Positions 1-64,000 of a stretch of 64,000 nucleotides of DNA are shown here, one piece after another. Both the position numbers and the translations under genes were made by a program. Positions within the stretch are counted from its first letter, which is position 1. Each line of letters starts with the position of its first letter. The stretch comes from Amanita rubescens (Eukaryota; Basidiomycota; Agaricomycetes; Agaricales; Amanitaceae), in assembly GCA_015039365.1 (NCBI GenBank), contig WION01000126.1:1-64000 (forward strand). The letters are read 5' to 3'. The notes beneath the pieces were generated by a model that saw nothing but the letters and a program-made list of their open reading frames with translations, ran no database searches and was not told the DNA's origin.

Positions 1-750
1 TAATATTTCCATGTGATATCATCACGGCTTTCAACAAACGCGTCAGTAAATAGGGCCTAGGGTTTATTTATAAGTACCTTTCGGCAAGCCGGTCGTGCCG
101 CTGGAAAAGACAAGATACGCTAACGTATCTTACGAGCGGGCCGCACCGGGATGATATCAGCATTTCTCGTCCGCGTTTCGTCGATCAGCTGGGAAAAGCT
201 CCGTCTGTTCGATAGTATGGGACTGGACAAGATAAATATTTTTTGGGGGAGATCCCGAGTTCTTTCGCCACAGGAAGCAGGCTGGAGAGAAGTTTTTCAT
301 CGACGAAGAGGCAAGTTGCGTTTGATAACCTGAGTGCATTTTTGAGTTCAAAAGGTTTCGGGAGTGCTGAGATCAGAGCGAAAGGGGTGGTGATGTACAG
401 GCAAGCGTGGATCAGGGTGATGTAGTCCTGTTCGTGCGCGACTAAGCTACGAGTTCCATGGAAAAATAACACTGATTGCTCACCAAGCAATTGTGACTTA
501 TAATTCCGACAATATCCCCATTTTCTGGGGAAAGTCCCAGCCCTCCTTGAGAGACTGGTGCTCCCAGAGCTGTAGCGGCGTATTGAACGCGTTCCGCAAA
601 TTCGTGGAATGTGCGTGTCTTTCCGGTCGGGGCGTCAATGTGAAGTGTGAAGTCGGGCCATTCCGCTTGGTCTGGTCGATGCAGGAGGGCGTAGTGGGCA
701 TTGGTTTCCGACAGAGGTGGAATTTCCGGATACACGGATTGGATATGCAT
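1..750 (-). CDS. Acyl-CoA ligase (AMP-dependent synthetase), copy A, 5' part only
   Basis: This is the N-terminal part of an adenylate-forming acyl-CoA ligase (4-coumarate-CoA ligase type) that runs off the left edge. Such enzymes activate a carboxylic acid with ATP and transfer it to CoA. Exon 1 starts at the ATG at 750 (MHIQSVYPE) and ends near 500 at a GTGAGC donor; exon 2 resumes with DYITLIHACLYI. Near the edge, a GLPKG stretch is split by a short intron and continues as AVMISHGN, the adenylation-domain core, exactly as in the full copy at 8394-10636. The two copies agree closely (LHRPDQAEWPDFTLHID against LRRPDQAEWPDFTIHID), so this is a recent paralog. The substrate cannot be told from the sequence. 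Confidence 0.85.
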
Positions 751-1859
751 GGCGTGGTTAGTTGAAGCTGACGAGGGAGGGACGTAAGCTGCCAGAAAAA
801 TCCTTAGCGATAGGCTTTAAATATCAAAATTTCGAGTGCAAAGGTTTAACAAGCCATTGTGGAACGCTCTGGCTCCTGGGAGCAAAAGAAGGATACCGGC
901 TACTCTGAATGCCGGTGATTAGCGTTTTTCGACAGATTATGATCCTGATCCTTGTGGTGGGGTGAGGTAATAGACGCGCGAGTACCTGTAAGCGGTCCGA
1001 GTTTCTCCAAGGCTTTAAACGATTGTGAAGATACAATTATGTGGTGAATACAGTTACGATTTCATCGACTTGTCCATGTGACAAAATGTTGCGACTAGTC
1101 ACATGCCACTGGGCGTGACGCGTGAGAACTGGACCGTCCACATGCTAGGACTCCGTTCCTGTTCTCTCGTTCTTAGCTGCATTAATATGCGACCTATGCT
1201 GTACGTGCGAAAGTCGATGCGGACGCCCCCTCTTCCTCTCCAACATTCTGCGCTCCTCCCTAGCTGTGTTCATACCCCGGAATCCTAATGGTAGATAGCA
1301 AGTTGTCAACGCGCGTAGAGTGTATTGAATACACAAGGGAACAGAAGCAAAGCTTACTTTCATGTCTCAGAATAAAAGAGATGACAATCCCGTTCAGGCA
1401 GTACAAGTAGCGTGCCAGGAGCCATACGGGCTCATGAATCATATTACCTGAGACCTGCCCAATCGCGAAGCTGATGGACAGTAACCGTAACTTGCCCTGC
1501 ATATAAACGAAGCCATGGAGAGCACTTGGGAGAAGAGGGTTGTGATAGACTCTGTTTCGCGGACCGAGGAAGAATAAGCGATGAAAGAGTTGGGTCACGC
1601 GCATGGACCCACATCGACTCCTGATGAGGGATGGCGGTAAAGCTTGAAGCGTGAAGGAAGGGATGGCGATGAGGGATAAGATTATAAGCAATAAGCAAGC
1701 TAAGCGCGGCGCGTGGATCTGGAAGTGGTAAAGCGCGTCCGATCTCCATCATCCCAGGCACGGCGCGTTCCCGGAGTTTCCCGGTCCCGCAACATGATTC
1801 TCGGTACCAACGCTCCGCATCACACCACCGCTGCGCTGCCATCATGCTCAATAAAAAAG
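751..1859. other. Intergenic region between divergent genes, no gene seen
   Basis: This stretch lies between the start of ligase copy A and the promoter of the first secreted-protein copy. Open frames here are short and show no recognisable family, signal peptide or coherent splice structure. It should contain the upstream regions of both neighbours. Confidence 0.5.
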
Positions 1860-1935
1860 TATAAATCCGCGCTTTCCTCCCCCACACCCCAGAGCTGGTC
1901 TCTGTTCTGCCTATTGTCCACCTTGCGAGTAATTC
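1860..1935 (+). promoter_or_regulatory. Core promoter of secreted-protein copy 1
   Basis: A TATAAA at 1860-1865 is followed by a block reading cacaccccagagctggtc and then a gtgagtaatt-like motif. The same order and spacing occur before copies 2 and 3, so this is a duplicated core promoter and 5' leader rather than a chance TATA. Confidence 0.6.
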
Positions 1936-1978
1936 AATGTGCATTCTGCCCCCAACTAACGTGTCAAGGATATAAATC

Positions 1979-2526
1979 ATGTTCCTGCACGTGTTACTTT
2001 TCCTCAGCGCTCCTGTGTTGGCGGCCTCCGTTGATTTTTCCAAGCGTGATTACCGGCCGCCAAAAACAACTTTCGCTTCCCGAGAGTGGTGACATCTCGG
2101 AGGCTAGTACTTCCGTTTCCAACTGTCAGTTGATGGCGTCGAAGCGTTTCTTTGAATCCGTTTCCGGGCCGTATTTTGACGTAATCCATTTTTTACAATC
2201 CAAGTGGGCGCTGTAATCCCGTGAAGTTCGGCGGTACGCGTGAGTCCTTTGAAAGATTAAAAATTGCAGTGGGTAACATCGCGTTAAAGCCAAAAACAAA
2301 AACTGAACTGGTAGAGGTGTCCAAGCTATCTGAGATTAATGGCTTCTGGTACAATCTAATCGGTCCCTTGTCTGGTTTGAACGGGGCTTCGTCGTCGTTG
2401 TTGCCTGTCCTGAGCACGCCACCTGACCTGAACAGTTTGAAGCCATATGCCTGGCACCTGCCATTACTTAAGCGAGTGAAATTAGTTCAAAAGGACAATG
2501 CCGTTTTCCTGACTTGCCGAAAATAG
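1979..2526 (+). pseudogene. Decayed copy 1 of the tandem secreted-protein family
   Basis: The ATG at 1979 opens a signal-peptide-like sequence (MFLHVLLFLSAPVLAAS) that matches the start of copies 2 and 3. The frame then closes at about 2090. Downstream, a sequence like the SFPTVSDQL region of the others appears near 2115-2135. A stretch at about 2275-2360 (VEVSKLSEINGFWY) matches VARLSDIQGYWY of copy 3. I could not build one open spliced frame across these parts, whereas copies 2 and 3 splice cleanly. It is probably a degenerate paralog; an unusual but functional splice pattern is the alternative. Confidence 0.5.
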
Positions 2527-3310
2527 TAATTCGGCTATCCACCCCCTGTTCCGGACGAGCCGAAAACAATCCCAAACACGTCAGCTTTCCGGTGTGAAAG
2601 GATTTGTTTTGTTGGTCACTGTCCAATTTCGGTGGTGACTAAATGTCGTACACCACTATCATGCACCAGTGTTACAAATTTTTGTCCCTTAATAATGGGC
2701 TGGTAAGTCGTCCTCCGGAATATCCGAGATGTTTAGACGGCCAAAAAATACCCCCAGGCGAAAAGAGCCTACATTTATTCATGAACCCGTTCTCCCGCAA
2801 CACTGGCCACAACAAAAGTCACCTAGAGTTGCAAAATTTGATCTGCCTTAGTTTCGACAGGGTCAACGGGCAAACTTGCGCGAAATTGCATCACTAGGTC
2901 CATAATAGTACCGACATAAATTTTTGAGCCTATTCGGATGCGCCTAAGAAGCTGCTGATGCTGCGCTCCTGCCACCTTTTATATGCCGCCGCGGCCGGCG
3001 TCTATAGTTCCAACCATGCTTCACTTCGGGACACCCAAACGCCCCAGTCCCAAATCTTCAAGACGTCCCGGGACCAACGAAGTATTGATATTAGGAGGCT
3101 AACTTACGTGCCAGGTGACGATGTCACTCGTCTTGGCAAGAGTTCTTTACAGGTTGCTTCATATCGTGGCTTCCTGGGCGCATCAGAATGGGTGTGTTTT
3201 TTTTTTTGCGAGAGCGCTCTGCGAATTCTCGCGAACCCGAATCCGCTAAGTCAATTTCGGCATTATCCCACGTCGATCCGGCATATCTCACCCGTGGATC
3301 ACCATTTCTC
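2527..3310. other. Intergenic region, no gene seen
   Basis: No frame here shows a recognisable domain or consistent introns. The right end is the upstream region of the beta-trefoil gene. Confidence 0.45.
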
Positions 3311-3317
3311 TATAAAA
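3311..3317 (+). promoter_or_regulatory. TATA box of the beta-trefoil gene
   Basis: TATAAAA lies 54 nt upstream of the ATG at 3371, a normal distance for a fungal TATA promoter with a short leader. Confidence 0.55.
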
Positions 3318-3370
3318 GCTTGGATAAGATCTTGGCATTTGGTTGACTCTCCACCTCAGTCTGTATCACG

Positions 3371-3952
3371 ATGCGCCTTACCCTCATTGTCACCGCCCTC
3401 GCTGGCATAGCCACGTTTGCCAATGCTCAACAGACACCTATTCCTGGAACGTACTTCATCGTCAACAGCGTTCCCTCTCCGGCTGGAGATAGACTGGCCG
3501 CTACCTTTCAGGATGGACAAAAAGATGTAACAGTTACCCCTTTGACCGGTTCAGAAGCTCAACGTGTATGTTTTTGATTTTCAATATCTTTTAGGGTATA
3601 TCTGAACCGTCGCATTTGCAGTGGATCATATCGGATGCCGACACGAATGGCGCACAGTTTATAATCCCCGTTACCGCTCAGAGCGAGGCTGCTGCTGCGG
3701 GTGACAACGCTGTCATTGTTCTCCCCAAGAACACCTTCGCCTGGACTATTCGCAACCTTACCAGTGAATATTTTACGTAAGTTTACTGGCGTAGTAGAAC
3801 GCAACCTCAATTTGATAACGACTTTCAGCATTGAGAGTCCCAATTCACAGTTCTGGGGTCTTGATAATCCAGATGATAATGCAAATGTCGACCTTGGACC
3901 TAGTACTGGGAGCCAGACACAGAACTGGGTTCTCGACCTGGTAGAGTACTAG
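3371..3952 (+). CDS. Secreted beta-trefoil (ricin-B/CCL2-like) protein
   Basis: Three exons (3371-3565, 3622-3776, 3829-3952) join in frame to give about 157 residues. The protein opens with a clear signal peptide (MRLTLIVTALAGIATFANA). The mature part begins PGTYFIVNSVPSP, and the subdomain-ending motifs QRW (across the first intron) and QNW near the C-terminus are typical of a ricin-B-type beta-trefoil. Fungal proteins of this kind are carbohydrate-binding lectins or protease inhibitors used against feeding animals; here only fold and secretion are supported. Introns have GTATGT and GTAAGT donors and CAG acceptors. It sits between members of an unrelated secreted family. Confidence 0.75.
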
Positions 3953-4240
3953 ATAGATAATATAAACTTGTGAGTAAGATAACCCGACATTGTTGCTGAG
4001 CTTCGCTGATGTATTCAACTTCCGATGATACTGAAAGATTGCCCCTGCGATTATCACAACCAATGGGCAAGGTTTTCGTCAGGATAACGTGACAACTCCA
4101 AGATAGACAGTCCGAGATCACCATTCCATCAATGGGTGTATTCTAAATAAGTACGATGAATAAGTCGACCTGTCCGTGCGACGACCCAATAAATCGCGAC
4201 TTTAAAGATACAATCCACCGCCGCCCAAGACCTCCCCAGC

Positions 4241-4504
4241 TCAAAGCTTGCTTTTTCTTAACCTTCTTCCGCCCCAAGCTACTTCATACTTGTCTGGCCG
4301 AACTGGAATAACGTCGCGTTTTTAAATCTGCGTTTCGTCGACGAGCCGGAAAAGCTCCGCCGGCCTGATACGTGGCCTGACATGATGAGTACCTGCCAGT
4401 TTGGAGGAGATCCCGATGGGCAGCACGGCGGAGAGGAGTTTTTCATCGACGGAAAGCCAATTTGCTTTTGAAAGCTTTAGTGAATGTTTAAAGTTGAAAC
4501 GCAC
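4241..4504 (-). pseudogene. Internally deleted relic of an acyl-CoA ligase (copy B)
   Basis: On the minus strand, 4504-4320 encodes a stretch like copy C (LKLSKANWLSVDEKLLS, then FRLVDETQI). It breaks off near 4295 and is joined directly to the last ~50 nt of the gene, ending at the stop codon at 4241-4243. Roughly 1.7 kb of coding sequence and introns is missing between these ends when compared with copy C. No start region is present. It is a clear non-functional remnant of a third ligase gene. Confidence 0.75.
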
Positions 4505-5507
4505 CGAGCGGGAAAAACTCGAAACTCGCGTCGCGCCTTCATGTCATCGATCTCGTGTCCTTTTCCCGAGCATAACACCTAGTTTACATCGGCCATGCTC
4601 TCCCCAGGGTGTTGCTCCCTGTCTAGAGTGCGAGGAAAGCAAGATGGAGTACTGACCAACTAATCACGCTGCTGTGCCCTAAGATTGCCGTCCCATCAAG
4701 GGGAGAACTCCACCTTGCGTTGGCCGGGCACTCCAGATTGGTAAAAGCTAGGGTAGCAAATGCCTAGCCCTTGTAGTAGAGTGAACAGAGCGCTCCTGCA
4801 CTCATAACTGGTCTTGGTACCTTTCGCAGAGCTTCCAGTGATTGCAGTCGTATGTTGCCAGACCTGTAGAGCGTTGATACAGCATTGCGGCCCCTACCAC
4901 TATACGTGACTTGTCTACTGACTTCATGCTGTGATACGGACGGTCTCCCGCATAAAGGAGGCGGCGGTGGCGCGGCTGCGCTATTCGACTGGGATGAAGT
5001 GGGTGACTGTGGACGTGGATCCGTCAGTTGGTTTATGTTGCTATATCGGGAAAGGGCGCTTAGCAAGCAAACCTGTCTCAGGTTCATCATCACATAATAG
5101 CACGCAGCAACACACAGCTCTAGCACGTAGACAGCCGTTCCGTCAAAGGGTTAATGGGCCAAATGTGCGACTATGGTGTGGATGCAAGCGCTAGGTGCGC
5201 TAGGTATGTAAATGGTTTGGATTATATTGTTTTTACGTGCCGAAGAAGGACGCGGTAACTGAGCAATAGGCAAATCGTGCTCAACGTTTATCAGCGATCA
5301 AAAGTAGGCAGGTACGGGAGGGTACGGGCCTACGATCTCCTATGATGCATTGATATCGGCAATTACTCGTCTGATTCAGAATACCAAAATGGGATGGAAG
5401 CTGAAGCGCTGATGGAAGATTGTTTTATCGCGCGCCGGAAACGCCGACCAGGGACAGGATCCATCGTTAGGCTGCGGCACGTGCTGAACAGACAACATAT
5501 ATATCTG
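4505..5507. other. Intergenic region, no gene supported
   Basis: Frames of up to about 120 codons occur on both strands around 4760-5190, but they overlap each other, show no domain, and have no promoter or splice support. I see nothing functional here. Confidence 0.45.
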
Positions 5508-5570
5508 CGATCATTTCCCCCCACATCCTAGAGCCGGTCTCTCTTGTCTAAACGCCTGTGGTGAGTAATT
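5508..5570 (+). promoter_or_regulatory. Core promoter of secreted-protein copy 2
   Basis: TATATAT at about 5508-5514 is followed by the block catcctagagccggtctc and then gtgagtaattt, in the same order as at copies 1 and 3. Confidence 0.6.
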
Positions 5571-5622
5571 TAGTATATATCCCACCTTCAATAGCCGACG
5601 CTATCTTTCAAGGCCATTAATT

Positions 5623-6702
5623 ATGTTGTTCTTCCAATTACATGCTCTGCTTTTCCTCATATCCATCACCCCTGTGTTCGCGACCCCCATTCCTGCTCTG
5701 CACGAGGACCGTAATCAAGCGTTGGTTCCCTACTACCCGGGCATCAAATTTTCCATAGCTAGAGGTATAGATCCCATCACCTTGTACCGCGTAATCGATT
5801 CCCATACAGACGTAAGCAAATAACTTCCGAACCGAATTTGTGCGCGTCCAACTCATGTCACATATATAGCCAAAGTTAGCAAACAATGTTTTGCAACTTG
5901 ATGACATTCATGGATCCCAACCCGTACTGGTTGCGGAATTGCCCCGAGACCGGCCTTATTCTCTCAAGTGGAGCCGCCGGGCTGTCAAGTTCTCTGTCCC
6001 CGATCAAGTAAGACTCGTCGAAGGCTGGTGGCTTGCGTTTCCGACTGTCAGTGATCAATTGGACAATCTTTCACAGGTCTAACATATATTGGCAACATCT
6101 GCAGTTTCTCCACGCTGATTTTGATTGTCAAATATTGGTGAACGTTCAATTCAAACAGAATCATTTTGTGGCGAACTTTATCGACTTTAAACCACATATA
6201 GACGGTAAACTACAAGAAGTGTCAAGACTATCCGATATCAAGGGCTATTGGTATCCCCCAACCACAGGCTTCTCTGGGGTAGAGTTCGTAAGTGATACTC
6301 TTACTGCCAAACACCGATGATAGCATCGTACTCAGGTCACGAAGGCGCCAGTAGCCCATCCCGGTAGGGTTGTACAAGTTGTAGACGATGAAACGATACA
6401 TGTATGGGGCACAACTTTAGAGCCTGGCGCTCTGCACTACGATCCGCATGTCGTGACCATTAAAGAACCTGCTTATCTTGTCCAATTCAGCGGCTGTTGG
6501 ATTCGGTATCCACTTGTCAGTGATCTACTGCAATTTGGAAATCCTAAAAGTATCTCACAATTACTGGTAAATCTTTCAGAGGAACATCGGGATTGAGCAG
6601 CGTAGAGAAGTAGTTTGCGTCATACAAGACCACGATAAAGAGTGGAAGGCGTTCCGTGGGACTTGGGAAGTTGATACAAGCAAACCGCCAACTCCAAACT
6701 AG
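5623..6702 (+). CDS. Tandem secreted protein of unknown family, copy 2
   Basis: Five exons (5623-5811, 5870-6046, 6105-6287, about 6345-6515, 6580-6702) join in frame to about 280 residues. The start has a signal peptide (MLFFQLHALLFLISITPVFA). I do not recognise the family. Exons 2 and 4 look like versions of one module: each ends in a Trp-rich edge (GWWLAFPT and GCWIRYPL) followed by a GTCAGT donor. Exons 3 and 5 follow as a matching second half, suggesting an internal duplication. Copy 3 has the same exon plan and length. The exon 4 acceptor could also be at 6335, adding three residues. It is probably a secreted effector- or defence-type protein, but that is inference only. Confidence 0.75.
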
Positions 6703-6942
6703 TACAATCCTATTGTCCGTGTAAGGTGAGAAAGAATAGAGAAAGTAGTATTGGTCCTTGTGGTAGAGCAAATCGGGCCAGTCTGGGGTTTTTCATCAGC
6801 GATCAAAAGTCATGGATGTGGGCCTATGATGCATTGATATCGGCAATTACTCGTTTGATTCGGAACACCAAGCTCGAAACCATTCGAACTCGGCGTTAAT
6901 TCCATCAATCAATTCGGCGGCGCGTGCCGAACAGAATAAACA

Positions 6943-7015
6943 TATAAATCTGTGATCATTTACCCCACACCCCAGAGCTGGTCTCCTTGCCTAAGCGCCC
7001 GTTGTGAGTAATTCG
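6943..7015 (+). promoter_or_regulatory. Core promoter of secreted-protein copy 3
   Basis: TATAAA at 6943-6948 is followed by cacaccccagagctggtc and gtgagtaattc, matching the promoters of copies 1 and 2. Confidence 0.6.
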
Positions 7016-7066
7016 GTATACATCCCGCCCTCAATCGCTGACGTTGTCTCCCAAGGTTATTCATTT

Positions 7067-8153
7067 ATGTTGTTCTTCCAGTTACAAGCTCTGCTTTTCC
7101 TCATCTCTAGCATTCCTGTGTTCGCGACCCCCATTCCTGTTGCACCCCATGGTGACAGTCTTTCACACCAGCAGAACATCATCTTTTCCATAGCTGAGGG
7201 ATTAAGTTCTATTACATTGCACCGCCTAATCGATTCCCATACAGACGTAAGCAAACAACTTTCTGGAACCGAATTTGCGCGCATCTAACTCATGTCACAT
7301 AGCCAAAGTTAGCTGACGACGTTTTGGAACTTGAGGAGAAGGGTGGAACTCAATCTGTATGGCTTGCGAAAGTGCCCTTTGACCAACCTCATTCTCTCGG
7401 GTGGAGTCGCCGGGCTGTTAACTTCAGAGTCCCCGCTCAAGTAAGACGCGTCGAAGGCTGGTGGCTTGCGTTCCCAACCGTCAGTGATTCAATGCAATTG
7501 GGCAATCTTTCAAAAGTCTAACGTATATCTGTCAAATTTACAGTTTCCCAATGCTGAGGCTCACAACAAAATCTTGGTTCACGTTCGATTCAATCAGGAT
7601 CGAAATGTTTTTACGGCGAACTCTATCGACTTCAAACCACGCTTAGTAAAAGGTAGTAAATTGGCAGAAGTGGCAAGGCTATCCGATATTCAGGGTTACT
7701 GGTATGCCGCAACCACTGCGGACATTTCTGAGATGCCCGCGGTAAGTGGAACTCTTATTGTCGAACGATGATAGCGCTGTCTTACTCACGTCACATTGAA
7801 GGATTCGGATCTAATAGCCGATCACGATTCGATTATACAAGTTGTAAATGACAAAACGATAAAGGCATGGGGCATCACTGGGAATCCTGGGGTTCAGCAC
7901 GGCCATACGGACGTCGTGTCGATTAACGAACCCGAATTTCACCGCGTTTTCAGAGGCTGTTGGATTCGGTATCCACTCGTCAGTGATCTACTGCAATTTG
8001 GAAATGCTAAAAGTATCTCACAATTACCTACTTATCTTGCAGAGGAATATCAACCTTAACCAGCGCAGAGAGGTAGTTTGTGTCAAGTGGGCTGATGCAC
8101 GGTGGAAGGCATTCCGCGGGACTTGGGAAGTTGATACAAGCAAGAAAGCCTGA
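7067..8153 (+). CDS. Tandem secreted protein of unknown family, copy 3
   Basis: Five exons (7067-7246, 7303-7479, 7544-7741, 7802-7978, 8043-8153) each keep frame and give 280 residues. It begins with a signal peptide (MLFFQLQALLFLISSIPVFA). Exons 2 and 4 are both 177 nt and both stop at a GTCAGT donor after GWWLAFPT or GCWIRYPL. The protein therefore seems to be a duplicated module with homologous introns. Reading through the GTCAGT donors stays open for a while and would mislead gene finders; the splice model is preferred because the last exon then aligns with copy 2 (REVVCVKW against REVVCVIQ). Family and function are unknown. Confidence 0.8.
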
Positions 8154-8393
8154 TCCAATCCCATTGTCGGTGTCAAGTGGGAAAGGCTAGGGAAAATATA
8201 GGAATGTTTGGTCTAGTGATAAGCACAAATTCATAACCGATCTTGCGTCGGGTCGGTCAGGGAATGTTACTGTAACGCGCATTCCCCGCTCTACAACTGC
8301 CTGGGCCGTAGGCGCAGGCATGATGTCAGCCGAATGTATAGGCGGCCCAATAAAAAGGTACAAGAGTCCACCATCGCCCAAGACCTCCCCGGT

Positions 8394-10636
8394 TCAAAGC
8401 TTACTCTTAACTTCCTTCTTCCACCCCAAACCTTTTTCATACTTGTCCTGCAACTCCCTCCTCAACACTTTCCCCATTGGCGATTTAGGTATCTGGATCA
8501 ACGTCTTCCGTCGTCGAACAATAAAAGCGAGCTAAAGCAGCCACATACCTCTTTCACAACCTCGAATCCACCTCTTAGCCACTTGTACTTGCTTAAATTC
8601 TGTTGCTGCCAATCATCCAATGCCTTCACCACCTTACTCGCGCCGAACTTCTTCCCCTCTGGACTAAGAACAACCCACGCTCTGGGAACCTTCTCGTCGG
8701 ACGTGCGGCCTCCAGAAACGCCCGCGACTGTCACATCTAGGATGAGCTTTTGCGGATGTGCGAGGAGCACTTCTTCGATTTCGAGGGGGGAAACTTGGGC
8801 TCCAGAAACTTTGAGAGTATCCTGTTTCAAACGGTGCATCCAATTAACAGTCGACAGAAGAAAGGGGAATAAAGCGTATGTACCTTTGCTCGATCTGCGA
8901 AACTGCAAGTTGCGTAATCGATGTTGCCAGTCAGCATTTCGCAAGAAGAAAAAAGGACTGCTTACTAGAAATACCCATCTTCGTCCGCCCAGAACTTGTC
9001 CCCCGTCTTAAGCCACCCATCGATGAAGGTTTCTCTTGTCGCTTGCTCGTTATTCCAGTAACCTAGGGCGATGTTGTCTCCCTTGAGCCACAAATTTCCA
9101 ACTTGATTTGGGCCGGCGAGCGTCCCGTCGGGTGTTCCGTCGTCTTCGAGAATGATGCGAGCTTCCATCCCTGGCGCTAGGGTACCTAAACTCCCGCGTT
9201 TACTTTTGCCATCTGGGGTGATTGCATCATTGAAAGGTTGGTAGATGGCGGTTAAAGTCTGGGTACAAAAAGTGGGTTTTGGGGGTTTTACGAAGAATGA
9301 CGGTACTTACGGATTCTGACATTCCGTAACCTGAGGGGGGTACGTTGAAACAAGAGGGTTTTGTCATTGGTTGACAGGAAACGCACCTTCGGCAAACCTA
9401 ACTTTGGCAGGAGATAGAGCGGTAAGTTTATCTTTTAGTTCTGGAGAAAGATAGGCTGCGCCGCTGTTCAACGCTACGACAGAGCTTAAATCTGTCTTGG
9501 CTGTCTTTGGATGATGTACAAGTTGGTGTACGGTTGAAGGTATGAGTGTTAAGGTTGTTATTTTATATCTAATTGTACGTGATCAAGTTGCTTTCTAACG
9601 CGTTGTACGATGGAACGTACTTGGGTATGAGATCTAGAGCATGGTCCAGGTTCCATGATGGTACGATGACCAACGTCATGGGCGACAGGACGCATCTGAA
9701 GCAATAGGTGAAGAGACCATAGGAGTGGTTCATCGGGAGGCAAGCTAGGTGCCGGGAGAGGCCATCCGGCGTTGGTAACTTCGGTGGCTGTCCCTCGTTA
9801 ATCACGAATCTTGTGCTTGACGAAAGGGTACTTACTGGCATCGACTGCATCGCGGCCTTTAGTAGGATTAAAAATTGGCGAATGGCGAAAATAAGATTTC
9901 CGTGTGATATCATGACAGCTTTTGGACCTTGTAAGCGAAGTCGATCGTTTATTTCAAGTACGGTACCTTTTGGCAAGCCGGTGGTTCCGCTGGAGAAAAC
10001 GAGGTACGCTAATGTATCCCTGCGCACGGACCGAACTGGAATGACTTCAGGTTTTTTGATCTGCATTTCGTCGACGAGCCGGGAAAAGCACTGTCGGCCT
10101 GATACGAGGCCTGACATGATGAGTATCTTTTTGGAGGAAATTCCGAGTTCTCTTGCGATAGGCAGCACTGTGGAGAGGAGGTTTTCATCGACGAAAAGCC
10201 AATTTGCTTTCGAAAGCTTTAGCGAATGTTTGAGTTCAAAAGGTTTCGATAACGCCGATATAAGAGCGAAAGGGGTTGCGATGTAAAGGCATGAATGGAC
10301 AAAGGTTACATAGTCCTGGTGTTACGCAGCTAAGACACGTACGACAAGGAAACGACGATAATTGCTCACCATGCAGTTGTAGCTCATAATCCCTATAATG
10401 TCCCCATTCTCTGCAGAGAGTCCTAACCCACCTTGAGAGACGGGTGCTCCTAAAACTGTGGCGGCATACTGAACGCGTTCCGAATATTCACGGAATGTAC
10501 GCGTTTTACCGGTATTGGCATCGATGTGGATGGTAAAGTCGGGCCATTCAGCTTGGTCTGGGCGGCGTAGGAGGGTATAATAAGCATTGGTAACGGTTAG
10601 TGGGGGAACTTCGGTGTGTATGGACTTGATGTGCAT
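8394..10636 (-). CDS. Peroxisomal-type acyl-CoA ligase (AMP-dependent synthetase), copy C
   Basis: Complete multi-exon gene for a 4-coumarate-CoA ligase-like enzyme that activates a carboxylic acid to its acyl-CoA through an acyl-adenylate. In order one sees MHIKSIHTEVPPL at the start, the P-loop-like AMP-binding motif LVFSSGTTGLPKG (with a short intron right after PKG), MISHGNL, GYWNNEQATRETFIDGW, LKTGDKFWADEDGYF, VSGAQVSPLEIEE and IPKSPMGKVLRREL with the catalytic lysine. The last three residues before the stop at 8394 are SKL, a canonical type 1 peroxisomal targeting signal, so the enzyme probably works in peroxisomes, for example on fatty or aromatic acids. Copy A (1-750) and relic B (4241-4504) are paralogs. 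The substrate is unknown. Confidence 0.9.
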
Positions 10637-11117
10637 GGCAGTTGAACCCGACGTGTGAGCGCCCAGAGAAAGTGCTTGTGATTTTTAGATATCGCGGTTC
10701 TGGTGCGGGGATTCGAGATCATTTCAAGGGGTGCGGGTGCAATAAAGAGCTCCGGCAAAGTTGAATGCCGGTTCTGAGGTTCTCACCTTTGGCCCATGAT
10801 TTTGAGTCGAGTAGAGTGGTCAGCAGCTGTATCGCCATAGTCGGTCTGAGGTTCCCTGAGCTCGAGGTGAGCGGCGGTGGTGAATGGGTCAATCGTAGTT
10901 TACCCAGAGTGCCAGTATCGTGACGTGAGATCCTGCTGGCCAAGGGAATTGTCAGCGTCACTTAATATTATGTTATCGCGCCGCTCCAATAAGATCCTCA
11001 TTAAACCTGGCCTCGCAGCGCCCATGACTGCACAGCGCAGTCGTGCTGAAGGCTGATGCCAGGCTAAACACAAGGCCATGCTGTGTCGAGCAGGTATTCC
11101 CACGCAAACACTCCTTC
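10637..11117. other. Divergent intergenic region
   Basis: This separates ligase copy C (minus) from the RhoGAP gene (plus) and must hold both promoters. I see no clear TATA or RNA gene. Confidence 0.45.
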
Positions 11118-13219
11118 ATGCCCCCAAAGCTCAACGTCAACCTCAAACAGCGTCTCGCCGCTCTCTCTCAGGCAACCACCTCTCCCACCGCTCCAAGATC
11201 ACACTCATTCGACTCTCACATTTCTGCTGAAACCCTAAAGCGAAAGTTCAACACATGGGTGAAGAGGGATCAAGCGCTGGACAGTGATGTATACCAAGAC
11301 GACGACGCAGTGCAGAGCGTTCTTTCAAAGATGATATTCCAGGCGGGAGTGGATTACGAGTGAGTTTTAGTGACTCTAGATTCAATGCTTTTTTACTCAC
11401 TTTCGACACCGCAGAACAAAGCCAATGTGCGTGTTGAGATTCGCGGCTTCGCTTCTAAATCCTAACCTTCCCCTGTACAATAAAGGGTTGTAATTAACGC
11501 CTCGGCTCTTCCAGACCCTCAAAAGTTCTCCTATGACGTGTTGTTGTCGTAAGAGTCCACTCTATCCAGTCTAAAATGCTTAAACCTTATCGTGCCTTCT
11601 CCAGCCGAATACTTGATTATCTCAGTTTGTATGGTACGTTGCTATAGTAATCTTTTATTTATGACTTGACAACACGCATATATAGTTGAATCGGATTACA
11701 CTGTTGTATTTTTTGCTGCTGGCGGTAGACATACTCCTGGTTGGAACTGGGTATGGAAGGCATACCGTAGTCTGAGCAGGAAGTATCGCAAGAATCTTAA
11801 ACAATTGGTGCGCTTTGCCTCATGCGTTCTATCAACTAGCTGACAGTTGTCATAGTTTATTGTACACCCGTCGTTCTTTACGAAAAGTGGGCATATGCGG
11901 CGTTACCGTCATTACACTCGCTCTAACTCGATGTAGTGCTTTTCTCCCTGGCTGGGGCAACGATTAGGTTCGTTCATGCGCTCATGAGAATTCATTTCTC
12001 CTTCTGATGGACGTTCAGCCCTAAATTTTTCCGCAAGATTGCTTACATCGAAACACTCTCGGACTTGGCGCGCCATGTCCCTATCACGCAGATCGACATC
12101 CCGCCTGCCGTATACCGGTTCGTACTGGCGATCCTTGTGATTGTCTCGCTCCTAACCGCACTATGCATAGGGAAAACCTCAAACACGAAGCTAAAATAAC
12201 TCTTCCAGTACCTAGCCAGTCAAATATCTTTGGTGTACCACTAGAAGAATCAATGGGGCGCCGCGGCGAGAAAGGAGTACCGAAAGTTGTTAGGGATTGT
12301 ATACAGTTCTTGCGGGAGACAGGTGGGCTTCATATCCTCTTCTCTGATTTTCGCTGATATCATTTGCATAGGGTTGCGTGACGAAGGTCTCTTCCGACGT
12401 TCTCCCCAGTCTTCTATGCTCCGCGCAGCCCAGGAGGCGTATGACCGAGGTTTGTTGTCCTGCGTCAAACTTCTGACAGTATCTGATTTAACAACCTCCT
12501 ATCCCAGGCAACGTTGTTTCATTACGGACATTCGGCGACCCGCATATAGCAGCCGTGCTGCTGAAGAAGTTCCTGCGCGATTTGCCGGATCCCATCTTTC
12601 CCTGAACGTTTATATCCCATGATTCAGCGGTGTCCAATACCTGGCCCGGATCCCCTCACCAGCCATACATTACATTCGGGAAACGCTATTGCCGGAGCTG
12701 GCTCATGTGCGCGTTTATCCTTCTAAGTCATATACTCTGTGAGTAACCTCTATTTCTTTGCATTGATGCGACGCATCTCATGTGCATTCTTTAGATCTGA
12801 TGCACGATGTTTCGCTGCGGGTGTCTGTCAATCGGATGGATGCTCACAACCTAGCCGCGGTGTTAGCCCCCAACTTGATCAAAGGCAAGAACCCTACTCG
12901 GGATGTCATCCTTTGTTCCGTTATCCCAGGAGCTTCTCCGTTCGAGGCACAAGCCTCGACTCAGTCCTCGCCGTCAGCCAAGGACCGCGGGACTCTAGGA
13001 ATGATCGTCAAGCTATTTGTCGAGCGGTACCACGATATCTTTGACGGTCCCGTCGAGGTGACGAGCACTACGGCTGCTATCACTACCACAACAACTGTAG
13101 ACTCGGATTTGGATTTGACAACGACAAGTATGAGCACGGCAACGTCCATGGCTAGTTTGGGTGGAAGTACGGCGGTAGGAAAGTCCGTATTTGGGTGGGA
13201 AGGGAGGAGAAGAGGATGA
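11118..13219 (+). CDS. CRAL-TRIO (BCH)-RhoGAP protein
   Basis: Multi-exon gene. The N-terminal half (VLLSRILDYLSLYVESDY, FAAGGRHTPGWNWVWKAY, LKQLFIVHPSFFTK, SPKFFRKIAYIETLSD) is a Sec14/CRAL-TRIO-like BCH domain. The second half is a RhoGAP domain: IFGVPLEESM, KVVRDCIQFLRETG, DEGLFRRS with the arginine finger, LLKKFLRDLPDPIFPERLYP, and MDAHNLAAVLAPNLI. It resembles animal p50RhoGAP (ARHGAP1) in architecture and would stimulate GTP hydrolysis by Rho/Cdc42-type GTPases, here possibly at membranes through the BCH domain. The Ser/Thr-rich tail ends at 13219. Between about 12620 and 12715 the frame shifts twice (QRCPIP, then IRETLLPEL, then AFILLSHIL), so the gene is either damaged or contains base-level errors. 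Confidence 0.75.
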
Positions 13220-14272
13220 AGAGATTGACGATGCGATGTTGGTTATGCCTATTGGACTGAGTAATGGTCGAAATGGGTCTGCGTCGGGGAGTGTGGGTAA
13301 CGTGGGCATAGGTATGAATGGGGCGAGGCCGAGATACAAGGTTCGGCGGTTTGGCAGCAAGCCGACTTGAAAGTGCCGAATGGATCTTGAGGGTTGTTGA
13401 TCTGGAATGTGCTTTTAGGAATCTGGTTAAGGCAGGCACCTTGTGTGTAGTTGCAGATATGTTAGATTAAGTTATAGATTACTGTGGAACATGTTCAGGT
13501 TAATGATTGAGTGTTGGCATGTGCTGAGTGTTAGCTATTGTTGCATCTGCAGTCTATTCACAGTGTGTTTCTTGTGTCTGCAGTGGGACCTGAGCTAGAT
13601 AGAAATAATCATTTTGGATAAGTTGCAAACATTTCTGGGTTAGTATGCCTTTGTTCCCTGTTTTCTATCCTTGGAGTCAAGTTCAAGTACCAAGTTGTTC
13701 AAATCAGCTGAATTACATTTATAAGCTGATAAAGTCTGTACCCAGTGCAGAAGGAACTTTCATATATGACAACAGCTGTAGCAAAAGTGTGTGTATGTAC
13801 AGGAAAGCAAGGGGATTCATTCATTCAATCAGAAGGGGCTTTGGAGGTACTGTAATGGTACACTGAACACACCAGATCAGATCACATGTGGAGGGTAAAT
13901 ATGCATTCATTCCTGTCTTCTATCCTTGGAGTCTCAAATTCAAGTAACATGTTGTTCAAATCAGTTAAGAATCACATTCATTTAGAAGCCAACAAAGTCT
14001 ATACACATCACAACAGCCTCTGTAGCAAAAGAATGCACACTATGTATACAGGAAGGTAAGGAGAAATCATTTGGTCAGTTGGATGGGGCTTTGGAGGTAA
14101 TGGTACAGCTTAGAAACAAGTAGGAGAAAGAGTAATTTGGCATAGAGCATTGCAATAAGAATTGGAAAGCATCTCATGAGAGCAGTTGCCAGCCTTGGTG
14201 TGATGCTTGTTGAGTCTATTATGCAAGTGTTAGTCAATTTGAATTACATGTATAAATGAACTACATACCAGA
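13220..14272. repeat. Non-coding stretch with a ~240-bp imperfect tandem repeat
   Basis: Segments around 13635-13865 and 13905-14110 share long matches, for example ctatccttggagtc and gttgttcaaatcag, followed by the ggggctttggaggta motif. A single related copy lies at about 27225-27430 in the duplicated block. No coding potential is seen. It lies just downstream of both the RhoGAP gene and the convergent GTPase gene. Confidence 0.6.
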
Positions 14273-17200
14273 TCAAATATGAATAATTTGATCATATAGG
14301 AAAGAAATCAATTTCCGATGATTGGAGGGCATAGAGCCAGATGTAATTTGGTTCTTCAGTTTCTTCACATAGTCTTGCTGCTCAAACTGGTACAAAGCAT
14401 CTGAGACAGTTTTGTCAAATCGCTTTGCTATGGAAAATGATAGCTTGCAAATTATAATAATTGCTTTGATACATTAGCCAGGTAAATGAATGAAATATGA
14501 ACTGTTACCAGCTAATATTTGGCAAGCTGAAGGCTAGCATAGCATTAGCTTTAATTGAGCATCATTGAAACAAACATAATTATTACTGTTACTGAGAATT
14601 TGGTAGATTTGCTTTCAATTCCATTTTGGAACAAAGAAAACAGCTCTTCCTGATAACAAGCAGCAATAAGACTCTGAAGTACATTTCACAAGTCACCTAC
14701 AGTCTTGCACATAATTTATAAATTAGCATGTCTATTGCTATCTTGTTCAGTCACATTACTCACCTGAGAAAATTGTAAAATCCATAAGGTAGTAGTGTTG
14801 GAGAAGTGAAAGCAGCATCATACCAACTGGTAGTTAAATCAGAAAATTTTACAAAGGAGTGTTGCACACTGGCTCACTCTCTGAACAGAGTCATTGATAA
14901 TGTTGGATGTCTGAGAAATATATTATCACTCACTTCCTGTAGGCCATGAGACAAGATGTGATGAAGACGGTGGCATCACTCACCAGCTAAGGATCATGGG
15001 CAAGATGTGATCCAGTTGCCTTCGGAAAGGAGAGCAAGGGTAATGTCACTCACACGCTGTTGGCCATGGGATTAGAAGCAAGGAAATAGAAAGTTGATGA
15101 GGTATCACTGACTCCCTGTTGGTCATGGAATAAGACATATTGAGACTGTCTGGAAAGTGCATTGTCACTCACATACTGTTGGTCATGGAGTGAGGCAAGT
15201 TGTGATTGTTTAAGAGACAATAGTGAAGTGTCTCACATGCTGTTGGTCATGGTAATGAGATGTGCTGGCAAGAAAAAGACAGTACATTGCTACTCACATC
15301 CTATTGGGCATGAGATGAGATTTGTTTAGTACTTGATGTCATGTCATTCACTTTCTGTTTTTTGTGATATCAGATGTTGTGAAATAACCTGGTCAAGGAT
15401 GGTACAAACTCACATCCTATGGGTGATGCCTGAGACTGCTGCTCAAAATAGTGCAATGTCACTTACCATCTTTTGGACATGGTAAGGTGTGGAAAGGTTA
15501 TCAACAGTGTCACTCACATACTGTTGGTTGTGGATGAGAGTGTAGTGAGAGTGTCTGGCAAAAGAAAGTACAGTGTCCCTCACATACTAGTGATCAGGGG
15601 GTGAGACATGATGAGACTATTGGAAAAAAGAGGATGTCACTGACATTCTGTTGGTCATGGAATGAGACATGTAGACATTGCCTGTAAAGAGACAGTGGTG
15701 TATTGCTTACTTCCTGTTGGTCATGCATGGTATGAGACATGTAGATCTTGCCTCTCAAACAACAGTTGGGATATCACTCACAAGCTATTGATCATGGTAG
15801 GAGATATTGTGAGGCTGCATGGAAGAGACAATGTCACTCACCCCCATTTTGTCCTTGGGGAAGATTTGTAGGGGCTGCTTGCCAAAATACTGCAGTATCA
15901 CTCACTCGAATCTGTTTATTGTGTGAGATGTGTTAAAGAGCTGGAAGACAGTGAAATGTCACTCACTTTCTATTTATTGTAAGATGACATGTGTTATTAG
16001 AAACTGGGCAGTGTCACTTACAATCTATTGGCCATGGTATGAGATACACTGAGGCCTGCATGGAAAAAGACAGTGCAGTATTACTCACCCCCTGGTCATG
16101 GCATAAGGCTTCCTGAAGGAGAGGATGCATTGTCACTCACCCCCTGTTTGCCATGGAATTTGAAGATGCATTGAGACTACCAGAAAAGATAGCAGTGTTG
16201 CTCACAACCTGTTTATCATAATATTTGAAACTGCTGACAATAGACAGTGCAATGCCACCTACTGTCTAGCATTTGGCATAAGATGAAGTGTGTCATAACT
16301 ACCCAGAGACAGTACAGTGTCACTCACAACCTGTTAGCCATGGTATGAGATGTACTGAGGCATTCATGGAAAATGACAGTGTAGCATCACTCACTCCCTA
16401 TCAGTCATAGTAGATGAGACATGATAAGAATGAGATGTTAGCATCGTTTACATGCTATTATTAATGGCATGTTGAAAAGATTGTGAGAAAACAGGCAATG
16501 CAGCATCACTCACTCTCTGTGTGGAGATGTTATTGGGCTGCCTAAAAAATACATTGGATTGTCACTCACTTGCTGTTAGTCATTTGATGAGATGTGCTGA
16601 GACTGCCTGAAGAAAGACTACAGGGCTACTTACCTGAATCTAGTATAAGATGTATTGAGACAGATTGGTAAAGGACAGTACAGTATCACTCACATTCTGT
16701 TAGTTCAAACCAGGCATAAGGAGATTGTCTAGTAAAGTACAGTGCATAGCCACATACTGCCTTTTGGTCATAGTCAAAATGTTCAATCTTGCTAGGCAAC
16801 AGACAGTATGGTGTTGCTCACTTTCTGATGCTCATTGGATCATGGGATGAAATGACATGCCAAGGTTACTAGTGGAAAGAGGTGGTGGTGTGTCACTCAC
16901 TTCCTGTTGATTGTGGCACAGGGATGAGATGAGATAGTTTCCAAGACAAGATTATCCTACTCACAACCTGTAGATTGTGATATTATAGGACTGGTGGTCA
17001 GAAGCCAATGCCTTGTTGCTCACAGCCTATCATTGGTCAAGGGATAGGATTGCAATGAGACTGCTGGAAAAAGTTATCACATCTTCACTCACAAACTAAT
17101 AGTCATAGGACAAAATCTGTGACAAAACATGAGAGTGCCACTCACATCCTATTATTTATAGAATAAAGAATAATTAGAATGTTCTGGCAGAAGAAGTGTA

Positions 17201-19018
17201 GTAGTATGATTTACCCTCTATTGGTCATGGGAGAAGCAGTGATATGACTGCTATACATAGACAAGTGTAACATTACCCACATTCTGTTGGATGTGTAGTG
17301 CAATGTCATGGACTGTCTGAGAAGAAAATGCATAAAATGTCACTCACATCCTGCTGGTCATTGGATCACAGCTCATTAAAATCAAAACAATACTACTTGC
17401 CCACATCTGAGTCTATCCATAACTTTAGATTCAGTAGCAGAAATATTTTTATCCTTACAAGTGTGTTGATCTTTTGAAACAGAGATGATCATCAAAACTC
17501 ATCCACAAGAGGTACTCGGGTTATGCCACATACATCATCCTATTTAAGCAATTCAATTGGGTAAACATTTGGTGATCAAATTCTTTGCATGAAAACCTAC
17601 TATTGTACACTATTCACAAGTTAGCTTTTGACATCAGCACTAAACCATTGTTACTATACCCAGTAATGTGGAAACCTGCTGGCAACAATAAAAGCAACAT
17701 CTAAGAATGTAAGTTTAATCTTTGAATTCAAGGTACATCTGGAGTCTGTCAAAGCTGGAAGTGGGAACATCCAAGTAAATCTCACTGAAGTGCAGCTTTG
17801 ACACAAAGATCAAGGTTGTTCCTTTGTGTTGAAATGAACACCTCTTGTAAACTAGCATCATCAATTGAATTTGCAGTTTGCTCTGTCAATTCAGGGCAGT
17901 TTTTCTCTGCAATGTGCATGTCTGTTGAAACAAATGTATCATATAAAAAAACAGACAGCATATATGTCATGATGTCCTACCTTCCAGTTTCACATATGCT
18001 TTTGGAGGATAGTTAGCTTTCAAGACTTTAGAGAGATAAATTTCCTTGAATGTATTTTCAGCATTTTCTCTGGCCTTGTTCCATCTGTGACTTTGGTCTT
18101 CTATATCATTCATTTTGACATATTCCTGGATTATTTGGGCATCAAATTTGGTGAATATAGTTATCAAAGGGACTGTGGAGGAAGTATTGGGTGGGGTGCA
18201 CAAAAAGCCAAACTTAATTTTGCAAGTGCCTTACCATTCCCTGTTCCATTGGTAAAGAACTCAAGCTCTGCAGATAGAAGAGGACGTGAGCCCTCCATGG
18301 GAATGCAATACCTGCAAAATCCTGCATCAGATGTCCATCTATACATATGATTAATACAAGGATACCAAATTGCATGCAATTGGTCCTTCAACTTAGGTGC
18401 AGCAGATCTCTTCTGAATGAAATTCTGAACAATTTCCATTTCCCCACTTGCACCAGCTTCAAAGCCCTGAGAATCATGAAAGATGAAGTTGCTTCCAGAG
18501 TATGTAATCTGGTGTTCAATGTCATGTATCCCTCTCTGAAATGTGTAGCACATCAAAGACTGAAGCTCCCATTTTGTACTAAGCACCATTTACTTACTTC
18601 AATTGATGGTGATAAAGGCATATATGCAGATGCCACATTTGCAGATGCTGCTGGTGGTGCTTTCTTCCCCAAAATGTGCATAACTTTGGCAAAAAGTGTC
18701 CTCTTAGGCTCAAACTTGTGCTCAAAATCAAATAGAATGCCATCCTCATCATAGATGATGGGTTTGGTTCCCTGAGCTACACCACAGACCTTCTCAAGAA
18801 TGGTGGTCTTGCCAGCATTGGCCCTTCCTACAATAAGAATACGGAAGTGGGGGCAATGGTATCGCTCCTTGAGGATTTTAACATGTTCTGCATCTGCTTG
18901 AAAGTCAAATTAAGAGTTGGGACATAAATTTTGCCTTACCTGGTGTATCCATGCCAAAATTTGATCCGGTGTCCATCATATCAACACTTGATGTGTCCAA
19001 ATTGGTGATGTCTGCCAT
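14273..19018 (-). CDS. P-loop GTPase gene with a microexon array (paralog 1)
   Basis: The G-domain exons are clear: 18940-19018, 18598-18893, 18366-18535, 18235-18311, 17981-18172, 17786-17921, 17660-17675, all joining in frame. They show G1 (GRANAGKTTILEKVCG), G3 (FHDSQGFEAG) and G4 (IFTKFDA), so this is a GTP-binding protein of a fungal G-domain family. Then come small exons of 9, 6, 12 and 6 nt (17601-17609, 17534-17539, 17459-17470, 17401-17406). These are followed by 42 microexons of 3-12 nt between 17350 and 14824, a 57-nt exon at 14593-14649 (EELFSLFQNG), and a C-terminal exon ending FLYDQIIHI at 14273 that is conserved as protein in the paralog. The splice join into the last exon is not resolved. 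Whether the microexons are really included is untested. Confidence 0.7.
14824..17350 (-). repeat. Array of ~62-nt intron units separated by 3-nt exons (array 1)
   Basis: On the minus strand I read 42 consecutive units. Each has a donor (mostly GTGAGT, also GTAAGT, GTCAGT, GTATGT, GTAGGT), a variable body often with CTCAT as a possible branch site, and an acceptor such as ccatgaccaacag. The sequence between one acceptor and the next donor is exactly 3 nt in 39 units, 6 nt in two (ATTCGA, ATTCAG) and 12 nt in one (GACAAAATGGGG). The 3-nt sequences vary freely, the splice sites do not. Intron bodies share a degenerate consensus, so the array grew by tandem duplication of intron plus codon. The plus-strand view is a tcactcac...ctgttggtcatgg minisatellite. 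Confidence 0.85.
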
Positions 19019-19904
19019 TGTGGTGGTTGCACAGTTGTCCTGAACAGCTGCCAAGGCTTTAGCAAGTTAGCACCAAGGAAGCTACATATGAAGTGACAAG
19101 TGTTATTGGGAGGGAGAATGACAGCTTGGAAGATGAAGAGCGTACATCAAGTAGTGGGTTTAGCTGACTCAGCAGTAATGATTCAAGGAATGACTGCAGT
19201 GTAACTGTCTAATTGTCAATTGATGGTCAGTGAGGACAGGAATAGTCGGCACTCAACCTGTCGATGGGGTGACTCAAGTGAGTGTGCGAAGCAACTTAGG
19301 TTCTGATCGACGAGCTGATGAGCGCGGGAGGCAAGCCGTTGTGCTGATTGACCCTGGGAGGTTTGAGCTCCGACTGCTCGCGTCGACGCGTTGTCTTGCA
19401 ACTCTGAATTCTGAGCTCAACCTTCCGTGGCTACGCCTCTTCAACGCGAATCTGAGGTACCTAACTGCCTCCACAAACACTGTCGCTACAGTCATCTGTT
19501 TTTCTCAGCTTCTCGTCTCCGGCGCCCTGCTCACCGACCTAGTATCTAGCTCGAGCATTGCACCATCACCGTCATCTTCCCCTTCCCAGCACCACCACTG
19601 TGCTAGCTCGTCCGCTGGTGCCGAATGACCGCTTCCTCGTCATCCCATTTCCCGGTGCCATCAACCTCGGCGCCCATGATACCATCAGCAACTCTCAGGT
19701 CTGGTTAATCCGCGACGTCATTCCTCTTCGTTCTGTGGTGGCTATATAAATGGGAACATCGGCGATGCTAACGCCAACATCAGTTCGTAGCAAATCGTGA
19801 GCCCTCTCGAACCAGCGCAGCGACAACCACGTCGCGGATGGCTTTTTTCAGTCAGGTTGCTTCCTTTGGGTGTATCTGTACCATGGTCTATCACAGGTGG
19901 CCTC
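19019..19904. other. Upstream region of GTPase paralog 1
   Basis: The part up to about 19400 is similar to the region upstream of paralog 2 (31332-31700), for example gacgagctgatgag in both, so the segmental duplication covers it. No gene is supported in the rest. Confidence 0.5.
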
Positions 19905-19950
19905 ATTCATTACGGATGTTCAACGACCCGCATATAGCACGGCATCCAGA
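19905..19950 (+). pseudogene. Small RhoGAP gene fragment
   Basis: About 40 bp (tcattacggatgttcaacg, then acccgcatatagca) match the RhoGAP gene near 12515-12555, where the protein reads LRTFGDPHIAA. Nothing flanking it extends the match, so it is a dispersed fragment. Confidence 0.5.
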
Positions 19951-21552
19951 TCTCAACTGACGGCCGCTCTGCATTCACACGTAACAGCGTACACCAAATC
20001 GAACCATCACCACAGACCCTGTTTCGTCTGATATGGCTGAAATCCTCACTGACCAGCACTGGTCAAAGCATTTTTCTGCGCACCTACATCCGCCTGAGAA
20101 CAGAAAGGAAAGAGTAAATGGGAACAACCGCCAATCGTTTTACTCTCAGTCCAGGGAAGGGGCGGCGCCAGGATAAATACGACTACGTTGTGGACGTTCT
20201 ACTAGCTCTGGCCGCCGAGAAGAAAGTGATGCACCTACTTCCCTCTTTCTTGCGACGGTATGCCATCGGATCTTCTAACCGCACTCCGCGTTGAGAGATT
20301 TGGAGTACTGTCATAATCACGATGATCGTCATCACGGACGAACCGATATACGGTAGGAGGAATATCAAAAGAGTGCGTCGATCAAATTGGGAAATATATT
20401 CTCATGGGCATAATCTCCGCCTGCTCCGACTCCACCCGAAGTCCTGCCACGCCCACCATTGAAGTCACCTCTGTTCTCCTCGACGTGTGGACCGCTATGA
20501 GCCTATTTGGCTTCAATCTCACCTTTTCTCTTGCGCAGCCAAGGCGCCCTGCTCCCTGTTGTACTATGCAAACGAACGAGACAGGTTGTCGTAGGGCTAA
20601 CAAGTTCAAGACTTGCTGGTGCACCAAGCCCTACTGGACGAAGCCCGCCTTTGCATTTGCACTTTTGCCATTTCCCCCGGCGAAAACTGTCGTGCTGTCG
20701 TTAGAGGCACGCTCAGATACAAGAATCCTCCTCTCTCGACCTTGGTCTCAAACTCATAGCACTTAGGACCCCCATTTATCCGTCAATCCCCCATATCAAT
20801 CCGAGATACCTTTGGCTCGAACTTTGCTCCGCTAATAAAGTCTCCCCTAGAGCTGGCATTCTACTCTCCGCGCCCAACTCCGGACACTGATAAAGTACAA
20901 CGAAGGAGCGCGCGCTCTTGTGATGGCAGGCAGGTTAGTACTTAAGTTATTGTTGCGTTCATACAATAAAGGATCAATCTAGCAAACGACCGCATCAGAC
21001 GCGTACGGCACTCGGGGCGGCTACTCAGCTCCGGAGGTCGGCTTGTCCTGCTGTCCGACTCGATTTTTGAATGGTACCCTTAACCACAAGAGTAATCGAG
21101 CATCTTATTCCGTCTCATCTGGGAAGGGGTGCACTCGTTTGAAAGAACATACATGTATATTCAGATGAGCTCAAATGACAATGACTATACATGTAGATGA
21201 ATACCGAATGTATGCAGTCTGGTGTTGCTAGAGGAGACAAAAATGATATAATGAAACGAAATTATTCCTTTCCGTGCATGACGTTCTGGGTGGGTGAGAC
21301 CCTTGCCGCGTCGTCGAGTCCCATTGGTCACGCTTGGTTTCGACCCACTCTTCTGATACCACCATCCTCCCCGGACCAATGCCGGAGAGCCCCTGCCGTG
21401 GTTCGAGAACTCTGTCAAACCGAGGGAGTTCAAATGCGCGGGCCCGGTACATTGGGTTTTGTCGGCAGCATATCACCGAACCGTAACGTACGGTTGTTAC
21501 TCTGGTTTATAGAACCTGGAACGAGACGGCGTTCAAGTCAAAACTCACTCTA
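19951..21552. other. Gene-poor stretch, nothing recognised
   Basis: Several frames of 60-120 codons overlap on both strands (for example around 20180-20370 and 20400-20770), but none shows a domain, signal peptide with continuation, or a splice pattern I can defend. Confidence 0.4.
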
Positions 21553-22412
21553 GATGTGCACAAGCATACCTTTCGATGAATGGATATGCCATTTTAGATC
21601 AACAACGTAGCTCGTTGGCAGCGTGGGGTCCAGCATAAAGGAGCGGGAACACAAGAAAGGATATTTGCGAGCGCTGACGGCCTGGGGCAGTGAAAGATAG
21701 CTGCGGGCGCATTAATCAAATTTGACTAGCAGGACCCGGAACATTTTGAGCTTCATGGCTCACGGTGACAACGATGGCGAGAAGAGGAACGCTGGGTGCT
21801 TGGGCAAGATCGAGTAGAATGCATCAGTGTATCTTCAAACGACCACTGTAGCAGGTTGTGTGCCTAGATGAGCGAGCGTAAGCCATAGAGTCTAAAAGAG
21901 TGACCAGGGGTCAGATATTTTCATAAGTTGTTAACCTACCTCAATGCTCTGACGGAACACCCTTTCCATCGATAAGACTGCGTGTTCGAGATCCAGTAAA
22001 CCTGCAGGTGGCTGCATGCGCTGCTTCACGGTCACAAGATCCGCTCTTGATCCCTTCTTCAGGGTTACAACGAGTTACGACAGCTAGCACAGTGGCATTT
22101 ATCGTCTATCCCATCCGCCGTCTCGCTGGGGTACGAGAACGTATGGCGACAGAGGAGCAGGGGCGGAAAAGAAAACTGAACGTGAGTCAGTGCGTAGAAT
22201 CGACCTCGTTGTCATTCAAGCTTTTTACAAGCTTGCGAATATCCGAGGATTTTGAAAGGTCGATAAGGTTCTTTTGCAGGGCCATCTGCGACGACGACAC
22301 AGTCCTCTAACAAGAAGAAAGAACATGGCATCCCATTTTTTGAAAATTTCGAGGGATCTGGGTAGTGGGAAGTCGTCGTATAGTAGAGAGTATGAACATT
22401 GTGACAAGTAGG
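21553..22412. repeat. Direct repeat, copy 1 (partner at about 24750-25262)
   Basis: The two segments match over most of their length in the same orientation, for example ttttagatcaa, gacccggaacatttt and gggatctgggtagtgg. Copy 1 carries about 190 bp not present in copy 2 (roughly 21824-22012). I found no terminal inverted repeats or transposase. It may be an old mobile element or a segmental duplicate of a gene-flanking region. Confidence 0.55.
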
Positions 22413-23382
22413 AGCGAACCACACCTCTCTTGGCATTTTCCTTTTCCTTCGGACCATCGGACGATGCGGCGAGAACGCGAAGGTGGAGCTCATCCAATCC
22501 CACCAGACTAGAAATGCAGTAAGATGCGGGTCGGAGGACGCGGCGAGCAAAGGACGAGATCCAGAAAAAGCGCTGCCGAGGAGGACGAGGAGTTTGCTGG
22601 CGAACCTGGGGAGCTGTGGCCGATGCTCTTGCGGAGAAAGGAGGGCAAAAACGGGGCGGCATAGACGGCACGCAGGAGATGGGCGAGCGCGGGCAGGTGC
22701 ATTATTACGTGCCAAATCCCGTTCAGGACAGAAGGTGCTAAAAGTAGATGTGCCTTGGAAACTAGGATAATTGACGTGAGTATTTGCTACTATTAGGCCA
22801 AGGTTTTCAATATGTGACCATCAGGGGATTCCCCATAGTCTTGTCAATCAACGATCGCGTCTAACGATTTTTGCTTGAGGGTGAACAACTTGGAGCCTCA
22901 GGATTATGGATTTACCTCAACATAGCAATACACAGACGATCCACGGACGATTCGCTGATGAAAATCAGAGTTGAATCATTATCTAATCGCTTTCTGAATC
23001 CGAATCGCCGTTGACGACTTACCAGGCCGCTAGTATCAGTGGAGCTCCGACGTTCATGAAGCTCTAACGCTTTCCAACGTATGTCCAAATTTCGCTTCCT
23101 TCACACTTCTTATCGCCTTGTTATCACCAAATTGAGGACGACGATGTGGGCCGTAAGATCTGTACCCTTCCATATTCATTATGAGAAAGGGGATGTTGCT
23201 GAATTCGAATCCGTATTGAATCTTGATACAGAATGGATTCTTTGGTCTTGGGACTCTTGGCGGGGGTCAGGTACACTTTCTGGCTGACAGCTTGAACGTG
23301 ACGAGAATAGTTTGGAGCATGCCATGGACATTTAAAAGTGGCCATGTTTTCGGCATCCCTTCAGCTTTTCCAGAGCACTAGT

Positions 23383-24018
23383 ATGACTACTACTGAACTT
23401 TCTCCAGGCATCTATCGTATCGCCGTGGCTGGCAGATATGGCAACGTCGAGCCTGCACTTCTAACTCGCCATGGGGAGGGTGGTCACGTCACCATTCTCC
23501 CTCCTAGTGCCCAACCTGACCCCAAGCAGGAGGTAATACGTCGCCTTCTGATGAGCTCATTGTCTGTTGCTCACCAGCTCCTTTAGTGGGGAGTCATGCA
23601 TGGTAAAGAACCGGGCAACATCATCATCGGGCTCCCTACCCGGCTCTGGCCATCCTCTTACCTTACTTACAATGGCGCTCCCGAAAAACCCAAGCAAGGC
23701 AACCGGGTCGAGTACCGGGTTTTTGAATTCCACGAGACCGAATGGCACCTCGACGCAATTGTGCCTGGATATCGTTACTTGTCAGTCTCAGTCCCATCTT
23801 CTCGCGCGATGTCAAGTTGACCCTCCTCTCATGCAGCCTTCATGTCGCCGGTTCGCATCTCGGTATTAGGCTTTCCCCGGCGACTATTCATCCACCCATC
23901 GTATGTCTCGTTTTAAATGCCACGAGAGCATAAGGGATTAACCATCTTGTAGCTTCAACTCGGGATCGAGCATCAGTTGGAATGGAGGTTTGAGCGCGTG
24001 CGTGATGCAGAAGTCTAG
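23383..24018 (+). CDS. Beta-trefoil protease inhibitor, I66 (cospin-like) family
   Basis: Four exons (23383-23532, 23587-23780, 23837-23900, 23953-24018) join in frame to give about 157 residues with no signal peptide. The N-terminal part (LSPGIYRIAVAGRYGNVEPA, then LLTRHGEGGHVTILPPS) and the QEW junction over intron 1 fit the I66 peptidase inhibitors of mushrooms, cytoplasmic beta-trefoil proteins such as cospin that block trypsin-like proteases of fungal feeders. The ending HLGIRLSPATIHPP fits the last trefoil strand pair. Donors are GTAATA, GTCAGT and GTATGT. It stands alone in a gene-poor region between repeats. The family call is from memory of its pattern and rates as probable. Confidence 0.7.
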
Positions 24019-24749
24019 TGGTGGATGATGAATTGTGATTCGACTAGTAGTAGTACTGACAAATAGCCTCAGATGATCAGATTGTACAAATATATTTGCG
24101 TTGAACTTTGTGATTTCAAGTTGGCGCGTCTGTTCTCATTAGTCGTACCACTGTTATTCAAAGCTTCATCTCTAACTCTGGAGACGCATCAAGCTGAATT
24201 GATAGCCTACTAGTATCGGTGCCAAGACTCTTATCATCGTCCCAGTGACGATCAGCACGAACATTCTTCTTGGGATGATTGCAACAAATCTGTCATGAAG
24301 CCCGCACACCTTCCTCTTTGCCACTCTCCGATCAGTGATGCACGCAACCAATCCTATCAGGAGGCCTCACGTTGAACAGATTAGTGTTCAAGAGCTCTCA
24401 GTGGTAAGACCGACAGGGCCCGTGGCTAATGATCTTGGATTTCGTACCTCCGCGCCAGTAGATCGTTTTTCTCAAAATTAGTCTTAATGACACCGGTGCA
24501 TAGGTGTGGGAAGGAAGCAAGACAAGTGAGTTCTTCCAGGTACGAATGGGTTGGGAGGTTTGCGGTAAATCATTACTATTATTAGCTTTACGTCTATTCC
24601 CTCTTTCCTCCACGCTTTCCTCCACGCAATTGACACCTGCGCCTAAAAAGGGACGGCTTCTGCGATCGCGCCCGGTCAGATTAGGAATGAAATTCTCATG
24701 TGCATGAACTCTGTCAAACCCCTAGCGGTAAAGGTTAAAACTACACTCC

Positions 24750-25262
24750 GGATGTGCGCGAGCATACCTCGATGAACGGAAACACCGTTTTAGATCAATA
24801 ACAAAGCTCCTTGGCAGTGTGGCGTCCAGCGTAAAAAAGCGAGAACGCGAGAAAAGATGTTTGCGATCAATGAGGGCCTGGAACAGTGAAAGACAGCAGT
24901 GAGCACATCAATCAATTTTGATTAGCAGAACCCGGAACATTTGGGTTTCGTAACTCACGGTGACAGCGATGGCAAGAAGAGGAACAACGCCGGGTACTTG
25001 AACGAGATCGAGTAGAAGCGCTGCTTCATGGTCACAAGACCCGCTCTTAATCTCTTCTTCAGTGTTTCGCAGGCTACAACAGCAGCTAGCACAATGTCAT
25101 ATATCGAATTTCCCGTCTGCCGTCTCCCTGCGGTACAAGAGTGTTCGGCGACACAGGAGCAAGAGCGGAAGAAAACCGAACGTCGGAATACGAGGGATCT
25201 GGGCAGTGGGAAGTCGTCCATTTTGGAAGTAGACAGCATGAACATTGTAACAAATGAGAGGG
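24750..25262. repeat. Direct repeat, copy 2
   Basis: This is the partner of 21553-22412 and lacks its ~190-bp extra segment. It includes the shared gctagcacaatgtcat-like and gggatctgggcagtggg stretches. No coding function is supported. Confidence 0.55.
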
Positions 25263-25334
25263 AAGAGTTTTCGAGTTAAGATCACATATGCGGTTGAGTT
25301 TGGAATCTTGGGTTAAGGATGGAGGAGGTCTAGA

Positions 25335-25500
25335 CTGTATTCTGCCTGAGTCTAGCACCGCTAGACGATGAGATCGAGTTAGGCCCTCTGCTAGTGCGCA
25401 TGGTCTGCCAGTGTCTCGTTCAAGATTGTCCATCTCCGGTTGCGTCCCAGAGACGCTGGTAGATCTCCAACTGGCGTGCTGAGTTAAATTCGTCTCCAAG
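25335..25500 (-). pseudogene. Fragment of the membrane/coiled-coil protein gene
   Basis: This stretch is similar to 32690-32850, the part of the membrane-protein gene that encodes the cytoplasmic coiled coil. Shared pieces include gacgatgag, tgtccatctcc and atctccaactggcgt. It is isolated and frame-broken, so it is a dispersed relic. Confidence 0.55.
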
Positions 25501-26094
25501 AATCGTCGTCATTTTTTGCTAGATAAATGGTTCGATCAACCCCATTGAACGAACGTAGCACACACACTGACCTCGCCGTGATTGTCTTACAAATACCACA
25601 AAACCGTGCTCCCCTTCGTCCTATTCGTCAAAGCGTCACCGAGTAACTTGGGTAGACTTTCTCAACGGAGAATAAGCTGTGAGCCAGAGACGATTCGATT
25701 CATTGTAGAACTTGCGAATCCGAATGACTGTCCTATATCCTGTTTGAGCGTACAAGTATGTATCGAATTGGCAAGGATGCTTACGCCTCGCGCTCGATCA
25801 GTTCTTCTTCACTGCATAAACAAAGTTAAGTTGGAGGTAGACGCTGAGCGCACCCGGAGCGGCCCTGGCGACTGGCCTCTGCTCACGTAACATGCCAGAG
25901 TTGAGTAGAGCGGGATATACTCTGACAAAGAATCAAGAAAGTCCGCAGCCAAGCACCATGATGATCACAGGAATAGACTGGTGACCTACGCTAGGGAAGG
26001 ACATAGTCGATCTTGAGTCAAACGCGTTGAGCGTATGCGGACTAGAGGAGGCACGGGAATTTATTTCCTATTCAGATAGGCTCAGCCATCCAAA

Positions 26095-27005
26095 GCCATG
26101 CCGGAGCTGAGCTGCGTCGTTCCACGCAGACACTGCAATGCTCCAAAGTTCACGTTCAATGTTCAACCTCAAGCGGCGCCTCACCATGCAGTCGTTCCTC
26201 CAACATCAGACTCTCTTTCCAATTCGCAACATACCACGATCAATCGCTGGACAGCGACGTATATTAAGACGACCGTAGGGAGTTCTTTCAAAGATGATAT
26301 AAGTGGATTACGAGTGAGTATTAGTGACTCTGAGTCCAACGCGTTTGCTCACGTTCAATCCGCGGATCCCCTAGAACAAAGCTTCCTCAGCCTTTCACAA
26401 TCTCAAATCCTAACCTCCTCTACGATAAAGGGTCGTAATTATTGTTTCGGCTCTTCCAGACCCTCAGAGGTTCTCCTATGATGCGTTGTCGTAAGGATGA
26501 AATGTTTAAGCTTTGCCAGTGTATGCGCCTTCTCCAGTCGTTGATAACCTCAATTGGTTGATGGTACATTGTTATAGCAATCTTTTCAAGTCTTCGGATA
26601 AACTGATTTCATGCCGGCTCCGCCTTGCCATTACGTATACAGTCGGATTGGATTACAGTGCCGTATTTTTCGCTGTTGGCAGTCGGCGTACTGTAGTTGA
26701 GCAGGATGTACCACAAGAATTCCAATTAACTGGTACGCTTTGCCTCCTCCGTCCTATCCACTAGATGACAGTTGTCATAGTTTATTGTACACCGCTATTC
26801 TTTGAAAAGTGGGCATATGCGGCCCTAATGTCATTGCGTTCGCTTTACCCGATATAGTGCTTTTCTGGCCGAGGCAACAGGTTCGTTCATGCACTCATGA
26901 GAATTCATTTCCCATTCTGACGGACGCTCAGCCCTTCATCTACTCTACACTCTTAGACTCACGCTGTGTCTATTTCACGCAGATCAACATCTGTAAAGAA
27001 CCTTG
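26095..27005 (+). pseudogene. Truncated second copy of the RhoGAP gene
   Basis: It parallels 11080-12100: matches include cgctggacagcgacgtat, ttctttcaaagatgatat and ggattacgagtgag, and later the intron sequence ctcatgagaattcattt. Near 26985 it jumps from the acgcagatc(a/g)acatc position of the RhoGAP gene straight to the sequence found at about 13435, so some 1.3 kb including the whole RhoGAP domain is missing. Numerous substitutions and indels close the frame. It marks the left part of a segmental duplication. Confidence 0.75.
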
Positions 27006-27597
27006 TGTAGCTGCAGATATTTTAGATCAAGTTATGACTACTCTGTAGAACAAAGTGCTGAGCATTAGCTGTTGTTGCATTTGCAACCTCAGGCTGTCCT
27101 GCTGCTTCAAGACATTTCTCTTTACCCTTGCTATTAATATTATTTAATTTATCTGTTGCACGGTGGGACCTGAACTAGATGCATGATGATGATTTACAAG
27201 TTGTAAACATTTCTGGGTTAATATGTTTTTGATCTTTGGCCCAGGAGTCTCAAGTTCAGGTAACAAGTTGTTTAAATCAGCTGAACTACATTCATTTACA
27301 AGCCAACAAAGTCTGTACCCAGTGCAGAATATATGACAACATGTAATAAAAGTACTATACATATCACATATACAGGAAAGTAAAAGAATTCATTCAGTCC
27401 ATCTCAAGAGGCTTTAGAGGTAATGGTACAACTTAGCAAACATGTAGGGGAAAAGGGAATTAGCATATATGTAGCATTGCAATAAGAGTCAGACTCGGAA
27501 AGCATCTTGGCATGGGAGCAGTTGCCAGTGGTGTTGGGTCTATTAAGTGTGGTTAGAAAGTGTAGATTATAAATGAATTACACTGTTACACACCAGA

Positions 27598-30500
27598 TCA
27601 AATATGGACAATTTGATCATACAGGAATAAAATCAATGTCTGATGATTGGAAGGCATAGAACTGGAGGTAATTTGGCTCTTCAGTTTCTCCACATAGCCT
27701 TGCTGCTTAAACTGGTACAAAGCATCCATGACAGTTTTGTCAAATGGCTTTGATATGGAAAATGAGAGCTTGCAAATTATAATAGTTGCTTTGATATGTT
27801 AGACAAGTAAATGCATGAAATATGGACTGTTACACTTACCAGCTAATATTTGGCAAGCAAGAGGCTAGCATAACATTAGCATTAATTGAGCATCATCGAA
27901 ACAAACATAATTATTACAATTATTGAGAATTTGGTAGAAGTATCTGCAATTCCATTTTGGAACAAAGATAATAGTTGCTCCTGATGACAAGCAGCAATGA
28001 GACTTTGAAGTACATTTCATGAATGCACATATGTACAGTCTCATTAATAAATTAGCATATCTAATTGGAGAACAGAAACAGAATCATACCAGCTGGTAGT
28101 GATATCAGAAATTTTTGAAAGGGGGTATTGTAAACCAGCTTACTTTCTGATGTAGAGTCATTTGGAATGTTGTATGTCTCAGAGGTACAGTGTCACTCAC
28201 TTCCTACCATAGACTATGGGATAAAATGTGATGAAGATGGTGCAGCAGAGTGACTGACCAGCTAAATATCATGGCATTAGATGTGATGGAGAAGTTGCCT
28301 AGAAAAGAGAGCAACAGCAATGTCACTAACACGCTATTGGTCATGGGATCAAAGTGAGGAAATAGACAATTGGTGAGATGTCCCTCACTCGCTGTTGGTC
28401 ATGGAATGAGACAAGTTGTAATTGCTTGAAAGACAATAGTGAAGTGTCTCACATGCTGTTGGTCATAGTATGGGATGTGCTAAGATTGGTAAGAAAAGAC
28501 AGTTCAGTGCTACTCACATGCTGTTGATCATCAGAAGAGATGTGGTTAGGACTGCTAGAATCAATGCAGTATTACTCACAACCTATTGGCCACAGCAGTA
28601 TGAGATGGTGCTGAGACCTGCATGAGAAAGACAGTGTTGCCTCACTCACTCCCTGTTGGTCATGACATAAGATGTTATGAGCCTGCCTGAGGGAAAGGAT
28701 GCATTATCATTCACCCCCTGTTGGTCATGGAATTTGAAGATGTGTTGAGACTATGTATTTACAACAAGACAACACTGTTGCTCACAACCTGTTAATCATG
28801 GTATTAAAACTGACAACAGACAGTGTAATGCCACCTACTGTCTATTGGTCATGGGATAATGTGTCATAACTGCCTAGAGACAGTGTAGTATCACTCACTC
28901 CCTGTTGGTCATAGGATATAATATGTACATGCATGTATGAAATGCAGTGCAGTGTTGCTCACTATCTGTGTGGACATGTCATTGGGCTGTGTAAAAGAAT
29001 AGATTGGATTGTCACTCACTCGCTGTTGGATTTGATGAGATGTGGTGAGACTGCCTGAAAAAAGAGTGCAGTGTCACCCACATGTAGCTTAGCATAATAT
29101 AAGATGTACTGAGACAGATTAATAAAGGGTAGTACAGTGTTGCTCACATTCTATAAGTTCAAATCATAAGGAGATTGCCTGGTAAAATGCAGTGCATTGC
29201 CACATACTCCCTATTGGCCATAGTCCAAAACATTTCAATCTGGCTAGGCAACAGACACTATGGTGTTGCTCACTTTCTGTTGGTTATGGTCCAGGGATGA
29301 GATATTTTCCAACAGAGAGTATACTACTCACAATCTGTTGATTGTGATACTATAGGAATGACAGTCAGAATCCAATTCCTTGTCACTCACAGGCTATTGG
29401 TAAGGGATATGATTTCAATGGGACTACTGGGAAAAGTTAGTACATTCTCACTCACAAGCTAATAGTCATAGTAGGACAGGAGCTGTGACAAGGAGTGACA
29501 ACATCACACACATCCTGTTATTTTTGGAACAAGCATAATTAGACCTGCCTGGAAGAAGAAGTGTAGCAGGATTTACTCTCTATTGGTCATGGGAGAAGCT
29601 GTAAATAGATGTAGACAAATGTAACATTACCCACATTCTGTTGGATGAGTAGTGCAATCATGTGGTGGACTGTTGAAAGGAAAAAGTGTAATGTCACTCA
29701 CATTCTGTTGGTTATTGGATAACAGCTCATCAAAATTAAGACAATACTACTTCCCCATTCCTGTCCATAGCATTAGATTCAGTAGCAGAAATGTTTTTAT
29801 GCTGACCAGTGCATTGATCTTTAACAAAGATGATTATCAAAGCTCATCCAGAAGAGATACAGTACAATGCCACATACATCATTCTATGTATTTGAGCAAT
29901 TTGATTGGATAAATATCTGTGGTTAAGTTCTTGAATGAAAACCTACTTTAGTACCCTATTCATGATTCAGCTTCTGATGTCAGCACTAAACAGTTGTTAC
30001 TATACCCAGTAATGTGGAAACCTGCTGATAACAATATCAACAACATCTATGAATGTAAGTTCAATGTTTGAATTCAGGGTATATCTGGAGTCTGTCGAAG
30101 TTGAATATTGGAATATTCAAGGTAAATCTCACTGAAGTGCTGCTTTGACACAAAGATGAAGGTTGTTCTTTTGTGTTGAAATGAACAGCTCATGTAAACT
30201 ATCATCATCAATTGCATTTGCTGTTTGCTCTGTCAATTCAGGGCAGTTCTTCTCTGCAATGTGCATATCTGTTAAAATAATTGTATCTTATCAAAGACAT
30301 ACTACAGCATCAGTGTCCTACCTTCCAGTTTCACATATGCTTTTGGTGGATGGTTAGCTTTCAAGACTTTAGAGAGATAAATTTCCTTGAAGATGTTTTC
30401 AGCATTTTCTCTGGCCTTGTCCCATCTACCACTTCTGTCTTCTATATCATTTATTTTGACATATTCTTGGATTATTTGAGCATCAAATTTGGTGAATATA

Positions 30501-31331
30501 GTTATCAAAGGAACTGTGAAGGCACCATGCATTATTCAGTACACAGGTTTTATTGTGCAGAATGCACAAAAAAGTAAAACTCAATATTGCCAGTGCCTTA
30601 CCATTTCCTGTCCCTTTGGTAAAAAACTCAAGTTCTGCAGTTAGAAGAGGACGTGAGCCCTCCATAGGAATGCAATACCTGCAAAATCCTGCATTAGATG
30701 TCCTTGTATATGATTAATGTAAAGATACCAAATTGCATGCAATTGGTCTTTCAACTCAGATGCAGCAGATCTTTCCTCAATGAAATTCCAAACAATTTCC
30801 ATCTCCCCACTTTCACCAGCTTCAAAGCCCTGAGAATCATGAAAAATGAAGTTGCTTCCAGAGTATGTAATCTGATGTTCAATGTCATGTATCCCTCTCT
30901 GAAAAGTATGGTATATCAAAGACTTGTGCTCCCATGTACTAAGCACCATTTACTTACTTCAATTGATGGTGATAAAGGTGAATATGCAGATGCTACATTT
31001 TCAGAAGATACTGGTGCTGCTTTCCTCCCCAAAATATGCTTGATTTTGGCACAAAGCTTCCTCTTAGGCACATGCTTGGGCTCATAATCAAGCATAACAC
31101 CATCCTGATCATGGATGATGGGTATGGTTCCCTGAGCTACACCACAGACCTTCTCAAGAATGGTGGTCTTGCCAGCATTGGCCCTTCCTACAATAAGAAT
31201 ACGGAAGTGGGGGCAATGATATCGCTTCTTGAGGATCCTGACATGTTCTGCATCTACCTGCAAGTCAATTTAAATAGTTGGGACATGAATTCTGGCTTAC
31301 TTGATGCATCCATGTTGATGGTTTCTGCCAT
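27598..31331 (-). CDS. P-loop GTPase gene with a microexon array (paralog 2)
   Basis: This is the paralog of the gene at 14273-19018. The first exon starts at 31331 (MAETINMDAS). After an intron ending caggtag the G domain reads NAEHVRILKKRYHCPHF, then G1 (GRANAGKTTILEKVCG), later FHDSQGFEAG and IFTKFDA. The C-terminal exon near 27600-27750 (FDKTVMDALYQFKQQGYVEK, ending FLYDQIVHI) is intact and differs from paralog 1 largely by amino-acid-tolerant changes, so it has been under coding constraint. Between them lie small exons and 27 microexons. Two splice signals differ from paralog 1: a GC donor has become GG near 29755, and the donor after the EQLLSLFQNG exon reads AT instead of GT. This copy may therefore be partly decayed. 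Confidence 0.65.
28090..29704 (-). repeat. Array of ~62-nt intron units separated by 3-nt exons (array 2)
   Basis: I read 27 units on the minus strand with the same plan as array 1: GTGAGT-like donor, CAG/TAG acceptor, and 3 nt between acceptor and next donor in 26 units, 6 nt (CTACAT) in one. Aligning intron bodies to array 1 shows that a block of about eleven units (8-18 of array 1) is absent. At least eleven of the aligned microexons are identical in sequence and two more are synonymous (AGG/AGA and GGG/GGA). No microexon codon is a stop. Confidence 0.85.
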
Positions 31332-32557
31332 TGGTGAAAGTTGTGCTGAACAACTTAGGCTTCTTCAACAAGTTAGCACCCAGGAAGCTCTGAAGTGACA
31401 CATGTGATTGGGAGGATGACAGCTCGGAAGATGCAGAGCGCACTTCAAGTACTAGTTGTATTACTAAGCAGAAGTATGAGGTGACGATCCCTCGGATGGT
31501 GGCAGTGACTGCAGTCTGACCAATGGTCGGCGAGGACGAGGGCGCTAGTAGTCACTACTGGTAACTTCCACCAAGGCAAGAAATGAGTTAGATGTGCGTG
31601 CGATAATCTGATGGACGAGCTGATGAGGGCGAAACTGTGCTGGGTTTAAATTTTGGACTCCGACTGCTTGACCTTTGAGCCAGAACCGCCGCCAAACGAG
31701 AACCAACAGGCTCTGGATCGAGACGATCCCTATAACGTATCCATACGGATGCACCACGTTCCCGAGACCGTCGAAGCCGCAATGATAGTATTCCTACAGT
31801 TCACTGCTTTCCTTACCAGTCACCAGAGTTGCCTTCAATCTCTTGTGCCGTGTCCTCCAGGCTTAAGTTGTACTAAACCTCCACCTCCGATGCCATTCGC
31901 ATCATTGTCACTTTCGCGATCCTCCTTCACCTGATACGGCTGTTCCCCACATACCGGCCCCCTTCCTCTTGTCTCTTCGCTCTATCCTGCTCCCTTACCG
32001 CAATACGTCCTCAGTACGACGCCTTGTATGCCGTAGCCATCGTTCCCCATCACTTTCGATGACGTTCTTGCATTCAGTGCGTTGTCGACGAACATCTGGC
32101 CCGGGGTTGTTCGTTTGGAAGTCCAAAGATAAGACAGCAACAATGTCGACTTTTTTTTCTTCGCCCATTATACCGTCTTTTAGTTTGGTGCTACCACCTG
32201 CGTGCGTCGTCGAGTGCCGAGCTTTTTTTGCCATAACAAACTTCAAAGGACGATCACGCCTCGATTTTGTTTCCAACCTCTTGATGCTGGACGCCGCGCT
32301 GCTAACGGGCCGGGCTCGCCATCTATCCAAAGCGGCATTTCTGATGGTGGCACCCAGGGCAGAGGGAGATGTTCACCGTATATCTCCCAATTATATTAGT
32401 TTACAGCTACCTATGAACATTATGTGTGAAAAAACACGAAACACGTTTTACAATTGTCCAAAAAAAAGTAAATGAAACGCTGCGTGGTAGTATGATGAGA
32501 TAAAACATAAATCTAGTCGAGGTATAAACAAAAAGATGGAGATGTTTAAACTATCAA
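31332..32557. other. Intergenic region, no gene supported
   Basis: The left part resembles the upstream region of GTPase paralog 1. Frames of 60-170 codons at 31650-32480 overlap on both strands without recognisable features, so I call none. Confidence 0.4.
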
Positions 32558-33966
32558 TCAATCATATGCAGGTGGCGGTTCGTCGGACAAGCCTTGTGCC
32601 CAATCTGATGAGCGCTCCACTTGCAAATGTTCGATTTGAGCCCTAAGCTGACGTATCTGCTCCCGCATCGTCTCCATCTCATGTTCCGTTTCTCGCCCCC
32701 TGGCACCGCTCGACGATGAGGTCGAGCCAGGCCCGCTGGTAGTGGGTATAGTCTGTCTCGTTGCCAGAGTGTCCATCTCCTGCTGCGCGGCCTGGAGACG
32801 CTGGTTAATCTCCAACTGGCGTACGGTGCGGAGTTCGTCTCGGCTCTTTGAGTGGAAACCCCGCCGAACAGGCGTTAGCGTTGTGGATCCACTGGTAAAG
32901 TCGGATGATGGTAATCGACCAGGGCTGTGTGGATCGTATAATGTTCCCGAGCCGTGATTTTGGGTATAGAGGGAGTTTTGAAATGGTAGGTGGGTATTGC
33001 TCGTCGCAGCGTTGTCGCGATAGCTTTGGGGTGGTGGTGGTTCCTGGATGAAAGAGGAAACGATGGGCTCGTCGGTCCCGGGTCCTTTCTGTTTCCGTCT
33101 CAAACGTCGGAAGAGTATCAGCACGGTGAATAACGCAATGAGCGCGAGACCTCCGAGTACAGATCCGACGATGATACCCAGCTTGCTGTTCGATGATGAA
33201 GTATGGGCTGTTGTAGATTCTGGGGTGCTACTGGTACCAACCATGCCGGCGGTGGAAGATCCAGAGTTCGAAAAAGTCGCGCTATCAGGGACATCGGCCC
33301 TGCAAGAACGTGAGATTCGGCGGCTGTCGAGGCGATGATGGAAAAAACGCACGTGTAAATGGCGTAGTCGAAGCAGATAAAGCTGGGGGAGACGTCTGTT
33401 GAGATCACTAATTCGTGCTGAGAGTTGCTTAAACCGCTAGTGCTGAACACGGTAGAATTGTACTGAAAAGCCGAGCTGGTACTCGGTTGGTGGGAGACAG
33501 CTACCATGGAATTGCCATCGATGGTAACATTGCACATCGTCGTTGCGTTGGTTCCATACACATTTACATTGTTGGCAAGGATGAGGAATACCCATACAGA
33601 TATGCCTGGAATGTTTAAGTAAACGAGGAAAATATCGGAAAGTGGAGAAAATTTCGAACCTGTGAAAGACAATGTAATGCTCATGTTGTTCAGACTTGAA
33701 GTGTATGATCCAGCCGTCCATGTTTGGTCAAAGGCTGAGTACGGGCTTGGCACGATTGTACCGCAACTACTGCCACTGCAGCCTTGACCATACCAAGGGC
33801 TGCCGCTGGGCTGATAGATCGGTTTTAGACCGGTCGTAAGGTCGCCGTAAGTGTCATCGATGCTTATGTTGACAAGGCCAGCACGAGTACTAGTCGTGCA
33901 GACGAGGAGGAGAGTGAGCAAGTCAAGGACGGCTGGTCTAACGAACATGTATCTGCGGAAGTTCAC
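32558..33966 (-). CDS. Secreted-then-anchored single-pass membrane protein with coiled-coil tail
   Basis: Three exons (33660-33966, 33353-33605, 32558-33299) join in frame to give about 433 residues; a second in-frame ATG at 33948 may be the real start. The protein has an N-terminal signal sequence (FVRPAVLDLLTLLLVCTTS) and an extracellular domain of about 240 residues rich in Asn-X-Ser/Thr sites. A Ser/Thr-rich stalk and one membrane span (IIVGSVLGGLALIALFTVLI) are followed by a basic stop-transfer (RRLRRKQK). The cytoplasmic tail has two predicted coiled coils (RQLEINQRLQAAQQEMDTL and REQIRQLRAQIEHLQVE) and ends in PPPAYD. This layout is common in Agaricomycetes; its function is unknown, perhaps sensing at the cell surface. 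Relics lie at 34200-35090 and 25335-25500. Confidence 0.8.
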
Positions 33967-34199
33967 ATACCGTAATTAAGTAAGTTCAATCAATCCTATC
34001 GAATTTTGCTGTCACGACTTCGGGCTCAATGCGGCCATCCTTTAATGAAGTAAATAGAGTTTATTTTTAGATCCCACGTGACGCATGCGCCGCTCGGACA
34101 CGCGGTTCGGCGGAGATTCGAGAATCCGGAGATCGTGTGCATATATGGTTGCCTTCCTTACTTAGATCTTGAACCGTAGGTGGAAATAAGATATACAAC

Positions 34200-35090
34200 T
34201 CGTGACATGCAGGCGGCGGTTCACCTGGCACCAGACAAGCCTTGCGCCCAATCTGAGGAACACTCCATTTGCAACTGTTCAATTAGAATACTAGTTGTCA
34301 TCTCCGCTCGCGAAAGGTCTCCTCATGTCCTGCCTCCCAGCATCACTTGACGACAAGCCAGGCCCGCTGTGCCGTGATGTAAGACTATCCATCTCCCCTT
34401 GCGCAGCTTGGAGACGCCGATGGATCTCCATCTGCCGTACGGTGTGGAGTCCATCTCGACACTTTATGCTTGGTGCATATGGTGACTGGAACTCCCGCCG
34501 AACAAGCACGAGCATTCCAAATCAGACAGAGAAATAAAACTTTGTTGTGGTAGGTGAATATTGCTCATCGCAAGGGGTGATTGATGATTGAAAGATGCAA
34601 CGGTAGGTTTGGGCCCGTTCTATTTCTTCTAGGACCGTCAGAAGAGTGGTAGTATCAGCACCACAACGAGCACGATGCCCCCAAGTATACATCCGACGAT
34701 GATCCCGATCTCTAACCTGCTATCGGACGACAAAGTATGGACTGCCGCAGATCCCGGAATCCTACTGGTGCCAACGATTAGCCGACGGATGACGATCCTG
34801 AAGTCGAAAAGGTGGCGCTATCAGGAACATTAGCCCTAAAATGACATTAGATTTGCAGGCAGTTGGGTGACGATGGAAAAATGTACGCTTATGTACTGTA
34901 CTAGCGGGGCTGATAAACCAGTAATTGATCCGTCGTGAGGTCAAAAAGTGACCTCAATGCATATGTTGACAAGGTGCGCCTGGGTCGTATGGCAGAAGAG
35001 AGTGAGCAAGCCAAGGACAGTATCGAGGCTAAGTTCTCGGCAGCCTGGGAGATCTCACGAGCGATGGGGCTCAGTGCCAACATATCCCCC
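34200..35090 (-). pseudogene. Degenerate second copy of the membrane/coiled-coil gene
   Basis: The minus strand carries pieces collinear with the gene at 32558-33966: a tail-like RRLQAAQGEMDSL with VRQMEIH, then DNA matching the membrane-span region around 34640-34720, and a segment near 34900-34980 matching the start of the ectodomain. Frameshifts and gaps separate them. It is a head-to-tail tandem duplicate that has decayed. Confidence 0.65.
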
Positions 35091-35573
35091 GCTGAGTAGA
35101 GAAGTTTGATGCGGTAGTAACATTTCGGATTATGCAGACCGTATGTCCGGCTTCCCTAGGAGCTGAGGTACAGTTTCAGTCACGGTGGTTTGTCAACATG
35201 ATAACGACTACGCCACTCGGAGACATGTTTCAACGGTTCATTTCACGTAAAGGTGGGAAACAGCGCTGCTTTGTTTGGCCGACTGGCTTACGAGGAGGCT
35301 GACGTCACTCAGCTTCATAAACTCCGGCGCTGCTTGGCTTTGTTTGGCCAACTACGTCCGGCTGTAGTCTGCCAGATACATATAGCTCGCACGACGCGGA
35401 GGCTATGGTGAGCACTATTCTGCTCCTATTTTACAGTGTCACTTATATAAGCCTTTAAAGATCAACTGGCCGCCGATTAATTATCATTAGGAGCAAGCGG
35501 AATAGGAGACTTGTAGTCTAGCCGGCATATCCTCCTTTTTTTTACCTCGTCATGCGATTTTCGAAGCTTGTAC
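35091..35573. other. Intergenic region
   Basis: No gene is seen. A short repeated phrase (gctgctttgtttggcc and gctttgtttggccaac, about 35265 and 35335) occurs twice upstream of the pseudokinase gene and could be regulatory. Confidence 0.4.
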
Positions 35574-36832
35574 ATGGACAACATCGGCAAGGGCTATGAA
35601 ACGTGGTGGAGGGACCACCGTGAATGGCTCGAGAGTTTCGGATACAAGCTCCGTCGTAACCTTCAGGTTATTCCCCAAGAAGTCTTTTCTGACCAGAAAA
35701 GGGGACGGTTACAATTTGTGCGTTGCGTCCGCAGTCGTCTACTTTTCTGAACTGATCATATTATACTAAATTCAGAATCCAAATATGTTAATGGACGCTA
35801 CGCGCATCGTGGATGGAAAACGAGTCATGTTGAGGAAGGTTAGCCAAAACGAGCTCGAGATCTCGATGTTCTTCAAGCATTCCCATGAAACTATCACAAA
35901 CGATCCACGGAACCATTGCATACCGATATTTGACGTCATTGAGGTGCCATATGAAGACGAGTCGGCGATCATCGTCATGCCTTTTTTGAGGCCGTTTTAT
36001 ACACCCAGATTTGAGACACGGGGAGAACTTTTGGAGTTTTTCCGGCAGATCCTTGAAGTGAGGAAGCCTGTCGTTCATCTTTGCTGTCGCTCAACTCCAA
36101 TGATTCGTAGGGCGTGCATTTCATGCATTTATACAACATTGCGCATGGGTATGTCATTTCGATATTCCAAATCCTTAAATATTTCAACACCCTCCAGGGA
36201 TTGCACGATTCAGAACATCTTGATGGAAGGCGATGGCATGTACCCTCAAGGTTTCCATCCTATCTGGCCCAACGCATCTTTGACATCCAACGGACCTGCG
36301 AAAAAGCGTTTCACGCGTACGAAACGACCGCCAAGATATTATCTCACCGGATTTGAAACATCATGTTACTTCCCCCCGTCCGTGACGAATCCGCTAATAT
36401 CCCCTGGGGGTAATCATGCAACAGAGCAGCAAGACCAACTATCGCCCTATGACGCGTTTCCTACGGACGTATATCGCCTTGGGAATACCATAAAGATGTT
36501 TTTGCTCGGGGTACGCCCTTTCTTTTTCATACCTTTTATCACTCTCACTCGTACCTCAGCGCGAGACTCAAGACTGTCCTATTTACGGGCTCCAGTTCCT
36601 CACGCCCTTGTTACAGGACATGACGCGCCCAAATGGAAACAGGAGACCAACGATGGAAGAAATCGTTGCTCGTTACGATAGGATACTCGATATGCAGAGT
36701 GATTGGTCTCTCAGATCTCGCGTCGTTTACGAAGGAGATAAACCTCTTTCGTTCCCGAGACGCGTACATCACTGGGGAAGGCAGATTTTGCTTATTTTAC
36801 GAGGTTTATCTGCTCTTCCTACCTCGCGATAG
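35574..36832 (+). CDS. Pseudokinase (protein-kinase-like fold without catalytic motifs)
   Basis: Five exons (35574-35717, 35776-36057, 36111-36148, 36198-36510, 36560-36832) join in frame to about 349 residues. The C-lobe pattern is that of a fungal protein kinase-like protein: VHFMHLYNIAHG, DCTIQNILMEG, then YYLTGFETSCYFPP where the DFG motif should be, YDAFPTDVYRLGNTIKMFL, and NRRPTMEEIVARYD. The HRD motif is reduced to AHGDC and DFG is TGF, so the Mg-binding aspartate is missing. An N-lobe Val-Ala-Ile-Lys motif is not obvious. It is therefore probably catalytically dead and may act as a scaffold. The frame is clean, which argues against a pseudogene. Confidence 0.75.
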
Positions 36833-37466
36833 GGTACCTGTATGCGTATTGTTGTTGTGGTGCTAATTAAACACTTGTGCTTGTTTGCGTGGAATGTATT
36901 GATGTTCCTTTGCAATGAGCATCAGGGGACTTCCGTGGAATGTTTGCGGCAAATGTGACGTTATCGGGCCTATCTTCATACTACACTCCTACTAAATATG
37001 TCATACAATACAAAGGGCTGAGAGAGGCAGAGAATTTGGAGGAGGTTTGGATTCGGAAATGTTGCGAAATTCACGTTTGCGTAGTTATCGATATCAACAA
37101 TACCTGGCAGAACGTCATCTGCGCAATTGTTTCCTGGAGACATGTACATGTGCTCTATCGATTCATTATCTCATTTAGGCCGATCCCGTCACATGCATAT
37201 TCCAATCCGAATACCAGAATACAAATGGATAAATTAAAAGATAAAACAAAGATCTGTATAATACACCGTAAACCACTCGTTCACCAGATCATTCCCGAAA
37301 TCACCAAAGGGTAGTTTGTTTGGGGTTTTAAGCATCAGTGTATGTGTGAGTCATTTTTGGGACCCAAATCTCCACATGATAGACTCCCACATTGTCATAC
37401 CAGTGTCGCGACTGGGTAGAGTCCGCCCAGACGCGTCTTTTTCCTTGTTCCACGACAGGAGCTTCC
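36833..37466. other. Intergenic region between convergent genes
   Basis: This is a 3' flank for both neighbours. No gene is recognised; the frame at 36940-37314 has no supporting features. Confidence 0.45.
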
Positions 37467-40021
37467 TTAACCGCGAAATTGCTTGAGACTCTCGTTCCAG
37501 TTCCTTGGGAACGGCGTGGGCTCTAAAGTAGGCTCTGTGCATCCAAACACAGGTTCAACAACAGGCCGAAAGAAAGGTCGTGCACAATCGACGCTAAGTT
37601 CCACTGTAGGTAAAGTTGCGAATCGAGGAAGCCTTGATGCAGGAGAATCGAGAATGATGCTAGACCCGGCAGTTTTGACTAGGGATTCAGGAACAGAGAT
37701 CACAGTGGTATAGTCAACGTTGACAATAGGCTCGGCTTTGGACTTGAGGAGAATGGGAGGACAGAAACGGATACGTGGCTTAGTAGGGCTTTCCGAAGAC
37801 GCTGCCGCGAGGGGAGTAGCAGGCAAACTTGAGGATTCAAAGAGCTCAGATTCAATGCTGGACTCGGCGCGCTCGACGGTTTCGGAAGCATTCTCCATTT
37901 GCACGACGACAAGCTCGGGTCCGTGGAAAAAGGCGGGTTGTGATGATCGAACGACGGCGGGAAGTTCAGGTTCTGTGGGACTTTCAGACTCGACCAGATC
38001 AAAGATAGATCCCGAATGGAACGACGGCAGCATATGCGTGTGGGATTCCGGCGTAGATATAATCGGAAAGTGCGCTGCAACCACGTTGACTGGGCGAGCA
38101 TCGTCAAAGTTATCCTCTTCGATGTCGATAGTCCACAACTCTTCTTCATCTAGGTCGTCTTCCTCTGCAGAGGCGAAAAGATAGTTGAACAATTCTTCGG
38201 GGAAAGTGTGTTGAGGATCAGAAGAGACTGGGCTGTTCAGGGATTCGTCCTCGGAGGCGTTGCATTGCAGATCGGTGGACGTGTACACAAAGCCGGGAAG
38301 AACGGCTTCTTCGTCCTTGGTAAGCGCGCTTCCGGGCACAAAATACTCGATGGTACCCCAGTCCTCGAAGAAATGATGTCCCTTAACGAAATCAGGAACC
38401 CAAGGAGGTAAAACAGTCCTATTCCTCATCGCTTCCCAGTCTCTACGAGTATGATCAGCAAATAGTAAATGCAAGAAAATAGAGTGCGTACACGCCAGTA
38501 AAGTAGGGGTGTGAAGTCATGTCAAGTCCAATCCTGAGCCGACCAGCAGGGTCTTTCTCCAACATTTGGCACAAGAAATCCTTGCATTCGTCGCTAACGT
38601 CGTCCTCATCAGCAAACCCGATGTCGTCTTTGAGAATCTGCATTGCAACGTCTTCTTCTTCATCCCAAGGGTGCTGCTCCGTGGATTTTAGTTTCAAAAG
38701 ACGACACAAATCATTTTACGACTTACTCTGCCGGTGACCATCGCATAAAGAGTAACGCTCGCAGACCAGTAGTCCACGCCAAAAGAATAATAATTGCGAC
38801 GAACGATTTCAGGTGCCATTTCTCTCTGAACCGCACCAATCGTTGGAAACGAATGTCAATTCCGCAGGCGAGCGGCGAGGCGCCTTAAGAACGTCGTCAT
38901 CGGCCTTGAACGGCCAGTAAGGCTGGTAAGACCGTTCGGCCACAGTTGGTTTGGACCCAAAGTCCTTCGCGAGACCAAAGTCAGCTAGAGCGATATGGCC
39001 GTCCACACGAATAAGGATGTTAGCTGCTTTGACGTCTCTGTGAACAATACCACGCTTGTGTAATTCATCCAATGCAATAATCTTGGTATCAATTAGAGCG
39101 TTAAGAGCCGATTCTGAGGACGACGTCGCTTACCATTTCAACCATGTAAAAACGCGCTCTGTCGGCCGAGAATTTCCTGCACCTGATAATTTCACTTTCT
39201 ATATCTGTAGGATAGTACATCTGCGCCAGGAGTTAGAGACCTCGGAGAACGCCATGCAAATAAACTCACCATAGCCAGATAAATATTGTTCGTGTCGTGC
39301 CAGCTTGCTTCGAGCTGCACGAACCAGTCTAAACCTTGGAGCGATTCCATAATCTTCTTCTCTTCGATAAGAATTTGCTTTACGAATGGATGATCCCAGA
39401 CGCCCACTACCTTTCGAATCACCTTGAGTGCTACGTTCTTGCTAGAAACGTTGTCTCTCGCGAGATAGACCTGTCCACTCGAACCCTTGCTGAGAAATTC
39501 AAGTAGCTCAAAATCCTGGATCTTCACGCTGCGACGATCGGGGAAAGACACAGTAGATACATCGGACGTTGGAGACGAAAGATCAGGAGTAGAACAAGTA
39601 AGCGCACGGGTGTAGCGGGCGGCGGAGGCATCGATGTTCGACGAATCTTCGAAAACAGAGGTACTGAGAAGCAGAGGAGTACAGGGAATAGCTGCAAGAT
39701 CATTGAATGTGTCCAAGGGCTCGAGGAGTGGAAGCGCTTCTAAGACTGGGCTCTGGGTATTACGGATGATGTCATGGCCAGCTGGAGTGAACGACATAGC
39801 GAAGAGTTGCAGCGCGCTTCCAAGTCCATGCTTCGCGGAGCGACGAACATCGAGCGTTTCTGGTTCGTGGTATGCGTCGCCGAGGGCTTCGAGGTATGAA
39901 ATTTCGTCAGCCTGGAAGAATTTACAAGCGGTTAGAAAGGCTTGATCGAGGAATGCAAGAACTGGTTGCTAACCTCTCGCTTGACAAACACGTCCGACTT
40001 GAGAGGTTCTCGCTGTGCCAT
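37467..40021 (-). CDS. Serine/threonine protein kinase with long acidic C-terminal tail
   Basis: Exons at 39974-40021 ([16 protein letters not shown]), 39270-39911 and 39134-39220 are followed by further exons down to the stop at 37467. Kinase signatures are complete: [15 protein letters not shown] (glycine loop), ALKVIRK (ATP-binding Lys), [13 protein letters not shown] (catalytic loop), [10 protein letters not shown] (Mg-binding), [20 protein letters not shown] and [15 protein letters not shown]. It should be active. After the kinase domain comes HPYFTGV, then [20 protein letters not shown], resembling the AGC-type extension found in fungal S6K-like kinases. A ~280-residue acidic, Ser/Pro-rich low-complexity tail follows. 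The exact splicing around the activation segment (about 38870-38900) is uncertain. The N-terminus may extend further upstream. Confidence 0.8.
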
Positions 40022-40080
40022 CGAGGACAATGCCTCGTCAACGGACTTGCAGGCCTTGACCTGCTCAATCTAAATGGTCG

Positions 40081-40720
40081 TTAGCTTATGAGCGGATATA
40101 ATTCGCCATGCGACATGCCTCCTTGTTTCCGAAAATAAACTCCGTAAAGGACCGCTTGATGCGAAGAAACGACATCTGGATAGACTGAAAGAAGATGAGG
40201 GACGATTGCGGAATTACGAGGCGTAACAGCCTACCTGATATGTTAGTGACTATAACTGTACCGAAACCGAATGCAATTGCTAGTACTTGATGGATCTTTA
40301 TGAAATGCGCTAAACTGATTTGCGAGTGCGGGGGAAACAGAAGGAATTGCAAGCTGGAGCAGGTTTATGTGTGAATACATTGCGGCTGACATGGTTAACA
40401 TAAGTAAGTTGGAAGGAAAGTCAGCCATCGAGCCTACTCACGTATTACCGCTTTCGACAAATCCAAATTAAGCATTGACGCGTAGATATTTTCAAAGCAG
40501 ATCATAGACGCGTCCCTTGCTATGCAGAAAAGCTAACCATCTGCGATCTTGAAAAATCTGAGAATGATGATATCGCGAACGTAATTGAGTAGGTCAAGGG
40601 TTCTCCAAGCACGACTGGGGCTGTTGGATGAGACTATTTGTGGAACGATGGTAGGGTGAAGCGGAGGCAAATATTTTGGTTGGCACGCCAGCACGTGGCA
40701 GGGCATCAAAACTCCGATCA
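40081..40720 (-). CDS. Unidentified multi-exon gene (possible)
   Basis: Pieces on the minus strand look spliced: WRTLDLLNYVRDIIILRFFK (near 40560-40620), then FIKIHQVLAIAFGFGTVIV (near 40240-40320), then after a GTAGGC intron VYPDVVSSHQAVLYGVYFRK ending LIS at 40081. The middle stretch is hydrophobic enough for a membrane span. I do not recognise the family and cannot fix the start or all introns. The downstream kinase begins only about 60 nt away, so this could alternatively be an N-terminal extension of that gene. Confidence 0.3.
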
Positions 40721-40747
40721 TTCGCTGTTCTCAACATTGACAACACC

Positions 40748-41924
40748 TTACTCGTGTACTAATATTCGTCCGAAATACTTGCAAGAAATATTTTCTAGGA
40801 ACTTGAGACCAATTCCAATCCAGCCCTCGGGTATCAGCTTCACCACCTCATCCGCCAGAATTCTGTCTTCCATCTCGTAGCATACCATTTTCCTCACCAG
40901 ATGTTCAAATACCGCTAATTCATCGTCCCTCATCCCATTTATCTTCAACAACATACCCGAATTCGGCGACAGCTCTTCTGGATCTCCCACAAAATTCGCC
41001 TCCTCACCAAAGTAATCCAGTCCATCGGGTCCACCATTTGTGAGGGAGCTTTCCTAGGATGAACACCATTTCACGGATAACCTCCTCCTCGTTCCCATGA
41101 TAGGAATCAAATAGCCCGCAATTTCTGCTTAGGATTGCATGCATGAGGACCGCCAGTGCCCAGATGTCCGTTGGCAGCCCAGCGGAAACAGGTTCCCGAA
41201 AAATGATTTCAGGGAGCGGCATAAAGGCACGGTGTACACTTCCTGGGGAAGCTAAGCAGAGTTGGAAAATAGGTAATGGAAGCGGGCAGGGAACAAGGTA
41301 TTGTGGAAGCTCTTTTCGATAGGTTTTCCATCGGTGCGCCGCACAGGAGCGATAGCAGGCTTTCCAAAGTAGCGTTGAACTTCTTCGAAAGACCATCACT
41401 CCATTTCAGGCGTAAATAGAAGGATGTTTCCAAGATGAAGGTCTAGAATGGGTTTGGTTCATGATAAAATGTATATCTATAGGTAACATACCTCCATGTG
41501 CAACACCACATCTATGAAGGTAAGCCACCCCGCGCGCCACTTGAGCGGCGATCTTCCTGCCGATATCAAGCGGGAGACGTATGTCTACAGACTCAAGGCT
41601 GCCCATACCAGGGCCCAAGGGCTCGGTGACAATACAACGATGGTTTCCGTAAAGTTGGGACCTTCAATCTCGAAGTAATCAAACACTCCCATAACATACT
41701 CGGCACCAGAACTAGGAGCGCTGGCATGAATCTTGCTTTTGTCGTCCAAGATGCCGGAGGACATCGATTTCGTAGGAGGTATGCCTTGAGACATTGGCGA
41801 CCATCAAGTCTTCAACGAGCCAAACGGTACCATAGGTTCCGTAGCCCAACTTGTTGACGACACGGTAGCGGTTGCAGAAGACGTCGTCAATCAATGACAA
41901 TACCGCCTTTTCTAGAGAGTACAC
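40748..41924 (-). pseudogene. SRPK-like kinase, degenerate
   Basis: The start resembles SR-protein kinases (CNRYRVVNKLGYGTYGTVWL), as do ARGVAYLHRCGVAHG joined over an intron to DLHLGNILLFTPE, and LPTDIWALAVLMHAIL. However, no ATP-binding lysine is seen after the glycine loop and I find no DFG. Between about 41715 and 41620 the conserved reading moves to another frame (AEYVMGVFDYFEIEGPN) and back (HRCIVTEPLGPGMGSLESV). Either two small indels have inactivated it or the assembly has errors there. The stop at 40748 follows ISCKYFGRILVHE. It is most likely a dead kinase gene or pseudogene. Confidence 0.55.
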
Positions 41925-41983
41925 CCGGATATATATTGGGTATATATTAGCAATGGTTGTGTTGGGTTATCAAGAAGTGATTT

Positions 41984-42593
41984 CTACTGCTCAGGGAAAT
42001 GAATAAGCACGAGTTTATATCCCGCCGTCCATCCGACGTATGTAGACCCATGAACTTGCCCAGAATGAAAGGATGCACCGACAGGAAGTGCTCCCATATA
42101 CCTGCCGGTATTGATATTTGTGATCCACCCCCCTATCATCGGTTCGTCCATTGCATGCTTAGGGGTATCACCAGCTGCTATTTGTGGATGCGGTAACACA
42201 ATCATGCCAGTGCTTGCATCCCAAACTAGAATGGTCTTCTCAGAAGACCCCGAGATTTTGGATCCATCGGGCGAGAATGCGACGGAACAAATCCAGTGAT
42301 CGTGGCCTCGAAGGGGTGGGAGCATCTCGACGCCAGTGCTAAGACTTGCTTGCATCCCAAACTCGAATAGTCTGGTCATCTGACCCTGAGATGATTTTGG
42401 ACCCATCAGGCGAGAATGTCACGGAACGAATCCAGTGATCGTGGCCTCGAAGGGGTGGGAGCGTCTCGACGCCAGTGCTTGCATCCCAAACTCGAATCGT
42501 CTTGTCAGAAGACCCCGAGATGATTTTGGATCCATCAGGCGAGAATGCGACGGAAAAAATCCAGTCATCATGGCCTCGAAGGGGTGGCACCAA
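41984..42593 (-). pseudogene. WD40-repeat relic, three near-identical repeats
   Basis: Three tandem WD40 units read [38 protein letters not shown] and [19 protein letters not shown], each followed by an [11 protein letters not shown] ending. The repeats are nearly identical in DNA, as in the rapidly evolving WD40 arrays of fungal NACHT-WD40 (HNWD-type) immune receptors. Between the second and third repeat about 8 extra nt (aagacttg) shift the frame, and one codon is lost in the third. No NACHT or HET domain is present upstream. It is probably the C-terminal remnant of such a receptor. Confidence 0.6.
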
Positions 42594-42977
42594 CAGCGCT
42601 CTATTCCCTGAGATATAAAAGCAGTAGGGCAGTTGACGAGTTCACGGGCGAGACAATCTTCGGCATAACGGACACGATCGGGCGACTCAGGGATGGGTGT
42701 TGCCGATTCCTGCGCTTCAACGAATTTGTGGATTCGAAAGCGATCAGGCCGTTGGCCGCACATGCCGGGATGTTTGGTATTGTTAGAACGCGAGAAATTC
42801 CCTCCGCTTCTGGCTCCGCCGCGGCCGAGCCGGCCCGAACCTTTGGCAAGGCCTCGGAATCAACGCGCCAAAAATCATTTTATGGGTTATCATCTACAGA
42901 ATAATCCAAACATAATACCGTTCAAGTTCTTGCTCTTTATAAATCCTAGTACAAGTCACTATGGACGCTTTGCGACG
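42594..42977. other. Intergenic region, no gene seen
   Basis: The short frame on the minus strand (about 42600-42850) has no recognisable domain. It may be the edge of the WD40 relic. Confidence 0.4.
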
Positions 42978-45900
42978 TCAACCAAATGCTCCAACGGATT
43001 GCCAGTAAATTATCTGTCGGAGGAGGTACTTCCTATCAAAAGAACCAATGGTCGTCATCAGTGTGATGGATTCTTTCCCAGCTTTTGCACTATCCAAGAC
43101 GACTTCCCCAGTGGCCAACCTCAGGAAATCCTTCTGAAAAAACGACAACAGAGGGTATGCTGCGTTTCTTTGTGGGTCCGTTCCCAAGGCGCGTATCTGT
43201 CCTAACCACGTCGAATAGTCAACTAGGGCAACTTCCTGCCGAAGAGAATCTCGGAGTATCGACGTGATAGCTTCCATGAGATCCTTCCATGACTGACGAA
43301 AGGGATTCTCAACATGGTACACGTTTAGAAATCGCTTGGAGAAGAGCAGCTCGGTGATGCTGGAAGCCGCACGGTTCAGGGGGATCCACGAGTAAGACTG
43401 GCGCGATGCTCATGAGAGCGTAATCCGGAGACGGGGAAAGGTCGACGTACCCCTGGTAGACGAGGAAGGGTTTTCGTCACGCAGGACATTCGCATCATGA
43501 CAGGAAAATGTTCACGTTCATTCCAAACGCCAGATCTCTCGGAACCCGACATTTGCCCTATTCTTACAGAGCAACACCGTAATTTGGTACCGTACATCCT
43601 CGTTGCCGACATCAGCAGTTCTTCGCAAACCCACTTGGCCTCTGCGTATCCCATTTCAGCTGTGTATACAGGTCCGAATGGGCGCTCTGGTACTTTCTGA
43701 GGACCGTTGGAGTTGAGCCGTGGATAGTTTGCCACAACAGCGATGGACGAAGCAAACATGAATCGAATAGGATTTCTGTTCACCCTCCGCGAGGCACTTT
43801 CCAAAGCGACCCGTATAAGATTAACAAGGACTCTTATATGGGGTTCGAAAGATGACAAGGACCAGCTGAAATTAACGGGCCAGGCGTTGTGAATGACGTG
43901 CGTCACATCGAGTAACTGCCCGGCCGCTTTCGGTTCAAGTCCGAGACCATCTTGGCTAAGGTTGCATTCGTACAGGGTGATCTTGGACCACTCGTACTTG
44001 GACAGAGAAATGTCGTGCTTCTTCAGCTGCTCCAGTTGCCTGGTTCTGAGGCTTATTGGTCCAGATCTGTTTAGGCAAATGATGCTGGTCACATCAGGAT
44101 CCCGAGCTAAGCGCGCCAACAGGAAGCATCCGAGGTTACCAGTCGAGCCGGTCAAGAGGACCACATTCTTATTTTCGGAATCGCATGATTGCCTCGACCG
44201 AGACCTAGCAAGATCCGTAATATCACGAAAACTTGCTAAAACGGACATGTATTTTCGTCGCCATGGCCTCCATTGCTGCTATCCTGTGTTCTTCCCGCGA
44301 AAGAGTGGTTGAGAAGTTGGCCTGGGATGCGTGGCTTCTATAGGACAAGGCCGCACATAACTTGTCGACAGAAGGATTGGCGAAAACAACGTCCGTTGCG
44401 ACGTGCAAGGCGCTCTCCGTTAACCCCAGCCGGCCGAGCAGTGCTCTTCGAAGTCGCGCGGCTTGTAGACTGTCCATCCCGGCATCAAAGAAGTCTGCGC
44501 TATCATCTTCTAGGAAAAACGCCAAGTTTCCGAATATGTTCATTAATCATCGACCGTAGCCCTCCTTGCGTCATAGATACCGGTGAACATCTCGTGATCC
44601 TCCAACCTCTCGTAACACTTCTTTATGTCTTTCTCAAACGACGCGTAGTTTTCCTTTCGTGCCAGACTGCCTTTATCCGTTTTCCTCAGAGGCCTGTTCA
44701 TCTTCCATCGTTAGTACGACCATCTCCGGCGCGACTTTTGCGTGGCCCTCGACACAATCATTCCCTCTCTGGATATAAACATCTAATCCCAGACGAGCGA
44801 TAAACGCTAGCTACCTCCTGCTGTATATCCAAATTAACGCAGGGAGGGACAACACCTTCGTCTATCTCAATAATGACGCCTAGCTCAAATTTTCCGTCTC
44901 CAAATGCCAACACGTCCTTGACGCGAGGATGTTTAGAAATCTCTCTCTCCAGTGTACCCGGTCGGACCTTTTCGCCCGTCGCCAGGACTATGAGATCATC
45001 GGCCCTACCCAGAATTTTGAACTGCTTGCGATTTATAGGGTTCGAACGCAAGAAGGATCTTGGACGACATACGGTTCCTTCCAACCAGGTGCTCTGCCGA
45101 TTAGCCTGCAAGGTATCTTCTTTCGCGATGAATGCAAGGCTCGTATCTGCGCGCGGTACAAGATAACATCCGTCGTATTCTCTCGGTGGATGCTCTATAG
45201 GCGCAATCGGTCCTATTTCCGTCGTACCTTTCGTCTCAGTCTTAGAGCCGGAACCGATAGCAAAGGAAGATTTGAAACATACCCCAATGGTTTAAAAATT
45301 GACCTTGGCTCGAACAAGTTCTTGAATCACCGACTCCTTCATCGGTGCTCCACCGATGGCTAGGATTTCCAGTTGGCGCAACATTGCTAAGCCGTCGGCT
45401 TCCCGATTCCGCAAAATATCCTGGACGATTGAAGGCACGGTTAACATATACCGGGCACCCGTTACTCGTAAAGTCGTCATGGTAGACCGCGCTGTCGGAA
45501 TTGTGGAAGAGGACAATAGAACAAATGGTAACCCAATAGAAAGCGAGAGACACGGTGCTAAGAGACCGAAGCCCTGTTAGAACGATCAGTCACCAAGGCT
45601 TATCATGAAGAAGGAATACGAACGTGATAAAGTGGTAATGTGGAAACGTTAAATCGAAATGGATTCTTTGGCGGAGGAAGCCTATGACATGTCGCATACA
45701 ACAAAACATAGGCTTGTGCATGGAAAATGGGCTTCGGAAGGCCTGTGGTTCCAGATGTGTGCAAGATAATGGCATCCAGATCGTCGCGTCCGTAGGCAGA
45801 GTAGACTGGCGGGACCTTGATAAGCACCCCCTGCTGTTTATCAAAATCAAAGAAGGTGGGCGCGTCGATGAATTTGATATTATCATCTGCGAATGTGAGT

Positions 45901-46473
45901 GAACGAGCCCCTTCAGCCGTCCGCGCAAGTTGAACACTAGTGAGAATAGTCGAAGTCCGCGTTTCCCGCAACAAGTGAGCAACGGACGCCGCGGGAAGAC
46001 GAGCAGACAAGATGAGCACCTAGACACTCGGCAACGACATGTCAGGATATCAATTGCGCAAGCCAGCTATTACTCACCGGTGTCCCAATACGTAGAAGAG
46101 CGGCCATATACATGAAAATGGTAACATCACTACTAAGGAAGATCGCCACAGGAGGAATCTGATTAATGCGGCGCGTGCGGCCGGCTGTGGCACCAGAGTT
46201 AACCAACCATGCTGAAGCCCGTTCGATGATGCGTCGAAGCTGTGCGAAGGTAATCTCACAAAAGGACAAGTCGCCGCCCGAGTCCCTTGAAATCACCCCG
46301 CAGTCAGCACCTTTCTCTCGAGCCTGAAGACCGAATATATGCTCTGGATTATGTTTTGCGGCAAAGTCTATAAGCTCTGGAAGCGTGTTCACACCGTCAG
46401 GCCAATCATCGCCGTAGCCGAGATTAATACGAGGACGAATGAAGGTGGTGACTGGCTGGGGAACAAGCGACAT
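42978..46473 (-). CDS. Adenylate-forming reductase (A-T-R, NRPS-like)
   Basis: The order is adenylation, carrier, thioester reductase. The A domain has IILHTSGTTGLPKPIFHA, LPLYH, LAIGGAPMKESVI, NHWG joined to TTEIGPIAP, FKILGRADDLIVLATGEKV, and PLRKTDKGS. The carrier has FFDAGMDSLQAARLRR with the phosphopantetheine serine. The R domain has LLTGSTGNLGCFLLARL (NADPH binding), a YAEAKW catalytic Tyr/Lys pair, and ends HVENPFRQSWKDLMEAI to a stop at 42978. Such enzymes activate an acid, load it as a thioester and reduce it to aldehyde or alcohol in fungal secondary metabolism. Three spots need frame correction: a run of five A at 45294-45298 before NHWG, near 44690 before PLRKTDKGS, and near 44550 before the carrier. 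It may be decaying or wrongly assembled there. Confidence 0.8.
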
Positions 46474-47622
46474 AGGTCGGTCACTATTGTTAGCTGGACA
46501 GCTCCTTTGTAGCTCAATTTAAACAGGCCGCCTTTCTCCTCAGGAGTCTAATAAAGAAGCGGATAAGAGATATGAATCCAGTGGGAACAGGAGTCGTCCC
46601 GCGAAAGCCTTCTCTGTTGGACGCTAACCGCAACTATCAATTCGGATGCCGGCATAGTCGCACTTGGCGCGGCATGTTCAGACCAGTCTGACCAGAATGT
46701 TTACTTCAGGCTCGACTCGAACCTGTCTCCCACTCACAATAACCTCATGAAACTACGATATTTCAATGACTACCCAGCCAAGTACTTTTCGTGTATGCGT
46801 GCAAGGTTGTAGGCCATGAAATGATATCTATATAAATCCAATGTAAACGCCGCGAAGTTGGAATGCCACACATGCCTCCTCAAGGACAAATACTAGGGTA
46901 ATCAACAGCTCTTCTCTAACCCGACGCCACCGACATTAACCAGAAGACTCATTAAACTAAGCTCAATCCTAACATGTATGCGCATTGACTACCCACACCG
47001 CCATTCCCGGACCTCTTGGTAAGTCAACAATACCCGAAATCGCGCTAGGCGTGGTCAGGATTAAATACCTGCTTATTATGACACCCGGACTTGGCGCAAG
47101 GTGACCCAGACTAGGAGCAAGTAAATACCAGTGTCCTTGGTTCCGGTTCTAGCACCGATGATATTTGTCGATGGCACGCCTGCAGGCTTCTCCGCATTAC
47201 TTTCGCCGTCTTACTTACTCATGTGCGCGCCGCATTTATAGGCAAGAAGAGGGTGATATCTCAGATTAGGATGCGGTAAACCCAGAGCGAAAGGCCGACC
47301 CTCAGCATACGATTCAATGGAGCACGGGATGCCAATTCCATTGGTCAAGTAAGAAGTAGGTGATTAATTGATCGGCGGACCGTGCTTATTATTTGAAGTT
47401 ACCTTTGGCATGTTATCAAACTACGTATATCGTCATACGATAGCGCAATCAGAACGCCAAATCATAGCCACGAGCTTGTATGTAAAATTGCTCAGTGAGA
47501 TATCTTCTACGTAACTAAATATGCATGAGTCTAAGTTTCTTGGTATCCATTGTCCCAAATGCAAAATGCCAAAAGCCCGCGAACAAAGAAAATACACCAG
47601 GAGAAATGATGATTCCCGAAGT
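46474..47622. other. Intergenic region, no gene seen
   Basis: About 1.1 kb between the reductase start and the antiporter stop. No coherent frame or RNA gene is seen. Confidence 0.5.
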
Positions 47623-50507
47623 TCACGATCTAGTGTTATTTCCACCTGCGCTCACTCCATTCCTCGCGCTCGCACTACCCCCACCCGGACTTGATCCTCC
47701 ATCTAAGATAATAGCAGCTCTGCTCCGCGGCGACTCGAGTTCTTCATCTCCTCTCAACGTCACATCAACCTGAGACACCGCCAAAGAGCGCGATGCACTG
47801 CCCGGCCTGCTCACACCTTCGTCGATGAACCTCACTGATCGCGGTGGTGAGTCATCCCTCGCTTTCGACAACACTCTGATGCTCTGTATCCGATGATTCC
47901 GCGGGTGCCCTTCTCCAACTGCGTACTTGGGAGAAGAAGAACCCTTTGCGTGCCACGGTGCACCAGGGTAACGCAACTGCGCACTAGAAGGGCCACTTCT
48001 ACCCCGACCGTCGTCGTCGTCGGAAGGGGGTCTGTTAATAAAGCTCACTGGCTGAGAATGCGTTCTCCTCAGCGGAGCTCGCTTCCCCTTCCGTGAGGAG
48101 CCAAAGAGTCCTGCGACTCGAAGACCACTCGGCTTGGTCTTCCCAGATTTCTTCCGCGCATCAGAACTACTCGCGACTGGTGGCGTTGATGCGGAACTTT
48201 CAGCCTGCTCTTCGTCGTTACTGTAATCTGACGCCCAGTCCTCTACTCGCTGGTCAGCCAGTTTTTCAGTTTTTCGCGGGGAACCACCCTTCGGCGCCTC
48301 TGTTTTCTGGGCTGTGTCTGTTGCTCTGCCAGCGAGACTGCTAAGAGACCAGCCACTAGATCGCCGTCTAAGTTCGGGGTCATCCTCTTCTCGAACTTCC
48401 ACTTCAACCTATAGTGCGCCAGGTGAGCCACCTCGATCTCATCAAAAATCAAAATACTTACATCATCCCCGGGACCCTCTCGCCTCTCAATGATTCTACG
48501 ATGGGGCTCCTGCCACTCCATCACTTTTTCCGTACCGTCCGGCGGGAATTCTTTTCTGCTATCAATCTCCTCCCCGTCTTCCTTCTCCGCAGGACCGTCT
48601 TCGTCCATTGGCGACTTCTTAAGCGTCGCCCCGGAGCTAGTCGTAGAAGCCCGCTTAGTAGATGTTTCTACTTCTACCTTTTCATCCGCCGCCAACCTGC
48701 CTTCTTCCATCGCACTATCTCTATTAATCACGATATTCGCAGCGCCGCGCTCCACAAGCCGAGTTTGGTTGGTCCAGTCTGGTGCAGCGTGACGAGACCA
48801 GGTTCGCGAGACGGAGCGTACCCTTCGTCCTAGGGAGAATGAGGGTATGGATAGGCCGTGGATGACGATGGAACAGAGGACCATAAATGCTACTATGGGT
48901 TGAATCGTTTTCGCCAAGACCTGACCGTGGGGGTTCAGGTTTCCAGAAGCTTCGGCGTCTTGGAGTATCTGAGCGGCCAGCGTCGAGATGAATACACCAC
49001 CTATATCAAAGGCCGTCTGTGTGTGAAAAGGAGGAAAAGAGATTAGAGACTATACGCACCGACTCCCATGGGTCCAAAGTGACCGCTGAAGATTGCCTCT
49101 CGGATGGACTTCACGTCCGGTATCCACCTGTACAGAAGCACCATTACAGGAAGCCTTTTCAGCAGCAATACGAGTATGGCCACAACAATGAGCCGCCACA
49201 CGCTGAGCGTCAATGTATGATCGTTGAATTTGTCAAAAGGCATCCACGCCCCGACGAACACAAATGCTGCAATGTTGAACAGCAGATCAATAACGGAGCT
49301 AAAATTGGACTCTTCAGTTTGGCGATTGAAAAATCCGTCCCATGCAAATGTAGTACCGCATGCAAAAGAGGCCAACAGATCATCCACGCCGAGTAATGTG
49401 CATGTGCCGACCGTCAGCATCGCCAGTGATACGTATTGAGCGACGTAGGAGTGTCTGTCGATCAAGTCGTAGCGTTGGCAAAATTTCATGAGGTGTCGGA
49501 AGCCGTAACCGAGGAGCACACCAATGACAGTGCCAAGAATGATTTGATCTGTGAGTATCATTACTAGTGTCGACCAACGAAAGCAAGCGACTTACAGAGC
49601 CATAGGAGGAGGAACCAATCGCGCACTGCGACATGTATACCGGAGTCAATAATGAGGTACAGTGAGATGTAGAGGAACGGGAATGCGGCCCCGTCATTGC
49701 ATCCCGATTCTGCGGCGAGCAAATGTCTAATGTGAACCGGCACATGTTTGTCGGCCCATTTACCACCGACGACAGCCGCTGCGAGAATAGGATCAGTCGG
49801 TGTAAGGCAGGCTGCTACCGCCAAACTGCATAAAAAGGTGAGGCCCGGTATGAGCGCATATATGAGCGCGGCGGAAACAAACCAACCCTAGATTTTATTA
49901 TTATTAATCTCGCATACACTGGCGGAGCAGGGCCAAGACTCACCCAAGTCATGACCGGAACAAGTAGGAAAAATAGACTTTTCCAGTGTTTAACCATGTA
50001 AGCTTTAGGCAACTCCACTCCGATGGCAAAGACACCGATAGCCAAGACTACACGTGTGAACTCGAGCGTGATATTATTCAGTACGACGTCGGAGCCTCCA
50101 CCCCATGACCGAGGATTGAAAATGTTGGCCCCATAGGGACCTCACGATCAAAGTCAGGTCTCGCATATGGTGCATAGTGCGGCCTCCACGTACCGATAAT
50201 GACACCAAAAAGAAAAGCCCAATTAGCTTCGCCGATGTAAAGCTACATAGTGTTATGAGCGCTTCGGATGTCCCAGGTCCAACAAGGTTAAGAAATACCT
50301 TTTCTCGTAATAATAACGAAAACATGCCAAACTAGATGGTTTGAGCATCGAAAAAAAGCAAAGCCGGGAATGCTTACCAGCACTACGAAGCCTCCGAGAC
50401 TTAGGTAGGCGACGTGAGGGGTCGTGACTGAAAACTACGAGCATTCCTCTTCAGTTTTTGCGAAAATACATCATTGTCAGCAGTATACTTACTGGGTTAA
50501 ATTCCAT
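47623..50507 (-). CDS. NHA1: Plasma-membrane Na+(K+)/H+ antiporter, Nha1/Sod2 family
   Basis: Multi-exon gene beginning MEFNP at 50507. Membrane segments follow in order: FVVLFGMFSLLLREK, WAFLFGVIIGPYGANIF, VVLAIGVFAIGVELPKAYM, the ion-path helix LAVAACLTPTDPILAAAVVG, then LLAAESGCNDGAAFPFLYIS with the conserved Asn-Asp of this family. Later come LASFACGTTFAWDGFFN, NIAAFVFVGAWMPF and FMVLCSIVIHGLSIPSF. A ~450-residue hydrophilic, Ser-rich acidic C-terminal tail runs to 47623. The family exports Na+ and K+ in exchange for protons and sets cytosolic pH and salt tolerance; the tail is regulatory in yeast Nha1. Architecture and length fit well. Confidence 0.88.
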
Positions 50508-52276
50508 GCTGTCATAAAGCGTGTTTCTCGTAGCGGTTCCAGAATAGAAAGAGGCCCCGGGTAATTAGGGGCAGGCCACAGTCGCTAAAAATCCCTGGTT
50601 TGAGCTTTTAAGCGCTCAGGGAAAGGAAAAGGAGCGTTGGAGCAGGACGAAGAAGGTGACTGAATAAATAACAAAGTGGCCCAGTCCGGTTTTTTCTTTA
50701 ATGTTCCTGCCGAGAGTGTCGTATAGAATGCCGGTGATACACTGGCGGCCAGATCGGGTTATGAGTCAAGTCCATTTTTGGAAGTCCCTCTTCCCTATTC
50801 AGGTACATGCGCTCGTGGACTTGATAGGAAGTTTTGGTATTATCCGTGGGAAAGGTACCTTACTCAAACTGCCACGTGCTATAGGGCCGTAAATTATACG
50901 TCTTGTGCCACCCCTCTATTACACCACTAAAACAGTTAACAGACACCGCTGCGATAGCTGCATGGTCAACCAAACTTGAAACAAAGGGATGATCCACCGG
51001 AAAGCGCCCAAAGTGATCCCCAATCAAGATTCACAAACTTGGCCGTCACGGTTTCATGTTCCTTTTTAGATCCCTGTTCCTCTCTCGGACTCTCCACCAC
51101 ACAGAACTGGATGCGACCGGCTATTCGGACCTAGCCTACGGTTCTAGTCTACCCTAGAATCGATTGCATACAATTCATAAAAGTCAAGATACAAAAACGC
51201 ACAAAGCAACGTACACGATACCCGCAAACGGCACGCAACCCCCCTCCACTTCACACACTTTGTCGCTGCTTACAGTAAGTTTTATCATTACTCAATGGAC
51301 GTACGTCTGAATTGAATAGGACTCGATTCTAATTGGGCCTACTAGCTTCTCCCGGCCGCCCTCCGTCAATTTTAGCATACACCGAGGTCGATCAGCTGGG
51401 AAGAACATTACGACAGCGGTCATAGCACGTTCCTTTCTCGAGATGAACGCACCGCCCTTACCATCGCCTAATCTACACGTCTCCGTATCCTTGCTCCTGG
51501 GGAGCCGGTACCACTTAACTCGCTTAATATCCATTATACACAACCCAACGGTTCAAATTTCGATCAAATCGCAGCCGATTTCCAGTCCAGGCGACCTACG
51601 AGTATTTCACGAACTTTAGCACCCTCAATTTTACCCGATTCTCCTCCTACTCTTATCATAATAAAATACTACCTTCGACCGCCATAACGCCTCGAGTCGG
51701 ATCTACACGGAATGATATGTCGTCATTATCAAGGAAACCCACTGTGTGAAGCTTTCCCATGCCGTCCTCGGGCGGTAATTTGATAGCCTCGAGCTTCTCC
51801 ATTCCTCCCTTCACTCATGCTTTCACCCATCGAAGCTGTGACAGCTCCAGACGCTTGATCGGCCTACAAGGCCTGGAGCGCCACGCAAATGCTACCCCGC
51901 TCCACAGTGGGGTGCCTGCACCAATCCCTGGTGAAGATGTCGCCATTCATACTTGCCAGCACATCCTAGCCCTGTTCCTTGGCATCACGACTTGGTCACT
52001 TATGGCCTCGGCTATTATATTACAACACGTCAAGTGCACTATTGGCACAAGATATCTGCCACCTGTACCTGTCCCTTTTCCCAGATTATCGATCATCCTT
52101 CTATCTTATCCCACCGCGGTGGCTTTGGTGACATTCTTGTACATAACCACATAGCCAAAAGCACGTCGTACAGCTATTGGCCAATGCAATATATTCAGAA
52201 TGAAATTAAGCTTGCGATAACAACTAAGGCACACTTACATTCCACGCATGTCCGGTATCACACGCCATCCTTGTCT
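50508..52276. other. Long intergenic region, no gene supported
   Basis: About 1.8 kb without a defensible gene. Plus-strand frames at 51760-52480 are open but have no domain and run into the APC2 gene on the other strand. Confidence 0.5.
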
Positions 52277-55200
52277 CTATCGATGGAGCTTCCATATTCC
52301 GTCCCGTACCGTAAGCAGTCCCTCTCTCCTGGCGGCTTCCAAGAACACGCCAAGCTGCTCTATGGTCTGATCGTACCCAGGGACTATTCTGAGCATGGAT
52401 TGTATTCTGTCTACTGGAAGCGCTCCAAGATTCGTAAGCATGCCTTCGATAAACTGTCATCGCGATATGTTTGCCAAGCCATCTAATGGGGAAAATGTAT
52501 CGCACCTTCCAATATACTCTCATTTTCTCCGCTTGCTGTTGCTGGGCGCTTGCTACTGGTGGAACTTCAGGTGTCACGGGAACTATGCCAAGAGTCAGGA
52601 GATATGACAGCGCATGAAGGAACGTGAACATACCAGCTCTTCTTTCCCTTGGCTCGGCAGAGGGCTCCTCAGCCATCTCCAAAAGACGAAACGTATCCTC
52701 GGTGTCTTCCTTCAGAACACCCAGATCGACCCAAGTGATCAGGGATTTGAGCGCAGCACTCCTATCGACAGATCCAACAGCTTCTATGAGTTCATCCATA
52801 GACCAGACCGCTGTGATGTGGAATGTCAGTCATAGTCACGCTATCGTGGACACGATAACAACCCACGCTTTTGAGAGAAGAGCTCAATAAAGGCAGCTTC
52901 CAGTGGTGGCACTGTGGCCTCAATGGTTCGATCACCCAGGTGCAACTCCAGTTGCATCGTACCCAACGGCGGAAGCCATCTGAGTCTTTTGTCTGGTTTA
53001 AACTTTTGGAACTGACGAGCGTATTCATCTTGTAACCTACACCAATTAATCACGATCATCAACAAATCACCAATTTGACTCACTCTTGAAACTGACCGGG
53101 CATAACCAAATCGCCTGTCTTCAGGGTGGGCCAGAATTGACGTGATATTACGGTAGGGTGGACAACGGACTACCATGGGTCAGTATCAATACAATTCGAG
53201 CAATGCCAAATGTACGCACCGAATTTTGTGATTGTACATGTGTATCAATACGCTTCGAGTCGGACATATCTTTGAGCATAACTTCGCAAACTTGTAAAGC
53301 TGCTTCCCCAAATCGAATTCTCAGAATCTCAATGTTTTTCCGCTGAAGTCGCCGTCAACATCTGTGCCTCAGTCACAGTCATGGCAACGTACCTCCTTGT
53401 CGATCTTCTCGGCATCATTGTCTGTTACTGCTAATAACCGTTGCGCCAACAAAACTTGCAGCTCCTTGACAAACAGGTCTTTTGAGTCATATATGCTTAC
53501 AAGCGTGCTGATGATGTCACTGGGCTTGTTTGTCCTGAACTCTGCAACGAAGGCTAAGAAACTACCATATGGGGTTGATTTCCAGTCATACCTGGTCCAG
53601 CGTCGACAGGCTCGGGCTCCCAATTTGGATCACTGTAATCATCGATGTCGGTTTGCTGCAGGGGCTGTATTGGCTCGTTCTCATCTATAAGAGAATCCCC
53701 AGTATCATCATCTCCGACCAGGTTCGAGACAATGCAGCGTATTGTGTCTGGTCGCTCCCTGTCTATTTTCAGTATCTACTTTGCAAGGAAATCGATTACC
53801 TACCGGAGATAACGACGAATGGGATCTGCGATTTTGAATAATAGAACACCCGGAGGATCTACCACTCGTAAACATTTAATAGTAGCAACGTATTGGGACA
53901 GGATAAGCTTTGTATCAGCTCCAGGGTGAAGAAGTCGTCTACGGTTTCTGATTAAAGCAACGTTAGTTGTGAAGACCTCACGATAAAATATATGCTTACG
54001 CTTTCCTCAGCGATTGCACCAAGGCCGCTCGCTGATCGACACGCTGCAAGCACTCCTGCAGCCCATGTGAATACATGCGTAATACAAGGGCGTGGGCTCA
54101 CTTTCAAATCCTGTAAGGCGCCCATCGAGTCGGGGAAGTCTATGATGATGTCAAATATCTCCTTTGTCCTGTACGATGATTAATACATACACACTATACA
54201 CAAGATTTCCTCTGAGCTGACCGTAAGTCACAAAGCGTTTTATTCATGTGAAACTCGAAGCGAGAGCCAACCCCTTGTAACAGATGCCGGACTTCTTCCG
54301 CTGGGGGGAAAGAATTGACCATAAGCATCGAACGAGAATAAGTGAACGAAGTACGAACTCGTTTGTGCATGCCGAGCGTAAGTGACAAGCATCCATGGGA
54401 TCATTTTATCCGCCATCCAATTTTTTAGGTCCGCCAATACGGGTTTCGCCCATTGCCCTGCACAGGTTGAGAGGACATGCGCTTCTATATGCTCATAACC
54501 GACGCTAGCGATGATCGAATCATATCGATCCATCAAGCCAAGCATTTCGGCTGCATTCCAAAATTGCTCGCTGGAAGCGATGTTTATTTTGGCATCCGGG
54601 TCCGAGGAGGGGAGAGTTGAGGCGCAAAGAGCTTTGAAGGCAGGGGGGAATGTAGGTGGCAGGATTGAATATAGGTTGGTTTGAAATTTTAAGGTATATG
54701 CGGATAAACATATGTTTCCTAGGCTGTCGAAATGATTGATCTCAGTATATGCCCGCAACGACAACGGAAATGAACATACTCTGAAGGTGGGGCCCACGCC
54801 TTGTACCACTCCAACACTTTCATTAGCAACTGGTTTATGACTGCAGGTTCTGATGTCCTCTGCGTTGGTTAATCGATTGGTCGCCTAGAATGATTATGAA
54901 TTCACGTACATCGTACTCGGACATGTACTGTTGAACATCATGTTCCACTAGATGAAAGCTGCACTGCAAATCGTCTATGCTTGTACGTCATTGGGAATAC
55001 CAATCGCTAAACGGTATTATTACTTACTGAGGAACGTTTCCAATAATGCGGGCAATCTATGACACCTAATGATAATCTGCAGGGCCGCTCTGAAATCGTC
55101 CACATCTATCTTGCGCATACATCAACTGCTCAGTGCTATGGGAGAAAGAATATTTGGCTTACTATACGTATTGGACCCTGCAGCGGGTGAGTTTACATCC

Positions 55201-55397
55201 TTTGGCTTTAAGTACTCCGTCGCCAACCTCCATGCCTAGGAAGTGAGGATCAGTTGTATGCCACTCAAAGTACCAACAAAGCGCGCTACCTGACTAAAAG
55301 CCATGAGACCAGATATTCCTGGTTCGCCTCGGTTAAGTCGCGAGAATGCATACTGCCATTTAGCTGCGACTTGCGAGCGCAACGCGTCGGTCGCCAT
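52277..55397 (-). CDS. APC2: Anaphase-promoting complex subunit 2 (cullin-like)
   Basis: Multi-exon gene starting MATDALRSQVAAKW at 55397. The cullin-homology part is plain: YLRDRPDTIRCIVSNLV, WKSTPYGSFLAFVAEF, DIISTLVSIYDSKDLFVKEL, QVLLAQRLLAV, RNIEILRIRFGEAALQVCEV and MQLELHLGDRTIEATVPP. The last exon encodes the APC2 C-terminal winged-helix region (FIEGMLTNLGALPVDRI, then RREGLLTVRDGIWKLHR) and stops at 52277. APC2 pairs with the RING subunit APC11 to form the catalytic core of the anaphase-promoting complex, the ubiquitin ligase that triggers anaphase. Many short introns are present, normal for the phylum. Confidence 0.9.
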
Positions 55398-55911
55398 AAA
55401 TTTCGTGCTTGGCAATGACAACAATGTTACGAAACTGGTCACGTCACGTCACACCACTTTGATCCGACGACAAACTCTAGAGCTAACCTGCTACAAGACG
55501 AGGGACAAGCTGGGACAAACCGCCTTGCATAAAAGTAAAACAATAATAATTATAACTGCAGTGGTGGTACAAATTTAACAGACGACAAATCCAACAGCAA
55601 TTACACCCGCATCTGGGATTGTACAATGTAATCACACATGACTAAAACACAACACGAGCCAGCGAATAAGCCACGCTGGTTCACGTTACCAGAGCAACTG
55701 TTGTAAAATCAGCGAACAAGGTGAAGAACTGTTAAAGCCCATAGTCGATACCGTGACATCTTCTTCATGCGTATCGGGACGATATTGGTGACGGGTATGA
55801 AAAACAAAGGGAACAAATTTGAAAAACATAACCTGTTGTTAAAAAGAAACATTGAGCTCAACCTGACCTCGTGAATTGACGAGAAATTCTTACCATTAGT
55901 CGATCGTGAGC
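55398..55911. other. Intergenic region
   Basis: This holds the APC2 upstream region and the 3' flank of the SH3 gene. No gene is seen. Confidence 0.5.
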
Positions 55912-57534
55912 TCATAAAGCTCTAGCAATATTTGCATCTAAATCTTCTGCACTGCTAACCCTCTTCTGGGCTATAAAGTCAGGCAGATCCTGATCAGCGT
56001 TTCTCAAACACTCGATCGGAATTAGTCCTTGGTCAAATTCGTCGACTGCCCTTGCCTTCCCTTTCTTGTCTACAGGAGGAGGAATTTTCTGAACCAGGGT
56101 CCAGCCGTCGTCAAACGTTTGCAGTATCCTAACTCTGTCGCCGGCCGCTACAATCAATTCATCCTGTAGTGTCGGCTTGAAAGGCCTCCGAATCACTTCG
56201 ATATCCGCAACAGCGGGTTGCGTGGCTACGGTGGCTGCTATCGGATCGGCGAATGGGTTTACCTCTTCCACCACCGAGGGATGCTCGGCTGTATCCGACA
56301 ACCGGACATCCGAGACCTGATCTTCTGGCTTCCTGTTAGCTTCAGATGGCGGCCTCGGGAATGAATACAATTCTGAAGGAGAAAATGGGCGAACGGACAT
56401 TGGACTGCCGATTGCCCTGTTGTCTTGGCTAATTGGAGGAAGGAACAAGTATTGCGCATTGGGATCACTCGCCGTGCTGTTTTTACTGCCGGCAGAGTTC
56501 CTCTTGCTATTCGTGTTCGTTGTGTAAGAATTCATGTCCAAGCCTAAGATGAGACCCTCCCCGCGGATCTCAGCCATTGGCGGCATCGGTGGCAATAACG
56601 CATCGAAATTCGGGATATGCGGAGACTGGTCAAATGTTGTTCCGAAACTACTTCGTGCCGATCGTGTCCCAGCTGCGGTACCCGTCTTCCTACTAGCAAT
56701 GGAGCCGAACCTGGAGCTCCCGTTATCGCCGTGGGGTGTCGTACTGGCAAATCCTTGGCCATACCACTGCTGCCTACGTTTGACACGACGCGCAATAGCA
56801 CGTCTGCGCAGCACGACAACAAGTGTGGCCAGTCCAACGATCAACAACGTGATCACTATCCCAGCAACGCCACCGGAAGACAGACCATGGCTCCGGCTCA
56901 GCGTGCTCATACTATGGCCGTCGGTACCGTTGTTTTCCCCGCCCGAATTTCCTGTACCGGTAGCCACACTCGATCGACCTTGAGTGGACATAGCGGCTGG
57001 GACACCATTTGGTGATGTCGATGTGGCAGAATCTTGAATAAATAAAGTTGTCGAAGAACCTGAGCCCGCATTCGCAACTCCAGGGAGCGAACTACTAGCC
57101 GTGTCACCGGTGGATTGGGACGCGTCCGTTGCACCAGCAGGTCCAGGGGCGGGTGTGCTTGTAGGGCTGATACTGCTTCCTCCGCTTCCAGGGTTGCTCG
57201 CTCCACTGCTGCTGGTTGGAGTGGTTCCGCTATCTCCTCCACCGGTACTGCTTCCGCCTCCATTCCCACTACTACCTCCGCCTCCACTTCCATTACCTCC
57301 ACTGCCTCCGCCATTGCCACTCGCGATACCTCCACTGCCAGACGTCGGTGATGGAGGTGTAGCAGAGGTTGTCGGCGTCTGTAGGTTGGGAATGATTACA
57401 GGACCAGGGAGCTGAGTAGCGACCTGGAGAGGTGAAAGGGGTGCAGGTTTGGTATGCTTGTTGGGTTCGCGTTCTTCCAACGCTTTCGGAATACGCTTCA
57501 CGCGTGCATGGTCCGCAGACCTTCGTCTTGACAT
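55912..57534 (-). CDS. Single-pass membrane protein with C-terminal SH3 domain
   Basis: One exon of 540 codons. The N-terminal third is Pro/Ser/Thr- and Gly-rich, with a long Gly-Ser-Asn low-complexity run at residues ~65-130. A membrane span (VAGIVITLLIVGLATLVVVL) at about residues 225-245 is followed by RRRAIARRVKRR. The cytoplasmic part has a proline/serine linker with VNPFADP-type motifs and an SH3 domain near residues 435-510 (RRPFKPTLQDELIVAAGDRV, DDGWTLVQK, QGLIPIECL). This layout resembles Fus1-type fungal membrane SH3 proteins. An extra upstream exon carrying a signal peptide is possible. Function is inferred only from layout. Confidence 0.8.
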   Translation of the reverse strand: MSRRRSADHARVKRIPKALEEREPNKHTKPAPLSPLQVATQLPGPVIIPNLQTPTTSATPPSPTSGSGGIASGNGGGSGGNGSGGGGSSGNGGGSSTGGGDSGTTPTSSSGASNPGSGGSSISPTSTPAPGPAGATDASQSTGDTASSSLPGVANAGSGSSTTLFIQDSATSTSPNGVPAAMSTQGRSSVATGTGNSGGENNGTDGHSMSTLSRSHGLSSGGVAGIVITLLIVGLATLVVVLRRRAIARRVKRRQQWYGQGFASTTPHGDNGSSRFGSIASRKTGTAAGTRSARSSFGTTFDQSPHIPNFDALLPPMPPMAEIRGEGLILGLDMNSYTTNTNSKRNSAGSKNSTASDPNAQYLFLPPISQDNRAIGSPMSVRPFSPSELYSFPRPPSEANRKPEDQVSDVRLSDTAEHPSVVEEVNPFADPIAATVATQPAVADIEVIRRPFKPTLQDELIVAAGDRVRILQTFDDGWTLVQKIPPPVDKKGKARAVDEFDQGLIPIECLRNADQDLPDFIAQKRVSSAEDLDANIARAL

Positions 57535-58877
57535 CCACAGACCTGAATTATATTTTTTTGTGCAAAAAGTTGATCAAGAGAATGTTAGAGTAGAAAAGAG
57601 TGTAAGATGTTCTGCGAGGAAGCGAAGCGCGATTACAAGCGTGACCACCTGAACATGTACAGCGAAAATATGAGAGAGAGAGGAGAACAACGGAGACTAC
57701 TGATGCGACACATATCCTTGATTCGCACAAACAACTTCCTGACAACGATAATTGATCGTTTGCGTTCCCTTATGGGGGAAGTTTTTATATCTTAGGCTTC
57801 CAGTTGTTCACACGGATTCCTGGCTACCCCTGAGCGGACCGCCGGACATGGGAACGCAGGGGAGCCAAGGGGAGCACTCTAACTACTATCATTCTCCCGT
57901 TTCATATATTATTCGGCACCGCTAGCCATTTGTTCGCTATATAACTTGAAGCACCATCACCACAAGCGTCAGCAATAAGGCATGGCGCACCTTTGAAAGA
58001 CTTGCTGCGCTCGGCATATGGGATCAACGAGTAGCAGTTCCACGCGACGTCCTCACTAAGTAAGACGCGCTCCACACTAGAGCAGGCGCTAGCATTAGCG
58101 CGCAATGCTTCTCTAGCCTCTGTTCGCATCAAGGCATTTTTTCCGCAGATACAAACCTTTAAATTTCACTTTCTATTGTTGAGCCTCAACTGCCTAAACT
58201 CTCAAGCTTCCCGGTTCGACATATGGACTCCAGGCCGTGGGACTGAGACCTTATCTCTGGCCAGCTGCTCACCATGGCAACACCCTCTTATTAGTTCTGA
58301 GCGACGGACTGATGCCCAATGCCAAATACCCTAGTGTACTTCAAATTCGCAGGGCACAACAGGCTAAGTGTCACCGCTCTGGCATTTTCGAATAGGCTAT
58401 GAGAAGGCCAAGCGGTAAACGACGCGCTAGTGTGGAGCATGATAGTGCACTGCCACACTTCCGCAGATCACGGATGTTTTTCGGACGCATGTGAACCCCA
58501 TAGAACGTTTCTGATTCAGCCATGCTTGGCGACGACCTCTAGGTGGAGCTCTCAGTTGGCTTACCAGTCTCCATGTGCATCCATTACTCCGCTGGCGGGT
58601 GATCTCCAAGTACACGCACCCTTCTGATCTTTCAAAAAATCCTAGGATCCTCATTATTGGCTGTTTTCGGGCACATATTCCATTCTTCCAAAGCGGTTAG
58701 CGACGAGCGTGTATAGTCACACTTGCACGCCGCGGACTTATAACGGCGCGCAAAGGAAAAACAAATCAAGATCTTGACATGACAATGATCTTGGCATCGG
58801 ACGATGGTATTCCGATCTACGAACCAACAAGGCACTCTACTGCTTTCAAAACCCCCTATTCTTCAATTTATTGGAGT
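57535..58877. other. Intergenic region, no gene seen
   Basis: No frame here has supporting features. Confidence 0.5.
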
Positions 58878-59655
58878 TCAACGCTGCTGGTTGAGGGTCT
58901 TATAATCGATATTGAACCGTTGATGGTTCTCGTTGAGGTGTTGTTGATTCACAATGAAACCGTGATGATTCTGATTCAGCTCTCGATAGTTCTCGTTAAG
59001 CCATCGTTCACTATCGTTAAGATGGACATAACCCGGCGCGTTGAGATCTCGATGATTCTGAACGAGTACTTGAGAGCTTTCGTTCGTCTGTCGATACTCT
59101 TCATTGAGCTGCTGATAATTTCGATTAAGCTGCTCATAACTTTCATGGAGTTGCTCGTATTTTCTATGGAGTTGTTGGTAGCTCTGGCTGCTCCGTTCGA
59201 GATCATGTACGATCTGGCCCAGTTGTGCCGTGATGCGCTGGAAATCATTTGCGCTACCACCCGGCCCAGCCCGAGTTCCACTACCGCCTGTTGTGTACGC
59301 TGCCTATGCTCAACACGATGTTTCCGAAACATAATAAAATGAGTGAACTGACGTATTCCCGCGTGAGCTGCAGTGACTTGAGCGTGGTACTTGCTTGCGT
59401 TTGCAAGATCGGTATTGCTCATTTGTCTACGCACTGATTACAAGACTTAGAATGACGAAAGTTTACAGAGTCAAATTACGTGCAATTGTAGTGTTCAACG
59501 TTCCTAAGGTAGCGTATTGCGGCGGCAACGTCATCATCGGTGGGTGGGGCACGAGGTGGGCTTGGATATATGGAATGATCAGGTAAAAAATCGGGTTTTG
59601 GAGGGAGCTCGATTGGAAGTAATGGTGATCTCTCTTGAGACGACACGTTTGCCAT
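58878..59655 (-). CDS. Small coiled-coil protein with Tyr/Leu heptads
   Basis: Three exons (59480-59655, 59353-59426, 58878-59299) join in frame to give about 223 residues beginning MANVSSQERSPLLPIELPP. The junctions use the TAG acceptor before ACAAATG and the CAG acceptor before CGTAC; no other choice keeps the frame open. After a Gly-rich linker the protein forms regular heptads such as SYQQLHR, KYEQLHE, SYEQLNR and NYQQLNE, a strong coiled-coil pattern rich in Gln and Asn. Later, looser repeats (LNENYRELNQNHH) carry on to the stop. I do not recognise a family; it may be a structural or scaffold protein. The last exon has no in-frame ATG, so simple gene finding would miss it. Confidence 0.65.
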
Positions 59656-59774
59656 AGAATTTCCGAAAACGACGGACAATACGGGTGAAAACGCGATATT
59701 AGAATAGATAGTACAAGTAAACAAAGGGCAAGCCGCGAGGTGAAAGAAGGGTGAGGCCAGCATCCCATTCACTA

Positions 59775-62359
59775 CTACCATCGATCAAGATTTTGCGTTT
59801 CTGTCAACTCGTACTCTTCCTCAGGTTCTTCCCTATTCAACCCGGCCAACTCTTCCTCGTCTTCCCCACCCCTATGCGTCATAGGCTTCCATCGTTTAAA
59901 AATACTCTGGAAGATCCGGCTACTCATTGGAACAGTTGGAAGCTCACTGTCTTGGTCTGTTGAGGGGAGGATAGAATGCTTAGCGATTTCTATAAACGTG
60001 TCATATAAGCTCTGGGCCTTTTCTAAGGTATGGAAGTGGACGATACCTTCTCCAAAGACAGCGTCCATTTCCTCTAAGGGTACGCCTTTTGTTTCTGGGT
60101 ATACTGAATCCAAGGGTCAACACCAACTCTGACCTCAATATTGAAAACTTACAAAAATAAACTGTTCGGAGACACTCATTAGCAACATACAATAAGAAAA
60201 GGCGCGTTCTTACCAAGGACAACGCTACATGCGCAGAAAAAGCCATGCATCAAGTATAATCTCCATGTGATGACTTCTTGTAGATACGGCGTTGCCTCGC
60301 CAACAAGAAAATTGAATGCCCAATTAGTCCTAGACGTGATATCAGATATATTTTGCCGACATGTCATGCGTTACTCACGCGGTGGAAAGTGATACTCCTT
60401 TGGCGCGCACAGACAGTGGCATAATCTTGGCAGCATAGTTGGCATACACCATTATGAAGCGAATATAACACAAACCTCTGGAGGATACAACCACGGTAAT
60501 GGTCCCCAGCTGTACCCAAACGCAGCGTTGAATATGATTACACATATCACAACAGCATCTGGCGTGAAGGAGACATTAAGATACATCCAATATCCGGTTG
60601 CGCATAGAGCGAGACTCATCTAAGAAGTCGTCTGAGATTCATGCCAGTACAAAAAAGGTCATCTTACAACAAGACCACCAGACAACAATATCGGCCGCCG
60701 TCCCCACCGGTCAACAAGATACCATCTAATGGAAGAGTGAGATCCTAGCGTAATTAGCCGCAACAAAACTATACCCACGGTGGAATCGTGCTGAGGATGT
60801 AGATGATGGAGTTGATACCAGTCATAAGTATCGCTTGACGTCCTTTCCAACCAGCCTCTGTCGACGTTTCGGCTTAGTGTTAGAATTCCACGAATATGCA
60901 ATCGGACAGACCTTCAAAAACCCTGGCTACAGCGGACCATCACCTTTGAGTAAGAGAGGAATCGTTGCAAGACTTGTAAGACTTACGAGCATAATATGAG
61001 ATTACTAGCGCCCAACTCAGCACGTCTTCTCAATTCATCGTTCGACACATACCATTGATTCCGTTCTACAAATCATCAGATAGGTAACAATGAACTTGCT
61101 ACAACTTACCAGTTGCGCAAAGGCCTGGGACGACATAGCAAGCAATACACGTCGCTTGTATTTTCTCCACATTGCTGAGTAGGTTCGCGGTTCTCCGGAT
61201 TGCCGCTGTTGACTTTTGTTTGTATTGCCCTTCGTTCAAGAAGGCAACCGACGTACCTCCCTCATTACTGTATCTTTGATTTCTTCGAATACTGTCATAG
61301 GGTAAGGGTCGTCTGGATTCCCTCCGTGCAAGTCAACGAGGACTTGTAACCCTTCTTTATCCCTGTTCACGTCAATTAACCATCTTTAGATTCAGATAAG
61401 ACAAATGTGCTCGAATAGGCAATGTAAACGTTACCGTGGGCTTTCAGGTATAGCCAGCGATCCTACGGCCAAAATTATTCCAATGATGCATTGTACAAAG
61501 AGTGGCAACCGCCACGCTAAATCCGATTCGAAGAAAGAACAGAAATAGTCTGTCCACTAGAATAAATGTATGAGTTATCGCGTAAATGGTGGAAATATGC
61601 GCATCGTACAACTGAAAATGCATATCCAACAATGTTTCCAGTAAATTCTACACATGCGAGTGCGCCTCTCTAACAGTCGCGTCATAAGTTGATAAATGCG
61701 GAAGAAGGAACTAATCCTCACATGACTTGGTGGTGATATTTCGCTTTGGTATATAGGTACGATCGTTCTATAAAGCCTCAGCTCTCTTATCTTCGCCAAG
61801 TGGCCGAAACTCACGATAATAGTCCCACGCCGAAACCGCTAACTATCCGTCCGATTATCATGGAATAGAATCCGCTTGAGAATGTTTGAATAGCGCCGCC
61901 CAACGTGAAGACGACAGCGCCCGTGAAGAGAGTGCCTTTTCGACCGACTATATCACCGAACCGCCCCGCCGCCAAAGATGTGACTGCATATATTGTACAT
62001 GAGCAAATGAAAAGTTAGAAATGGAGGCACGTACTGAGAGCTCCGATCTCCAAAACGGCTACTATGCTTCCAACGGCTATGGCACGCGGACGGTGGAAAT
62101 AGTTGATGAAGTACGGTCCCGTGATGATGCCAGACATAACACTGAAAACAGTGATAAGCTCTATGCTCTGAGAAGAAAGACGCATATATACCCTTGGTCA
62201 TAGCCAAACTAAAGTCCAGTCGTGGGTTAGACATGGAGCTGATAGCGACACGTAGACACGCACGAGGAACACGCCGAGGCTTGCAAATACGGATATTGTG
62301 TAGAGCAAATTCTTCCCAACGAGTCTTCTGCCATTTTTACGAGCTGCGGCCATGTCCAT
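59775..62359 (-). CDS. MFS sugar transporter
   Basis: Multi-exon gene starting MDMAAARKNGRRLVGKN at about 62359. Sugar-porter signatures appear in order: FGYDQGVMSGIITGPYF (spliced across two introns), AAGRFGDIVGRKGTLFTGA, IIGRIVSGFGVGLLS, then DRWGRRPILLSGG in the second half and YPETKGVPLEEMDAVFGE near the C-terminus. These are the GRxGRR/PETKG hallmarks of hexose-type transporters at the plasma membrane. An acidic tail (EDEEELAGLNREEPEEEYEL) ends at 59775. Many introns break the membrane segments, so the middle is only roughly resolved. The substrate is not predictable. Confidence 0.85.
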
Positions 62360-62458
62360 TCATGTAGGGTTGGGCGACGTCGCCAATTGGGAACCAGTGT
62401 GTAATTTGTTATACGGGGTAAGCGGTCATATTGTGGAGTGGGTAAAAGTTCCCACATC

Positions 62459-62476
62459 AACTGGCTGTGCAAATAT
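62459..62476. repeat. Short direct repeat upstream of the transporter
   Basis: The 18-bp string aactggctgtgcaaatat occurs here and again at about 63881-63898, each time preceded within some 25 nt by a ggagt(g/a)ggtaaaa-like phrase. It may be a duplicated promoter segment flanking the F-box-like gene. Confidence 0.5.
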
Positions 62477-62648
62477 GCTTCAACACAACTGAACTATATC
62501 TTGGACATAACGACGACAATCAATAAAATTTAAAAAAAACGTTATACGCATGGCTTTTTCGCCTAGGATGTACTGAATCTAGCTCGTTGCTATCGGTTTC
62601 ACGTCCCAACAACCATAAAATCTACTGAAATAGGCGTAACACCTCCAT

Positions 62649-63684
62649 TCATCGCATTACGCGAGTGAACAAAGGTGTATTGGACGTGCACAAGCTCGTA
62701 AAACCGAACGGATTAGGATGTGCAATGCTATCGCGCATTTCATCGAAGATTTGCTTCCAATGACGCCCAGGACCCACGTGAAGCGATTGAATGTGCAAAG
62801 ATCGCAGAGGTGCGTTGTGCATGATCCTCGTCAACACTGTAATAAAATTAAACCTGATGGTCCTGACTTCCAGTTCTTCGAGTCTTGAAAAGTCGCGACA
62901 ATCTGAGGGCAAAACAGATGGCAAGCGTGGTCGAGCATAACAATCAATAATGTTTAACTTTCGCAAGTTTGGAATTTTGCAGATCGTAGCCATCGTCATT
63001 TTCGGGGAAACACCTGATCGTAAGACACTGCAACGACCCCCAGAAAGCCTGATAAGGACGGATCCGTAATGCGCGGCGATGAAGTGGGAACTGCAGGAAG
63101 GAGTGAAAGTCCCATTCGTTGAGATTGGACCTTTTTTTCGCTCGAAGAACAATTTAGCCCCAGGCGGTGAGTCATTTGTGAGAGCAATAAGGTTATGTAT
63201 GGATATAATCTATCTTCTTCCTCCCAGACGATCTCTTGGACCCGTGGCAGCAGCTTCATCTTCATTCCTTGAGCTGCGCAAAATAAAATCTGGCGGGATT
63301 CTGCATCAAGATAATAGCGCGTCTGACAAGCGCCGAGAGAAGATCCACCAAACTTTCTGACCCGGGCGGAATTTACTTGGAATCTATGCCAATCTATGGT
63401 CCGTATTACCCTGCGGAAGGACTGCTTTAATGCTATAGATTGGCAGTAACAATTACGAAAATAATTACCAGTACTGTATCTTCCCGTTGTTCCCAAAGAT
63501 CACCGGGCATACAACGAACGAGGGGACCAAGGTTCGGCATTTCCGACCACAGCGCGTCGAGCGCCGTTTCTTGCAGATCACGACTTGTGCGTGATAGTGC
63601 AGAAAGAGTCTGAATATCGCAATTTTCGCATATAAGGTGGTATAATTCTCCGCAAAGGAGTGCCTGGTGCGTCGCAGTAGTCAT
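62649..63684 (-). CDS. F-box/LRR-like protein
   Basis: The start (MTTATHQALLCGELYHLICE) followed by LSALSRTSRDLQETALDALW is the usual F-box-like opening of Agaricomycete proteins. After an intron (GTAATT...CTATAG) come leucine-rich stretches such as IPNLRKLNIIDCYARPRLP and FSRLEELEVRTIRFNFITV, and LRSLHIQSLHVGPGRHWKQI. Such proteins recruit substrates to SCF ubiquitin ligases; these families are large and fast-evolving in mushrooms. The open frame closes at 62649. One more short intron around 63140-63190 is needed to keep frame and is not precisely placed. Confidence 0.65.
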
Positions 63685-64000
63685 GTAACGGGAATTGACC
63701 TTAGCTCGCGCCGCAGTGTCTCTATGATCTATCTAATTTTTGTCACGGTAAACACTGGTAAACGATCTGACCCGAAAGCGCACATTCTAGGGTGTGAGTA
63801 TGAAGACTTGCGAGCAGGGTAATTTATCCTAACTTCGTTTCACGTCCAGTGTAATGACGGTGCCACGGAGTAGGTAAAACAACTGGCTGTGCAAATATAT
63901 GAAATCAACTTCTTCGATGATTGGATCGCATACAATAACTTTACTCTTCCACGACCAAGACAACCGCATGCATGCCCTTCTGAACGCCAAGTATAGCAAC
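63685..64000. other. Right edge, no gene seen
   Basis: This holds the F-box-like gene's upstream region and the second copy of the short aactggctgtgcaaatat repeat at about 63881-63898. Confidence 0.4.

Follow-up and report, generated by a model that had tools for sequence, protein, structure and literature searches.

Arrays of probable one-codon exons in a GTPase-like gene family of Amanita rubescens

The minus strand of the window – the 64,000-nt stretch of Amanita rubescens contig WION01000126.1 analysed here – carries two members of one gene family, each with a long array of minute exons (Table 1). The 5′ part of the first gene reads as a stop-free spliced frame of 1029 nt (exon ends set by eye and from homologs) and matches the MMR_HSR1 profile slightly under cut-off; the probable short exon downstream of it is similar to RINAL of the annotated paralog model P0002. 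The original prediction had placed here 42 consecutive introns with mostly single-codon exons between them, lying between G-domain exons and conserved C-terminal exons. Our parse, made with a uniform prior on exon length (0–18 nt), recovers all 42 exons, and the flanks are as described. The introns of this first array (W1) are 47–76 nt long with mostly GTRAGT-type donors and YAG acceptors. The parser performs poorly across 17659–17351, the stretch with the likely 12-nt exon. A plain regular expression found 40 of the 42 junctions along with five spurious extra ones, the two that it missed having GTGGGT/GTAGGT donors. Tandem Repeats Finder, run on the window, did not report the first array, probably because neighbouring introns are 17–31 edits apart; neither Rfam (at gathering cut-offs) nor a tRNA scan matched anything in the window. 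The codons of the second array (W2) align by eye with those of the first, with 15 units fewer. Some exons parsed at lengths other than 3 nt are uncorrected parser errors, such as row 26 of W2, which passes over a nearer acceptor.

Table 1. Features of the two family members in the window (positions are those of the window)
Feature	Position	Strand	Remarks
5′ part of gene	17660..19018	-	ATG at 19018; seven exons, G domain, end ...ASRFPHYW; six ordinary introns of 46-62 nt
Probable 12-nt exon	17459..17470	-	ATCAACACACTT (I N T L); between G domain and array; read by eye, inferred
First micro-exon array	14824..17350	-	42 exons in a row, of which 39 measure 3 nt, two 6 nt and one 12 nt
6-nt exons of first array	16639-16634 and 15911-15906	-	from the parse
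12-nt exon of first array	15853-15842	-	from the parse
Conserved exon EELFSLF... after array	14593..14649	-	EELFSLFQNGIESKSTKFS; 3′ end by eye
Last exon	14273..14427	-	KRFDKTVSDALYQFEQQDYVKKLKNQITSGSMPSNHRKLISFLYDQIIHI, then stop; 5′ end by eye
G-domain exon, second family member	30925..31266	-	77% identical
Second array	28090..29704	-	27 parsed exons, 25 of 3 nt
Predicted array peptide of the family (example)			WFEKGKKETDREIKYD

The array had been put forward as a feature of one gene; it proves instead to be family-wide. One-codon exon arrays are present in all 20 family regions examined in A. rubescens (some of them haplotype copies), and the longest, in one family region, runs to ~88 one-codon exons. 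On the array strand of the 20 family loci, sites with a gap of 3 nt between acceptor and donor number 18–64 per locus, and those with any other gap from 0 to 12 at most 4. Genome-wide, the acceptor–N3–donor pattern has 2,601 matches, where the reversed control has 12; at gaps of 2, 4 and 6 the counts are 17, 10 and 33 (controls 1, 10 and 8). The parsed arrays come from loci found via one family or via the junction pattern, and of their 962 junctions 850 are exactly 3 nt (copies included, uniform length prior), the other 112 lying in many cases at array edges. C31 and C82 are in-frame array loci. Isolated matches to the gap-3 pattern also exist, for example at C1:570574. Outside A. rubescens, protein models of this family were seen for A. 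brunnescens, A. polypyramis, A. muscaria, Hebeloma and Jaapia.

A critical issue is whether the triplets are codons. Not one of the 549 3-nt exons in 15 arrays is a stop (20,000 permutations: mean 37.3, minimum 22); no clear depletion is seen in frame 1 (4 stops; control mean 7.0, P 0.10) or in frame 2 (67; control 68.5). Among gap-3 triplets genome-wide there is a single TAA or TGA against 1,302 of the form VRA, and since T in first position is frequent among NWT triplets (289 versus 564) some 667 stop triplets would be expected. When all arrays were parsed less strictly, with copies and edges left in, 5 of 875 triplets were stops. L018 and W1 have phase 0 on both flanks. Judged from sequence, the array triplets behave as phase-0 codons. 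A frame of +1 for the young tails, which by eye gives natural-looking D/E/K/L strings, was dropped because the flanks of L018 and W1 fix phase 0 and only frame 0 is clearly stop-depleted. Eight paralogs compared have in common the peptide W-F-E-K/Q-G-K-K-E-T-D-R-E-I, with few changes and one residue per exon. The conserved head has 5 synonymous and 60 non-synonymous single-base differences, but the pairs are non-independent and the comparison is hence not used.

Support for removal of the introns comes from contigs of a relative. Two uninterrupted, cDNA-like contig proteins can be aligned with the L022 array peptide: P0041 scores 94 and P0092 87, where the best of 500 codon-order shuffles reached 50 and 44. 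For the remaining six of the eight tested, no alignment to the array scored higher than shuffles. P0041 and P0092, JGI records from the relative's contigs whose RNA origin is unproven, are without ordinary introns in the G-domain parts they cover, and end before the conserved C-terminus. Genome matches at E 1e-40 or better have 79–85% identity for P0092 and 72% for P0017, so neither comes from the A. rubescens genome. A protein search with the array region of L018 gave no matches, a result of low weight since it also missed P0041 and P0092, which hold such a segment; when the C-terminal half of P0017 was searched, the only matches were P0017 itself and P0020. Because a peptide with one letter per exon is found again in two of the eight cDNA-like contig proteins of a relative, we consider it likely that the array introns are spliced out and the codons translated.

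The view that the splice signals are kept, and that the array is not a dead minisatellite, is supported: stops are near-absent, codons are common to paralogs, the units are exactly spaced, and two cDNA-like open frames contain the array peptide. That we are dealing with an untranslated minisatellite, inside one long intron or a 3′ untranslated region, is on these grounds highly improbable, even though the annotated models P0001 and P0027 break off on reaching the array or earlier, and P0087, an annotated A. rubescens model, goes from FPHYWVMMKQ directly into the C-terminal part, array residues being absent. Harder still to credit is the idea of the arrays as relics, now decaying, of a formerly expressed family. 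Some are indeed out of frame – L030 with 2- and 4-nt exons and a net frame shift, L023 with one 4-nt exon, and C749 with 10 of the 17 genome-wide gap-2 matches – and these reflect either assembly error or decay; yet the whole genome has a single stop-type triplet against an expectation of hundreds, and gap-2 and gap-4 exons are rare, those of gap 2 being clustered.

Introns and codons vary in different ways. In young arrays the introns are near-identical within and between loci, but the codons differ: the ratio of exon to intron divergence is 40–367 in four arrays, and a fifth has zero intron differences. The modal 62-nt intron is identical in L018 (21 copies), L022 (23), L023 (11), L030 (41) and L031 (41), despite unrelated codon strings; a 32-base intron-junction pattern has 579 exact matches genome-wide (control 0); and L018 and L022 have the same modal tail intron, yet their flanks differ at 76 of 2,078 bases. 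Local duplication does not explain a single 62-nt intron identical in several loci. The shared modal intron, the junction-pattern matches and the common tail intron, together with the keeping of codon strings between presumed alleles, would fit an origin of the young arrays in an introner burst: a mobile 62-nt intron would have entered an already existing, uninterrupted low-complexity exon at one codon boundary after the next, the codons being old and the introns new. We nonetheless regard such a burst as rather unlikely. In C79 an 18-unit block has been duplicated (3 intron differences in ~1,119 nt, but codon changes at 5 of the 18 positions, three of them whole-triplet replacements): the duplication carried its intron variants along, and the codon changes came after. 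An uninterrupted version of the segment was not found among the A. rubescens loci examined and, to our knowledge, no process inserts at intervals of exactly 3 nt dozens of times.

The divergence ratios within arrays, and the whole-triplet replacements in C79, could also be the work of a codon-directed mutation that rewrites triplets and spares introns. The allele comparison leads us to rate this as very unlikely: in the presumed alleles L031, L032 and L034 the codons agree except where a unit has been lost or the ends are cut off, although a few of their introns differ, and in W2/L010 and L025/L028 no codon has changed (0/75 and 0/90) against 15 and 5 intron changes. A count of 26/255 exon differences between L031 and L034 was discarded as an alignment artefact of the lost unit. 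Gap columns in the diverged pairs W2/L010, L015/L017 and L019/L020 fall in introns (12, 33 and 31) and never in 3-nt exons; other pairs have lost whole units. Purifying selection on codons was not significant in L015/L017 (3/129 exon versus 119/2,713 intron bases, P 0.37) or in four near-copy pairs pooled (P 0.22). If units are shuffled, codon words should recur; such recurrence is in clear excess over shuffles in L018 only and in weak excess in L030 and L031, with no excess in L022 or L023.

The explanation that we favour, with a probability of about 0.8, is that these one-codon exon arrays change by units of one short intron and its codon, which are probably duplicated, deleted and recombined whole, single residues being added, removed or exchanged in frame. 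The introns would likely be removed one by one, and duplication, loss or recombination of a unit would leave the reading frame unshifted; long stretches of intron identity may act as recombination handles, and selection may maintain codon diversity. Of the repeat originally proposed, the intron-plus-codon unit that keeps frame holds here and in other parsed arrays, save for L023, L030 and C749; growth by simple tandem duplication is insufficient, given that young arrays have identical introns and different codons. More tentatively, and at somewhat less than even odds, the arrays may be a codon-by-codon diversity generator, in which near-identical introns serve as homology spacers and recombination within and between dispersed genes rewrites the variable segment of an immune-like GTPase. 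Single amino acids would be duplicated, deleted or swapped, always in frame and always splice-competent: exon shuffling at its limit, one residue per exon.

P0017 and P0020 are identical at 265 of 277 columns before the variable segment and 88 of 95 after it, at 22/27 and 5/9 along its edges, and at 17/54 inside. An AlphaFold model of a protein of this type has pLDDT <50 at 293–358, most of the stretch from FPHYW (288–292) to ILPELF (372). The array product is predicted to be hypervariable and disordered, a linker that joins a GTPase-like domain to helices at the C-terminus. Foldseek places the immunity-related GTPases Irga6 and GM4951 among the best matches to the model (E ~3e-6), at TM-scores of 0.44 or less and 12–13% identity. 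This likeness in structure is without a sequence match for P0017, which had none among solved chains at E 0.1; for six family proteins the best Pfam match was MMR_HSR1 or Arf, with no IRG family listed. Sequence comparison does not place the family among the immunity-related GTPases.

A full-text literature search found nothing resembling one-codon exon arrays. With exons of ≤30 nt between splice sites counted as microexons, the arrays' 3-nt exons are such. Schistosome microexon genes (MEGs) encode proteins largely from many tiny tandem exons, with lengths in multiples of 3 and mostly longer than one codon; their products have a signal peptide and are secreted. Tiny tandem exons in multiples of 3 are found here too, but the product starts with a GTPase-like domain, and we know of no MEG array of identical introns around single codons.

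The signs for intron gain through tandem duplication are mixed: young-array introns are copies and an 18-unit block is duplicated, but neighbouring codons mostly differ. Exons of one to a few nucleotides between normal introns, often overlooked by annotation, are described for plant APC11/VPS55 (1 nt; PMC8831610), Drosophila homothorax (3 bp; PMC7392893) and Trichoderma Xlr2 (PMC11121469), the last report, from 2024, stating that functional microexons were previously undescribed in filamentous fungi. In the cases seen they number one or two per gene, against dozens to ~88 in a row in A. rubescens. Fungal introner-like elements comprise hundreds of near-identical spliceosomal introns per genome (PMC4457414), as do the 579 pattern matches; those are described in unrelated genes, whereas the parsed A. 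rubescens copies form 3-nt-spaced arrays at one position in one gene family. The WD/ANK/TPR repeats of fungal NLRs are near-identical, are shuffled within and between paralogs and have few hypervariable codons (PMC4986451); there it is protein that is conserved, and here it is the intron, with a unit of one residue.

By extrapolation, one assembly (haplotype copies included) holds ~7,500 three-nucleotide exons, up to ~88 of them consecutive. The spliceosome would need to join such rows without losing a codon, which challenges the notion of a workable gene. The arrays provide a natural test of intron definition and of microexon splicing with no room for exon-bound factors, and equally of the long-standing proposal that recombination builds proteins with the help of introns: they suggest a possible role for introns in the gain, loss and shuffling of single amino acids in frame. 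At a more practical level, annotated gene models can end short at one-codon exon arrays.

The original prediction had claimed 42 short exons in succession, and our parse bears this out: 39 are of 3 nt, two of 6 nt and one of 12 nt, alternating with introns of 47–76 nt. Array introns are about the size of ordinary ones, six of which (46–62 nt) separate the seven exons that lie 5′ of the array. In silico splicing of these seven exons yields an open frame of 343 codons that closes, in phase 0, on FPHYW, the end of the G domain; 3′ of the array come EELFSLF, a conserved exon, and the last exon, which ends at 14273. A second member of this GTPase-like family in the window has an array of its own, separate from the first.

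Coordinates of arrays and other features (window positions, or contigs and family loci of the assembly)
Feature	Sequence	Positions	Strand	Remarks
First array	window	17350–14824	minus	42 short exons
Array of second family member	window	29704–28090		own array
Tandem repeat	window	42347–42587		129 bp, 1.9 copies, 88% matches; stop in the one minus-strand frame translated
Open frame	window	43376–44278	minus	Pfam NAD_binding_4, E 4e-23; reductase-type domain
Array with 2- and 4-nt exons	G000 C749	2135–4150	minus
L030, young array	C13	579000–585800
L023, young array	C599	57500–66500
6-nt exon cluster	G000 C190	186270–188423
6-nt exon cluster	G000 C229	26301–28452
L022, gap-2 pairs on opposite strand	C604	4900–14000	minus	nine acceptor-like/donor-like pairs

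The spacing between array introns is exact at 3 nt. With a parser of junctions whose exon-length prior was uniform from 0 to 18 nt, 850 of 962 junctions fell at 3 nt (all arrays then parsed, copies included). Genome-wide, the pattern MAAYAG–N(k)–GTGAGTGA matches 2,601 times at k = 3, and 17, 10 and 33 times at k = 2, 4 and 6; reversed controls give 12 matches at k = 3, and 1, 10 and 8 at the other three gaps.

The gap-2 matches are clustered, 10 of the 17 in the C749 array and three in the C13 array. The former, which also holds three of the ten 4-nt exons, is perhaps decaying, or perhaps misassembled, and would serve as a natural control. Among young arrays, the frame of L030 is shifted by 2- and 4-nt exons and that of L023 by one 4-nt exon; the spliced L030 string, judged by eye, is still readable as a low-complexity peptide. 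Exons of 6 nt (for example CAATCT and CAATAT), with the same splice motifs on either side, cluster on contigs C190 and C229, which together hold 9 of the 33 gap-6 matches; here the repeat unit may be an intron with two codons. The gap-2 pairs on the opposite strand of L022 are probably a different repeat.

The array triplets read as codons. Not one of 549 three-base exons in 15 arrays (the 23 then parsed, minus 8 copies) is a stop, against 37.3 expected and a minimum of 22 in 20,000 permutations that shuffled the first base against the last two. When every exon with a length divisible by 3 is counted, stops number 3/649 in frame 0, 7/621 in frame 1 and 78/621 in frame 2; in runs of 3-nt exons the corresponding counts are 0, 4 and 67, against shuffled-control means of 36.1, 7.0 (P 0.10) and 68.5. 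A looser parse by regular expression, applied to all 24 chains with copies and edges kept in, finds five stops in 875. In a genome-wide pattern count, which is independent of the array parser and counts haplotype copies twice, TAA or TGA occurs once against 1,302 triplets with another first base before AA or GA, and of the 853 triplets that end in AT or TT, 289 start with T: one stop is seen where about 667 would be expected. Eight paralogs compared encode nearly the same peptide at one codon per exon, W-F-E-K/Q-G-K-K-E-T-D-R-E-I. The base before a donor is usually G; the last base of single-codon exons in the 15 arrays is C in 1%, G in 11% and A or T in 88%.

Evidence bearing on splicing and translation comes from two proteins in JGI records, P0041 (386 aa, from a contig of 1,446 nt) and P0092 (311 aa, from 1,903 nt). 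Both cover G-domain parts without ordinary introns, run on into ...KWFEKGKKESDREIEYDGG and ...QWFEHGKKDTDKQIVYDGE, and end short of the conserved C-terminus; because the introns are missing, we infer that the contigs are cDNA. The one-letter-per-exon peptide of L022 scores 94 with P0041 and 87 with P0092, the best of 500 codon-order shuffles reaching 50 and 44; six other contig proteins scored no higher than shuffles. P0092 probably derives from a relative, since its best matches in the A. rubescens genome are 79–85% identical. In the annotated A. rubescens model P0087 the C-terminal part follows directly on the G domain, and array residues are absent.

Two full-length homologs, P0017 and P0020, share 265 of 277 columns before the variable segment and 88 of 95 after it, 22 of 27 and 5 of 9 at its edge, and 17 of 54 within it, where another 17 columns are gaps. 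In the structure model, pLDDT is below 50 at residues 1–15, 69–79 and 293–358, the last comprising most of the stretch from FPHYW (288–292) to ILPELF (372).

A single 62-nt intron recurs, identical in sequence, in the distal units of five loci (L018, L022, L023, L030 and L031), each array holding 11 to 41 perfect copies; the triplets vary from unit to unit. In five young arrays the mean pairwise divergence per base is 0.31–0.65 in exons and 0–0.016 in introns; exact matches to the intron-junction pattern number 579 genome-wide. Three presumed alleles of the C79 array have one codon string in common, save for one lost unit and cut-off ends, so at present the triplets are not rewritten faster than the introns. 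Within C79 an 18-unit block has been duplicated along with its private intron variants, and the duplicates differ at three intron bases and in 5 of their 18 codons; in three of those codons the entire triplet differs. Tail codon sets are small in L018 (7 codons), L022 (6), L030 (5) and L031 (13), below same-size draws from older arrays (P ≤ 0.0005). The L023 tail (7/10 codons) does not have fewer than such draws (P 0.29), and when the draws come from pooled tails, sets are low in L018, L022 and L030 (P ≤ 0.05) but not in L023 and L031. Between older near-copies, codons show slightly fewer changes than introns (3/129 against 119/2,713 for L015/L017), a difference that is not significant (P 0.37, or 0.22 when four pairs are pooled); exon length is constant in all four pairs and introns carry gaps in three.

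The identical introns with different codons, the C79 blocks and the small codon sets are best accounted for by exchange of whole units, because such exchange leaves no trace in the introns: units would be swapped entire inside long stretches of identical intron. Whole-unit exchange does not account for the presence of one intron in several loci, for which exchange between paralogs would be needed, or a spread like that of introner-like elements (PMC4457414).

As to function, a fold search with the structure model finds immunity-related GTPases and dynamin-like proteins nearest (E ~3e-6, TM at most 0.44); by sequence, P0017 matches no solved structure, and Pfam gives a weak match to MMR_HSR1 alone. 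The large family and its hypervariable segment recall recognition genes, and a role of that type is our guess by analogy. Among the papers listed by full-text literature searches, with most subscription papers outside the library searched and bioRxiv not covered as such, there are single microexons as short as 1 nt (microexons are treated in PMC8831610 and PMC11121469), microexon genes and introner-like elements, but no run of one-codon exons. The nearest worked-out parallel is that of fungal NLR repeats, for which PMC4986451 describes concerted evolution and diversifying selection.

The G-domain exon has at least 150 scored matches in the assembly, haplotype copies included. Around the best of these, 20 regions were examined, and every one has 18–64 acceptor–N3–donor sites on a single strand; each other gap from 0 to 12 occurs at most four times on that strand. 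Contig C3 has two arrays, of 88 and 37 parsed 3-nt exons. Extrapolation from the strict pattern, found in 287 of 826 parsed 3-nt exons, puts their number in the assembly at about 7,500, and the true count may be higher because C3, C13 and C79 entered the sample through the strict pattern itself. Among annotated models from A. brunnescens, A. polypyramis, A. muscaria, Hebeloma and Jaapia, several of 20 stop within about 25 residues past an FPHYW-like motif or one exon before it, which hints that arrays, or another obstacle to annotation, extend beyond A. rubescens.
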